Source: Muricea muricata
Taxonomy: Eukaryota; Cnidaria; Anthozoa; Malacalcyonacea; Plexauridae
Length of the DNA stretch: 64,000 nucleotides
Direction of reading: 5' to 3'
Assembly (NCBI GenBank): GCA_963855995.1
Contig: OY979719.1
Coordinates: 5,084,001 to 5,148,000 of the forward strand
Positions 1-64,000 of the stretch are shown here, piece by piece (within the stretch, counting starts at the first letter, position 1; every line of letters begins with the position of its first letter). The notes beneath the pieces are model-generated. The model made no database searches, had not been told where the DNA came from, and saw only the letters and a program-made list of their open reading frames with translations. The position numbers were made by a program, and so were the translations under genes.

Positions 1-67
1 TCTTTAATACATATAAGCTTCTGGTTAAACTACCGGTATGAGAAATCACATTTATCAATTATATTAC

Positions 68-1598
68 TGTTGAAGTCTTGACTTGATAATGAAATGTATG
101 TGAACCATCATTGTTTGGTCCCGATGTCCAATTTCCAACACTAATTTCTTTCAAAAACCATATTAGCTTCTTGTTGTCAGGTATCGAATGTTCCATGTCA
201 AATGTTTCCTCCTCCGGTGACAGATAAACCCACAAGTCCTAGTGATAGAGCATACACTAGCATCATCATACAATACTAACATTTATCTATGATCTTTTGC
301 AAAGAATATTATGTTGTCTATGCTAGAGGTACACCTATGCTAGAGGTAATGCTAATCAAGTTTTATAACCATAGAACCACTGTGCTATAATAACAACATC
401 AGCTAGCTCATTTTTGTTTTTGATGATCCAAACTTTTTTTTCATGAGAAGTGCCTGTTTGTATAGTAATTTCAATTATAATCATGACATCATGTAAAGTA
501 ACCCTGATAAATTAACATAAGTAATATTGGTACCACGGGAATACCCCTATAGGTAAATTTTGAATTTTTTTGTTTTTCATAGTCTGCAACATTTCACCTA
601 TTTGGCATTCTGTAGTATCTGTGTTTATTTGTGAAGTCAAAATATTGTGTCAAAATCATTTGAAACTTTCAACGCATGACTAAATGGTTCCTCCTAGTTG
701 GGTTGTGAATGCAAGTCTGTTGGGGTTTGTATTATTTATTATATGCATGTCACTATGTGCTTCAATGATCAAAATGTTTCATGAATACGATTTATTGACT
801 ACTGACAGCTGCTTGTGTGAATTCAGTGCCTGTATACTGTGCCTCGATGCCCTAAAAAACTCAAGGCCAAACTGGCCTTGCCTTTATTATCCCAAAATTC
901 AAGGGCTGTGAATTTTGACATAATTTTGAGGCAAAATGAAAAGTCAACAAAAATTACCCTCCAGGGTCCAACCTGTGTACACCTTTGGCATAGTTGCACG
1001 AGACTGTTTATTTTCACAGTTTTTTGGCATCATATTATGAAGTCATATTTAATGACTGGCACATCTTTAGAATGAGGTTTACATGGATTCTACCCTCGAC
1101 TACCCTTACACGACAAGACCCACAGTTGAAGTTTCTAGAAAAGATCTCTGGAACTTACGCAACCGCGGGGCCATGTAAAGTGATTGGCTAATTGCCACCA
1201 TATAACACATCACATGGGCTACATTATAGCAAATTATATTTCTACTAAATATATGAAATATTTATTTCATAATATATCTAATCTTTAAAAACGTATGAAA
1301 AATTACAACATACCACAGAGGTTCCGAGCGGGAAGAGATTACGAGATGCCGTGATACCGGATTGATTCGTATTGCTCTGTCGGCCTTTGAAGAACTGTGT
1401 TATCAACCAAAAAACGAACATTCGTGTTAGAATAGTTTTCCAAACGGACTCTTGAGGCTGCTGCTGTTGTTGTTGGTTATCGGTTGCATCTTGTTGTGTT
1501 TCGCCTACAGCATTCGTTGTGTTTTGTGCCGATTCTTCGTTCCTAGCCAGCCCTGATCCGCGATTTCGTATCACTATTTCGTCGTTTTCAGTCGACAT
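68..1598 (-). CDS. CLPTM1: CLPTM1 homologue, first two exons (partial)
   Basis: CLPTM1 family members are multi-pass membrane proteins of the ER and secretory pathway, implicated in receptor trafficking. Exon 1 runs 1598-1314 (95 codons, phase 0) and ends at a GTATGT-type donor; exon 2 runs 238-68 (57 codons, phase 0), entered after a CACTAG acceptor and left at GTAATA. Exon 1 has a polar, Gln-rich N-terminus (a run of six Q near residue 42), then a hydrophobic anchor at about 59-70 and the family motif ASRNLFP at 84-90. Exon 2 continues directly into LWVYLS and contains GNWTSG, matching the conserved LHVYIS and GDWTSG blocks of vertebrate CLPTM1. ATG at 1598 was chosen because upstream in-frame codons are low-complexity and unrelated. 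The rest of the gene lies beyond the left edge. CLPTM1L is less likely because of the NWTSG and SRNLFP blocks. Confidence 0.88.
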
Positions 1599-3050
1599 GT
1601 TGGAAAATTTTGAACTCGCGTTTTTGGCAATGGCAATAACTGGTTTTGCTTGAATGAAGGACGGGGGGAGAAAGCTATGTATTGATTCCATAAGGGGGGG
1701 GGGGTGAGAAGGGTTGCAATTAGAAATGTGTTGATGGTCAAACAAACCAATAGCTCAAGAATGGTTACGCTTTAATTTCATGATGTCGCGCATTCACGAA
1801 TTATGATTGGCTTAGCAGTCTACATTAAGCATTTTTAAATTCACTGAACATGTAATATAAGTCATTCGGTTGTGCACACCAGTGTGCACTAAGGGGTTGG
1901 GCTGTTGGGGGGGGGGAGGAAATGGTGTTTGTCGGTTATCCTTGGCTATTCCTCTCATTTTATTTGGTATTTTAGCAATTAGTCACCGTAGGTGAGGTGA
2001 TTACAAGCATGTATTCACTGAACCGAGGGTGAAATGAATATAGGCTTGTAATCACTGAGCCTCAGGTGACTCTAATTTTTTTAGTATTTATAAATTTCCA
2101 GATGGCTACAAATAATAATCACATCAGGGACAGCCCAATTCTTGGTTTCTAACAATTCTGTAAAGGTATTAGTAATTAGCACTGTAAGGAACTTGAACCA
2201 CCTATGGCAGCATTGCCAGGCCTTGTCAGCTGGAATCATCAATTAAGACAGTGATGTGTTCTTGTGTTATATACCCTATGGCAAGCATGGTGCCACACAG
2301 CTAAAAAACATCTAATTTCCGCTTTGCATCATTTCATCATAATTATGTTTTTTTTGGGGGGGGGGGGTTACTGCACTATGGATGCTGGAAATGGTTCAAA
2401 ATATTGTCACATGCATATTGTTACTAGTAGGAACTGGCCAGTCTATTCAACTGCCTATATTTTAAATCCTATTTAGCAAGGGTATGCTATGCCATGACAA
2501 TACTTTTTTAAGTTTCAAATTTGTGGCCATTTTATGCTGAATGCAATACTTGTGGTTTTATAGGACTATTATAGTATTATTGATTAACTTGATACACACC
2601 TTAGGCTAGTAGCCACACATCTCAATTATGACCTACATAAGCCTATCTTATGACCTTATTCACTTCTGGTATTAATGAAATATTATATATATATGACCTT
2701 ACGCATTATTAATATTTTCTGGAATGCACTACATGCCACCATGTCAAAGCAAGAACACGCCTTCCAGAAATTATGCAAGACATGTGTTATGCTTGTGAAA
2801 CTATCTGCACGATATTAGTGTTGCAATTACATGCAATTTCTCCAGTGGATAAATTTAAATTGAAAAGAAACTTTATACTTCCTTCAGCAATCCAGCCGCC
2901 TCCTAGTGGGCCTAAAACAATTGACTCAAAAGGTCTCAACGATAACACCTTCGCCGTTCGTAGGCAATCGTAGCATAAAACCGTGACGAAGTTTATGAAG
3001 CGACAGACGTAAATGTGATATTTTCTGGCTGACTGACTTGCTTCTATAAC
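1599..3050. other. Intergenic region between divergent CLPTM1 and MFS transporter
   Basis: This stretch separates two start codons that point away from each other, so it should hold both promoters. It contains G runs near 1686-1705, 1909-1917 and 2354-2367 and a small inverted-repeat element at 1977-2077. I found no coding exon or recognisable RNA gene. Two short open frames (2264-2476, 2773-2973) have no domain character. Confidence 0.6.
1977..2077. mobile_element. Small foldback MITE, about 100 bp
   Basis: AATTAGTCACCGTAGGTGAG on the left mirrors the right end, which reads CTCAGGTGACTCTAATT. The arms continue inward through GTGATTACAAGC and GCTTGTAATCAC. The roughly 40-bp middle is unrelated. 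No clear target duplication was identified, so the superfamily is unknown. Confidence 0.6.
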
Positions 3051-4511
3051 ATGTCATTACAAAGTCTACTGTCGGGCTTAACGATATATTATCTGAGTTT
3101 CGCACTATCGTTGGATTATTCGGCGACGTTGGTTTCAATCGAAGAATATTGGTTAACGCTTGGAGGAGAGCCCTTGGCATACGGCGTCGTTTTTGGGAGT
3201 TATGCTTTAGCACAGATTTTAAGTTCGCCTATTTTTGGCTATCTGGCTGACAGAAGAGGAACAAAGTTCGCTTTATGTTTGTCTATAGTTGTGAACGCCG
3301 TCGGCAACACGTTGTATGGTTTGGCGTACGCCTTAGAGTCGAAACATGCGGCAGTTTTGGGTAGATTTGTATCAGGTTTTGGCTCGGGAAGCTTAATTCT
3401 TGGGATAGTTCATATAACTAACACAACGACAAGAGAAGACCGCGGCTGGGCGGTAGCGAATTACCGTATTGCACAATCTCTTGCTTATTTAGGGGGCCCA
3501 TTTCTGGGGCTAACTTTTGTTCCTCTGCAATTGCCTGACATTTCATCAAACACAACTGCAACAACAAAAGAGCAAATACTGAATTTTTACACCACACCAG
3601 CATGGGTGGCTGTGTTGAACGACCTTCTTGTCATGTTACCAATGGTACTGGTCCTGTTCAAGAACCCATTTGCACCCCATGCTGCCATGCGGTTCTACTA
3701 CAAGGATGCAAAGCCATTAATCTACCACACTGCTGCTATCAGCTTGATTTTACTTATTGGTAACCTATCGCTGTGGGGTGTGATAAGCAAACTTTTCTCA
3801 TTTGCATTTGCACAGTACCACATCATACACGAACAATCCGACCTCTGGAAAGTGTATGTTGCGGCGGGAACTGCATTCTTTGCAGGGAGCATGTTGCTTC
3901 GTGTCTTAATAAAATCACGACTGAGCGAAATTGCTCTCAGCGTATGGGGCCTAGCAACCAACATTGTGGGATTTATCTTCTTGCTGGATTTAAACATGAA
4001 TCCACCAGCAAGCAATGCATTCTTCTACTTGGGTTCAGTTTTCACCATTTTTGGTGGAATGTGGTTTCTCACTGGTGCTATTGTCTATTACTCTCACAAG
4101 ATTACAGACTTCAGTAACCAGGCTAGGAATCGCAGGGGACTTTTTATGGGATTGCTGAATATTGCCGATGCGTTTGGTAGATTTATCGGCCCTGCAGTTC
4201 TTACACCAATAATGAAAATGGAATCATCCAATGGGTTACAATGTCAGCCATTAAATTTAGACCCCATGAACTGTACATTATCAAAAGTAAACATTGCACT
4301 TTCTATAAACATTATCCTTTTGTTTGGCAACATATTATTTTTCGTTTACTACCATTGGAATTATGGAAGGACAAACTTCGAAGCTAGTGGATCTCTGGTT
4401 AGTCATACAAGTTTATCTGTTCGTAGTCAGTCACAGATTCAGTTAGAGGAAGTTAGTTCACCAATAGATGACGAAGTCTTTGTTGACAATATATATAATG
4501 ATAATATATAA
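3051..4511 (+). CDS. MFS transporter, MFSD8/CLN7-like, single exon
   Basis: A 486-residue major facilitator superfamily protein in one uninterrupted exon, from ATG 3051 to TAA 4509-4511. The classical MFS motif A is seen as GYLADRRGTK at residues 63-72, between the second and third membrane segments. About twelve hydrophobic segments are spread over residues 8-450, with a polar C-terminal tail. Likely N-glycosylation sites (NTT) lie near 123 and 167. The block FYTTPAWVAVL near 179 resembles the MYTTP segment of human MFSD8 (518 aa), a lysosomal membrane protein, so I place it in the MFSD8-like group; the substrate cannot be read from sequence. The absence of introns, in a window where most genes have many, suggests an old retrocopy or lineage-specific intron loss. 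It could also be a lineage-specific MFS paralogue. Confidence 0.8.
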   Translation: MSLQSLLSGLTIYYLSFALSLDYSATLVSIEEYWLTLGGEPLAYGVVFGSYALAQILSSPIFGYLADRRGTKFALCLSIVVNAVGNTLYGLAYALESKHAAVLGRFVSGFGSGSLILGIVHITNTTTREDRGWAVANYRIAQSLAYLGGPFLGLTFVPLQLPDISSNTTATTKEQILNFYTTPAWVAVLNDLLVMLPMVLVLFKNPFAPHAAMRFYYKDAKPLIYHTAAISLILLIGNLSLWGVISKLFSFAFAQYHIIHEQSDLWKVYVAAGTAFFAGSMLLRVLIKSRLSEIALSVWGLATNIVGFIFLLDLNMNPPASNAFFYLGSVFTIFGGMWFLTGAIVYYSHKITDFSNQARNRRGLFMGLLNIADAFGRFIGPAVLTPIMKMESSNGLQCQPLNLDPMNCTLSKVNIALSINIILLFGNILFFVYYHWNYGRTNFEASGSLVSHTSLSVRSQSQIQLEEVSSPIDDEVFVDNIYNDNI

Positions 4512-5595
4512 ATTAACATGCTTCATATTCGACTTGTGCAATGTATTATAGTGTTGGCAGGTGTAAAGTGAATCAGGCAGGGTTAGAATCTTACTGGATA
4601 GCAGGTTTGGTATGGATGTATTTCCTGGCAGACATTACTTGGACAGGAGTACCTGTTTCCTGCATTGTTATCTCTGATATCTCACCCTGCAAGATTTGCA
4701 GCCTTCATTTTGTACCTGCTAATATATACTAACATTGTGACATGCTGACAATTTACATAAGTCAGAAAATTGACTAGGTTATCTTTCAATTGCAAATCAT
4801 TTGAAGCCAAATAAGTACTTTCTACAGTCACTATTTTGTACCTATTGCTATAATGAGTTGTAAAACCAACCTAAAATGATCAGGCTTTGTGATTCATTTT
4901 TTAGAAACCAATTTCTATAGTTCATTGTTTTTCATTATTATAACCAGCCACTCACAAAGCGTGTTTGCATTGGTTGGTGCTAACTTATAAAGAAGCCTGG
5001 ATGCATACCAGAAAAAACCCTTAAAGATATTGTAATCATGTGTGTCAAGTAAATTAATGTGCAAGGACTAAATATAAATGAGTTGCGTTCATTAAAGTTG
5101 TTAATTAATGAGTCTGAGTGGCAAAACTAGCTTGACAACTTGGCAATGCTATGTGAATATTTCAATTTTTATATCTTGCAAACAATCAATTTTTAATGAT
5201 GACTTGAAATTTGCATAGGCCAAGATCAAATAAATTGTCAGGTTATCAGATTAGACTAAAACCATATGCTTTTGCTCAATAAAGAGCTATTTTTCGGCAC
5301 TGATGGCACAGACAGTTTAATTCGTCATCAACAAAACCATATCTTTCAGTTATCCTCATCTGGTTTTGGGCAAAAAAATTACCCACTTGGTTGATTGAAA
5401 ATTTTGTCGTGATTTCAGTAGTAGTTTCTATTATTGACATATTTCTTACAGGTGCAACATCTAGCTTTTAATATAATATTGCACTGTTTGTATTTGACTT
5501 GCATGCATAAACAATCCTCAAGCACATTCTTTTCTCAACCAACACAGATAAGATATTCTATTAATGTACTAGAACTGACCTAATTGTGTTGACAA

Positions 5596-5614
5596 TGACG
5601 TCATCATGACGTCA
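5596..5614. promoter_or_regulatory. Paired CRE sites (TGACGTCA x2)
   Basis: Two perfect copies of the CREB/ATF palindrome TGACGTCA lie at 5596-5603 and 5607-5614, three bases apart and about one helical turn centre to centre. This can be seen directly. Function is inferred: no start codon of a recognised gene lies nearby, so it may be a distal element or chance. Confidence 0.4.
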
Positions 5615-6316
5615 TCGTCGTGAGAAACCGTCATTTTCGACTTTCATGGCCAATTATGGTAACACAAATCCGGAAGCTACAATATTATAAAAATATTAAA
5701 TTTCAGCATTTACGAGTTAAACGTGCTTTTTATTTCTTGCGAATCCTATATCCCTGGTGTCATTGCTTTAGGAAATGACCGGGCCCTGAAATTTACTTTG
5801 ATATGGGTTTTACCAGTTGCTTAATTATTATTATGCTATTCACCTTTCGCACAACCGAATGGTCCATAAGTCATTTTGCTAAACCTGACGGTCTAATCTC
5901 CGAGTGTATCGCCCAGCCTGAGTGGTTAATTAGAGTCTAATTCTGCAACATTTACTGTTATACGACCATATGGCGGGAATAACAGAAACCACTGACTAGC
6001 TTTATTGACTATATTGCTACGAATACACAATTCAATCAAACTACTCTCTGATACAAAGTGATGTTAATATTGTAAAGATTCGTCAGTTTCAGAACTTTTG
6101 ATTGGAAGTATTCGATTGAAATAGTGCCAACCTCGAGTCATTATGTTACAAACTATGCCAATATAATGTTATTTTATTTCCTGCGAATGTGATAACGATA
6201 TTATCATGTTATTTGCCACATTTTAAAACACTGAAACTAAACTTAGTTAAACTTAAACTAAACTTAAACGTAATTAAGCTCTCTATTATCCAGTGAAGCA
6301 CGCAGTACAAGTCTGC

Positions 6317-6364
6317 GGTGAAGCCGTGGCAAGAAACTGACACGAATTTGCCACGTCTTCGCTG
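6317..6364. other. Stem-loop of about 48 nt
   Basis: GTGAAGCCGTGGCA is followed by a loop of about 17 nt and then TGCCACGTCTTCGC, giving a stem of about 13 pairs with one or two interruptions. It stands alone, without terminal repeats or a target duplication, so it may be part of a transcript rather than a transposon. No RNA family was recognised. Confidence 0.3.
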
Positions 6365-7812
6365 GAAGTTGGTGGGACAGTATTGCCCGACGAAGGACCT
6401 TCATTTACACGAAGCAACCAATTCCGTTTTTATTGTTTAAGGTAGTGAAGGAAGCTACATGCGTGCTAATCTTTAACTTCCTATTGACTGCACGTTCCAC
6501 TATTCATTATGTTTCATTTTTCATTGCACGTTTTCAAATTAAACCATGCGCAACGAGGCATTGAATTGACGCGTGTCTCTTTGTGCACAGTCTTTAAAAA
6601 TGTCATTTTATGTATCGGAACGCGTGATGATCTCTTCTTTGTGTCTTTGTGGGGATTAACAAGTACCATTCTTTACCTTCTCTTCAGACAATAATAAACT
6701 CCGCGTAGGCATAAGTGGCACCTTTTGGATATTGTTCTTTGATGGCCAAGCTCTCCACAAGAACTTTTAAGATGGTTACAATCAATTTTAGTTATAAGGG
6801 GCACGCAGGGGAACGTGGATTTTTGCTGCCAGTAAACGCGAGTCATGTCCGCAGTGACGGGGTTCGAAAATTTTTTCCCAATTTCAGGGTGTAGAAAGTC
6901 AGTACAAAATAGCAATATTGATTTTTGTTTTAAAACATCGAGTTTATTCCAATTTTTAGTTGAGGCTTGTGCGACAAATCGGTCATGTCAAGATTCAAGA
7001 TACGTAAACAAAGACGTGAACCTCAATATCTGCAAAACGTCATGTAAGACAAAGGCACTTGCTTAACTCTGCGGATGAGAGCGAAACAGAGATGTATTTG
7101 AAATAAAATAATTATTTACTCCCATGTTGCATTTAGAGAAAAATCCTTCCGAAGTATCCGTTGCAACGAGAGCAATAAAAATGTTAGTTTAGGATATAGC
7201 ATATTCGGTAATAGAAAGAGCCTTTACATGCAATACAGTTTACAGTGGTGTAACACATCTGTTTCTAGCACGTTCAACAACTCTAAGCGTTATCGTTTCA
7301 TATATTAATTGCAGTAAAAATGAAATATAGTCAATATGCAGTTTTCGATATTGGATTATCTGTCGTCCCTCATTAGCATAAAGTGCTCGCCAGATAACAT
7401 ACTGGATAACATACTCCCAATCCGTCAAATGATATTACGTGCATGTTCTGTCAATCTGGCGATACCGCCGACACGATTGAAATTCGATGTCTTTATGCTA
7501 AATAATATCATCTGCTCATTTCCAATACTCCAGAGGGCAAAATTACGACCGTTAGACGTTGAACCAACATCTGAAATCAATTTCAAGACGATGGATCGAC
7601 GTTGTTGAAGAAATTGAAAATGCAAATTGATCAAGTTTGTTTTCTCGACGTTGATACAAGATTGTGATTGCGTTGTGAAACCATTAACCCTATTTCAATG
7701 TTGATCCAACATCTGAAAATCCAACCAACATCTGAAACCAACCATTAATTGATGGTCGTTATTTCAAAGTCTGTGTCTAATGTTGAAACAACACGTTGGC
7801 ATTGTAATAGTT

Positions 7813-7998
7813 ACGTGCACACGGTGTCGTTTCCGAGCGTTTTCATTCCGAATTACTTCAAAAAGCGGCCAACTTGTTGACATGCCATGACCTTGTCTCT
7901 CGATAAATACTAAATACTTCATGCGATGAGAACTTTTGTAGTTTGTGTCCGTTTTCATTTGACTGCTCGCACGCTCGGAAACGACCTCGTGTGCACAT
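7813..7998. mobile_element. Foldback MITE, about 190 bp
   Basis: ACGTGCACACGGTGTCGTTT at the left end is mirrored at the right end by AAACGACCTCGTGTGCACAT, and the match continues inward (TCCGAGCG against CGCTCGGA). Two or three mismatches are present over about 27 bp. There is no coding capacity. The superfamily was not determined. Confidence 0.65.
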
Positions 7999-8012
7999 AG
8001 TCTTAGACAGCG

Positions 8013-9035
8013 CTTTCTACGCTTTTCAATTTAAGGCATTCAGTTTCATGTTAGCTTATCATGATTGACTAAAAAATTTTCTGCTACTGAGAATTATGAT
8101 TGCGAATAATAGGTAATCAATTTGTAAAATTCATACTTGACTGAGATGCTACAGTTCTACCTTTTGTGACAGTGTTTTTTCAAGCTGGATTTATATAAGA
8201 TAATATCATACGAATTGTCGTAATGACTGCAGTGTGCTTTAGTCGTGCAGGCCAGTGTTCCTCGCAATGTTAACATTAGTAACTGAGCACAGTAAAGACA
8301 ACCCAACCCAATGGTTTTTAACCATGAATTTAAAATGTAATATGTCTGACACAACTTTCGCAATAATATTTTACCCTATCAGAATTTTTCTGATACATAG
8401 CCTCATTCTGTGTGCAGAGCCAAATCATAGATTTTTTCGCCTCGAGCAAGTGCTGAATTCAATTCTCCTCAGCTTCTTAATTAATACCTTTTAAATCTGC
8501 ACAATAGAAAAATTGTTTCGGCTGCCAATTTTTGGTCATATATAGACATAGTTTGTTTTGTGTTTTGAACCGTCGGTGTAGTATCGCGTCTTACATATAT
8601 ATCTCGCCATAAATCAAAATGATCTTACAGGGTAAAAAATAGTATTAAGAAAGTTGTGTTAAAAGAGTTAATATACTTCACATTATATTTATGGTTAAAA
8701 ACCATTGGGTTTTGCTGTCTCATGCAGTTACTGCATGTGCGCAGTTAGTATAGTCACATTGCAAGGAACACATGCGCGCAAGACAAAAGCGCGTTGCAGT
8801 AATTGCAATAGTTCATGATTATGACTGACATATATTATCCTATATAAACCAGGTTTGAAAAAACACTGTCACAAAAGGCCTGTAGCATCTCAGTCAAGTT
8901 ATAGGTCAAGTATAAATTTTCCAAATTGATTACCTATTATTTGCAATCAAAATTCTTAGTAACAGAAAACGTTTTGGTGAATCATGATAACTACTAACAT
9001 GAAACTGAATGCCTTAAATTGAAAAACGTAGAAAG
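8013..9035. mobile_element. Long foldback element, about 1.0 kb
   Basis: The left end CTTTCTACGCTTTTCAATTT and the right end AAATTGAAAAACGTAGAAAG are inverted copies. The imperfect inverted repeat extends inward for several hundred bases: TTGACTGAGATGCTACAG against CTGTAGCATCTCAGTCAA, CTTTTGTGACAGTGTTTT against its mirror near 8855-8876, and TGGTTTTTAACCAT near 8312 against its mirror near 8692. Nearly the whole element is therefore arm. No open frame of note and no clear target duplication. Arms differ by many substitutions and small indels, so it is old. Confidence 0.65.
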
Positions 9036-12000
9036 TCCAGTCTATGTAAGTCCAAGTCGAGCCTCAGGCCAGTCCAGGCGATTCTAGCTATTACAATACA
9101 CCATCCAACGTTTGTACAAGAACGTGAGAGTAACGCCCAAATTCGCGTTATCGACCTGTTAACGTCGTAAGTCGTAACAGTATTGACTTGGTCATTGTAA
9201 TAAAACAGCATAATAAATTAAAATGTAACTATATATGAATACTATACAGGTACTATGTAGCATAATATAGAAAAGTGTCAAAAGTATTTCGTTGACTTTA
9301 ATCGGGTATAAACCATGCGCATCATTATATATATATTATAGCTGATCGATGACTCAGCAAGGAAAGCAAGCAATTCAAAATGAGACGTACTTTATTCGCG
9401 GTAGCAAAGATCACGCCATTTTAAATGCATTTATACACTACTTTTCCGTTGAATTCGGTTAGTTTAAAACATTTTCAGCGCAGTGAGAAAATTTTCACGA
9501 CTGTATGGAAACACCGCCCGCAGCTGGACAGCTGAAAAGAAACGGTTGCTTAGAGCAACACACGTTTTTGAGACGACGGCGAAAACATCGCAAATAATTA
9601 TGCATGCTACACGGTGCAAACATTCCACTTTCACAGGCCTTGCTACACCCTCATAAACAAAATACAGTCATGCATGAGTTTTACAAAAGCATTTTTTTCG
9701 GCGACCTTTTTTCCGTCTAAGCAACGGCATGTGTTTTGAAGTAGAAAAATGCAAACTTGATTAAGAGATAGCCTAATCTGAGCAAATAGCTGTATAAATA
9801 AAACTAGAAGAACAAATCGTTAAGTATGCTAAGCAAAAGTAATTTAGTTGCAAAGCAACATGTTTTCGCCCAAGGAATGTATGTCATATATACTATAAAA
9901 CAATGCGCGTTTTAGTCGAAGCAGCCGAGAAAGTTGACTGACTGAAAATGAAAATTGCAGAAACCGATACTGAATACGACAATAGGACTGAACTGGCAAT
10001 TTAATATCTTTCCTTGATATTCGTTTTGACTAATTCAGTAATCCTAGTAGTTTGCGAGATTTCTAGGTATATAGAGTAGTACGCATCCTTTATATGACAT
10101 TCGCGTTATTTGGACACGTTTTGAGATAAAGACCACGCGTATATCAAAGGTGAGAAAAGACGCAAAGATTAATTATTCAACATATTCATGCAGATCATTA
10201 TTACTTCCAGCGAAAACATCTTCGCACAACATCGCGCATTTTAAGAACAAAGCTCGAAGATATAAAATAATTTAGGAGATAATTTGTAGTTCTAATCAGT
10301 TCTAATCAGTTTCATAATCCGCAAAAAACAGCATGTCGAGCGCACAGTTTATCAAACGCGCGTGGGACTCATGAAACAGCCGTTCATGTTGGCCATTTTC
10401 CCGCTATTGTTTAACATGAATGTTTTTCTAGGAGCGTGTATTTTGACGTGGCAACCATACAGCGTAATGAAATGCCATTCACATGACAATGTACACACTC
10501 CTTTATCAATTGACTTCGCTTGCTCGAAATTAAATTTATTAAAATGCGCCGGTTACTTCTAAACGCGCATTCGACATGCAAGAAAATACATCCCCGAATA
10601 GTTAATACATCTTAGGGACTTGATTAAGAGAAAACACTTTGGGTGTCTTTTGATATCTGCGAGACGCAGATGCATGAATGCCAAAGCACTAGCAAATTTT
10701 AACACATAAAATTAAACTTGATAAAACAGATCATATGTTCGAAGGCATTAGTTTAACTATCATATACAGGTCTGCCAATCATTTTAAACATTATCATAGC
10801 TTAAGCATGATTTTTAAGATAATATCATTCGCTGTTATTTGCATTAATTTCCGACGGCATGTATTCTATGGCAATTTCGGCAAACAGATTGAACATGTAT
10901 TTTTACAAAGGACATATTGATTGATTCACACGCTTTCGCGACATATAGGAATTTTAGAAATCCACCTTTTGGACAGTAAATTGTTTTGTATAATATGTAA
11001 AACATTGAAATTCAGTACCGGCATCAAATGATATTAATATTTCTCGCGAGACAAGACACTGCAAAAACGAATTCCGAAAACTTCGGCATGGGGTTCCTCA
11101 AGGTACCATGGATGACCCCACTCATTACTACAGAGAAATACCAGTAAATTCCCGTGTATTTTGGGTCATTTTCATAGTTAAAGACGAAAGATTTTATACG
11201 TTGTAATAGATTAACAAAATTGGCTCAAATTAACCAAGAGGCAAATAAAATTTATGCATTCCATGGAGAAATTTTCTATCCAAATTCATTGTATATATAT
11301 GACTAAATTTGTATATACAAACACGAGTTAATGCTAGGACTTCGTTTCTTAGGTCTCTGACGACATTTTTCAAATGACGCAGAATCCACATTATCACGCA
11401 GTCGCGTAGATGCCATAACTATAATCTCCCATTTTCTGAAGTACGTCATGCACTTGCATAGAAACACACACATTTAGTTCACTGAAAAACCAACTGCTTT
11501 CAACTATATGTCGTAGTGCACGATTACTGCGCCTTAAAGATGGCTATGCATTTAGTTTTAAGCCACACAGATAGCTATAGCCACAACCAAACATTTAAAA
11601 TCAGTTTCGCATTGCACGAGCTTTGTGTTGTAAATATCCAAAACATCTGCTTCGCGACGGATCGGAATGAGACAATGCCTCCACAAAATTTGCTTGTAAC
11701 ACTTAAAAAACACACCCGAATCACCTAGAATAACAGTTCTTTTAATAAAACACTTTTAAAAATTCTTTACAATCAATTTTTAGATATACTTTCAAACACA
11801 TTTCATCATATAACATTCTGATACTCATGGCATGCTAGCACATCATACTTATACAGTATATATATAACTATTTAAACAAGACTTATTAATTTTCAATACG
11901 CCCAAATATACTTTCGAATATTTTCACTGTTCTAATTTATATTTACAAATGAATGGGCTCATAAAAATCCTCTATACAATTCGCGCGGTTTGGGACTTTT

Positions 12001-12608
12001 AAATTGCACGCTATCTCTTCAATAAAAGCCGAGATGAGGGCCAAGAGAACAAACTTGGGTCGACATGCATGCAAGACGTACCGTGTCTGCGACATGTAAT
12101 GCAAACGCAAATCACAAGTGTATATATTTATTTTCCGTTGCAAAAAAGTTGGAACTTGGAGTCACAATAAAGAATTTAAACGATTAAATGTAAACTGTAC
12201 GAAATTTTTGTACACGAAGACGAAACGGCCAAAAGTAGTACGTGTTTCTAAATAAAACCTTAAACCGCTGCGTGGCCAAGCACTGGCGAAATTTTGATAC
12301 AAAAGTAAAAAAATTTGAAGTAGCAAGATAAACTTAAAACGGACCATTCTTGTCCATCACCTCGATAAAATTTGTACTCTGATGTATGTATCGTAAACTA
12401 GCTATGTGTCATAATATCAAATAAGTTTCGCTCTTTCTTAATTTAATGTATTATATGTTTCTCAATATTAAATGCGGCGCAAATATGTGCCGCGGATCAC
12501 CCCACTCTGGTCATAAGATCATTTGTTACATATATATTTACAATTTTAGCCAATTTTTACCCGAAAGTTCCGCTGGAACGACTGAGGAGTATCGAGAAGG
12601 ACTCGAGG
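9036..12608. other. Gene-free AT-rich stretch
   Basis: Only short open frames of 60-80 codons without domain character were seen on both strands. No tRNA-like, rRNA-like or clear inverted-repeat element was recognised. The part nearest 12608 should contain the 3-prime UTR of the INSM-type gene, which is transcribed leftward. Confidence 0.5.
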
Positions 12609-13676
12609 TTACACCTCAACCAAAATACTGGCTCGTTTTGAGTTGGAAACTTCGCATTTCGATGCATGCTTCGCCAAGCCAGGCGCACTGGAGAATGTCG
12701 ACTCGCAGTTTGCACACGCAAAGGTCTTGTGTAGCCGTTGATGATTTTCGAGGCTTTCTTTGTCCGGGAATGGATCGCTACAAATGTCGCAGAGAAGAAT
12801 TTCGTTTCCAACAGCATGCTGCAGCACATGTCTTGCGCGATTTGTTAAACTACGGAACAGCTTTCCGCAATATTGACAGGGATACGGTCGCTCTTTGTTG
12901 TGACTGCTCATGTGCTTTTGCAGATAGTTCTTCTTTCTGAATGTTTTACCACAAATCTCGCACGCGTATTCCGTGTTGTTGTTCAAAGGTAGCTCCGTCA
13001 GCGATCGCTCAGGCGAAGACATGTTGCTTGGCTTCGTTTTGAAGTCATCGCTTGTCTCCATCGCTTGCTCGGCGTTTGTCTTCTTCGCCGTGTGCCCGGG
13101 AGAGCGGGGTCGATGCCATCGTCGATGCGAAGCAAGATTCGCGGGGCAACTGAACACTTTGTCGCACTCCGGACAACGATATTCGGTATGCTTTATCCCC
13201 GAACAACGGTGCCGGGCCAAAGCAAACGGGTCGGGATAAACTTCCTTACAGAGTTGACAAATGTATTGTGATTGAGGCAAAGGCCCGCTCGGCTTCGGAA
13301 ATTCAAATTTTTCGTTGGGAACTATCAACGGTCGACCGGAGTTCGCCGTCGAATTTCTTGTCCCTTTCTCAATTTTCCCTCTTTTTTCATCGTCCTTATA
13401 ACATTTTGCTTGATTTTTCAAAGCGTCCAAACAGCTCTGAAACGACGTGGTGGAATAGTGTATTTCGGAAGGCCGCGACGAGCGCTTCTCCGAGGAGCTG
13501 CAAAATAACTCCTTCGTGTCGGGAGTTGGCGATTTCTTTTTTATTTTGATGGTCTTCACGCAAACTTCGACTTCGCCACCACGTTTGATCTCTCGCAGGA
13601 GTTTTTTGTCGATTTTCGCCGCGTGCGTTGACCATTTCGACGCCTTGAATTTTTTCACGAGGAATGCTTTGGGCAT
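12609..13676 (-). CDS. INSM: INSM-type (insulinoma-associated) SNAG/C2H2 zinc-finger transcription factor, single exon
   Basis: INSM factors are repressors acting in neural, neurosecretory and endocrine differentiation. The protein is 355 aa if started at ATG 13676, which puts MPKAFLVKKFK at the N-terminus. That is a canonical SNAG repressor motif, which must be N-terminal to recruit LSD1/CoREST, so I prefer this start to the in-frame ATG 43 codons upstream at 13805. Six C2H2 fingers can be read, starting near residues 140, 168, 239, 267, 296 and 321. The first two (CQLCKE, DPFALA, then YRCPEC, KVFSCPANLASHRRWH) are almost the INSM1 signature, and the last (CANCESTFSSAPGLAKH) matches the INSM C-terminal finger. 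The family in mammals is about 510-566 aa; this version lacks the long Pro/Ala-rich linkers. Being intronless is normal for INSM genes. Basic residues at 7-50 may act in nuclear import. Confidence 0.9.
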   Translation of the reverse strand: MPKAFLVKKFKASKWSTHAAKIDKKLLREIKRGGEVEVCVKTIKIKKKSPTPDTKELFCSSSEKRSSRPSEIHYSTTSFQSCLDALKNQAKCYKDDEKRGKIEKGTRNSTANSGRPLIVPNEKFEFPKPSGPLPQSQYICQLCKEVYPDPFALARHRCSGIKHTEYRCPECDKVFSCPANLASHRRWHRPRSPGHTAKKTNAEQAMETSDDFKTKPSNMSSPERSLTELPLNNNTEYACEICGKTFRKKNYLQKHMSSHNKERPYPCQYCGKLFRSLTNRARHVLQHAVGNEILLCDICSDPFPDKESLENHQRLHKTFACANCESTFSSAPGLAKHASKCEVSNSKRASILVEV

Positions 13677-14570
13677 GATGAGGTCAACGCGGACAGGTAC
13701 CGGGAAACTCGAATCGAAAACGAAATTCCTTTGAACCAAATGTAATGGAATGAAGCTCGTCGTTCGGAATCCGCCTGACTCGCTCGGCTCCGAATGCTTG
13801 GACAATCGCGTTGATCTTTTAGCTCGCGGTTCTCCGAGATGCTTTCACTGTCACTATGCAGTGCGTTGTGATAGCAGCGCCGAATGTGCACGAATGTTAT
13901 AATTACAATTCACGAGGACAGCTGGCGCGCGTTGTCCGGGACAAAACTAAGGGGTTTATGGATTGCTAATTGCAAATGCCACACGCTGTCCAACGCTTCT
14001 TTGTTAAACATGCACTATTTGTTGTGTCGCCACGTGTTTGGAACACTGTTTGACCAATCGGATCGCTTGACTTCCTTACCCATGCCCACTGAACCCCTAA
14101 GCCCATATAGTTATCCACGAATACAACCCTATTACGCGAGCATATCTTCAGTGTCCATAAATGTCGCAATTAACATACATACATCGATAGTTTTCGTCTG
14201 AAATTTCACAACGTACTCAAATTTTTCCAGTCGTTTGAAATAATCACACCGCATGAAGTTTAATATTTGTATAGCAGCCAACAAAAGACTAAATGCGTAT
14301 GTTGTATTTCACCTGTACTGCTAATACGAGAGTGTGTATAGATAAGACAAAGGAATTTTAACTTCATCTTCTATTCATCTTTCAAACACTCGAAAATAGG
14401 AAGTTTTAATGAATCGTTTTCATAATAATAATAAGCGTTATGTACAACATTGTGCAAAAATTTCAAAACACAGAAAATTTAGATTAACCTTGGTTCAATT
14501 AAATTGCAAGACAGTACAATAAATTTGTATTAAACTTTTGGCAATAAAATTTTTGGTAATTCTTATAGGG
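13677..14570. other. Upstream region of the INSM-type gene
   Basis: The reading frame stays open for 43 codons upstream of the SNAG start, but this stretch shows no family similarity and is probably 5-prime UTR. The region should contain the INSM promoter. No other gene was seen. Confidence 0.4.
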
Positions 14571-14800
<230 letters not shown>

Positions 14801-14802
<2 letters not shown>

Positions 14803-16963
14803 CTCATTCAACTTTACTTTTCATATAATATCTTTCGTTTGCGTACATGCACGCACTAACCGAGTTCCACTTGAAACAATGAAAGATTTCCTCAAGAACT
14901 GAGCAGAAGCTGAACGGTGAAAAGGGGCGATTAGCATTTTTAATTTTTCTAAGTTCGCCATTATCGTTCAGCAAATATTTTAATAACCGGCATGTCGAAA
15001 TAGATTATTTGATTTAAACACTGCGCAAGTATGCGCTGCTATACCATTCTGCCAGGCAACTAATTGTACAATCCTGCCCTTTTTAAAGAAAACATTCCCC
15101 ATTGCTTTGAGGCGATGAGACATAAACACCTTATTAGGCATAATTTAGGGGCGAACTTTTTGTGTCGATAACAATGACGGCCATGCATCCACAATATAGT
15201 ATATTTATCAGCATAATATTCATGTTTAAACATGGTGTCATAAGGTGCAGGTGAAACATCTTAATGACCTTGATCTTGGGTGGGTTTGTGTCTGAATCAA
15301 ACAATATCTGCTTTGTCAAAGACATTTGCCAGCAATCGAACATTTCAAGTGTTTATCGAAAATCGGCATTGATGAAGCCTAATGCTAGCAGGGATTCGTG
15401 TAGCTACAGCCAGCCAAATTAAAGAGGTTTTTAATAAATGAATTTATTGAAAATAAGAGAAGTTTGCAAGCCTACAACTTGCAATGAACACAGTTAGAAC
15501 GAAGTTTTCATTCTACGTCAGTTCTAATGAATTTTAAAGGCCATTTTTACGCTGCAACAATTCTTATTGGAATTAAAAAAACAATAGAAAAAGTATCAAA
15601 TTTCAACATTTCTCGAAAATCTGATTCGAGATGGACCAATGTGTATCAAAATTCATTTCGTAACATTTCCGAATCAGTTTGTTCTTATTTTCTTATAATT
15701 ACTAGCGGCAATTTCAACAACGGGGCTGTTCTTATAATTGCAGTACAAATGACGATGAATTAAACCCATCTTTGAAAGCTGAAACTATTGAAAAACGAGA
15801 CAGTTTAAATATGGCGAGTTAATTTATTCGAGACTATATGCTTCAAGCGATATTCTAGGCCCCTCCCGTTGTCGTATTTCGCAATATCACTAAGTGAGAT
15901 AACAAAATAGAACGCATTTAACCACAGTTCTCCCCGCTTCTTTAATCAACTTTCGCTAATGGGAGTCGCATATCATAAACTTCTAAAGTGATCACACAGT
16001 AGCCAATCTAGTCTTAAATTTAATAAAGTACGGGCCAATCAGATAGCCGCATTCAGGCAAAAGCATTTATCTTTTCATTTCACGATGCAACGACCCACGG
16101 GCAGGTGTCAGGATGGGATGAAAAGAGCAAGGAAGCCCGAAAACAATTTAACTCAATGAAGAGAATTCACAATGAATGATTTATAAGTGTAATATAATGC
16201 GTTTTAAAGACAATCTCTTTGTGAAATGAATGAATAAAAACTTATGTTCTGCTGAATGTTTGTCAGAAAAAAAACAGCACATAATTTTCTGTTTAGTATA
16301 TTTTTTGAAAAACATATGTTCGGTCGCGCGTACAATAATAATATGGAAAATATCTTAATTATCTCTGTTGTAAATATTCGACTATTGCCTTGATATTTTA
16401 ATAACGAGCTTCTTTCGGTGTGCCGAAATCGACCCACATATCAATAACAAAACTTCCTCTGCACTTGCTCTTAAAGTTTTAAACTTATATTTCACGGTTC
16501 GGTAACAGATGATGTTACAATATACTTATGCTAATGTGGACGTCTTGTGCTCGCAGATTGGATTCGATAAAAAAATTCTCAGCACACGGCAATTTCAACT
16601 CCATCAAAGGCAAATTATTTGCGATACCCTGTACATACAGGTTGAAAAAATTAGCTAAGACAGGACATCCGTGGGCAAAAATTATCAGCAGTGTTCTTTT
16701 CATAAGCAAATTTTTACCACGGGTCAGAAGATTGATTCATTTGATAAATTATTATGCGAACTCTATTATGCAACGAGGATATAAAGTATATACATGTCTA
16801 TAAATAATTTGAAAAAAGTTAAAAGATTTTAGTAAAAAACTTAATACCATTAGAAGCTTGTAAGATCACTTTCTATGACGAAAAACCCAACCTGAATGGT
16901 GTGTGCAGGTAGCATTACTTATAAACCCCTGTAGAAACCTCACGTGTACAGTTCCCTCCACCA
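14801..16963. other. Gene-free stretch left of POLR2G
   Basis: No domain-bearing frame was recognised on either strand. The right end should contain the 3-prime UTR of POLR2G. Short frames at 15134-15343, 15527-15763 and 16528-16803 look incidental. Confidence 0.5.
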
Positions 16964-19823
<2,860 letters not shown>

Positions 19824-20004
19824 CTCTATGAATCCCTAGAGCAGTAGCTAACCTCCAGAAATGAAAAAAATGGTAGAAAAACAAACAAAAAACAATATTA
19901 GACCAAAACTTCTCTGTCACACAATTCTGTCACACTTGAGTCAAAAAGAATAATTTTAAATTTTTCTTCTTCTAGTGCCAGTCCTCACCTAGCGCTCGTC
20001 CAAT
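19824..20004. promoter_or_regulatory. Bidirectional promoter region, POLR2G / MBIP
   Basis: Only 181 bp separate the POLR2G start codon (minus, 19823) from the MBIP start codon (plus, 20005), so both 5-prime UTRs and core promoters must fit here unless there are distant untranslated exons. No TATA box stands out. Shared regulation is inferred from spacing alone. Confidence 0.55.
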
Positions 20005-23000
20005 ATGGCCGAAGTCTTGCAACTTTTCGAAGTGTATTTAAAAAAGGTTTGTGTCCTGTTTAAAATACGTTAGATTTTCACATAAACTTCAGAGACACCT
20101 CCCCAGATACTTTGAGCGTTATCATGTTTTTACAGATGGCCGGAGGATGCACAGATTTGCAAGTAAATTATGATAAACTATCGTCCTTTATGCAGAATTC
20201 CTTGGGGAAGGCGAAATTTTGGCAAACTGTACGTCAGTTTGTGGAGGCGCTTCAGGTGCGTGAGGCTTGCTATTTTGTAAAACAGAGCCGGTTACTCAGG
20301 CTAGCTATTTTGAAGAAATATCCGTGAAAGCGGGAGGCAACTACTTTGAAGGTTCTTTCAAATTTTACTGCGCATGCGCGACTTTTTGAGTCACGAAATC
20401 GAAAATGCATCCTCAAAAGTTTACTGTATACAATCCAGGTAATGCTGAACGAGAAAACGAAGTCAAATGACGGTAGTCCTGAGAATATTCCTCCTGAAAA
20501 TGTCAAAAATGTTAATCCCGAAATTTGGTCGGACACTGCTAACATGGTTGATGCATCATTGGTTCAAATCACCGCGAGCAAAGCTGAAATAGATCGCAGG
20601 ATTGCAGCATTTCTGAGAAAGAAGCAATTAGACGTCGACGTTCACAATCAAAGAGAATTCTGTAATTTACTGAACACCGAAAACGGTCAGATTTGTTTAC
20701 GTTACTGGTAGCAGGGGCGCCGGAGCCACGGGGGCAGCTGCCCCCGCTGCCCAAGTAGTGCGGGGGCAGTACAGGGGCAAGAGGTTGCCCCTTTTGTCAC
20801 TTGGAACAAACAAAAGTATGTTCTGATTCCTGGAGCTAGTGGTACGTAGGCTGGATATAATATCTACTGGATTTGATTTTTTCACTCACGTTGGAAAAAA
20901 GCAAAACGTTTCGTTTTAGCCGTAGACTGTAAAAATACAACAGTGTACCTTCTTCAGTCTATCAACTGACCAATCCTCACTTTAACCCATGAAATGATCA
21001 AATCGTGGCTGCGTTCAACTATGTTTCATGACAGTCTAAATAACCGAATGTTTAGCACAATCCATAAAAAGAGGATCGATGATATCTGCACCACAGCAAT
21101 TGCTAAAGATTTTGTACAGGCCAATGAGAAGCGGCGCCACTATTTTGGGCAGTTTGAATAAAGACATTAAGAACTAGAAAGACGGAGTAGACTGCAGGCA
21201 ATATTTTTCGTTACCGTAATCATAAAAGACATGAGATAAGGAACTTACATTGTTAATTATACAGTGTTAATTTTATCATTTTCATCAGTTTTTATCAGGG
21301 AATAAAATATGCTTCACACTATATAAAATTTAACATAACACAAGTTTAAAGCATAAATACACATGCACCTACAGCAGAAATTTTAGGAAACATTATATCA
21401 CACAAAAAATTAGATGACGTACAAAGGTAGGTGCCCTTTCGAAATGACTGCCCCCGCCGCTAAAGATTGCTTCCGGCGCCCCTGACTGGTAGCATTTCCA
21501 AAGACCTTTTGCTTTGAGCTGTTGTACCAGAATCTGATGCAGATAATGCCTTTGTTTCGTATTTTTTTAGAATACAGCTGCGCGAGAGTCGATGCGGTAT
21601 TTCTACCGCGAGTTGGTCAGAAAAGTCATATAACAGGTTCGTTTTTGGACTGCAGTACTTCAGTTGTCAGGGAAATGCTGATATTAGTGGACGGAAGCGG
21701 TTCCATAGTTCCGGAAGCGCTTCCATAGTTCCGGAAGCGCTTCCAGTATTGTATACGCCATACGAAAGAGAAGTTACATAAACAAAGCCCTTTTGTTGGA
21801 AATCCTTCGCACTAGTCTCGTTCAACTGTAAAGAATTTTCCGCTCGCTGGCTCAGACAATCACCCCGACTGTATTTTCATACACAATCTCCTACAACAAC
21901 GTTTTACACTCGTATTTATACTCAATGCGCTCACTAACCACAGAACAGTCCTTCCCCCAGTGACGACTAAGGTGTGTCGTATTCAGTTTTTTCCTGTTTT
22001 TTTGCGTTTTGTGATTCTTCGACGCGCTGTATCTATAACATGCTTAGCGCACTTTATGCTAATGTTTCCTATTGCGTTATTTGTGGTCGCGCGCCTACGT
22101 TTTGCCTGTTTTTACAAGTTCCGCGACACCTTTTTCTATCTCATCCAGGAGTTAAAATAACGCTACATGTTAGGATGGTTATGATGACTGGTCATTTCCT
22201 CCAGTGACCAGTCAAACACAATTCCTGACCGATCAAACTCTTCTACACTGCAGAACTCAACTGTAAAGAAAACGCTTATATCATATTCTAGGTCATTAAC
22301 CCGCTTACTCATACATGCAGTGTACTTTATTTGAATGACACATAATTGGATTTTGTTCATTTAACGTTTGGCTACGAAGTGGACCGAAGTAGGTAGCCTT
22401 AAAGACTTTGGTCGTGTTGGTTCAGGGTGCCCCTGCCGGAAAGCTCGAGCGGCTGAGTCCCCCCCCCGGGCCTCCTGCTCTTACCGGGTGGAGTTACGCC
22501 ACCGAGTAAAAAGTACATTATTTTCAGTGATAGATGCTGAGCGAGAAAACGAGATAATGGAATCTGATAATACAACAGTCGACACGATGTTGTACTCACT
22601 TCCCTCCAAACGGAAGAAGAATTCAGACAGTTTGGAGGAGTTGTCTCTTGGGGTCCAGGAACGTCTTGATAACATCGAATCACATCTCAAACTCAGCGGT
22701 AAGACATCGAAACTGCTGTCATTTAAGGGACAGGGGGCGAGAACTGACCATACTGCGTTCGATATTTGTGTGTAGAGGTTGCTGGGGTGGTAACGCATCC
22801 GCCCTACGAAGGCCAGGTCCTCACCAGCGATATAAGCCCATGCACAACCTAAAACAAAAGACAAAACAAAGAAATGCAGTGAAGTGGGCGACATAATCAT
22901 CGACATAAGCACAAACACAAACATAAGACTACGAGCATAAGCTATGGTGGAACAAAAGCAAATTCGAAATCTTTCTTTCTGCTTTGTCTTCATAAACTTC

Positions 23001-23440
23001 TCAGTTAGGAAAAGTTGTCCTTAATTGTTATGTTGCTTATGTCGCTAGAGAGGACCAGACTCGATCGCTACCAGTGAATTGATTCCGAATTTCCACTTAT
23101 GGACTCTGAATTTTCACTAGTAACTCCCGCGGGGTTTTTTCCACCAACGTCTTGGAAACTTCATAAAAATTCGATTGTTTCCATTTATGCAGGGAAGTCA
23201 GTTGAACATGATGTTTACAGTCGCATTAAGAAACTTGAGGAAAAAATACTTTACTTGGAAGGTCTCTCGCCTGAATATTTTACCAACAAGGTGAGAGTAA
23301 TATAATAGAGTGCTGTTTAACCGTACGATCTTCTTGTTCGACCCAGACTTCAATTATTGTTTAAATGATTGTTGCAGAGCGGATCTGATTATCACGCTTC
23401 AAGACGATTGTCATCAAACAGACAAGCTGGGAATAGAGGC
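20005..23440 (+). CDS. MBIP: MBIP (MAP3K12-binding inhibitory protein 1) homologue, at least seven exons
   Basis: MBIP is a coiled-coil protein that inhibits the kinase DLK/MAP3K12 and is a subunit of the ATAC histone acetyltransferase complex. Exons: 20005-20046, 20136-20255, 20439-20685, 21571-21636, 22528-22698, 23193-23290, 23378-23440; all phases agree, giving 269 codons so far (human about 344 aa). Diagnostic blocks are VQITASKAEIDRRIAAF and REFCNLL in exon 3, CARVDAVFLP in exon 4, VQERLDNIESHLKL in exon 5 and YSRIKKLEEKILYLEGLSPE in exon 6, each close to human MBIP. The terminus is unresolved. A further exon at 23877-23917 (DRLILCVKDFLL, stop) resembles the human LDEKISALKQALL end, but needs entry in phase 1, whereas exon 7 with its GTGAGT donor ends in phase 0. 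Using a GC donor two bases earlier would fix this. Intron 3 holds a hAT MITE. Confidence 0.87.
20712..21484. mobile_element. Non-autonomous hAT-type element (MITE), 773 bp
   Basis: The termini CAGGGGCGCCGGA and TCCGGCGCCCCTG are perfect 13-bp inverted repeats, flanked by an exact 8-bp duplication ACTGGTAG (20704-20711 and 21485-21492). An 8-bp target duplication with CAGGGG ends is typical of hAT transposons. The GC-rich ends enclose an AT-rich filler with no transposase frame. It sits in MBIP intron 3, 26 bp after the exon 3 donor. Confidence 0.88.
21681..21745. repeat. Short tandem duplication of about 21 bp
   Basis: The unit TTCCATAGTTCCGGAAGCGC occurs twice in succession, preceded by a partial copy. 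It lies in MBIP intron 4 and looks like simple local duplication. Confidence 0.7.
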
Positions 23441-23444
23441 GTGA

Positions 23445-23775
23445 GTATGATACAAATGATAATGATAGTAGTTAATGATAGCAGATGGTGATAGATTACG
23501 TTATATGATGGTAGATAAAGGTATAAAATTATGGATGGTTTAGCTGGACAACTTCAATAGTGTTGGTCGATAAAGGTACTAAGTAATGTGTGAAGAAATG
23601 GTGGATGATAGTAAATGATGGCAGATGGCAGTAAATAGTGATAGATTATGTTGTGGTAGAAGGTATATTATGCTATAATAATAGTAGGTGATGGTAAGCG
23701 TTGATAGATGACAGTAAATGGTGGTAGCTAAAGATATATAATGATTGCTAATGACAAATGATTGGTGATAAATGA
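23445..23775. repeat. Degenerate GATGGTAGAT-type repeat tract
   Basis: Phrases such as GATGGTAGAT, TGATAGTAG and AATGATGGCAGATGG recur about every 15-30 bp, with GAT/TAG/TGA triplets dominating one strand. This is a decayed minisatellite downstream of the last secure MBIP exon. Confidence 0.6.
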
Positions 23776-23917
23776 TGGCACCTAAATGAAGACACATGCC
23801 ATTCCGTAAATAAGCACTGTTTGTTTACATCAACCAGAGGAACTATTTTGCGCAGATACATATAAATTTCTTTTAGATGACCGATTGATCCTCTGCGTGA
23901 AAGACTTTCTGCTGTAA

Positions 23918-25568
23918 ATCCCCGACCACATTACCAATATTAGAGAAATTTATTTTCGCTATCGTTATAGCAAGTTTCGTCCAGATACTGCAACGATCTT
24001 GATGAACGAATGATGAGATTGAAGGAGAAGCTTTTTTCTGAAAAGCAGATGAGGAAGAATAATTCCTTCTAGGAAGACGCAAAAGAAAGCTTACTAAGAA
24101 GTAATTGAGCAGGGTTAGTAATGGAGTTCGATTCTCAGTCAAACAACAACGTGAGTTGTTGATCCTTGAGTCGACGCGTAGAAATCAAACGACCAATAAC
24201 GTTCGTAAATCGACTGACGATTATCTCAATTATCAAAAAATGGACAAAAGATCATCTTGACTGGAGTTGATGAGAGATAGCGACCAAACGCAATCTATAG
24301 CAAGTCGCTATATTTCATTGTTTTAACATCAGAGCTTTATAAAAACATTGTCGTGCGTTGGCAACGTAGAAAGCTCACAAATTGTTTACACTTGCTATGA
24401 TTGTGCACGTTGTTTTCATTGCGAAACAAACTGTTTAGCGCCAGCGGTGTTAATGAGCTACATGATTGGATTAAAAGCTTAAACTAAACCCTCACTGGTA
24501 TAATCTGCTGCATCAACAGCGTTCATTTTCATTAGCCAAGTTAATTTTCTGTGCGATAGAAACAAAAACAAGCCTGGACAAACATGTTAAATCGTTTAAG
24601 TTACGAATATTTGAATTAGAATGGAGCAAAGATTCCTTAATTAAAAGAGCTTGTGTCGTGAAATTTTGGCTAAATACCCGTTAAGTGCATTGCAAATATC
24701 GCCAAAAATCACAGAACAACTTCTTTGATAAAATGTTTGCCAATTGACTCTCTTTCTTCTCGAAACACTCAGATATGCAAAGTACACAACTTGTGACATC
24801 ACTGTGCATAATGGAGCATCTATGGGTTGCTGATTTTGTAGCATTTAGCAATAAGAAATAAAAAACTACTATGCTTAAACTACGATCAGTTACTTGGTTT
24901 CTACATTTTTGTATGGAATATGTCGATGACGTTGCAAGTTAACTAACCAGTACCAACGTTTTCGGAGAGTTAGCCCTGCGCGACGTGAACAATCGGGCCA
25001 TTCAAGAATTGCCATTGGTGGATTCGGCCGAAACACAATGCACACGTGACGATGAAGGACTATATTCTTGCATAAAGGTTGACCAACATAGATGATGAGT
25101 TATATTCTTATTCTAAGAAGTTTCCAAACCATCTCTTTGGTGTAGCTAAACAATTTTCGTGTGATTTTGTGAGATAATTCGATCAAATTAACTCGATCAT
25201 GAAACGTTCTAATTTCCGGCAATAATTTTCCCATCATCATGTGAGCATGATTAGCGCGATAAGCTGCACGGTGATGGCATTCTTGACCTGATAAACATTG
25301 AAAATATTTGGAATTTGAGATACTTGGGCCCAGCTTCGCTAAAGAATGCAACTATTGTTGTATGTTTTGAAGGATTAATGAAAGCTCTTGTGCTTTAATG
25401 TGTTTGTTCGAGTGGAAGAGGAGCAAAGTCCAGAATACTTAATTAAAAGAAAATCACGAGCTTTTGACAGTTTATGCTGAATACCTCTGTTAGATCTGCT
25501 CTGTTTTTCCCATCTGTTGGTCGAGCTTTAGTTTATTTAACGACGATGTACCCAGACTATATTTATAT
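23918..25568. other. Gene-free stretch after MBIP
   Basis: Open frames at 23873-24142, 24641-24844 and 25100-25351 (all minus) have no family character, and no structured repeat was recognised. The MBIP 3-prime UTR probably lies in the left part. Confidence 0.4.
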
Positions 25569-25722
25569 GGACGTAACTAGAACGTTAATTGGGGGGGGGG
25601 GGAGGGGGTATTCATATATTCATATTCTGCCCGACGAGTTTCTTTTCAAAAGAAATCTGTCGGGCAGGACATGAATATATGAATATGCACCCCCCCCCCC
25701 AATTAACCGTCAAGTTACGTCC
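25569..25722. mobile_element. Small foldback element with G/C-run arms, 154 bp
   Basis: GGACGTAACTAGAACGTTAA followed by about twelve G is mirrored by a C run, AATTAACCGTCAA and GTTACGTCC. The arms continue inward: TATTCATATATTCATAT against ATGAATATATGAATA, and CTGCCCGACGAG against CTGTCGGGCAG. Almost the whole unit is one hairpin. Flanks share only TATA-like bases, so no duplication is claimed. Confidence 0.7.
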
Positions 25723-26030
25723 CTGTATATTTACATGGGACATGCATTACGTAGGGACAAAGCGAAAAAACAAAATTGCTTACATTTTTGTGTCCCAGCC
25801 AAAGCATACATCACCGTAGTTCACTAGCGTCTTAAGACAACATGTCTTTCGTTCAAACAATTAGTTCTTAAGTGGCACTAGTCGGCGAATTGACTGTATA
25901 AAAATACCCCCAAAGGTTTTCAACGGACGTAAAAACGATATATATAAATATTGCTCACTGCTTTGCCGGTTCTGAGATTTGAAACAAAACAAGATTAATT
26001 TTATTAAAATATAATGTTGTGAAAATATCA

Positions 26031-26135
26031 TTATTATTAGCACTGATGAAGATCCGAGCATACGGATCGGGTGGATTGAAAGCTTTGCGATGGTAAGTGT
26101 TCGTGGTGTTTCCACAAAATGATATTTTAATTTGA
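26031..26135 (+). repeat. Interspersed repeat with hammerhead-like core, copy 2
   Basis: In order: TTAGCA (26037-26042), CTGATGA (26043-26049), stem GATCCG...CGGATC (26051-26056 with 26063-26068), a 9-nt extra segment, GAAA (26078-26081), a GC-TTT-GC mini-stem and TGGTAA (26091-26096), which pairs with TTAGCA at five of six positions. These are the hammerhead core elements. The 9-nt segment between stem II and GAAA, and GA in place of UH before the presumed cleavage point, should abolish activity. Hammerheads of this compact type are known from Penelope-like elements; assignment here is inference. Confidence 0.45.
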
Positions 26136-26962
26136 TATTCACCATGCAAACATACAAGGAACTTATTAAGACTGATTTTATCTCTTTGGTCTCTTTGTAT
26201 ATACGAACTCTAATCTAACAAGAGATCTCGTCTTAACCATCCTTTACTGTTTCAGATCCCCTAAGGAGACTGGGATGACCGGAGAAAATCGGCATTGCTC
26301 AGTAGCTTGCTGGGACGGGGGAGGGGTTCCTCTCGCGCGAACAAAGATGTCATTATCCTTGTTTGACTGAAGCATCAATTTCAGTGTTCTCTGTCGCCGT
26401 GAATGAAGTATGCCGGTATAATAAAATCTCATTCCATGTGTCTTTAATAACAACTCCATCATCGCAAGATATCTCGATTAAGACATAATTAATGCGGTGA
26501 AAAACTCACTCAGCCAATGGTGTTCTAACTTCACAGTCTTCGCTATTGCGGAAGCCTACACTCCGCGCTAAAGCTCGTAAATCACTTAACTTGTCTGGAC
26601 GCGCATATAGCCTAGAATAACATAGCATGGTAACAAAATTTATGAGACGCACGTTTTATGCAAATTATGCATAATGCACTAACATAAAACTACAGTTTGT
26701 TTATCCAATTTTATTTCATGTTATAGCATTATGTACATTATATATTATTTCTTTTTATTTTACACAGAACTGTACGAGTTTACATGAATTACATCGGGGT
26801 TATAAATGAACGAAATTTGTATTGATTATCTATATCGGTTCTAATTTGTAATTAATTATAAATTTTCATCGTGTTTTAAAATTAGCCATAAATACATCTA
26901 AAATTATGTACAATGATTAGTTTAACTTAAATAATCTCGCATTCTACTGTTATTTGTTTATG

Positions 26963-29900
26963 CTATTCTGTACAGATGTTGTTTAGTTCTGTGACTTTGA
27001 GTTTTGGTAAAGCGAAAGATGTTTTCAAAACAGGTCGCTTTACTTTCCCCAGTTGTTTCGAGTATCTAACCATTGCTCCATAGAAACCGTACTCGGCCAT
27101 GCGCGAACTGCTACCCCAAACCTTTTCCGTTTTTCTCCATTTCGCCCTGCGATTTTGGAACCACACCTGGGAAATAAAGAAGAAAAACTGCAAGTGAGAC
27201 AAAATCTTTCTGACAAAGAATCACACTTGGAAAAAGTAAACTGCAATGGACCTTTAACCTTTTAGACGAAATTTGAAAAAAATTGAAATAGGAAAAAATA
27301 TTACCAAAGCTTGAAAGAGTATCCTAAACTTAGTAAAATTGCAAAGTTTGGTTGTAAAATGTTGTAAACTATGGAAAATATAGCCTTGCGAAGTTGGCAA
27401 ATTTTGTGTAGTTTTGTGTTATCCGTGAGAAATGATTACAAGGGGATCAACTGGGCATTATTTTCCACCCGTAATACAAATGTATAGAAAATTTGCCAAA
27501 TTCGCAAGGCTATATTTTCCGTATTTTAGAACGTTTCACAACCAAACCGTGCTATTTTACTAAATTTAGGATGCTCTTTGAAAAGGGGGTAATATTTTTG
27601 CCCGTTTCGATTTTTTTAAATCTAAAAGGTTAGAGGTCCATCGAGGCTTGGGGTTGTTAGGGCCTGTTTACATGAAGCCATTGAAGGTAGGATAGCCCTA
27701 GTAGAAAGGTTACCCTAGAAAACGGGTCAGAAAAAAGCGAGCATTTACATGAGATAAGGCGACCTTACTGTTAGGGCTATGTTGTCTGGTAGGGTGACGC
27801 TATCGTAACGTGGCCGTTCAGCAGTTTTGAAAAAAATGGCATTGACAGACGATGTTCTGGTGGTATGCTGTATGATACAACTAAATCTGGTTGATTTAGT
27901 TGTTTCTGATTTCAGTGTTGTGACCATCCAGTTTGACATTCACTGAAGGCGGATAACTTGATCTGCTTGATAGGGTAACCCTACTTGATGCGTTAACATG
28001 GCTTATGTGAACAAAAAGATAGCCCTACTCCCAGGGTAACCCTATCTGTTTGATAGGATAACCCCACCGCTAGGCCAGACTGCATTCTAAGCACTCAATG
28101 CCGAAGATCTTCAGCGTGGATTAAGCAAAACACAATGGCAAATATAGTAAATATTGGCGTATCTTCGGCGTGGAATTTATATGGAATGCACCCAGGCCGC
28201 TAGGGTAACCTTAGCGCGCGTATGTAAACGCTTCCTAGTAGAGTAACTTGCTTGCTAGGGTCACCCTACCTCTATGTAAGCAGGCCCTAAATTTGAGTTT
28301 ATATGCACATCATGCAAGCTGAAAAACGTATGCCAGTCACCTGGCCAAGGCAGGAATCGAATCTGCGACAGTACGACTTTTGAAATGCTAATGCTCTGGC
28401 ATCTACGCGGTCAGGTCGGTTCAAGTATATAAAATCTTTCGTGGTTGTTTCGAACGTAATCTTGAATGCAAATCATAATTTTTAATCATCTCACATCCAG
28501 TAACATCTGAGTACATTTAACAGCAATTAAGGCGAAATCATAAAAATAACAAATTTTACGCTACCTTAAAATTTTAAAGTGCATCTATTATCCGATACCT
28601 AAATAGTCCGAACTAAACCGTAATTTCTGGTTCGACGTCAATCTATACTGATAGCCAGGCTTTGTGTGTGGTTGGTTATAACAATGAAAGACAATAGAAA
28701 AAAAGAACGAATCACAAACAATGATACTTTTGTTTCAAAAGGCCAATCACAAAGGCTGGTCACTTTAGGTTGCCGGTTGCCATTTCTTACGCTATTTGTT
28801 TATCATATCAGTTTGCCAACACCATTGACATACAACCGTAGTTTTGAAGATTTGAAAAAGGCAAATTCAGCATTCGAGAAAAATTGACCATGTCATGATG
28901 TTCCTGAAATTCTAAAAAATAATCTATCCAAACGAATTCCTTCCTTATCGGCTAACATGCATCGTCTTATATCAGATTTCATTACAATTTAATTTAAAAA
29001 CGTTGACAAGTAATTAGCCAACGCACTGTCTCGCGTGTGATGTTGAGGCATTTTGTTTCGAAGCTCTGTGTAACAATAGCCGGAAAACTTGAGGAGGAAA
29101 TGAGATTAGAAGGTGGCTTGATACGCGAAATGATTTTTTATTGTAAACTGCTTTACGGTTTAAATGAGAGAATTTAAAGCAGTTTATATCGAGCATTTCC
29201 TACCCCAGTCATACTGCACCCGTGAATATGTTGACCTATTAGAAATACCTAGGTCAATTATAGCATATATATATATAACCATATAACTAGCCAAATCGAG
29301 TTTCCTCGTACGACTTGCCTGTCAATTAAATTTGACACAAGGATTGTGAGTAAGAAAACTTTTATTTATAGTACTGCCCTCCACGACCCCTGAGCTATCA
29401 GTTTCGATAGACCCAATGACGGTCTCCTCCCAACTTCCACTTAATAATGACATCACAGTCATCGAATTACCTGAATTCTGTCTTCATCCAGGCCGATTCG
29501 CTTCGAAAGTGATTTTCTGGATTCAAGATCAACGTAGTGGTTGATCTGAAAGATTTTCTCTAACTCCTTCACTTGATTTCGTGTGTATACTGTCCTTGCT
29601 CGCCTTCCATTCTCCATCGACGAGTCATCTTTTCCACATTTCTCGACGATACAGCGCATCTTGTTCTCAGTATAGTTGGTTTCTTTTGCCTTTTGTATCA
29701 CCGAAACCGTTCTTCTATTGTTCACGTATTCTGTACGAAAAAAAAACAGGGAAAATAATCGTTCAGTATAACCACGGATATATGACATTCTCGAACTATG
29801 ACGTTGCCAGTGTAGGTTTAGTTCAGTCGAGGGCACGAGAAATAGGTTCGTCACTACCTGAAACAGAATTCGTCGTTACAAGCAAAAGCCCTTCCGTCAC

Positions 29901-31262
29901 AAAGTTAGTAAATTACCAGATTTTAGCTTGAATGCTGCTTCAAATACCGACGAGTTCTGTTCTACTGGTAGAAAATAACCTATTATCCATATCTTCGTGT
30001 GGTACAGTATGGCATTGACTCATGGTATGTAATAATAGTTTATTTGCTTGTTCTGCAAGTATATTTATTTCAATTTTGATTTATACGAAACCATCCAGTG
30101 GCACCGAATACACAAACCAATGTATCAATCAATGGGCTATAATATGAGAGCTATATAGAGCTCAGTATCTGTACCGAGTGTCGGAAATTATGACAATAAA
30201 AATTCAAAATTCGTGCTTATGAAAATGAAAACATCCATACCGACTTATTTTTAGTACTCTAATTGCAGACCTTTCACCTGAGCGAATGTTCTTTTGCCCA
30301 CTGATGTGGGAAGTTCTAATGCGCACTATATTTCTTCAAAATGTTTATTCCCATTGTGTGAATTTTCCGCATAGCCCGAGCCCTAAATATAGCCGTATTG
30401 TTTTGCTTGGAATAAAATCATTGCCTTCGAGCAAGGCTTGTCCGTCAACGGTCAACAAACAAAGCGAGTTATGAAAAATATTTTTCGATATTAATTTCGG
30501 AACAAAACAAAATAAGGACCTTGTGATCATCGTCGTGATACCACACAAATAAACCGGTGTCTATAAATCACTTTTTATGTTGAATTTTTCTAAATGCTTG
30601 TCTATAAATTGGGAAAAAAAGAGTGCCCTAAACGTTGCTCATTAACGCAAATTTAAAACACTATACCAATGTATATTTTAGAATATTCTATTTGCACCCT
30701 CGTTTTTAAACGCATTTTAACGTCTTCAAATGGTGTGAATCCCATTTCTCACCAAATAGTTGTGTGTTAAAGCATGGGTACTAACCGACATTATTGATAA
30801 ATCGCCATTATATATTATATTCTTGTATCGTATTATATACACGACTTATCGAATCAAATCTTACGTATTACATCCTCATAGGGCATTTTATTTTTTTACT
30901 TCCTTCACTAACAATTGGCTTTGCGCTTGGCAAAGGAATATATCTCTGGTTACATTAATTTGTCATTTCGCTTTAAAAGTTCATAGACAGACTAAGACAG
31001 TATGTATACACTTTCAAAACAATTCTTCCGTCATCTGCATGTAGCTATTATTATACTGAATATAGATAATGAAATACTTACCTTTGGAATCGGAGGAATA
31101 CATTTTCGTACTTTGTAGATATCGATTGGAAATCTCCGTCAGTTCACTTCCATTCTGTCGACAACAACTTGAATCGCAAAATGATTTCGGCGTGCCCTCG
31201 AATGTATCAGAAAGAATATCTCTTATTCCAAACGGCGTGCATTTGCGCGCGGGCGAATCCAT
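26963..31262 (-). CDS. CVC/Vsx-like paired-class homeobox transcription factor, three exons
   Basis: Exons: 31262-31082 (60 codons plus 1 nt), 29730-29471, 27166-26963; total 214 aa, all phases consistent. Exon 1 carries an octapeptide/eh1 repression motif, [11 protein letters not shown] (residues 8-18), as in Vsx/Chx10 proteins. The homeodomain is at about 102-161 ([12 protein letters not shown] then [12 protein letters not shown]), with Gln at homeodomain position 50 and the intron between positions 46 and 47, a site typical of paired-class genes. Directly after it comes [20 protein letters not shown], closely matching the start of the CVC domain ([20 protein letters not shown]), which identifies the Vsx/ceh-10 group known from visual and neural development. 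The CVC tail diverges after about 25 residues and the protein is much shorter than vertebrate VSX (about 360 aa). The helix 1-2 region is divergent. Intron 2 contains two MITEs and a SINE. Confidence 0.85.
27247..27640. mobile_element. Foldback element family A, copy 1 (394 bp)
   Basis: TGGACCTTTAACCTTTTAGA at the left is mirrored by TCTAAAAGGTTAGAGGTCCA at the right. Inner arms include GGAAAATATAGCCTTGCGAA against TTCGCAAGGCTATATTTTCC. The same internal phrases recur in the copy at 61791-62192, so this is a genuine family. It lies in intron 2 of the homeobox gene. No coding capacity. Confidence 0.8.
27658..28289. mobile_element. MITE with TAGGGCCTGTTTACAT ends, about 630 bp
   Basis: The left end TAGGGCCTGTTTACAT and right end ATGTAAGCAGGCCCTA are inverted copies with one mismatch. 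The flanking TTA/TAA trinucleotides would suit a PIF/Harbinger-type element, but this is not decisive. The interior repeats palindromic phrases such as AGGGTAACCCTA at 27976-27989 and 28036-28049, and related CTAGGGTAACC near 28200 and GGGTCACCCTAC near 28258. No transposase frame. Confidence 0.7.
28298..28425 (-). mobile_element. tRNA-derived SINE, copy 1 (decayed)
   Basis: On the minus strand it reads CTTGAACCGACCTGACCGCG, then a decayed A-box region, then a B-box-like GATTCGATTCC (28353-28363), then GTTTTTCAGC and a GTGCATATAAAC tail. The copy at 42540-42690 shares all these parts in the same order, which identifies the family. It directly adjoins the right end of the preceding MITE. Confidence 0.7.
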
Positions 31263-31870
31263 CTGGAGAGTACAGCGCGTTCGACTATGTCCGAATTGCT
31301 TTGCGCAAATTATGCGAAGCGTCTTTTAAGTGACTGTCAGTTCAACTGCGTGTGTCACACCCAAGATGAAGCAATTAATGGTTGCTTAAGTGGTGATCAC
31401 TCTAGAGGGCGTTCGGTTAATCGGATCTCGCTCGTTCCTTATCCGCTGTTGTCCTGTCAATCGCACTTAGTATTTCCACGGCGTTACTGGCAGCAAGCTA
31501 ATAGGATCACATGAGATTTCTTCTTCAGTCGTCAACAATGATAATAAAGTCTTAGGTGTTTGGGAGATGGCTTTAAGTAACCGGTGTGACATTCCTTGCA
31601 CGTTTGCGGGTCACATTGAGGTTAATTAAGGTTTCTTCCTTTGTAGGAAACCAAGGTTGTGGGAAGTCGGTATGGATGTTCGCGGGCAGCATGCCCGCGC
31701 GTAGGCAGTACGCAAAGAAGTGACATAGGACCGTGTTACTTGTTGATTTTGTTCTTTTCTCACGATCTACCCGGCAATTTGTTGGTCCTTCCATGAACAT
31801 ATATCTCTACTTAACAATTAGATTACGAGCTCGAGATTTCGGCTACACCGCATAGAAATCGAGAGCGAGT

Positions 31871-32065
31871 AATCAATCTAATTGTTTTAGTAGAATCAGA
31901 GCTAGGTCAAACATGGAATATTCAACAAAAAATTTGATTTTTAAGCAATTTTCTTAAAAGAAATCTCTATAGGAAGATGATTGTTTCGCTACTCGCTATC
32001 TATCGAGTAGAGTAACACGTCAAATTACAGCATTTGCAATAGTATACTAGTATGGTTCTACTAAT
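31871..32065 (+). repeat. Interspersed repeat family B, copy 1
   Basis: ATCTAATTGTTTTAGTAGAA, then TACTCGCTATCTATCGAGTA and a block containing ATAGTATACTAGTATG line up with ATCCAATTGTTTTAGTAGAA, ACTCGCGATCTATC and ATAGTATACTGCAGAG at 47738-47930, in the same order and spacing. The element type is unknown. Confidence 0.55.
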
Positions 32066-33953
32066 CATTATTAGTTAGGTTTTTGTGTTGACAAAACAAT
32101 AGCTAATGCAGTGATCAATTTGTGACGTAGTTATGCAGTTGATCAGTGCCAGAAAATTCATAAACCTTACTGTTGCGCTACCATTAGTAAACAATAAGAG
32201 CTATAAAAATAATGGTCAGAGTCTATTTGCTGCTCATGTTACTCAACACACGAGTGGTTTCAATATCTTGGTAATTTGAATTTAATCACTGCGCAAAAAA
32301 ACAGCAATTTCCTTTTGCAAATCGACAAGCCCTTTAAGCTGACAAAATCATACCCTGTGGCAGCAGCAGGTGGAGATGTTTATTTGCAAACTGAGTATGC
32401 GCGCCTTAAAATACGCGCCATAGTGACGTCTGCTAGCTTTGCAACCGTCAGTTTTTGACGTCAAATAATCAGCTATGTGTAAACACATGGCTCAAAACCG
32501 GATAAAACAGTTGAATCAATACAATGATTGTACACGTCTAAAAAGTTTAACCGTTCAAAATTCACCGAAATGATGGACGAAACGTTACAGTCTTAGACAA
32601 CGACACTAAAGTAGTACACGAAAGTGGAAAATAAGCCTTGACAATCATCCACAGATGCTCGAACGAGATAGCGTGACTCTCCAACTCTTGTTTACACATT
32701 CCAATCCCTTATTTCATCCGGCATTTGATAGTTTATTCATGTAAGGGACAAGTCCATTTCAAAATATTTATTTAGGTTTTCCTTTGGAAATTCCCATGAT
32801 TATTGCATATTAAGTATGCGATTTAACCTCGATTCCAGCGATCCGGTTAACGTGGTTAATCGTGTTAATAGTGTAGTTTGTCTGTATGATGTTTTTAATC
32901 GGTCACACAACAACGTCAGTGAGAAGCGAGTTTTTACAAAGCACTGAAGATTTCATACTTTGCATGCACAGGAAAAAGTTTTGAGCAGTTTTTGTGCCAA
33001 CATTGTTATAAAATAGCATTGCTACGTCCGGAATGCAATGTGAGTATGTTCTGAACAACCTTGAAAACAACAATGTGGGCAGCAAAACATTGTTCAATTC
33101 TGTTTTCCTCAACACTGCAATTACAAGTTGTTCATTTTTGCCGGTATAATATATGCAGTACAGCGACAAATTATTCCAACCCGTTACTTGGGGACTTTAC
33201 CCTCCGCTACCCCTCCCCCCATATTAGTTTGCAATTAAGGTAGGACAGGTTCAGTCCGACCGAATCGTATACAACTGAATAACGTTTCGACCCCTAAAAC
33301 AGTGAATGCTTGCCACGTGTGGTGGGTCTGATAAAACGTTTGCAAAGTCAGCTTGGTACATACACGGGCACGCAAAGAAGAAGTGCGCAAAACCTCAAAA
33401 CGACTTTTTTGCGGGAAAAAGCTGTTTTGCATGCGCTGCGCGCCACCCACACTGCGGTTAGTTCTTAATCTATCATAAATCCATGATATTTTTATGATTG
33501 GCTTTATCTAAAACCGACTGCCGATCCCTTGTAAAAAATTAGTGTTTTTTTCTCTCTATGTTGTTTTGTTTCAGGTGACAGAACCGCGCACAGAAAGCAT
33601 TGATTTCTCAAATCTGGTATTTCATGAATTTTCAGTCTTGCCAAATGATTAGTTACAATCGGTGAGAAATAATCTAACTATTAATCAGGATTTATTTTTG
33701 GCATTATATTTTTGACAGGTTCATGCGCCAGTTGAACATTGATATCGTGACAGCCGTGACTAAAAAAACGTAATACACTCACTCATTGACCTTTATCGAC
33801 CGTCACGCTAAGCGATCTAACCATTCTCACAATCATGTTGTATAGTCAAACAATGTTTTTACATTTCCTACCAGCCACCTCCTTGCGACATTTATTCACT
33901 GTATTACGTGTTCAGTGACAGAATTTATTTGGTCGTACAACTGAATCACAGCT

Positions 33954-34274
33954 TTATCCACCTTTATAGCTCGCTCGATTCTTTCCGTCTATAAGCCTAG
34001 GAGTTATAAGTGCTTTTTCTAGCCGCACGGCTAAATCTGGCGCTCGTTGCGTGGAGTGCTCTTGACTGATTTTAAAACTTTTCAAGACGTTTTTCAAGGA
34101 TTGTGCCAAAAAGATTTGGGGCAGAACGTTCCAGATTGTCTGTATGGATTGAGTGTAACTGCCCTTTTCCGGGATATGTAGCGAGCCAAACAAGTTAGGA
34201 AAATGCGTTATGTCGTTCAGGGTATAGGGTTCAATGAAGGGGAACACATCCCTCAAAAAATGCACCACTGTCCC
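33954..34274 (-). other. Unassigned open frame of about 106 codons
   Basis: On the minus strand an open frame runs from just after TAG (34275-34277) to a TAA near 33954, with even composition and no low-complexity sequence. It begins HYGTVVHFLRDVFPFIEPYT and later has QTIWNVLPQIFLAQSL. There is no ATG early in the frame, so if coding it would be an internal or terminal exon; an AAAAATTAG acceptor could precede it. I do not recognise the family and found no partner exon nearby. It may be chance or a fragment of a mobile element. Confidence 0.2.
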
Positions 34275-36317
34275 GTAATGCTAATTTTTCACAACGCCTC
34301 GGAAGTTCCTATCTGTGTAGCACGACCGGGACGCACGATATGCTAATTATACAAGCGCGAATGGAGGCGGAATAAATGACATTGAGCATCGCAGCAGCAA
34401 TTAAAATTCCGGAAAAAAAAGAAACTTCGAACGTTCTGGATGCATAAATATTTGAGTTTATGAGAAAGTTTTGATACGAATTTTAAATAGATAAGATTAT
34501 TTTTCTTTAAATGTTTAAGTTTTACATGTTTTATAGTTATACGTGAATTTAGTTTACATAATGCAGCAAATTTGATCACATTATATCATGTATTAGAGCA
34601 CGCGGAAATACGAATGCGTCTTTCGAAGACATGAACTTTTAACAATATGTCAATATGTTCTGTTTTGGATTACTTTAAAAACTAAAGACGTTAACGACGT
34701 TTTAGTTTATCCCTTAGGATAAAAGCTAGTCTTTGAGCGTCACAGCTAGCTATTAGTTAGTACTTAGTATACACCGAAAACTAGCTTTAAAGACAGTCCA
34801 TGTTTCTTTCAATAAGGTTTCGTATCAAAGACTTTCAAAGAAACATAGTTTCTGAGAAAAATGTTCCAATAAGTATTCGAAGAGCATTACATTTTGTCGA
34901 AATCGAAACGCAAATTACCATAATTGGCTTAGGCACGACTTGTTCTAGCTCGATCGCAGTGTCATGTCAGGGCGATAGTGTGGCTCAATCCTTTATTATT
35001 TTTTGTGCCAAACATCACTCAATCTCCTACAATGGGTGACATGTACTCAAATTGATGTTTTGCGAAGTAATCGAGTGCCTAATTTGTTATACTTGCAACA
35101 CAAAACGTCTAATTAATACGAATTCCACCTAATAATTGCCTCATGAAAGCTTCTATATTGCATTCCAATGTTGTTTGCGTTAACGATTTACAGTGGGAGT
35201 TGAGTTTAAGAGGTCAAAAGGTGACCACTTCGTGTAGCTATTTACAGAGGTATGGACAAAACAATATACAATGTAGTTGAGACCTCGCCTGATGGCTGCC
35301 CGCCCACATCTGTGTTAAATATTAACAACTCAATGAGATAAAATTCGTAACTAGACAAGATCCATTTTTTTCATTGTCGACCACAATTCGTACTGTACAA
35401 ACCCTTTGTATTTGCTTCGGCAAGTTTCAAGTCCATTCTTATAGCAAGGACTATATTCTGTAAATGGCGACGACACCCTTTTGAATTATTCAACATTTTT
35501 GAACTCCAGCTGATTAAGGAAGGCTGCATCAGTTTTTTGACCAAATGCACGTTCGTGCAAGAAGGGGAGTATCGTAATCGATTCGAAGTCTTTCTCAATT
35601 TTATTTATCTACGAGTTAACTGTACCGTTTTTTTTCAAACTTCTTTTGTAAATCAGTAAGAATTTTAGGCTTTCCCTGTTTCAATGCTTTCAACTACGAT
35701 AAACTATGAAAACAAACTTTGAGTATGGAACTTAAATCGTTCAGTATGTGAAGAATGCGTTGTACAAGAATATACACAGGAGCTATATATAAGCGTTTAG
35801 ATAAATAACGAGTTAAAACAGTTTCAATAATCTTTAAAGACTCTTAGTAACTGAAACATGTAAACGAGGGAGTGGTTGTCACGAAAGAATACGAGCTCGA
35901 CAATAGTGCATAGGAACTTGACTTCCTTTCTTGAACTGACTGTTCGTATGAAGAAATGAAAACGCCTACAATAGTTGATCAGCTTGTTTAAAAAGATACT
36001 CATTTGATATGAAGGACATTAAATGGCAAGCCAAAGTAAAGAGGAATCGAAAGACTTCAGCAGTACTTAAGTTGCAGGATGCATATTATATTTCATTACA
36101 CAAAACGTTAGTTTATGAAGGGAGAGGCATCACTTCATGCCAGCGGGGCGCCAACGAGGCAAATCCTCCAAATATTTTCTCTCCTCCCCCAGCTTTTCAG
36201 GGGCCAAAAATTTTAAGCTTACATTATGCTCGTTATAAATGATGACTAAAATCTGTATTATTTACAAATCTTGGTGTTGGTAAAAATAAAAATTATAAAT
36301 AGAAGGAACATACCACA

Positions 36318-36630
36318 AAATATGGGCTTAAACCGTGGAGATACTATAGCCCTAAATTGTGAAACAGCCTGATAAATAGTGTTAAGTCTTTGACCACTTA
36401 GGCAGCATTTAGGAAAGCGTTAGTAAATATCGAATTAGAACTTTGTAAACATCGTTCGCGATAAATTTAGATTCAAAATTTCTTACATCTGTAATGTATA
36501 TATAGCTAAATTATATATTTATCAATTAGGTAATACATAGGTGTCACACCTATAGCTGTCTATGGCCAACTGTATATAGTCCACGTTAATAAAATTTTGA
36601 ATTTGAATTGAATTTTGAAATTTGAATTTA
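36318..36630 (+). pseudogene. Relic of a non-LTR retrotransposon (LINE) 3-prime end
   Basis: In one frame it reads KYGLKPWRYYSPKL, stop, NSLINSVKSLTT, stop, AAFRKALVNIELEL. This is the usual C-terminus of a LINE reverse transcriptase ORF (a KxWNSLP... xxFKxxL pattern), with TGG changed to TGA and probably CAG to TAG. About 170 bp of UTR follow, ending AATAAAATTTTGAATTTGAA and further short TTGAATT repeats, as in many LINE tails. Sequence upstream of 36318 shows no continuing reverse transcriptase, so it is a 5-prime-truncated, decayed copy. Confidence 0.65.
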
Positions 36631-36639
36631 AGGTCATCG

Positions 36640-38958
36640 AACATCTAACTTTTCAAAATTTTATCTTCCCTTCCCCCCTCTAATTTTGGCACCGCCACCG
36701 CTACAGATAGACATTCCTTGGCCCTCCCAATCCGGTTAGAAACTAGGGCGTCCATACTCCACACAGTATACATTAGAAACCTTCGCTGACCCAGGAGTGT
36801 GTCTAGACCAGGCTGTCAACACCCATCAGTGTGAATTAGATTAACTAGGACAGGCCATGGTAAAGCAATTAAGAAATAAAACCCTTATCATAAGAATCCA
36901 CGAGCTTTGCTTCGAGTTTAATTCTGTGCAATAAGAATAATTCCGTGAGATCATCTACCCGTCTTAATTTAAATCCACAAGGCTTAATGACGTTTCCTGC
37001 ACGAAACCGTAGTAACTATTGAAATTTATTTACTATTTAATAATATACGAGAAGGAGTGTTTTATTTCTGATAAAGCACGAATTGCGAGTATTTTAAATA
37101 GCTTCAAAAACGATCCATTTTATACCCATTTTGTCAGTACGTTTGCGAAAGAATATTCAAAGTAGATATTGTATAAGCCGAGAAGATCGAGGCAAAACTT
37201 TTGCAGAAATACACGTGTGCTTTTATCACATATAGAAACACTGCCACGGTTGTCATTTCCCTTGAGTTCTGCTCATGATGAGTATCATGAGTTATTAATG
37301 AGTTTTTAAACAATATGTAGGAAACTGAAACAAAACTGCCCTGGGACCAAAGACCACCACGATTTCAAGTAAATGAACTGAATGGGGCCGCGTGGTTGTA
37401 CGAAAAGTGCAGCAAAACCAAGCGTACAAGAACCTAATTTTTTCAAGTTATTTTTTCAAATTTTTTCAAGTATGTTCTGAGACAAATCTATGGCGAGCAA
37501 AACTTAATTTTAGTCTCTTGGGTGGTGAATTTTTCAAATTAACAGTTGCAGGAAGGCATAAAAAGCAATGACAGCAAGCACCTGGGGTATATATAATGCT
37601 CAATCTAAACGGAACCTAATCTAGTTATGTTAATAAAATCTTACGAGGTTTGGTTTAGTTATTTTTCTTTTCGACTTAACACATTCTGATCCATTTTTTC
37701 GGCCATCTAATACGCTCTTAAAACGCGCCACCTACACGAGGGAATATTCCGTAGCAGATCGAGTAAAATCGACAGTGCATGGTAGCAAGGTGACAGGATA
37801 AATAGATTACAGAAATAACTCAGTTTGCTTTGCTTTTATAGGAATTAAAACGTTACACGTGATCTTCTGGTAGATGTGTGTGATTATGCCACCCATGAGC
37901 TGGATATAGTTTAGTACAGTAATATTGGCTTTGATGTACTCTGCATTCGGATGTTTACAAGCCGTCTTCCTTCAAAATGTAATTTATACGGAATAGTGCC
38001 AAAACGTTTACGAAAAGCTTCATTTTCCAATTCAAATGTAGCCATTCGGGATGCTAAAAACATGTTGCTTGTTCAGGGGTTTAATGAAAAAAAGTTCGCA
38101 AGCAAAATATGCAGCAAATGTGATTATTTGAAAGTTTCACAAAGGATTTCCCACCATTGATAGATTTCGCAGTGCGGTCGTTCTTAGCTAAGCTCCGGTG
38201 TTGTGTCCTGTGCAAGCGTTTTCTAAGTGCTTGAAACACGTTGAGATAAGCTGCGAATACTGAACTAAAGCGTAGGACGAAAGGAAATGCATATTATCAA
38301 AAGATAACGGGATGAAATTACACAGAGAGCAAAGTTTAGAGCAAATGATATCCTGTGCTAATCACAAGACTTTGAGAGCCAGCACATGCGATAATTATGT
38401 AATGTACAAGGATGTCTAGGGGGGATGGGACAATTGGCTCAGGAGGGGGGCATACAGTTTATTGCTTAAGTAATAATAGCAAATAATATATTATTATGCA
38501 TAGATGAAAATAAACCTTTACACTAACCTTGAACTAGCATATAGTGGTTTTGCAAATTCTAAAGTCATAATATTAATATATTCATGACATTAATATGTTC
38601 GTATAAGTCCAAGTACATAAAATGGCTCTACAGGCGGAGTCTATTATAGTTTTGCGGTTTTCCACTTTTAAGCCATATGTTCAGTTCAGATTTCGGTTAT
38701 AACTATTATGAATATTAATTTTGTATGTTTTGTAGTTAACTGGAAATCGTGTGGTGACAGAAAATGTCGCTAAAAGAAAATGAGTTTGCGGTTTCAGGTT
38801 AAAAATTGAAAAAATATTGCAGTTTTCAGAGATCAGTATCCCTATAACATCCCGGTCTACGTGCCAATGGCCTTATTTGGGAAAGGTGTTACATTTATTA
38901 CAATTGCAACTAGCTGTTGAATCTTCTACCCTCAAACACATCCCTGTAGTGGGTGGGA
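36640..38958. other. Gene-free stretch left of TEX30
   Basis: No exon or structured element was recognised. A 69-codon frame at 37951-38160 has no family character. TEX30 is transcribed leftward, so its 3-prime UTR lies in the right part. Confidence 0.45.
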
Positions 38959-40008
38959 TTACCTTTCCCCCATGAAAACTGATTGTGTCCAAAGGAGAAC
39001 GGTGTTACAAATATCTTGTAACACACCTTCATATGTTTGACCCGTTGCCCTCTCCTTGCTTTTCAACATTAGCCCATGATCACCCCCCTGGATCCAGTGT
39101 ATTGACCAATCACAGTTTAGCTTTTTCAAAGTGGTTTCCATGAGCCCTTGCTGGCACATAGTGTCCTCAGTACCACTAACAAATAAAGCAGGAATCTTGA
39201 GTGGCAGGATTGAAGACAGTCTCTGTTCTGTTGCTTTTTGAGGAGGATGTAGCGGGTAGGACAAACACAACAAACCTATTATAAAGTTCTTGTTTGGTTG
39301 ATCCAGCGTGGAGGCAATTTCTGCGGCAACCCGGGCACCCATGGAACGACCTAAATTGGATGAAACTTACAGTGTGAATATAGAAGATATAAGCCTGGCA
39401 AGACCTCGACATTCTGATATACCTACCACCAATGATGCAACAGGCTACATTGTACTTTTTTGAATCTCTTAAGAATTCCTAAACAAGCAAAAAAACCTGT
39501 TTGTTTACTGGCTCTTCGCTAAAAGAACAGCCAATGAAGTTGAGAAGTGTGCACACGCACAACCCCCCCCCCTCCCTATCGCGAGTACGCAACGCCCTTT
39601 TCCTGCGCTTTGTAAACAACAAAACAAATTTATATATTTAATCTTTAGTTTACTAACCACAGCAGCGGCAAAACATTTCACGCGATATTTAAAATTTGGT
39701 GTTTTCATAGTAAAACGAAGACATAGTATCCCAGCACTACACAAATACTTTGCCAAAGCTTCCAGGTGTTTGTGGTGCATATCTCCGCCTGCCCCGTGAG
39801 TCAGAATCACTCCACAACCCTGCCAGGATGTTCGGTTTGGAGTTGAAACAACAGCGTCTATTTCTTTTTCGCCAAAGGGGATTTTAATAGGAACCTCAAA
39901 AACATACAGCAGAAATATGAACTGGATGTAAAGTTTAGAAAACGCGGTATGAAAAACAAAAATATTGACATAAATTTCAAATCGTACTTGGTCTGATTGG
40001 TCAGCCAT
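38959..40008 (-). CDS. TEX30: TEX30-like alpha/beta hydrolase, four exons
   Basis: TEX30 belongs to the KANL3/Tex30 group of the alpha/beta-hydrolase superfamily; its substrate is not established. Exons: 40008-39988 (7 codons), 39894-39658, 39478-39427, 39350-38959; total 233 aa (human 227), all phases agree. It opens MADQSDQ then VPIKIPFGEKEIDAVV. GVILTHGAGGDM (about 35-46) is the oxyanion-side HGAGG block, GGRSMGAR spans the exon 3/4 junction and supplies the GxSxG nucleophile (Ser near 106), and LFVSGTEDTM and GGDHGL supply the likely acid and histidine regions. SYPLHPPQK matches human SYPLHHPKQ. The stop at 38961-38959 gives a normal family length, although GAAAG/GTAATC just before it could also act as a donor. 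Confidence 0.93.
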
Positions 40009-41932
40009 TTTGTTGCTATGGTGGAATATTTACTGATCATATTCCGGGGGGTGGGGTGAAGTCGAAGAGGTCCGTTGAGAGGTCCCAAAAATGAACCTAG
40101 TTGATCTCCACTTTTATATATTAGAATTTAAACAAAAGCAACCAGGAAAAACAATACTATTTTATATCTTATTCATATTTCATGACAATTTAGTCCGTAT
40201 TAATTAAATAACCTAGATCGTTTTACCACTTTCACTACGCAGGACATTAAATATCTTCTACAAAATCAAATTTGAAATATGTACACTTGTAGCGCAATAA
40301 ATTCATTACGCATTGACCATTTATGCCCAGTATACAAACTATTTATAAAAACATTCAACTACAGTATGTATTAAAATAATTCGAATCCAAATTTGGCGTG
40401 TAGTGGCGCCGAATATATATGTAAAGTTCATTGATTTTCCTTTCAAATGACGTTTTGTATGCCTCGTTTAGTCGAAAAATGAAGTTTTATTGCCTTGACA
40501 ACAAATTAATCAATTTCCGCTGAAGGGAATTGGACAATTTTTGCTTTGAAAGTTTGTCCCACAAGGCTTTGAAACGTGGATTGTTACTGAAAACTAAAAT
40601 GCAAATTACGCCAGAAAGCAGAAGCTTAAAAACCTCATTAAACGAACACGAATCTATGTACATTTTGCTACAGAACAGTTTGTTGATTAATTAAATTTGC
40701 ATTATCTTCCGTCCCTAAGTCTCACTTCAAATTCTCATCAGTGGAAAGATTTGATTTTGAGCAATCATTTTTAACAGACGACTACTCAGTCATTTTTGGT
40801 CGCATGGATATAAGAACGATATACCCTGAAACCTTATAGGCTACTCTTTATTCCCGTATGCAAATATCTTTTACATTAGTATATTAGAAACAGCAGTCTG
40901 TCAAAGCTGGAATCGAATTACTTTGATACACACTGTTTACGTAAACTACAACGATGATAGATATAACCAATAATGATACTTTGTACTCACTAAGTACAAA
41001 ATTGACACCAGAGTAAATCACTTGAGAAGTTGGTTGTTGAAAGACGTCAAGCTTAACCTGGGTTAAAATTTATCCTGGCTATGTATTTTTGTATGTCTAT
41101 TTATTTCGCGAGAAACAAAACAAACTTCCCAGCTAGCTCTTGTCAGTTCTTGGGAAGTTTCCACTTAATTTTAAATTAATCTAGGGTTGGGGCCAGCACT
41201 ATTAAATCCAGAAGAGATGTTTTTCAAACCGTTTCCTTTCTTATTTCTGTACTTTACCAAAACACTCATATCCCTCCCCTCCACCTATAACTGAGTGAGA
41301 ATATTTCATAGCCCCCCCCCCCCCCCCTGCAACAATAGACCCTTTGAACGCGATGTCACGCTGCCCATTTTCAGGGCAAATACATATTTGTATAAATTTT
41401 GAAATAATTGAAATTTTGATAAGCTATTGAAATAACTTTAGAGAACTCTTAATTCGTTTGCAGTTTTTGCAGGCCGTTATAGCATACTTTAATTACAGTA
41501 TTAAAACCCATAACATTTGATCAAATAAACTAGTTAACTTTGTAAAATGCAGTAAGAAAATTTAATCTAATTTAGAAAGTAATACTGGGTTCATAAGCTT
41601 AATTTTTTGAAAAACTCATGTTCATGAAATTTGGCAATCATTCATTGAAAAAAGTGTAAAACAAGTAAAATACGTGTTAAGAGAAGCAAATGACCAACAA
41701 TGTTTGTGTTTCTAAGGGTGCGCAGTAATTTTTTTGTTATTGTTCTTATAACGGCAAAGTTATTAAATTACCAGACTTGTTCAAGGCCTTACCGCTCGCG
41801 TGTCTATTGCTGCTGCGACTGTGACGTCAGTGCATTGGGTCTATTACGCTATTAAATTTTTGGCGTCCCCTCAATGGTTCCAATAATGACCGGTCCCTTA
41901 CAAGGTAATCTGCATTTTCCGGGACAATTCAC
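40009..41932. other. Intergenic stretch between TEX30 and SAV1
   Basis: It should contain the TEX30 promoter at the left and the SAV1 3-prime UTR at the right. A C run of about 15 lies near 41312. No exon, RNA gene or inverted-repeat element was recognised. Confidence 0.5.
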
Positions 41933-44900
41933 TCAAACACTGGTCTCGTCACCCAACTCTGCCAAAACTCTGGTGCTGAATGCTCGAGGTACTTGCTGTT
42001 GCCTTCTTTCAATTTCTTTCTGTTGCTTCCGTCTCTCGATTTCTCTCTGCAGAGCCTGCCTGTATTCCTCGTACTTATACACGACCTGCTCCAAATCTTT
42101 CTTGTACAGGCGTTTCAACATTGTCTGATAGCAGTCGAGTTCTGGGTAACGAAACAAATCCCACTAAAATAAAAAATACTCTCCTTGAAAACAAAACATT
42201 TACTCGACCATTTGTGATGTAATAATTTATAATATAGCATTTGTAAATCCTGAACGCTGAGTGGCTAAGAGCCGTGTTGATATAACTCTATGTCAACACG
42301 GAAAATTTCCCGCCACTCTTCTGTTGAAGTTCTTTGTGCTATATTATAAAAGAAATATAAAACTTTTTTCCGAATTGATATACAGTTATATCAACACCCG
42401 TGGAATTTGGAAAAACTCGAAATTGTGTGGAAACACGACGCCCGCAGGGCGGAGAGAAGAGTGGCGGGAAATTTTCCGTGTTGACATAGAAGTATGAAGT
42501 GTGTTTATGTGCGCACTGATCTCTATATGAAACTACACACTGAATTGGGCCGCCTATGGTTACTCTGAGTCTATATGCACGCTGGGCAAGCTGAAAAACA
42601 TGGCTAACCATGGTGGGAATCGAACCTAGGCCGGCAATGCTAGCCCAGTGCTTTGCCAACTGAGCTACGCGGTCAGGTCGGTTCATGGGCCAATTACAAG
42701 ACAAATGAAAAGAAGCATAGCCAGTAAAACGGAGCATACGTAAAGATAAGTGGAAAAGATTTTGGGCGACACAAGTGTCGTATCTGCGCAATGAGAATTG
42801 CTTAACTTTGATTATGTAGTGTTACCTTGAGATATTCATCGTACTCTGACGAGGCTGTGGAGTAGGATTGAAGCCAGCCTGGTATTTCTGAAAACACAAT
42901 TACAAGATAACTATAGTTCAGCCATGGTAAGCAAGGGATCCTGGGTGGCATTTACAGAACAGGCACAAATATTGATGCAAGGTTGTTGGACAACACTTGA
43001 GAATTGTTCGATCAATGGTTGTTCGATGTTGATGAAGAACAATAGTTGTTACAATGTTGTTGGAACAAGAGCCAACAATAGTTGATGAAACAAGTTTGTT
43101 GATGCGTGCAGAACAACATTGCAACAATTTGTTGACAATATTGACAAATTTTTTGACAACACCACATTAATGACAACATAGACCTTTTCTGAACTACAAA
43201 GCATGGTGCATTTTAGATTCAGTACAAAATAATTAAATTATCATACCTTATATGGAATTGCTTGTACTGAAGCTATACCAGCATGCATCTTGTTCTCTTA
43301 TTTCAGAAAAGGCCTATTACAATTCATACAATACAGGGTGTCCCAAAAAAGCCTTTCCCCTCCTCCCCGTTAAACTTTGGAGGATAGTTATTTAAGCAAT
43401 ATAATGGCTTAGTTTTTACTCTCTAGCGAAAGTCTAATATCATATATTCCCGAGCCCTTAAATGCGTTATTTTTGCAATTTAAAGAAGCAGGGTCAAAAT
43501 TCAGACTTGTCCAAGTTTTGTACAATTTATTAACATTAATTAAAAATTCAAGAAGTCACTGTACAATGAGAAATTGTTTAACAACACATTTCATTGACAT
43601 AACGAAATATAACGTAAACTACTTTAAATGTCATAACATCAATTTCGTCCTTCAACGTCTCCGCCTTCCACGCATCTTATTGCTCCAGTTCTCATGTCTC
43701 TAATAGCCCGTCTGGCCGTCCTCGTTCGTCTAAATGCCACGAATTCATTAGCGAATCGCTCTCGTAGCTCGTCAATGTTAGCCGGAAACGTTTTGAAAAC
43801 GTGACCCTTGATGTAGCCCCACAAGGAAAAATTTAATGGAGTAAGATCTGGAAATCGTGGCGGCCATTTGTGCTTTTGCTCGAGCGACACCATCCGGTTT
43901 CCAAAGAGCTCGTTCAGCCAAGCCATCACGGCTCTTGCTCAATGCACTGGGGCACCATCTTGCACCCACCATCCTCTACCGAGACGACCATTATTTCTTC
44001 CCTCAAATCTACCTCTGATGTTAGGAACAATAAAGTTATCGATCATTGCCACATAGGTATTGTCTGTGATGTTTCCTTCAAAGAAATATGGTCTCGGAAT
44101 TTCGCCGCTTTCAACGAGACCAGCCCAAACTGCTCACTTCTCTTTACTGCAATTTCGATAATATTCAAAATGTGCAGGCGGTTGATTACGCGGAGCGTAT
44201 GATCGAACGTTCCAGGTATTCACACAACCATCCATACTAAATGCAGTCACGTCACCAATAAGGATGTCCCGCTCAAAGAATCGTGCTGGGCGCGCCTGAA
44301 ACCAATTGCAGAAATTGATACGTCGCTTAACGTCGCCATGAAATAACTGATGTCGAATGATCAGTCGGAACGGGTGAAATTTCAGGTCAAATTTGACAAT
44401 GCGATTAAAGCTTGACTTTGTTAAATGAGGAATATTGTTTCGATGAGTACTGGCCTCAGGGTTGGCAGCCAACTCAGCCCGAACTCCATCAATATTTTAC
44501 TGTGATCTGGCTACGGTTGGGCGATATTTCGATATTTTGATTTATCGCGATATTTTCAATCTCAATTATCGTATCGAAGGAAAAAACTTGAGAGACTTTA
44601 TCGAGATTATTGTCATACTCGATGACTATCGTGATATTGCTTAGAAATCTGCGCATAGCTTGCAAAATCCTAAAAATTAGAAAGTATCTTTGCATCCCAG
44701 CAACACATGTACCTTTAGAAAGTGTATTGAACAAGGTACCGATTACTGTAAATACTTTTCGTCGTAGGCTGAAACTAGAACATGTTGATAATCTAGAGAG
44801 ATGATTTTTTTAAATAACGCGCAACCCTAGATCTGGCTACCAGGACTGCATAAAATTTTTAATATTCTGGTACCCTATGCCTGTCAAAATATTTTCTGCA

Positions 44901-47900
44901 AGTAATGGAATTTCTTGCAAAGTGACCGAGGGCATCCCCTTGATTATTTCTGACTTTCTTGATGACCTGTCCCAATAACCCTGTCCCTTTCATAAAGTCT
45001 AACTATTTGTGATATGCTGAATTGAATGTATACAGTGTTATATCATTTTCTTCCATTCTGTTTTTCCACTCTTTGACTATCAAACTCATTAAAACTTTTT
45101 ATTTTTTGACATTGTTAACCTCTTAGAGTTTTATTCTTTATTTTTTTCAGCCAACCTCAAAATTTTTCTGCAACCAATGGTCCTGTGGTCCGCCATATTA
45201 TGCAGCCATGCTGGCTGCTTTGGGCCAACCCGAGTTACCTTAATTGTTTTGGTTGTGACGTGTAGCGTGCCTCTGGCACAGAGTACTACACAGAGAGCTC
45301 ACTCGACGAAAAAAGCGTAACGCGGATTGGTAGTTGTCAGGGGGGTGAATGCCTCGATGCACTTGCTAAGAATTTTATCTTAGCAAGTGCATTGAGGCAT
45401 TCACCCCCCTGACAGCCTCAAAATGGCTATGAACTTCCCGGCCATTTTGAATTTTTCAGGGGGGTGACCGCCACTCTTTAGCGCACGTTTGAGCAAAAGG
45501 CCGTTATAATTACGCAAAAATCATAGGAAAATAAATGAATGAGCCCTCTGTGTCGTACTCTGTGCCTCTGGTATTTTTCAAAGTTTCTTAATATCGTTCT
45601 TAGGTCGACAACTTGGCAATCTTTGGACAAATGCTTGTCTTGTTTGTGATCGGCTTTCTGTGTTGATAAGATTGCACAAAAACGTTCTTTGCTCCGAAGT
45701 AAATTGTTGTCCAACCATTTTTGAACACAGATAACGCAAAAGACTGGATTGCATTTTTCCTGCATGCTTTATTCGTGTTCTTAAAGCTTTGGTAAAAAGA
45801 AACTTAAACCCACAAGGCCAAGGGTATTTTAATTAAACTAAACAGTTTAAATGCGCCTTGATGTTATGACATTTAAACTAGTTTATGTTCTATTTCGTCG
45901 TGTGTGAGCCTTGCCAATTACACATAAATGTGTTGCTGAACAATTTCACGCTGTACAGTAACTTCTTGAACTTTTAATGGTAATAGACTGTGCAAAACTT
46001 GGACAAGTCAGAAGTTTATTCTGAACCTTTTTTTGGACACCCTGTAGAGTCATTTCATTCTAGCTGACATCATACCACAAGGTATTACATAGAGTTGAAT
46101 ATCTGCCTTGAGGGCCTTAATGAACAGAGTATCTGAGTACCAGAATAGCTGGAATGTACTATTTTTCAAATACAGCAGACATATACTTACCAGCATACAT
46201 GTAGGGATTTGCAGGTACTAAAGAGTTCTTTGAGGGATAAGGAAGATTATCTTCTACCAGCAAATGTCTCACAGGATGGTCATACTGAGCTGTCTTTGTT
46301 CTATGACTAAAATAAAACAATTTCAGTCACACAAACACTAATACCCAGGCATTCATGCAGCTTTACTGTAGGAGATACCAACTGAGGAGAGGCCTGTGGT
46401 AGAACTAACACACTTTTAAACAAACCCCCCCCCCCAATATAGCCAGGATTTCCTCCAGGGGGGGGAGAAAACTCAGGGACACATCTGCTTAGAGAATTAG
46501 ATTAACAATTTCTTAGGGGGGGGGGGCAGCAATCCTGTCAGGATGTTGCCTCTCTGGCTATGCCTCTGCCCATCCCAGGTGATATAATATAATCTGAAAA
46601 TTGACTGTTGAAGGGTCAGAACCAGAATTCCACTTACTTGACATAATATGTCCCATGCTCTGGAGATTCAACCTTTTCCCAATCTTCTGGCAACCCTGAC
46701 AAAAAAAGACAAATTTGGATTCATGGACTTTGCTACAAATTTGTGAGCTAGCTTTCTAATGAAGTTGGGAATACTATAGTGAATAGTTAGCTGAAATCAA
46801 CAATGTTACAGTACATAATATACAGACAATGACCCCACGAATGATAAAATGTATGCACTGCATAAACTGTAGCATATTGAATTGATTTCTAAATTAACCT
46901 TTAGTACACTGACCTGCTTTCTCAAATGGATGGCACCACGTTGTTGTCTGGTTATTATGGCTGAAAGTTTAAAATATGGAAAATACTGTCATAAATAATT
47001 CAAAGCTCAAAATGATTTTCATAAAATTTACTCACTCAACATAATATTTTTCCCCATCTAGTGTCCAATCGACTGACCAGCCAGGTGGAAGAGAATGATC
47101 CAATGTTGTTAACTTACCTACATGAACATTAGGGTTTATACTGCTCACTATGTTGTATTTTTTCATAAAAAAAAACACCTGGAACAATATGCCTTACAGT
47201 TGTGTAGCTAGCCCACCAATCTGGTCCTGCTGTGCCAGCTTCAACTGTGTTATCATTGTTCATTCTTTAGAAATGGATTGTTTGTACAGTCAGTGAACAC
47301 AGAAATATTTCCATTGCAGGACTAAATCGTCAAGTTTGCTATGCTGCTGTACCTGCATATTAGAGCCAAACTGGATGTTCCTTTGTGAACAACATTCAAT
47401 GCGGCAATTCAACGTTGCAATGTTGATGCACAAGTATCTCCGACGAATTTGAAATCATTTTGATAAGTCGACAATTTCCAAGTAACTCGAAACACATGCA
47501 AGCTTGTTTTCAACTATGATTGCAAATTCTTGCGAGTAACCTGCACATGAATATTGCAACATTACATCACAAATAGTGCAATACTGATTTTCCAAAATTT
47601 TGAACATCCAGTTTGGCTCTAATGGTGTCTAATTAACAATCAGATTGCACACTCAAGATTTATATGCAGTAATAGTTGATGAAGATGAAGTCCAAATCAA
47701 CTATCACTTCACAGAAATTAAGAGCAAGTCATCCAATTGTTTTAGTAGAAGTTGAGGACTAAAAATTTGCCACTTTGTTGAAAAATACTATATACAAATT
47801 GCCTTTGAAAAACCCCAGGAAAATTATTGTTTTGTTACTCGCGATCTATCAAGGAATAGATATTGAGTAGAGACAGAGCAGCCAATCAAACAACATCACA

Positions 47901-50900
47901 TGCTATAGTATACTGCAGAGAGTATACTGGCATGAAATTAGGCATCAAGATGGTCGTAGATGACTGAAATGACTGAATTGTGCACCAATAAATGCTTTTG
48001 CACCTTTCCTAGTGATACACCTATGCATTAGTTACCCAGATCATGCTTCTAGTAGATAGTTGTTTTACCAGATGCGTTTGGTTCAAGACCAGGTGGGATT
48101 GGTGCATTTCCCTGTACAGGCCATTGTGGACCTTCATACGAAGCATACATCTGCAAATCCCTGTTGACTTGTGCGTAAAAACCTGGTGCTGGTGGACTTG
48201 ACATCATAATTCCCTGACCAGTTGGACTATGATTAAAGTTATATATCCTCGAGTCATTCAAATGTGGTTCAGTATAAGCAGAGAAACTTAATCCACTGTA
48301 CGCCTCGTATGGGTTCGAGTAGGACATCCGTTCTTGATTCACTGGTTGTGAACTGCCATATATTGGCCTGGCAAACCGTAACTCTTGACTGCTAGAGTCA
48401 GATTCGTCGTGGCCTTCATTTGTCATGGTTGCTTGATCAACTTTTCTGAAGGGTTTTGAGTTTCTTAACTGCCTGTTTGCAGGCATTATCTGCCCAAATT
48501 GCCTCAGTCCCATGCCCTCAATCACTCGAATATCAGGATAGCTAGCAGCTTGCTGCGCGCTCAAGGGACGATTGAGGACATTTTCTGATCGACTGTACAT
48601 CATTGGCGTTACGCCGTGAAATGCCATGTTGTTCCTCATTTCCCTATATGGTGGAGGATGCCGGTATCGATCTGCAGCATTCTGGGAATGGCCTCGCTGT
48701 ATCCCTACTCTATTTCCATAAGAGGGGGGTGATCTATATGACTGTACCATGTGATCCATATTTGTCTGTAACCCATTGTCCCGGGTATATTGTTCCCCAT
48801 TTTTTCTGAGGTCAACGTCCCTAGAATAGCTCCCCGAGGAATTACCAGATCCTCGACTAAGCCGAGAGTCGTTGGAGTTAACACTGAGCCCATCCGAACC
48901 GGATTCCTCAATGTACTTAGTTCTGTCATGGGACGTTTTGCCTTTCTGTTCTAATGAGCTCTTACTGTACAGCGATGCTGGCCTGCTGTTGCCGTTAACA
49001 GTTGGCAGCTCGATGTATGATTCAGAAATATCTCGAGATGGTATTGGTCGATGTTTGGAAAATTGTCCATCTGCAACGAAATGGGTAAGTTTTGAAATGC
49101 AGGTAATTTTTTATGGATTTTCCAAAGAGCATAACATTTAGCGTTTAAGCCGGAGGTACAATAAAAAGATTCAAGGAAATGATGCTCAAATGGTATACAA
49201 TTGTTTTTGATAGGTGCAACATTATGTAAATGAATATATGTCCATTTATTGACATCGTGCAAACACTGTTTTTAAAACAAGTTAAATTGTCTGGTGTTAT
49301 AGAAAAAAGTATAGAAAAGTCGGTTTATACCACTTGAAATCAGAGAGCATGCCATTCACATAGTACCCCGTAACCTTAACTACCTCATATGCCCCCATTT
49401 GCTAATAGCACACATAGAAACATGTTACGTGTAAACTAGAAAAGGGAAGTTTAATTAAGCCATATTAAAATAACCTAATATTGCTTTTTATGTTGACATT
49501 TATCAAGACAATTCTATTGTAATAACAACAATCAAAAGCTTATCATTACATATTTCCTGGTCCCCCCTGCAGACAAACAGAATTACGGCAATCTAGAACG
49601 TAATACTTCTGTGAAACTACCACAGGATTCACCACAGGATTCGTTCTTTCTAAAATTAACCAATGCGAAGTTACCACAGGACTCAGCGTCATTCGTTCAT
49701 CCCCAAATTAGACGAACGCGAGCTTAGCACAGGATTCAGATCCGGCCACAGCGTGATTAAATATGACGAACTGAACCATGAGTAAACCAGGCAATGTTTT
49801 TTGAAATTAAGGGGCGCGGAACATCCTATTTACTCGAATAACATATCAAACGAAAGCCCATTCTTCGTACTTCACAAATATATCATTTTTAACGTGGCAC
49901 AAATTAGTGGCTTCACTATACGGGACGGCAAACGAGATGAACGCTCCCTGCACCAGAAACTGCATATTAATTTATATTGCAATATTATTTCACGCAATCG
50001 GAAAACGACTGATTTTTGTCGAGAGAAACGGTTCTCATTTGCTTGAATAACATATCGATCGAAAGCCCATATTGCATAGATTACAAGGATGTATTTTTTA
50101 GCCTGGCACAAATTCGTGTCTTCATTCTACGGGCCGAGAAACGAGAGGGAACGCACGCTTGATACTTGTAGCTGCATAATAATTATTTTTGCTCAATCGG
50201 AAATACAACTGACTTTTGTCAAAAGAAACGGTTCTTATTTGCTTGAATAACATATCTATCGAAAGCCCATATCGCATAGATTACAAGAATATATTTTTTA
50301 GCCTGGCACAAATTCGTGTCTTCATTCTACGGGCCGACAAACGAGAGGGAACGCACGCTTGAGACTTGTAGCTGCATAATAATTATTTTTGCTCAATCGG
50401 AAAAACAAGTGATTTTTGACAAGAGAAACGGTTCTTATTTGCTTGAATAACATATTTATCGAAAGCCCATAATGCATGGATTACAAATACGTAATTTCTA
50501 GCCTGGCACAAATTCGCCGTTTTAATCTACGGGCAGCCAAAGGAGACGGAAGGCATGTTTGACATGTTAATTATTTTCCAGCAATGCTAAATACACGCGA
50601 TTTTTGCCAAGAGAAACGGCGCGTATGTCCTTGAGTAACATATCGATAGAAAGCCCGTGGCCTGTATATTACAAAGATGTAATTTTTAGCCTGGCACAAA
50701 TTCGTGCCTACATTCTACGAGACGCGAAACCACAAACAATACACGCATAACAATGTTCGATACTATTGTACGCACTTCCAAAATCAGCGATTTTCGTCCT
50801 CAGAAACGGCTTCTTTCCGCTTGAATGAGCTATCAGCAGAAAGCTAATACATAGTAGATTACGATTATGCGACATTTAAACTGGCACAAATTCATCGATA

Positions 50901-53900
50901 CATTTTACAGCACGGGGAACGCAATAAAACGCCCGCCGCCGATTCGGAATTCCATAACATGCCTTCCGTCCCTCGAAAACTGGCCCGGATTTTAGTCCGA
51001 AAAACGTCTCCAATCCACTTGAAAACATATCAGTAGACACCCCATGCTCCGTAGATTAGAAATATGTTAAATTCAAGCTGGCACAAATTCGTCGCTCCAC
51101 TCTATAGACGAGAAAACGATTTTGTGAAGCTACCACAGGATTCGAACGCTCGAAGACGCATACTAATTAACTCTGACAACGTAAACAACAAACGATGATG
51201 TCATTGAGGAATACGACATGAAAATGTAGTATTCTATAATAATTGACGCGCACGCGAAAACGTGCGATTTTTGAGAGAGAATCATCCCGAATATAGTCGA
51301 ATAGCATATCATTAAAAAGCCCACAGCCTATAGATTACAAATATGTAATTTCTAGCCTGGCACAAATTCGCTGTTTTAATCTACGGAAGGTGAAACAAGT
51401 AGAATGCTAGCTCGACACGTCAAACTGCATATTAATATTTTTTGCGCAATCAAAAATATACGCGATTTTTGTCAAGACAAACGGCTTGTATCTGCTTGAA
51501 TAACATATCGATCGAAAGCCCATATTCCATAGATTACAAGGATATATTTTTTAGCCTGGCACAAATTCGTGTCTTCATTCTACGGGCCGACAAACGAGAG
51601 GGAACGCACGCTTGAGACTTGTAGCTGCATAATAATTATTTTTGCTCAATCGGAAAAACAAGTGATTTTTGACAAGAGAAACGGTTCTTATTTGCTTGAA
51701 TAACATATCTATCGAAAGCCCATAATGCATAGATTACAAATACGTAATTTCTGGCCTGGCACAAACTCGCTGTTTTAATCTACGGAAGGTGAAACAAGTA
51801 GAACGCTAGCTCGACAGGTCAAACTGCATATTAATATTTTTTGCGCAATCAAAAATATACGCGATTTTTGTCAAGACAAACGGCTTCTATCTGCTTGAAT
51901 AACATATCGATCGAAAGCCCATATTCCATAGATTACAAGGATATATTTTTTAGCCTGGCACAAATTCGTGTCTTCATTCTACGGGCCGACAAACGAGAGG
52001 GAACGCACGCTTGAGACTTGTAGCTGCATAATAATTATTTTTGCTCAATCGGAAAAACAAGTGATTTTTGACAAGAGAAACTGTTCTTATTTCCTTGAAT
52101 AACATATCTATCGAAAGCCCATATCGCATAGATTACAAGAATATATTTTTTAGCCTGGCACAAATTCGTGTCTTCATTCTACGGGCCGACAAACGAGAGG
52201 GAACGCACGCTTGAGACTTGTAGCTGCATAATAATTATTTTTGCTCAATCGGAAAAACAAGTGATTTTTGACAAGAGGAACGGTTCTTATTTGCTTGAAT
52301 AATATATCTATCGAAAGCCCATAATGCATAGATTACAAATACGTAATTTCTAGCCTGGCACAAATTCGCCGTTTTAATCTACGGGCAGCCAAAGAAGACA
52401 GAAGGCATGTTTGACATGTTAATTATTTTCCAGCAATGCTAAATACACGCGATTTTTGCCAAGAGAAACGGCGCGTATGTCCTTGAGTAACATATCGATA
52501 GAAAGCCCGTGGCCTGTATATTACAAAGATGTAATTTTTAGCCTGGCACAAATTCGTGCCTACATTCTACGAGACGCGAAACCACAAACAATACACGCAT
52601 AACAATGTTCGATACTATTGTACGCACTTCCAAAATCAGCGATTTTCGTCCTCAGAAACGGCTTCTTTCCGCTTGAATGAGCTATCAGCAGAAAGCTAAT
52701 ACATAGTAGATTACGATTATGCGACATTTAAACTGGCACAAATTCATCGATACATTTTACAGCACGGGGAACGCAATAAAACGCCCGCCGCCGATTCGGA
52801 ATTCCATAACATGCCTTCCGTCCCTCGAAAACTGGCCCGGATTTTAGTCCGAAAAACGTCTCCAATCCACTTGAAAACATATCAGTAGACACCCCATGCT
52901 CCGTAGATTAGAAATATGTTAAATTCAAGCTGGCACAAATTCGTCGCTCCACTCTATAGACGAGAAAACGATTTTGTGAAGCTACCACAGGATTCGAACG
53001 CTCGAAGACGCATACTAATTAACTTTGACAACGTAAACATACAAACGATGATGTCATTGAGGAATACGACATGAAAATGTAGTATTCTATAATAATTGAC
53101 GCGCACGCGAAAACGTGCGATTTTTGAAAGAGAATCATCCCGAATATAGTCGAATAGCATATCATTAAAAAGCCCACAGCCTATAGATTACAAATATGTA
53201 ATTTCTAGCCTGGCACAAATTCGCTGTTTTAATCTACGGAAGGTGAAACAAGTAGAATGCTAGCTCGACACGTCAAACTGCATATTAATATTTTTTGCGC
53301 AATCAAAAATATACGCGATTTTTGTCAAGACAAACGGCTTGTATCTGCTTGAATAACATATCGATCGAAAGCCCATATTGCATAGATTACAAGGATATAT
53401 TTTTTAGCCTGGCACAAATTCGTGTCTTCATTCTACGGGCCGACAAACGAGAGGGAACGCACGCTTGAGACTTGTAGCTGCATAATAATTATTTTTGCTC
53501 AATTGGAAAAACAAGTGATTTTTGATGAGAGAAACGGTCATAATTTGCTTGAATAACATATCTATCGAAAGCCCATATTGCATAAATTACAAGAATATAT
53601 TTTTTAGCCTGGCACAAATTTGTGTCTTCATTCTACGGGCCGACAAACGAGAGGGAACGCACGCTTGAGACTCTTAGCTGCATAATAATTATTTTTGCTC
53701 AATCGGAAAAACAAGTGATTTTTGACAAGAGGAACGGTTCTTATTTGCTTGAATAATATATCTATCGAAAGCCCATAATGCATAGATTACAAATACGTAA
53801 TTTCTAGCCTGGCACAAATTCGCCGTTTTAATCTACGGGCAGCCAAAGGAGACGGAAGGCATGTTTGACATGTTAATTATTTTCCAGCAATGCTAAATAT

Positions 53901-56900
53901 ACGCGATTTTTGCCAAGAGAAACGGTTCGTATCTCCTTGAATAACATATCGATAGAAAGCCCGTGGCCTGTATATTACAAAGATGTAATTTTTAGCCTGG
54001 CACAAATTCGTGCCTACATTCTACGAGACGCGAAACCACAAACAATACACGCATAACAATGTTCGATACTATTGTACGCACTTCCAAAATCAGCGATTTT
54101 CGTCCTCAGAAACGGCTTCTTTCCGCTTGAATGAGCTATCAGCAGAAAGCTAATACATAGTAGATTACGATTATGCGACATTTAAACTGGCACAAATTCA
54201 TCGATACATTTTACAGCACGGGGAACGCAATAAAACGCCCGCCGCCGATTCGGAATTCCATAACATGCCTTCCGTCCCTCGAAAACTGGCCCGGATTTTA
54301 GTCCGAAAAACGTCTCCAATCCACTTGAAAACATATCAGTAGACACCCCATGCTCCGTAGATTAGAAATATGTTAAATTCAAGCTGGCACAAATTCGTCG
54401 CTCCACTCTATAGACGAGAAAACGATTTTGTGAAGCTACCACAGGATTCGAACGCTCGAAGACGCATACTAATTAACTTTGACAACGTAAACATACAAAC
54501 GATGATGTCATTGAGGAATACGACATGAAAATGTAGTATTCTATAATAATTGACGCGCACGCGAAAACGTGCGATTTTTGAAAGAGAATCATCCCGAATA
54601 TAGTCGAATAGCATATCATTAAAAAGCCCACAGCCTATAGATTACAAATATGTAATTTCTAGCCTGGCACAAATTCGCTGTTTTAATCTACGGAAGGTGA
54701 AACAAGTAGAATGCTAGCTCGACACGTCAAACTGCATATTAATATTTTTTGCGCAATCAAAAATATACGCGATTTTTGTCAAGACAAACGGCTTGTATCT
54801 GCTTGAATAACATATCGATCGAAAGCCCATATGCAGCTACAAGTCTCAAGCGTGCGTTCCCTCTCGTTTGTCGGCCCGTAGAATGAAGACACGAATTTGT
54901 GCCAGGCTAAAAAATATATTCTTGTAATCTATGCGATATGGGCTTTCGATAGATATGTTATTCAAGGAAATAAGAACAGTTTCTCTTGTCAAAAATCACT
55001 TGTTTTTCCGATTGAGCAAAAATAATTATTATGCAGCTACAAGTCTCAAGCGTGCGTTCCCTCTCGTTTGTCGGCCCGTAGAATGAAGACACGAATTTGT
55101 GCCAGGCTAAAAAATATATCCTTGTAATCTATGGAATATGGGCTTTCGATCGATATGTTATTCAAGCAGATAGAAGCCGTTTGTCTTGACAAAAATCGCG
55201 TATATTTTTGATTGCGCAAAAAATATTAATATGCAGTTTGACCTGTCGAGCTAGCGTTCTACTTGTTTCACCTTCCGTAGATTAAAACAGCGAGTTTGTG
55301 CCAGGCCAGAAATTACGTATTTGTAATCTATGCATTATGGGCTTTCGATAGATATGTTATTCAAGCAAATAAGAACCGTTTCTCTTGTCAAAAATCACTT
55401 GTTTTTCCGATTGAGCAAAAATAATTATTATGCAGCTACAAGTCTCAAGCGTGCGTTCCCTCTCGTTTGTCGGCCCGTAGAATGAAGACACGAATTTGTG
55501 CCAGGCTAAAAAATATATCCTTGTAGTCTATGGAATATGGGCTTTCGATCGATATGTTATTCAAGCAGATACAAGCCGTTTGTCTTGACAAAAATCGCGT
55601 ATATTTTTGATTGCGCAAAAAATATTAATATGCAGTTTGACGTGTCGAGCTAGCATTCTACTTGTTTCACCTTCCGTAGATTAAAACAGCGAATTTGTGC
55701 CAGGCTAGAAATTACATATTTGTAATCTATAGGCTGTGGGCTTTTTAATGATATGCTATTCGACTATATTCGGGATGATTCTCTCTCAAAAATCGCACGT
55801 TTTCGCGTGCGCGTCAATTATTATAGAATACTACATTTTCATGTCGTATCCTCAATGACATCATCGTTTGTTGTTTACGTTGTCAGAGTTAATTAGTATG
55901 CGTCTTCGAGCGTTCGAATCCTGTGGTAGCTTCACAAAATCGTTTTCTCGTCTATAGAGTGGAGCGACGAATTTGTGCCAGCTTGAATTTAACATATTTC
56001 TAATCTACGGAGCATGGGGTGTCTACTGATATGTTTTCAAGTGGATTGGAGACGTTTTTCGGACTAAAATCCGGGCCAGTTTTCGAGGGACGGAAGGCGT
56101 GTTATGGAATTCCGAATCGGCGGCGGGCGTTTTATTGCGTTCCCCGTGCTGTAAAATGTATCGATGAATTTGTGCCAGTTTAAATATCACAAAATCGTAA
56201 TCTACTATGTATTAGCTTTCTGTTGATAGCTTATTCAAGCGGAAAGAAGCCGTTTCTCGGGACGAAAATTGCTGATGTTCGAAGTGCGTACAATAGTATC
56301 GAACATTGTTATGCGTGTATTGTTTGTGGTTTCGCGTCTCGTAGAATGTAGGCACGAATTTGTGCCAGGCTAAAAATTACATCTTTGTAATATACAGGCC
56401 ACGGGCTTTCTATCGATATGTTATTCAAGGAGATACGAACCGTTTCTCTTGGCAAAAATCGCGTATATTTAGCATTGCTGGAAAATAATTAACATGTCAA
56501 ACATGCCTTCCGTCTCCTTTGGCTGCCCGTAGATTAAAACGGCGAATTTGTGCCAGGCTAGAAATTACGTATTTGTAATCTATGCATTATGGGCTTTCGA
56601 TAGATATATTATTCAAGCAAATAAGAACCGTTCCTCTTGTCAAAAATCACTTGTTTTTCCGATTGAGCAAAAATAATTATTATGCAGCTACAAGTCTCAA
56701 GCGTGCGTTCCCTCTCGTTTGTCGGCCCGTAGAATGAAGACACAAATTTGTGCCAGGCTAAAAAATATATTCTTGTAATTTATGCAATATGGGCTTTCGA
56801 TAGATATGTTATTCAAGCAAATTATGACCGTTTCTCTCATCAAAAATCACTTGTTTTTCCAATTGAGCAAAAATAATTATTATGCAGCTACAAGTCTCAA

Positions 56901-59241
56901 GCGTGCGTTCCCTCTCGTTTGTCGGCCCGTAGAATGAAGACACGAATTTGTGCCAGGCTAAAAAATATATCCTTGTAATCTATGCAATATGGGCTTTCGA
57001 TCGATATGTTATTCAAGCAGATACAAGCCGTTTGTCTTGACAAAAATCGCGTATATTTTTGATTGCGCAAAAAATATTAATATGCAGTTTGACGTGTCGA
57101 GCTAGCATTCTACTTGTTTCACCTTCCGTAGATTAAAACAGCGAATTTGTGCCAGGCTAGAAATTACATATTTGTAATCTATAGGCTGTGGGCTTTTTAA
57201 TGATATGCTATTCGACCATATTCGGGATGATTCTCTTTCAAAAATCGCACGTTTTCGCGTGCGCGTCAATTATTATAGAATACTACATTTTCATGTCGTA
57301 TTCCTCAATGACATCATCGTTTGTATGTTTACGTTGTCAAAGTTAATTAGTATGCGTCTTCGAGCGTTCGAATCCTGTGGTAGCTTCACAAAATCGTTTT
57401 CTCGTCTATAGAGTGGAGCGACGAATTTGTGCCAGCTTGAATTTAACATATTTCTAATCTACGGAGCATGGGGTGTCTACTGATATGTTTTCAAGTGGAT
57501 TGGAGACGTTTTTCGGACTAAAATTCGGGCCAGTTTTCGAGGGACGGAAGGCATGTTATGGAATTCCGAATCGGCGGCGGGCGTTTTATTGCGTTCCCCG
57601 TGCTGTAAAATGTATCGATGAATTTGTGCCAGTTTAAATATCGCATAATCGTAATCTACTATGTATTAGCTTTCTGCTGATAGCTCATTCAAGCGGAAAG
57701 AAGCCGTTTCTGAGGACGAAAATCGCTGATTTTGGAAGTGCGTACAATAGTATCGAACATTGTTATGCGTGTATTGTTTGTGGTTTCGCGTCTCGTAGAA
57801 TGTAGGCACGAATTTGTGCCAGGCTAAAAATTACATCTTTGTAATATACAGGCCACGGGCTTTCTATCGATATGTTACTCAAGGAGATACGAACCGTTTC
57901 TCTTGGCAAAAATCGCGTATATTTAGCATTGCTGGAAAATAATTAACATGTCAAACATGCCTTCCGTCTCCTTTGGCTGCCCGTAGATTAAAACAGCGAA
58001 TTTGTGCCAGGCCAGAAATTACGTATTTGTAATCCATGCATTATGGGCTTTCGATAGATATGTTATTCAAGCAAATAAGAACCGTTTCTCTTGACAAAAA
58101 TCACTTGTATTTCCGATTGAGCAAAAATAATTATTATGCAGCTACAAGTATCAAGCGTGCGTTCCCTCTCGTTTGTCGGCCCGTAGAATGAAGACACGAA
58201 TTTGTGCCAGGCTAAAAAATACATCCTTGTAATCTATGCAATATGGGCTTTCGATCGATATGTTATTCAAGCAAATGAGAACCGTTTCTCTCGACAAAAA
58301 TCAGTCGTTTTTCCGATTGCGTGAAATAATATTGCGATATAAATTAATATGCAGTTTCTGGTGCTGGGAGCGTTCATCTCGTTTGCCGTCCCGTATAGTG
58401 AAACCACTAATTTGTGCCACGTTAAAAATGATATATTTGTGAAGTACGAAGAATGGGCTTTCGTTTGATATGTTTTTCAAGTAAATAGGATGTTCCCGCG
58501 CCCCTTAATTTCAAAAAAGATTGCCTGGTTTACTCATGGTTCAGTTCGTCATAATTAATCACGCTGTGACCGGATCTGAATCCTGTGCTAAGCTCGCGTT
58601 CGTCTAATTTGGGGATGAACGAATGACGCTGAGTCCTGTGGTAACTTCGCATTGGTTAATTTTAGAAAGAACGAATCCTGTGGTGAATCCTGTGGTAGTT
58701 TCACAGAAGTGAACGTAATCTATCTTTCAAAAAACACAGACTGTATCAATTTGGGCCGAGAGGATATATTTACAATACCGTCTGGGTTGCTTGGTATATA
58801 ACAGGGAATAACGATTGACAATGGAATATCGATTCACACAGACCCCTGAATACTTTTTGCTATATTTGCTCAAGTGTCAGTTCAATTGTATCATAAATAT
58901 GAAGTCGTTCCAATCAAGCACTCATGTCGGCGTTTTAATATTTAAACCCACACACGTCAATAACACGAATGTGAACGTAAAAATAACAAATCTATTTAAT
59001 ATTGCCAAAACTATCCATATGTTCGATAAAGCACAAACTGAAGGACCTAAATATGGAATTTCAAGGGCAAACATGTCGAGTTAACGTTACCTCCGCGATT
59101 TGAAAGTTCTCTACTTTGCGTGTTTACTTTTGCATCTCCTCGACCGAGGCTCGGCGACGAAACTCCATTTTTGTTTTTTTCAGCTTTAACCTTGTCTTTT
59201 TTCTCTTTATTCTTCTTAAAATTCTTGCCAAGAAGAGGCAT
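41933..59241 (-). CDS. SAV1: Salvador (SAV1), Hippo-pathway scaffold, eight exons
   Basis: Salvador binds Hippo/MST kinases through its SARAH domain and promotes Warts/LATS phosphorylation. Exons: 59241-59091, 49070-48069, 47117-47036, 46960-46914, 46695-46638, 46306-46191, 42887-42826, 42163-41933; 1749 nt, 582 aa, phases agree throughout. WW1 is at about 394-424 ([26 protein letters not shown]). WW2 is at about 429-458 ([26 protein letters not shown]), with Tyr for the second Trp as in human SAV1. LVPANPY and EIPGWLQ follow, then the SARAH coiled coil from about 507 ([27 protein letters not shown]). Length lies between human (383) and fly (about 607); exon 2 is long and disordered. The first exon is assigned by phase, a basic start ([17 protein letters not shown]) and position, so it is less certain. 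Intron 1 (10 kb) contains the giant foldback element; intron 6 contains a Tc1/mariner element. Confidence 0.92.
42289..42488. mobile_element. Foldback unit with perfect 34-bp inverted arms
   Basis: The arms at 42289-42322 (starts TATGTCAACACGGAAAATTT) and 42455-42488 (starts AGAAGAGTGGCGGGAAATTT) are exact inverted copies. Between them lie secondary partial repeats of the GTTGATATAAC / GTTATATCAAC type, and GCCGTGTTGATATAACTC just outside the left arm echoes the same phrase. It lies in the last SAV1 intron. No coding capacity; superfamily not determined. Confidence 0.75.
42540..42690 (-). mobile_element. tRNA-derived SINE, copy 2
   Basis: On the minus strand the head reads AACCGACCTGACCGCG, then a good pol III A box TAGCTCAGTTGG (42667-42656) and B box GGTTCGATTCC (42626-42616) with the tRNA-like spacing between them, then TGTTTTTCAGC and a tail with GTGCATATAGACTC. 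It lies in the last SAV1 intron. The tRNA part would not fold as a complete tRNA gene, and the shared head and tail with the 28298-28425 copy mark it as a SINE. Confidence 0.85.
42950..43165. repeat. Degenerate TTGTTGACAA / CAACAATG repeat cluster
   Basis: Phrases such as TTGTTGGACAACA, CAATGTTGTTGGAACAA, AGTTGATGAAACAAG and TTGTTGACAATATTGACAA recur throughout, and many can pair with one another. It lies in SAV1 intron 6 and resembles the POLR2G intron cluster at 17200-17500. Confidence 0.6.
43639..44500 (-). pseudogene. Tc1/mariner-like DDE transposase, broken
   Basis: A transposase can be followed in one frame on the minus strand from about 44500 to 43639. Recognisable parts in order are the linker after the paired DNA-binding region ([12 protein letters not shown]), RRINFCNWF, the first catalytic region ([15 protein letters not shown]), [10 protein letters not shown] with the second Asp, and [20 protein letters not shown] with the third catalytic region, followed by a basic tail. 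Two in-frame TGA stops (44136-44134 and near 43942) and a TAA upstream near 44500 interrupt it. At the presumed third catalytic position the usual Asp of the PxDF phrase reads Asn (PLNF). The N-terminal DNA-binding region is displaced or lost beyond the nested element. Not functional. Confidence 0.82.
44515..44829. mobile_element. Element nested in the transposase, about 315 bp, hAT-like
   Basis: It is flanked by an 11-bp direct repeat GATCTGGCTAC (44504-44514 and 44830-44840). The left end GGTTGGGCGATATTTCGATA and right end CGCGCAACCCTAG are imperfect inverted copies around GGGTTG. The AT-rich interior with many CGATA phrases resembles widespread hAT MITEs beginning TAGGGTTGGGCGATA. True duplication length is ambiguous because neighbouring bases match by chance. 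Confidence 0.6.
45277..45563. mobile_element. MITE nested in the Tc1/mariner element, 287 bp
   Basis: The ends CACAGAGTACTACACAGAGA and TCTGTGTCGTACTCTGT are inverted copies with few mismatches, flanked by an exact 8-bp duplication GCCTCTGG (45269-45276 and 45564-45571). Eight-base duplication suggests hAT or P superfamily. It contains a near-perfect internal hairpin (45336-45413). Confidence 0.75.
45336..45413. repeat. Near-perfect 35-bp inverted repeat (hairpin)
   Basis: Arms 45336-45370 and 45379-45413 pair over 35 bp with one mismatch and an 8-nt loop (AATTTTAT). Each arm begins or ends with GTCAGGGGGG/CCCCCCTGAC. A further TTTTTCAGGGGGGTGA phrase at 45456-45471 repeats the arm end outside the hairpin. 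Confidence 0.9.
46405..46570. repeat. Repeat with C/G runs in SAV1 intron
   Basis: A C run (46425-46434), AGCCAGGATTTCCTCCAGGG extending into a G run (about 46457-46466), and another G run (46515-46525) followed by GGCAGCAATCCTG and TCTGGCTATGCCTCTGCCC. This arrangement looks like a decayed interspersed repeat. No ends or duplication could be defined. Confidence 0.4.
47738..47930 (+). repeat. Interspersed repeat family B, copy 2
   Basis: Alignable with 31871-32065 through CAATTGTTTTAGTAGA, TACTCGC-ATCTATC, GAGTAGAG and ATAGTATACT in the same order. It lies in SAV1 intron 2. The element class is unknown. Confidence 0.55.
49605..54830 (+). repeat. Left arm of the foldback element
   Basis: About 24 units of roughly 200 bp, each with CGAAAGCCCA, GATTACAA, CTGGCACAAATTC, a variable middle and a CTTGAATAACATATC end. 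Units form larger modules: a block of about 0.9 kb occurs around 50480-51385, 52330-53240 and 53782-54690. A marker stretch with CCACAGGATTCGAACGCTCG recurs at about 51130, 52986 and 54440, spacings of roughly 1855 and 1454 bp. Copies two and three look nearly identical, while copy one carries a distinct variant. Confidence 0.9.
54831..58710 (-). repeat. Right arm of the foldback element
   Basis: About 18 units of the same families in reverse orientation. The block with the marker stretch occurs at about 55740-55946 and 57205-57411. The stretch 55950 down to 54831 matches left-arm 51100 to about 52210 (same variants, including the rare CTGGCACAAACTCG), while 57205-57411 matches the 52954 and 54408 copies. 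The arm is therefore not a simple mirror of the left arm: module order and number differ, and the central junction joins two different unit phases. Confidence 0.88.
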
Positions 59242-59669
59242 TATACGTTCGAGAAATTCAGAAACGTCAGTGCATTGTTTAGCCCATGTTTAAAAGCTTT
59301 TTTGCGATTTTCTTCCTTCTAGTCGAGTGGTTCATCTCTCTGGTTCAAATTAATTTTCACCTTGAAGCCTGCTCAACTCCTGCGCAAAATTCCTCACTTT
59401 TCCCAAATTTCCAAGTTGGACATACACCTAACAATGCAAGATTCCTACTTTAAGGATCAATTATGAAAACGAAGCAGCAAACTAAATATTGCATTTTTTC
59501 GGATAATGTCGTCAACCGTCGGAAACTAATTTGCGTTGTTGTTACTGTGGCAACAAAGATAGAAACAAGCTGCCGTGGACTGGTCGAAGTCGTGGAATAT
59601 AGCGAAATAAAGTTAGAATTATGGTTTTTGTGGGTGTCTAAAATCCCTAGTTTGTAAGATAAAGACATT
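59242..59669. promoter_or_regulatory. Bidirectional promoter region, SAV1 / RSPH
   Basis: Some 428 bp separate the SAV1 start codon (minus, 59241) from the RSPH start codon (plus, 59670), so both 5-prime UTRs and promoters probably lie here. No TATA box or X-box was securely recognised. Co-regulation is inferred from spacing only. Confidence 0.5.
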
Positions 59670-62600
59670 ATGGAAGTAGATAGCTTGGATACTGATATAA
59701 GGAACGGAAAAGCGTATTTGCTGAAGGAAGCGAGCAATGGAGATGGAAGTCTGTGAGTATCAATGACAGTGTTTTTGTATCAAAAGACAAACGTGCTCCC
59801 TTCGAGTATTGTCTTTTCATATTTCTGTTATAGATACGAACATTTGGCGTCTTTGTTGGCGCAAATGTTAGAAAAGAGACCAAATGATGCTCTAAGTAAG
59901 TTAGATAAGCTATTTATATACTTCGTGAATTTTTATGACTTAATAAATATAAATGTGCTATTATTATCAACAAAAATACGAAATGTAATAATTTTTTGTC
60001 ATCGTTTTGTTTCAGAGATTTTAGAGAATGCAAGTAGGGAAGGGAAGAAAGCTAAATTTAAGCCATGTCCAGATTCATTAAAGGTAATGAATTGCTTTAT
60101 ACTCTGCGCTAATGTACATGTTTTAAAAACAAATACTGTTTAGTCAGTAGTATATAAAATTATGTGACTAATTTCATTATTGTGTATTGTCAAAGGATCA
60201 TGAAAATGAGTCATCGGAAGTTATCCTGGCAAAAACTCACTCGGAACTGTTTGTGGTAATCTCTTCATTATCACTTGACATTTTTAAACTTAAATTATAG
60301 TGGCTTCTCCTTTCAAATGGCTTATGAGTCAAATTAAATTCCACTCTGCTTCTTTTTTATGTATTTTCCTTCTTTTTCAAACCTAGGATAAAATTAATTT
60401 TTTAAATGTAAATTTTCACAACCTTATTTGTGATGTTAGCATCACTGATCAATACCAATGTGATTTTATGGCAGCAAAATCCAGCAAATTTCATACAAGA
60501 GATTGACGTTGATCCAGATGAAGAAATTGAGACACCTTTGCCAGACATCATGGAACTGGCTCATTACTTTCATCTTGGTGGTGTAGGAATAAGCAAGGAG
60601 GAAACATTCAGAGTTTTCTTGGCTTTGAAGAAGTTGGTTGATTCAAATCCAATACTAACTTGTAGGTTTTGGGGTAAGTAATGTTTATTTGGACAAAATT
60701 TAACATTTTGGTAGATTTTGGCAGTGTTTCCACTTGTTAAACCAAAAATTTCTTTTTAAATTTTCAAAAAGGAAATTTGCATATTGTCTGATTGTCATTG
60801 GCAGTGTTTCCACTTGTAAAACTAAAATTTCCTTAAATTTTCCAAAAGGAAATTTGCATATAAATTTTTCTTCTATCAGTCAACGAAAAGATCAAAGTGA
60901 AAAAAAAACACCAAGCATATAATTACATGGGCTTTATTTCTTTACTAAAAGGGAAATTATTTGGTTTGCAAAATAATTACTACATTGCTGAAGTGGAATT
61001 CAGAGAAGGTGAAGATCCTGAGGAACATATTTCTAAAGGGGTGAGCAGATTTTTTTACCACCTACAGACATAATTTTTATCTGTACATTTCATATATTCC
61101 CCATTCTGTTAAGTCCTTCATAGTTGGCTTTCTATGTATAGTCTTTAAAGAGGTGTGTTAGATGCAAATAACAATCTAACAAGAATTGTTATTCAAATTG
61201 TTTTTCTCCAGGTTGATGAGGATAAAATAGATGAAGAATCTGAGCACGTTCTTTCACAGAAAAGTATGCTTGTAGTTATACAATGAATATGATCTATATT
61301 TATTCATGATATAATTAATGCGAGTTCATTCTGCAGTTTCATTGGTCAAAAACTGTGCGTTATTATAGTACATCTGCATGAATAATTGGGTTTTCTTCTG
61401 AGTGAAAAAATATCTTGCTGACAAAGAACTTCAAAAACGCACTCAAAAAGTCGTTCAATAAAATTGTATTGAAAAGTTAAATGTAAGTTACTCACTTAGT
61501 TTACATTAGTTAACTTAGTTAATTTTGTGTGGGTTTTACAGGTCAAGACAGTTTAAATGTTGAAGATGAGAAGGATGACATACCAAAACCGGACTACAAA
61601 CCTCCGCCTGAGATTCCAACGGAATATCCAAGAACTGGGTGCAATAAAAAAGTTTATTTCGTCTGCACTGAGCGTAAGTTGGTCCCGTTTCCCTCTGTTT
61701 CGGCAAACTCTTTGCCAGGCTTTGTACATGCAAAACTCAAGTGTCGTCAAATGCCTTCGAATTTGGGAACAAAAATCCAAGGCCTTGAATGGACCGATTG
61801 CATTATGGGCAAAATTTTGAAAAAAGTTGAAATAGAAGAATTTATTACCACAGCATTGAGGAGCATCCTAAAATTAGTAAAATTGAAAAGTTTGGTTGCG
61901 AAACGTTGTAAAATGTGGAAAATGTAAGCCTGTGAAGATTGCAAATTTTGTATATTTTTGTATTACGCACGGAAAATTGATACCAACATCGAGAAAACGG
62001 TATCAATTTTCCGTGCGTAATACAAAAGTGTACAAAATTCGCAAACTTTGCAAGGCTATATTTTCCTCATTTTACTACATTTCGCGACCAAACTTTGCAG
62101 TTTTACCAATTTTAGAATGCTCTTCAATGCTGTGGTTATGAATTTTCCCACTTCAACTTTTTTCAAAATTCTGTCCATAATGCAATCGGTCCACTGAAAG
62201 TCGTCGAATTTATATAAAAAAATAATTGAAAGTCTTTGAATTCGTCTTGCTTAAGTTTCTGGACATTTTGATATTGAAAATATCAAATTTTGATATGATG
62301 ATATTGAAAATTAAATGTTCATCACTTCCAAATTCTCTTGCACTACACAAAACTCGGTATTTAATCGGGTCTAATTCTTCTACAGCTGGTAATCCGTGGG
62401 TCCGGTTACCGCCTGTCACACCAGCACAGATTGTCATCTCAAGACAAATCAAGAAATTCTTAACTGGCAACCCGGAAGAACCGGTATGCATGATGCAGAG
62501 TCATAGTTTTAGAACATTCTCATGAGTGACATTAGTTCAGTAAAATGTTTCTTGTCTTAGGTTGTAAGCTATCCTCCATTTCCTGGCAATGAAACGAACT

Positions 62601-63582
62601 ATTTACGCGCAATCCTTGCGAGGATTTCTGCTTCGACGATTGTCAGTCCTCAAGGATACTACATGTTTGAAGAAGACGAGGATGAAGAAGACGAAGGAGG
62701 TAAACAATGTCCTCCGAGAATCATTACCAGAAGATAATTTAATAAAATACAAGAGAAAAAATGCTCCGAAGAATAACAACGTCATGAACAATTTAGCGGT
62801 GATCAATATTTCGACTATAATTGTTCGACAGTGACTTTGAAATAGAGTCGAAATATCATCGCTTGTTAAAGCTCGTATCTTTCATCATCCTTTTATCACC
62901 ATCACTTTGGATCCATGCAGTGTATGGTGTGAAATGGGATGGAAGTCCTGCTCCCAGCATGAACTGGTAGAGGGGGGGGGGGGGTGGAGGCTGTCTTCCG
63001 GCTGTATATCAATATGTCGAGTACTTGAGTTTTGTTAATTCACTGTACCCTTCAAAATACAGGAGTAATTTTCGCACCACCACCATGAATGCATGATCAT
63101 ACATCTAAAGAGCCAAATCAATCAGCGAGATATCATTTAAACATGATGCTTAAATAACGTACGTCCAAATGAGATAACCACAACAATGGTTTGGTACCCT
63201 AGTCATGGTCACAATCACTGAATCCGACAGGTGCCTGAACTATCTTGTATTCAACTATCTTGTAATGTGTCATTGATTTCCAGTCTTATCGTGAGCTGTC
63301 ATCACGAATATTATACCAATAACATCTTGATTCTTGACAATAATTGACAGTAATTAAATTTTAACTAGACTCTGATATTACATTACATGAAATTCTTTTT
63401 ATTGTGTTCGAACCATGTATTTCAGTTTCTACTGCAATGGTTATGTAATAAACATCCATCTATCTGTTTCAGTTCGTGATACTTTCGTCACCAATCCCGA
63501 GTTTGAAGGGCTGAGTGTAGGCGAGTTGATCGATCCTTCTCTGACAAACTGGGTTCATCACATTCAGTACATCCTGCCGCAG
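59670..63582 (+). CDS. RSPH4A: Radial spoke head protein RSPH4A/RSPH6A homologue, first eleven exons (partial)
   Basis: This protein forms part of the radial-spoke head of motile cilia. Exons: 59670-59752, 59834-59895, 60016-60083, 60196-60255, 60475-60673, 60952-61040, 61212-61263, 61542-61673, 62386-62483, 62561-62699, 63473-63582; 364 codons, every phase consistent. Diagnostic blocks are [109 protein letters not shown], an acidic run ([10 protein letters not shown]), and [20 protein letters not shown] followed by [10 protein letters not shown]. Human RSPH4A has the same series in the same order. The C-terminal part lies beyond the right edge. RSPH4A and RSPH6A are vertebrate paralogues, so this is most likely their pre-duplication orthologue. 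A foldback element occupies intron 8. Confidence 0.94.
61791..62192. mobile_element. Foldback element family A, copy 2 (402 bp)
   Basis: GGACCGATTGCATTATGGGC at the left is mirrored by ATGCAATCGGTCC at the right. Inner arms include AATTGATACC against GGTATCAATT and ACGCACGGAAAATTGATACC against its mirror, so almost the full length folds. Shared internal phrases (TAGTAAAATTG, AGTTTGGTTG, GTATTACGCACGG and AAGGCTATATTTTCC-like) identify it with 27247-27640. It lies in RSPH intron 8. Confidence 0.8.
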
Positions 63583-64000
63583 GTAAGAAAAATGCCAATC
63601 GATAACCTTTGCTGCAGTTGAATACAGTATAAAGGAAGAGCTCCCATGCTGTCAAGCTTATGATCATGACATTATTGCGATGTGCCTTCACAACAACTAT
63701 GAATAACTTGCGATCATCAGGGTCTCCAACTGTGTCATACTCAACACAGCTGATCAAACACTAAGCATTATCACCAGGGGTCATCCTAAGGCCTCCTATT
63801 TTCCAATATGGCCAGTTCTGGTTGGGAAATGGGTAGTTCTAAATTCTAAAATGGTACATTTGAAAAATTGAGTGCTGTAGAAATGTTGAATCCAGTGAGT
63901 GTCAAAATATTAAGTATTCAAAGTATTGGCTGTTCACAGAACAGTAATTGATGTTTCTAGGTTGTGTAAGTGCCTTCTCGGAGACCCGAATTCGTGAAAT
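63583..64000. other. RSPH intron 11 (runs off the window)
   Basis: After the GTAAGA donor no further RSPH exon was recognised before the edge; the expected next block (a Gly-Arg-Cys phrase) was not found. No repeat or RNA gene was seen. Confidence 0.5.

Follow-up and report, generated by a model that had tools for sequence, protein, structure and literature searches.

The 9,106-bp stretch at 49605-58710 of the window is a foldback transposable element, one of 16 complete copies of a mobile family in the genome of Muricea muricata. The window is the whole stretch of DNA analysed, 64,000 nucleotides in length (C4:5084001-5148000; the genome comprises 453 Mb in 74 contigs), and the foldback copies of this genome are known here from assembled sequence. 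We regard it as fairly probable that the window copy is non-autonomous, has lost its core and belongs to a young family of foldback DNA transposons, in an account under which a mover would act in trans and gene conversion would be centred on a hairpin. Foldback elements are already known; here, arms of about 16.5, 17.7 and 26.6 kb, partly read, still lie between perfect target duplications. The copies are young and structurally graded, and two questions become testable with them: by what means palindromes of very great length preserve the identity of their arms, and how repeats within a transposon become higher-order satellite DNA.

The window copy and its family

The element is flanked on both sides by an exact 9-bp target-site duplication, GAACGTAAT, at 49596-49604 on the left and 58711-58719 on the right. 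As a bare word GAACGTAAT is not rare, since the window contains it three times against 0.69 expected; the duplication carries weight because it abuts both exact ends and because, of the 16 complete pairs in the genome, 15 are flanked by a perfect 9-bp duplication of their own. The two ends are identical in their first 60 bases (60/60), and show 98.6% identity over the outermost aligned 213 bp. The left terminal domain (49605-49826, plus strand) contains CACAGGATTC-type boxes at 49620, 49632 and 49728, and the right terminal domain (58489-58710, minus strand) is its mirror in the arm alignment, with boxes starting at 58578, 58673 and 58685. We infer that these boxes are putative transposase sites.

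Between the ends lie two arms and nothing else. The left arm (49605-54829, plus strand) is 5,225 bp of units of about 200 bp in higher-order blocks, and the right arm (54830-58710, minus strand) is 3,881 bp in the opposite orientation, the two abutting with 0 bp between them. Both were delimited by unit reading and alignment, and Tandem Repeats Finder gives periods of 200 and 399-400 within the element. The arms align at 95.4% over 3,849 positions, and the arm comparison shows 51211-52230 on the plus strand to be complementary to 54830-55849 across 1,020 nt at 100%, without a mismatch. Copies of the element's own end recur inside the arms as five pseudo-termini, recognized by end match and unit reading, at 51124-51143, 52976-52995 and 54430-54449 on the plus strand and at 55916-55935 and 57370-57389 on the minus strand. 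At the centre (54820-54840), comparison by eye of the junction and its parent units reveals that the arms are joined directly, with 3 bp (TAT) common to both sides, at the site where most other copies hold a core. The window copy may have lost its core in a join at this 3-bp common sequence, leaving the arms abutting. A blastn search of the element against the whole window returned no match outside the element itself.

Across the 453-Mb genome, the exact 20-base end has 33 matches, and the same letters reversed, used as a control, have none. These 33 ends make up 15 convergent pairs and three single ends, one of which gains a partner when one mismatch is allowed (C9:7316358-7336560), giving 16 pairs. 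With three mismatches allowed, the control yields 25 and 37 matches against 37 and 32 for the real end, and such matches are ascribed to chance because the control counts equal the real ones. A longer query, the 222-bp end, finds 43 pieces, of which 32 are the ends of the 16 pairs and the remaining 11 lie at eight other places. Among single pieces, C2:38631358-38631579 (L058) is an end without a partner, 95% identical across 222 bp. Two repeats at C1:16.836 and 16.853 Mb (L055 and L056) match the foldback end for no more than its first 51-54 bp and continue as other sequence; they are 91% alike to each other over 232 bp including flank.

The 16 pairs range in length from 5,997 to 40,027 bp and sum to 297,328 bp. 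The 9-bp duplication is perfect in 15 of them, and each is a different sequence. The sixteenth pair to be recovered, the 20.2-kb C9 copy, has the perfect duplication TCGCAAGTT, and its two ends are unlike, the left being 90% identical to the window copy over 561 bp and the right 100% over 141 bp. The exception is E7 (C3, 27.75 Mb), in which no direct duplication is present and the flanks are inverted, the left end together with 464 bp of flank recurring inverted at the right at 98.2% over 610 bp. Because 16 convergent pairs exist, 15 of them with a perfect 9-bp duplication, the structure represents a mobile foldback family and not an assembly error. It is a foldback in the accepted sense, as the inverted repeats are themselves tandem-repetitive, with little or no unique middle, and dispersed copies carry target-site duplications. 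The earlier note had described exact inverted termini, opposed arms of about 200-bp units and a perfect 9-bp duplication, and had called the whole (49596-58719) a foldback transposable element; the end identity, the arm alignment, the repeat periods and the flanks all bear this description out. It had also proposed a genome search with the 20-base terminus, in which the lack of any other copy would speak against a transposon; the search was run and other copies were found.

Repeat organization, length and identity of the arms

The arrangement of the units was taken from 20 arm stretches, which do not include the right part of C15 or the interior of either C14 or the 20.2-kb C9 copy, and it is common to all 20. 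The first unit box lies 285-290 bp from the end. After it, the outer series runs through units of about 209, 200 x k, 188, 190, 197 and 279 bp, and the following blocks through 199, 200 x k, 188, 190, 197 and 279 bp; most of the copies that have a core show units of 199 and 139 bp just before it. Irregular units are found in E5, in the right arm of E8 and in the right arm of the window copy. The commonest higher-order block is about 1,453 bp, and block spacings near 1,252, 1,653 and 1,853 bp correspond to fewer or more 200-bp units. Each block contains one pseudo-terminus in the same orientation as the element's own end.

Estimated arm lengths extend from about 1.9 to about 26.6 kb, the longest having been partly read. 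The latter belongs to C4b, a copy of 38.7 kb, whose left arm of about 26.6 kb includes 4.5 kb outside the stretch read and whose right arm of about 4.9 kb includes 3.2 kb outside it. The left arm of C4b also contains a 5,160-bp super-repeat, present only there among the copies read. In C8, a copy of 40.0 kb, the arms are about 16.5 and 17.7 kb, with about 4.5 kb of each outside the stretch read. Copies with near-identical cores have unlike arms, being 3.2 and 6.1 kb in E6, 3.6 kb on the left of C15, and about 16.5 and 17.7 kb in C8. The arms, as satellite-like repeats, shift in length much faster than in letters. In the mechanism that we propose, arm length would change by whole units of about 200 bp and about 1.45 kb (5.16 kb in one copy), as unequal exchange or copying within the array adds or removes them.

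These same lengths bear on another account, namely that the foldbacks were short at insertion and ordinary satellite expansion lengthened their arms afterwards, so that the 40-kb forms never moved as such. The several-fold difference in arm length between copies with near-identical cores agrees with it, as does the confinement of the super-repeat to C4b among the copies read. However, the block grammar and its pseudo-terminus are common to copies at different sites, and multi-block arms therefore predate insertion, which does not by itself fix the length at which any copy inserted. We consider growth in place unlikely, yet deserving of serious weight.

The identity between the arms differs from the centre to the ends. 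In ten elements, a segment of the core measuring at most 1.15 kb was compared (the right arm of C11 gives 787 positions), and the two arms of the same element show seven differences in 11,053 positions (0.06%) against a mean of 0.38% between elements. The arms are sisters in seven of the ten, and in the other three, C8, C15 and E6, all six arms have the same sequence in this segment apart from one base. The terminal comparison includes 14 elements and 28 arms, leaving out E7 and the 20.2-kb C9 copy. Over the terminal 230 bp, the difference is 1.40% within and 1.99% between elements, and an arm's own partner is a nearest neighbour for nine of the 28 arms; over the next 270 bp inward, the values are 2.35% and 3.41%, and the own partner is nearest for seven of 28. 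The outward gradient is statistical rather than clean, since four elements (E3, E5, C11 and C14) have identical terminal 230 bp in both arms. The innermost repeat block is intermediate, with sister arms in E2, E3, E4 and E6, and not in E8.

Homogenization of whole arms is unsupported, because distances within an arm are not smaller on average than those between elements. Among 56 blocks, the mean distance is 4.3% in the same arm, 4.3% in the other arm and 3.6% in another element; the medians are 2.0, 2.3 and 2.6%, a few odd blocks lifting the means. Both arms of C8 share an identical stretch of 432 bp (L034 2602-3033 and L036 4102-4533), which has no match in the other loci compared. Inner-arm identity with diverged outer ends fits gene conversion centred on a hairpin, and in our reading conversion would act mainly near the centre, with the outer ends exchanged among copies. 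We propose that the centre of the palindrome forms a hairpin, and that breaks there are mended with one arm serving as template for the other; such repair would keep the inner arms identical, leaving the outer ends to diverge and to be exchanged between elements. A younger core could also, in part, account for the lower variation between elements in the core than at the ends, instead of conversion. The contrast between identical inner arms and diverged outer ends is a measurable prediction for hairpin-centred conversion.

More speculatively, and in our judgement rather unlikely, these elements might be mobile palindromic satellites. Their arms would amplify themselves, each repeat of about 1.45 kb would carry a spare end usable by the transposase, and the arms would be gained, lost and copied onto one another from the hairpin centre outward, renewing the symmetry and seeding dispersed satellite arrays. 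If this were true, a route from transposon to satellite DNA would have been caught in the act.

Core, mover and nested elements

A core with a loop gene is present in 12 of the 16 copies and absent from the window copy, E9, E5 and E7. In E4, the two sides enclose a loop of about 870 bp and match each other at 99.5% over 4,142 bp of inner arm and core. The loop frame is 153 aa from stop to stop, and has a C2H2 zinc-finger match under the Pfam cut-off (E 2.3e-4). A stop 128 codons past the ATG is common to all ten copies of the frame that were read, and the 18 variable codons (13 with residue-changing differences only, four with silent ones only, one mixed) show no sign of selection. The genome contains at least 150 relatives of the frame among the best 150 of 602 candidates, in many of which the frame reaches 215-235 aa, while it has 153 aa in the 12 foldback copies. 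The common early stop and the longer relatives elsewhere make the loop frame read as a truncated captured copy, and, together with the codon pattern, rule it out as a working gene. The claim that the element has no coding content thus stands for the window copy, in which every stop-to-stop frame is shorter than 90 aa, and fails for the 12 copies with the captured gene. In the centre of E5, which has no match to the other loci compared, the longest frames are 114 and 126 aa.

No transposase gene was found in or near a copy, either in the copies read or among the MULE domain matches listed, and the copies read have no frame above 193 aa outside E7 or stretches read as nested elements. The large frames of E7 were considered as foldback genes and rejected, as they belong to a 4.9-kb insert with inverted ends and to a Harbinger with a TAA duplication. 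This insert (L022 1147-6080) has inverted ends of 340 bp (99%), a 518-aa frame and no clear target duplication. Further frames of E7 lie in L023 and L024, one of them with a sub-threshold Pox_A32 match.

In the mechanism we favour, a transposase supplied in trans, probably Mutator-like, would bind the end boxes and move the element by cut and paste. Mutator (MULE) elements make target duplications of about 8-11 bp, a range that includes the 9 bp found at 15 of the 16 pairs. P-superfamily elements make duplications of 7-8 bp, 7 bp in Galileo, and the 9 bp seen here lies outside that range. The length is not specific to Mutator, since the AcademH duplications given in the excerpted account are 9 or 10 bp (PMC10045372), which also takes in the 9 bp found here. 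Membership in Mutator is unproven, as no transposase was found and the assignment rests on duplication length and precedent.

A mover from another superfamily, for example an AcademH-like one, is a minority possibility that we think doubtful rather than negligible. It would agree with the position of the MULE domains, of which the genome has at least 103 (among the best 150 of 269 candidates); among the matches listed, none lies inside or near a copy, and the nearest is 68.8 kb from any of the 43 ends. It would agree also with a solitary end at C1:87.26 Mb (26 bp of exact match, followed by about 130 bp at 77-79%), 0.4 kb inside which lies a gene without a Pfam match. Eight open frames follow inside this end with no convincing Pfam match, two of them adjacent and in frame with a stop between. 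However, the copy of this gene on C11, 97.4% identical, starts some 417 bp inward of the end and lacks the foldback end itself, so that the gene is a separate element and was rejected as the mover. Foldback elements with 8-10-bp duplications have, moreover, been ascribed to Mutator in the parts of two reports cited here (PMC4079207, PMC3169594).

A large multi-exon gene, represented at L052 3311-8622 (minus strand) and by an exon at C11:6099432-6100838, has no convincing Pfam match and at least 94 genome matches, whose open frames reach 2,735 aa. It is possibly a big unnamed family of mobile genes. The 469-aa exon has no relative among viral contigs, and another exon of the gene has no match in PDB.

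A Polinton/Maverick is nested in the right arm of E1 (C1, about 9.683-9.699 Mb; L010 812 to L011 6945). Among its several long frames, an integrase with chromodomain and a DNA polymerase B were matched, while capsid and protease frames were named by eye, with no Pfam match. A descent of the foldback family from Polinton/Maverick is very improbable. The presence of this element in E1 is in its favour, as is a frameshifted relative, in the inner arm and core, of a RING-type Polinton frame (tblastn E 5e-23; the RING match of that frame is sub-threshold in Pfam), but the relic is better read as a captured fragment. Polintons make 6-bp target duplications, and the one in E1 has its own ends and its own 6-bp duplication, TACATA, inside the arm, whereas the foldback ends are flanked by 9 bp; it is thereby ruled out as the autonomous form of the family. 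Least probable of all, to the point of being scarcely credible, is an assembly artefact or one-off inverted duplication with no transposon: giant palindromes are prone to misassembly and the inverted duplication of E7, real or artefactual, takes in 464 bp of flank, but perfect and differing duplications mark 15 of 16 pairs of varied size and site, and the site of the nested Polinton has an uninterrupted counterpart in E8.

Known systems and the SAV1 locus

FB/NOF of Drosophila melanogaster and TU of sea urchin have the same foldback architecture as the elements described here. By description, the closest known system is Tetris of Drosophila virilis, which, in the portion of its report cited here (PMC4079207), is likewise a non-autonomous foldback with tandem repeats of about 220 bp in its inverted repeats, 8-10-bp target duplications, inner repeats that also occur as satellite-like arrays, and no autonomous partner found. 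That portion gives three structurally complete copies for Tetris, against 16 complete pairs of up to 40 kb here, and the higher-order repeat of about 1.45 kb carrying a copy of the terminus is, on a comparison by description, found here and unlike Tetris. Galileo, of the P superfamily, resembles the family in its long, internally repetitive inverted repeats, with units of about 210 bp in one subfamily, in its chimeric copies, and in having arm length as its most variable part; it differs in inverted repeats of up to about 1.26 kb and a 7-bp duplication against 9 bp here, as far as the excerpted source goes (PMC3573991). Tm1, a Mutator/Foldback family of root-knot nematodes, is similar in its composite inverted repeats, which vary in length and contain tandem units, and in its target duplications, mostly of 9 bp and without consensus. 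Unlike the present family, it is described in extracts of PMC3169594 as having elements of about 1-2.6 kb and units of about 14 bp, and it has a transposase-bearing member, whereas none was found here. In the excerpts of open-licence literature consulted (including PMC4079207, PMC3573991, PMC3169594 and PMC6431247), we found no family of foldback elements whose arms exceed a few kilobases or whose higher-order unit contains the terminus.

The earlier note had placed the element inside intron 1 of SAV1, a gene of the Hippo pathway. The nearest exon frame lies at 48049-49110 on the minus strand (open frames and Pfam; exon start about 49070 by eye), and other SAV1-like frames on that strand lie near 47.1 kb (LPPGWSVDW), 46.6 kb and 46.2 kb (LVPANPY). 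From their WW motifs and resemblance by eye, we take these frames to be SAV1; their WW matches are below the curated Pfam cut-off. The element lies about 0.5 kb upstream, in the sense of the gene, of the frame at 48049-49110. The exon frames support the gene assignment. The search for exon 1 gave only a weak candidate near 60.34-60.39 kb with no clear splice donor, and, as exon 1 was not found, the location in intron 1 is plausible and not shown. If both arms were transcribed together, the RNA could form a hairpin on the scale of kilobases, making double-stranded RNA, editing, effects on splicing and small RNAs from the arms possible.

No telomere was seen at the contig starts that were read. 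Elsewhere in the window, broken frames at 43639-44496 on the minus strand have, by eye, the look of a mariner-type transposase, and a 230-bp AT microsatellite occupies 14571-14800.
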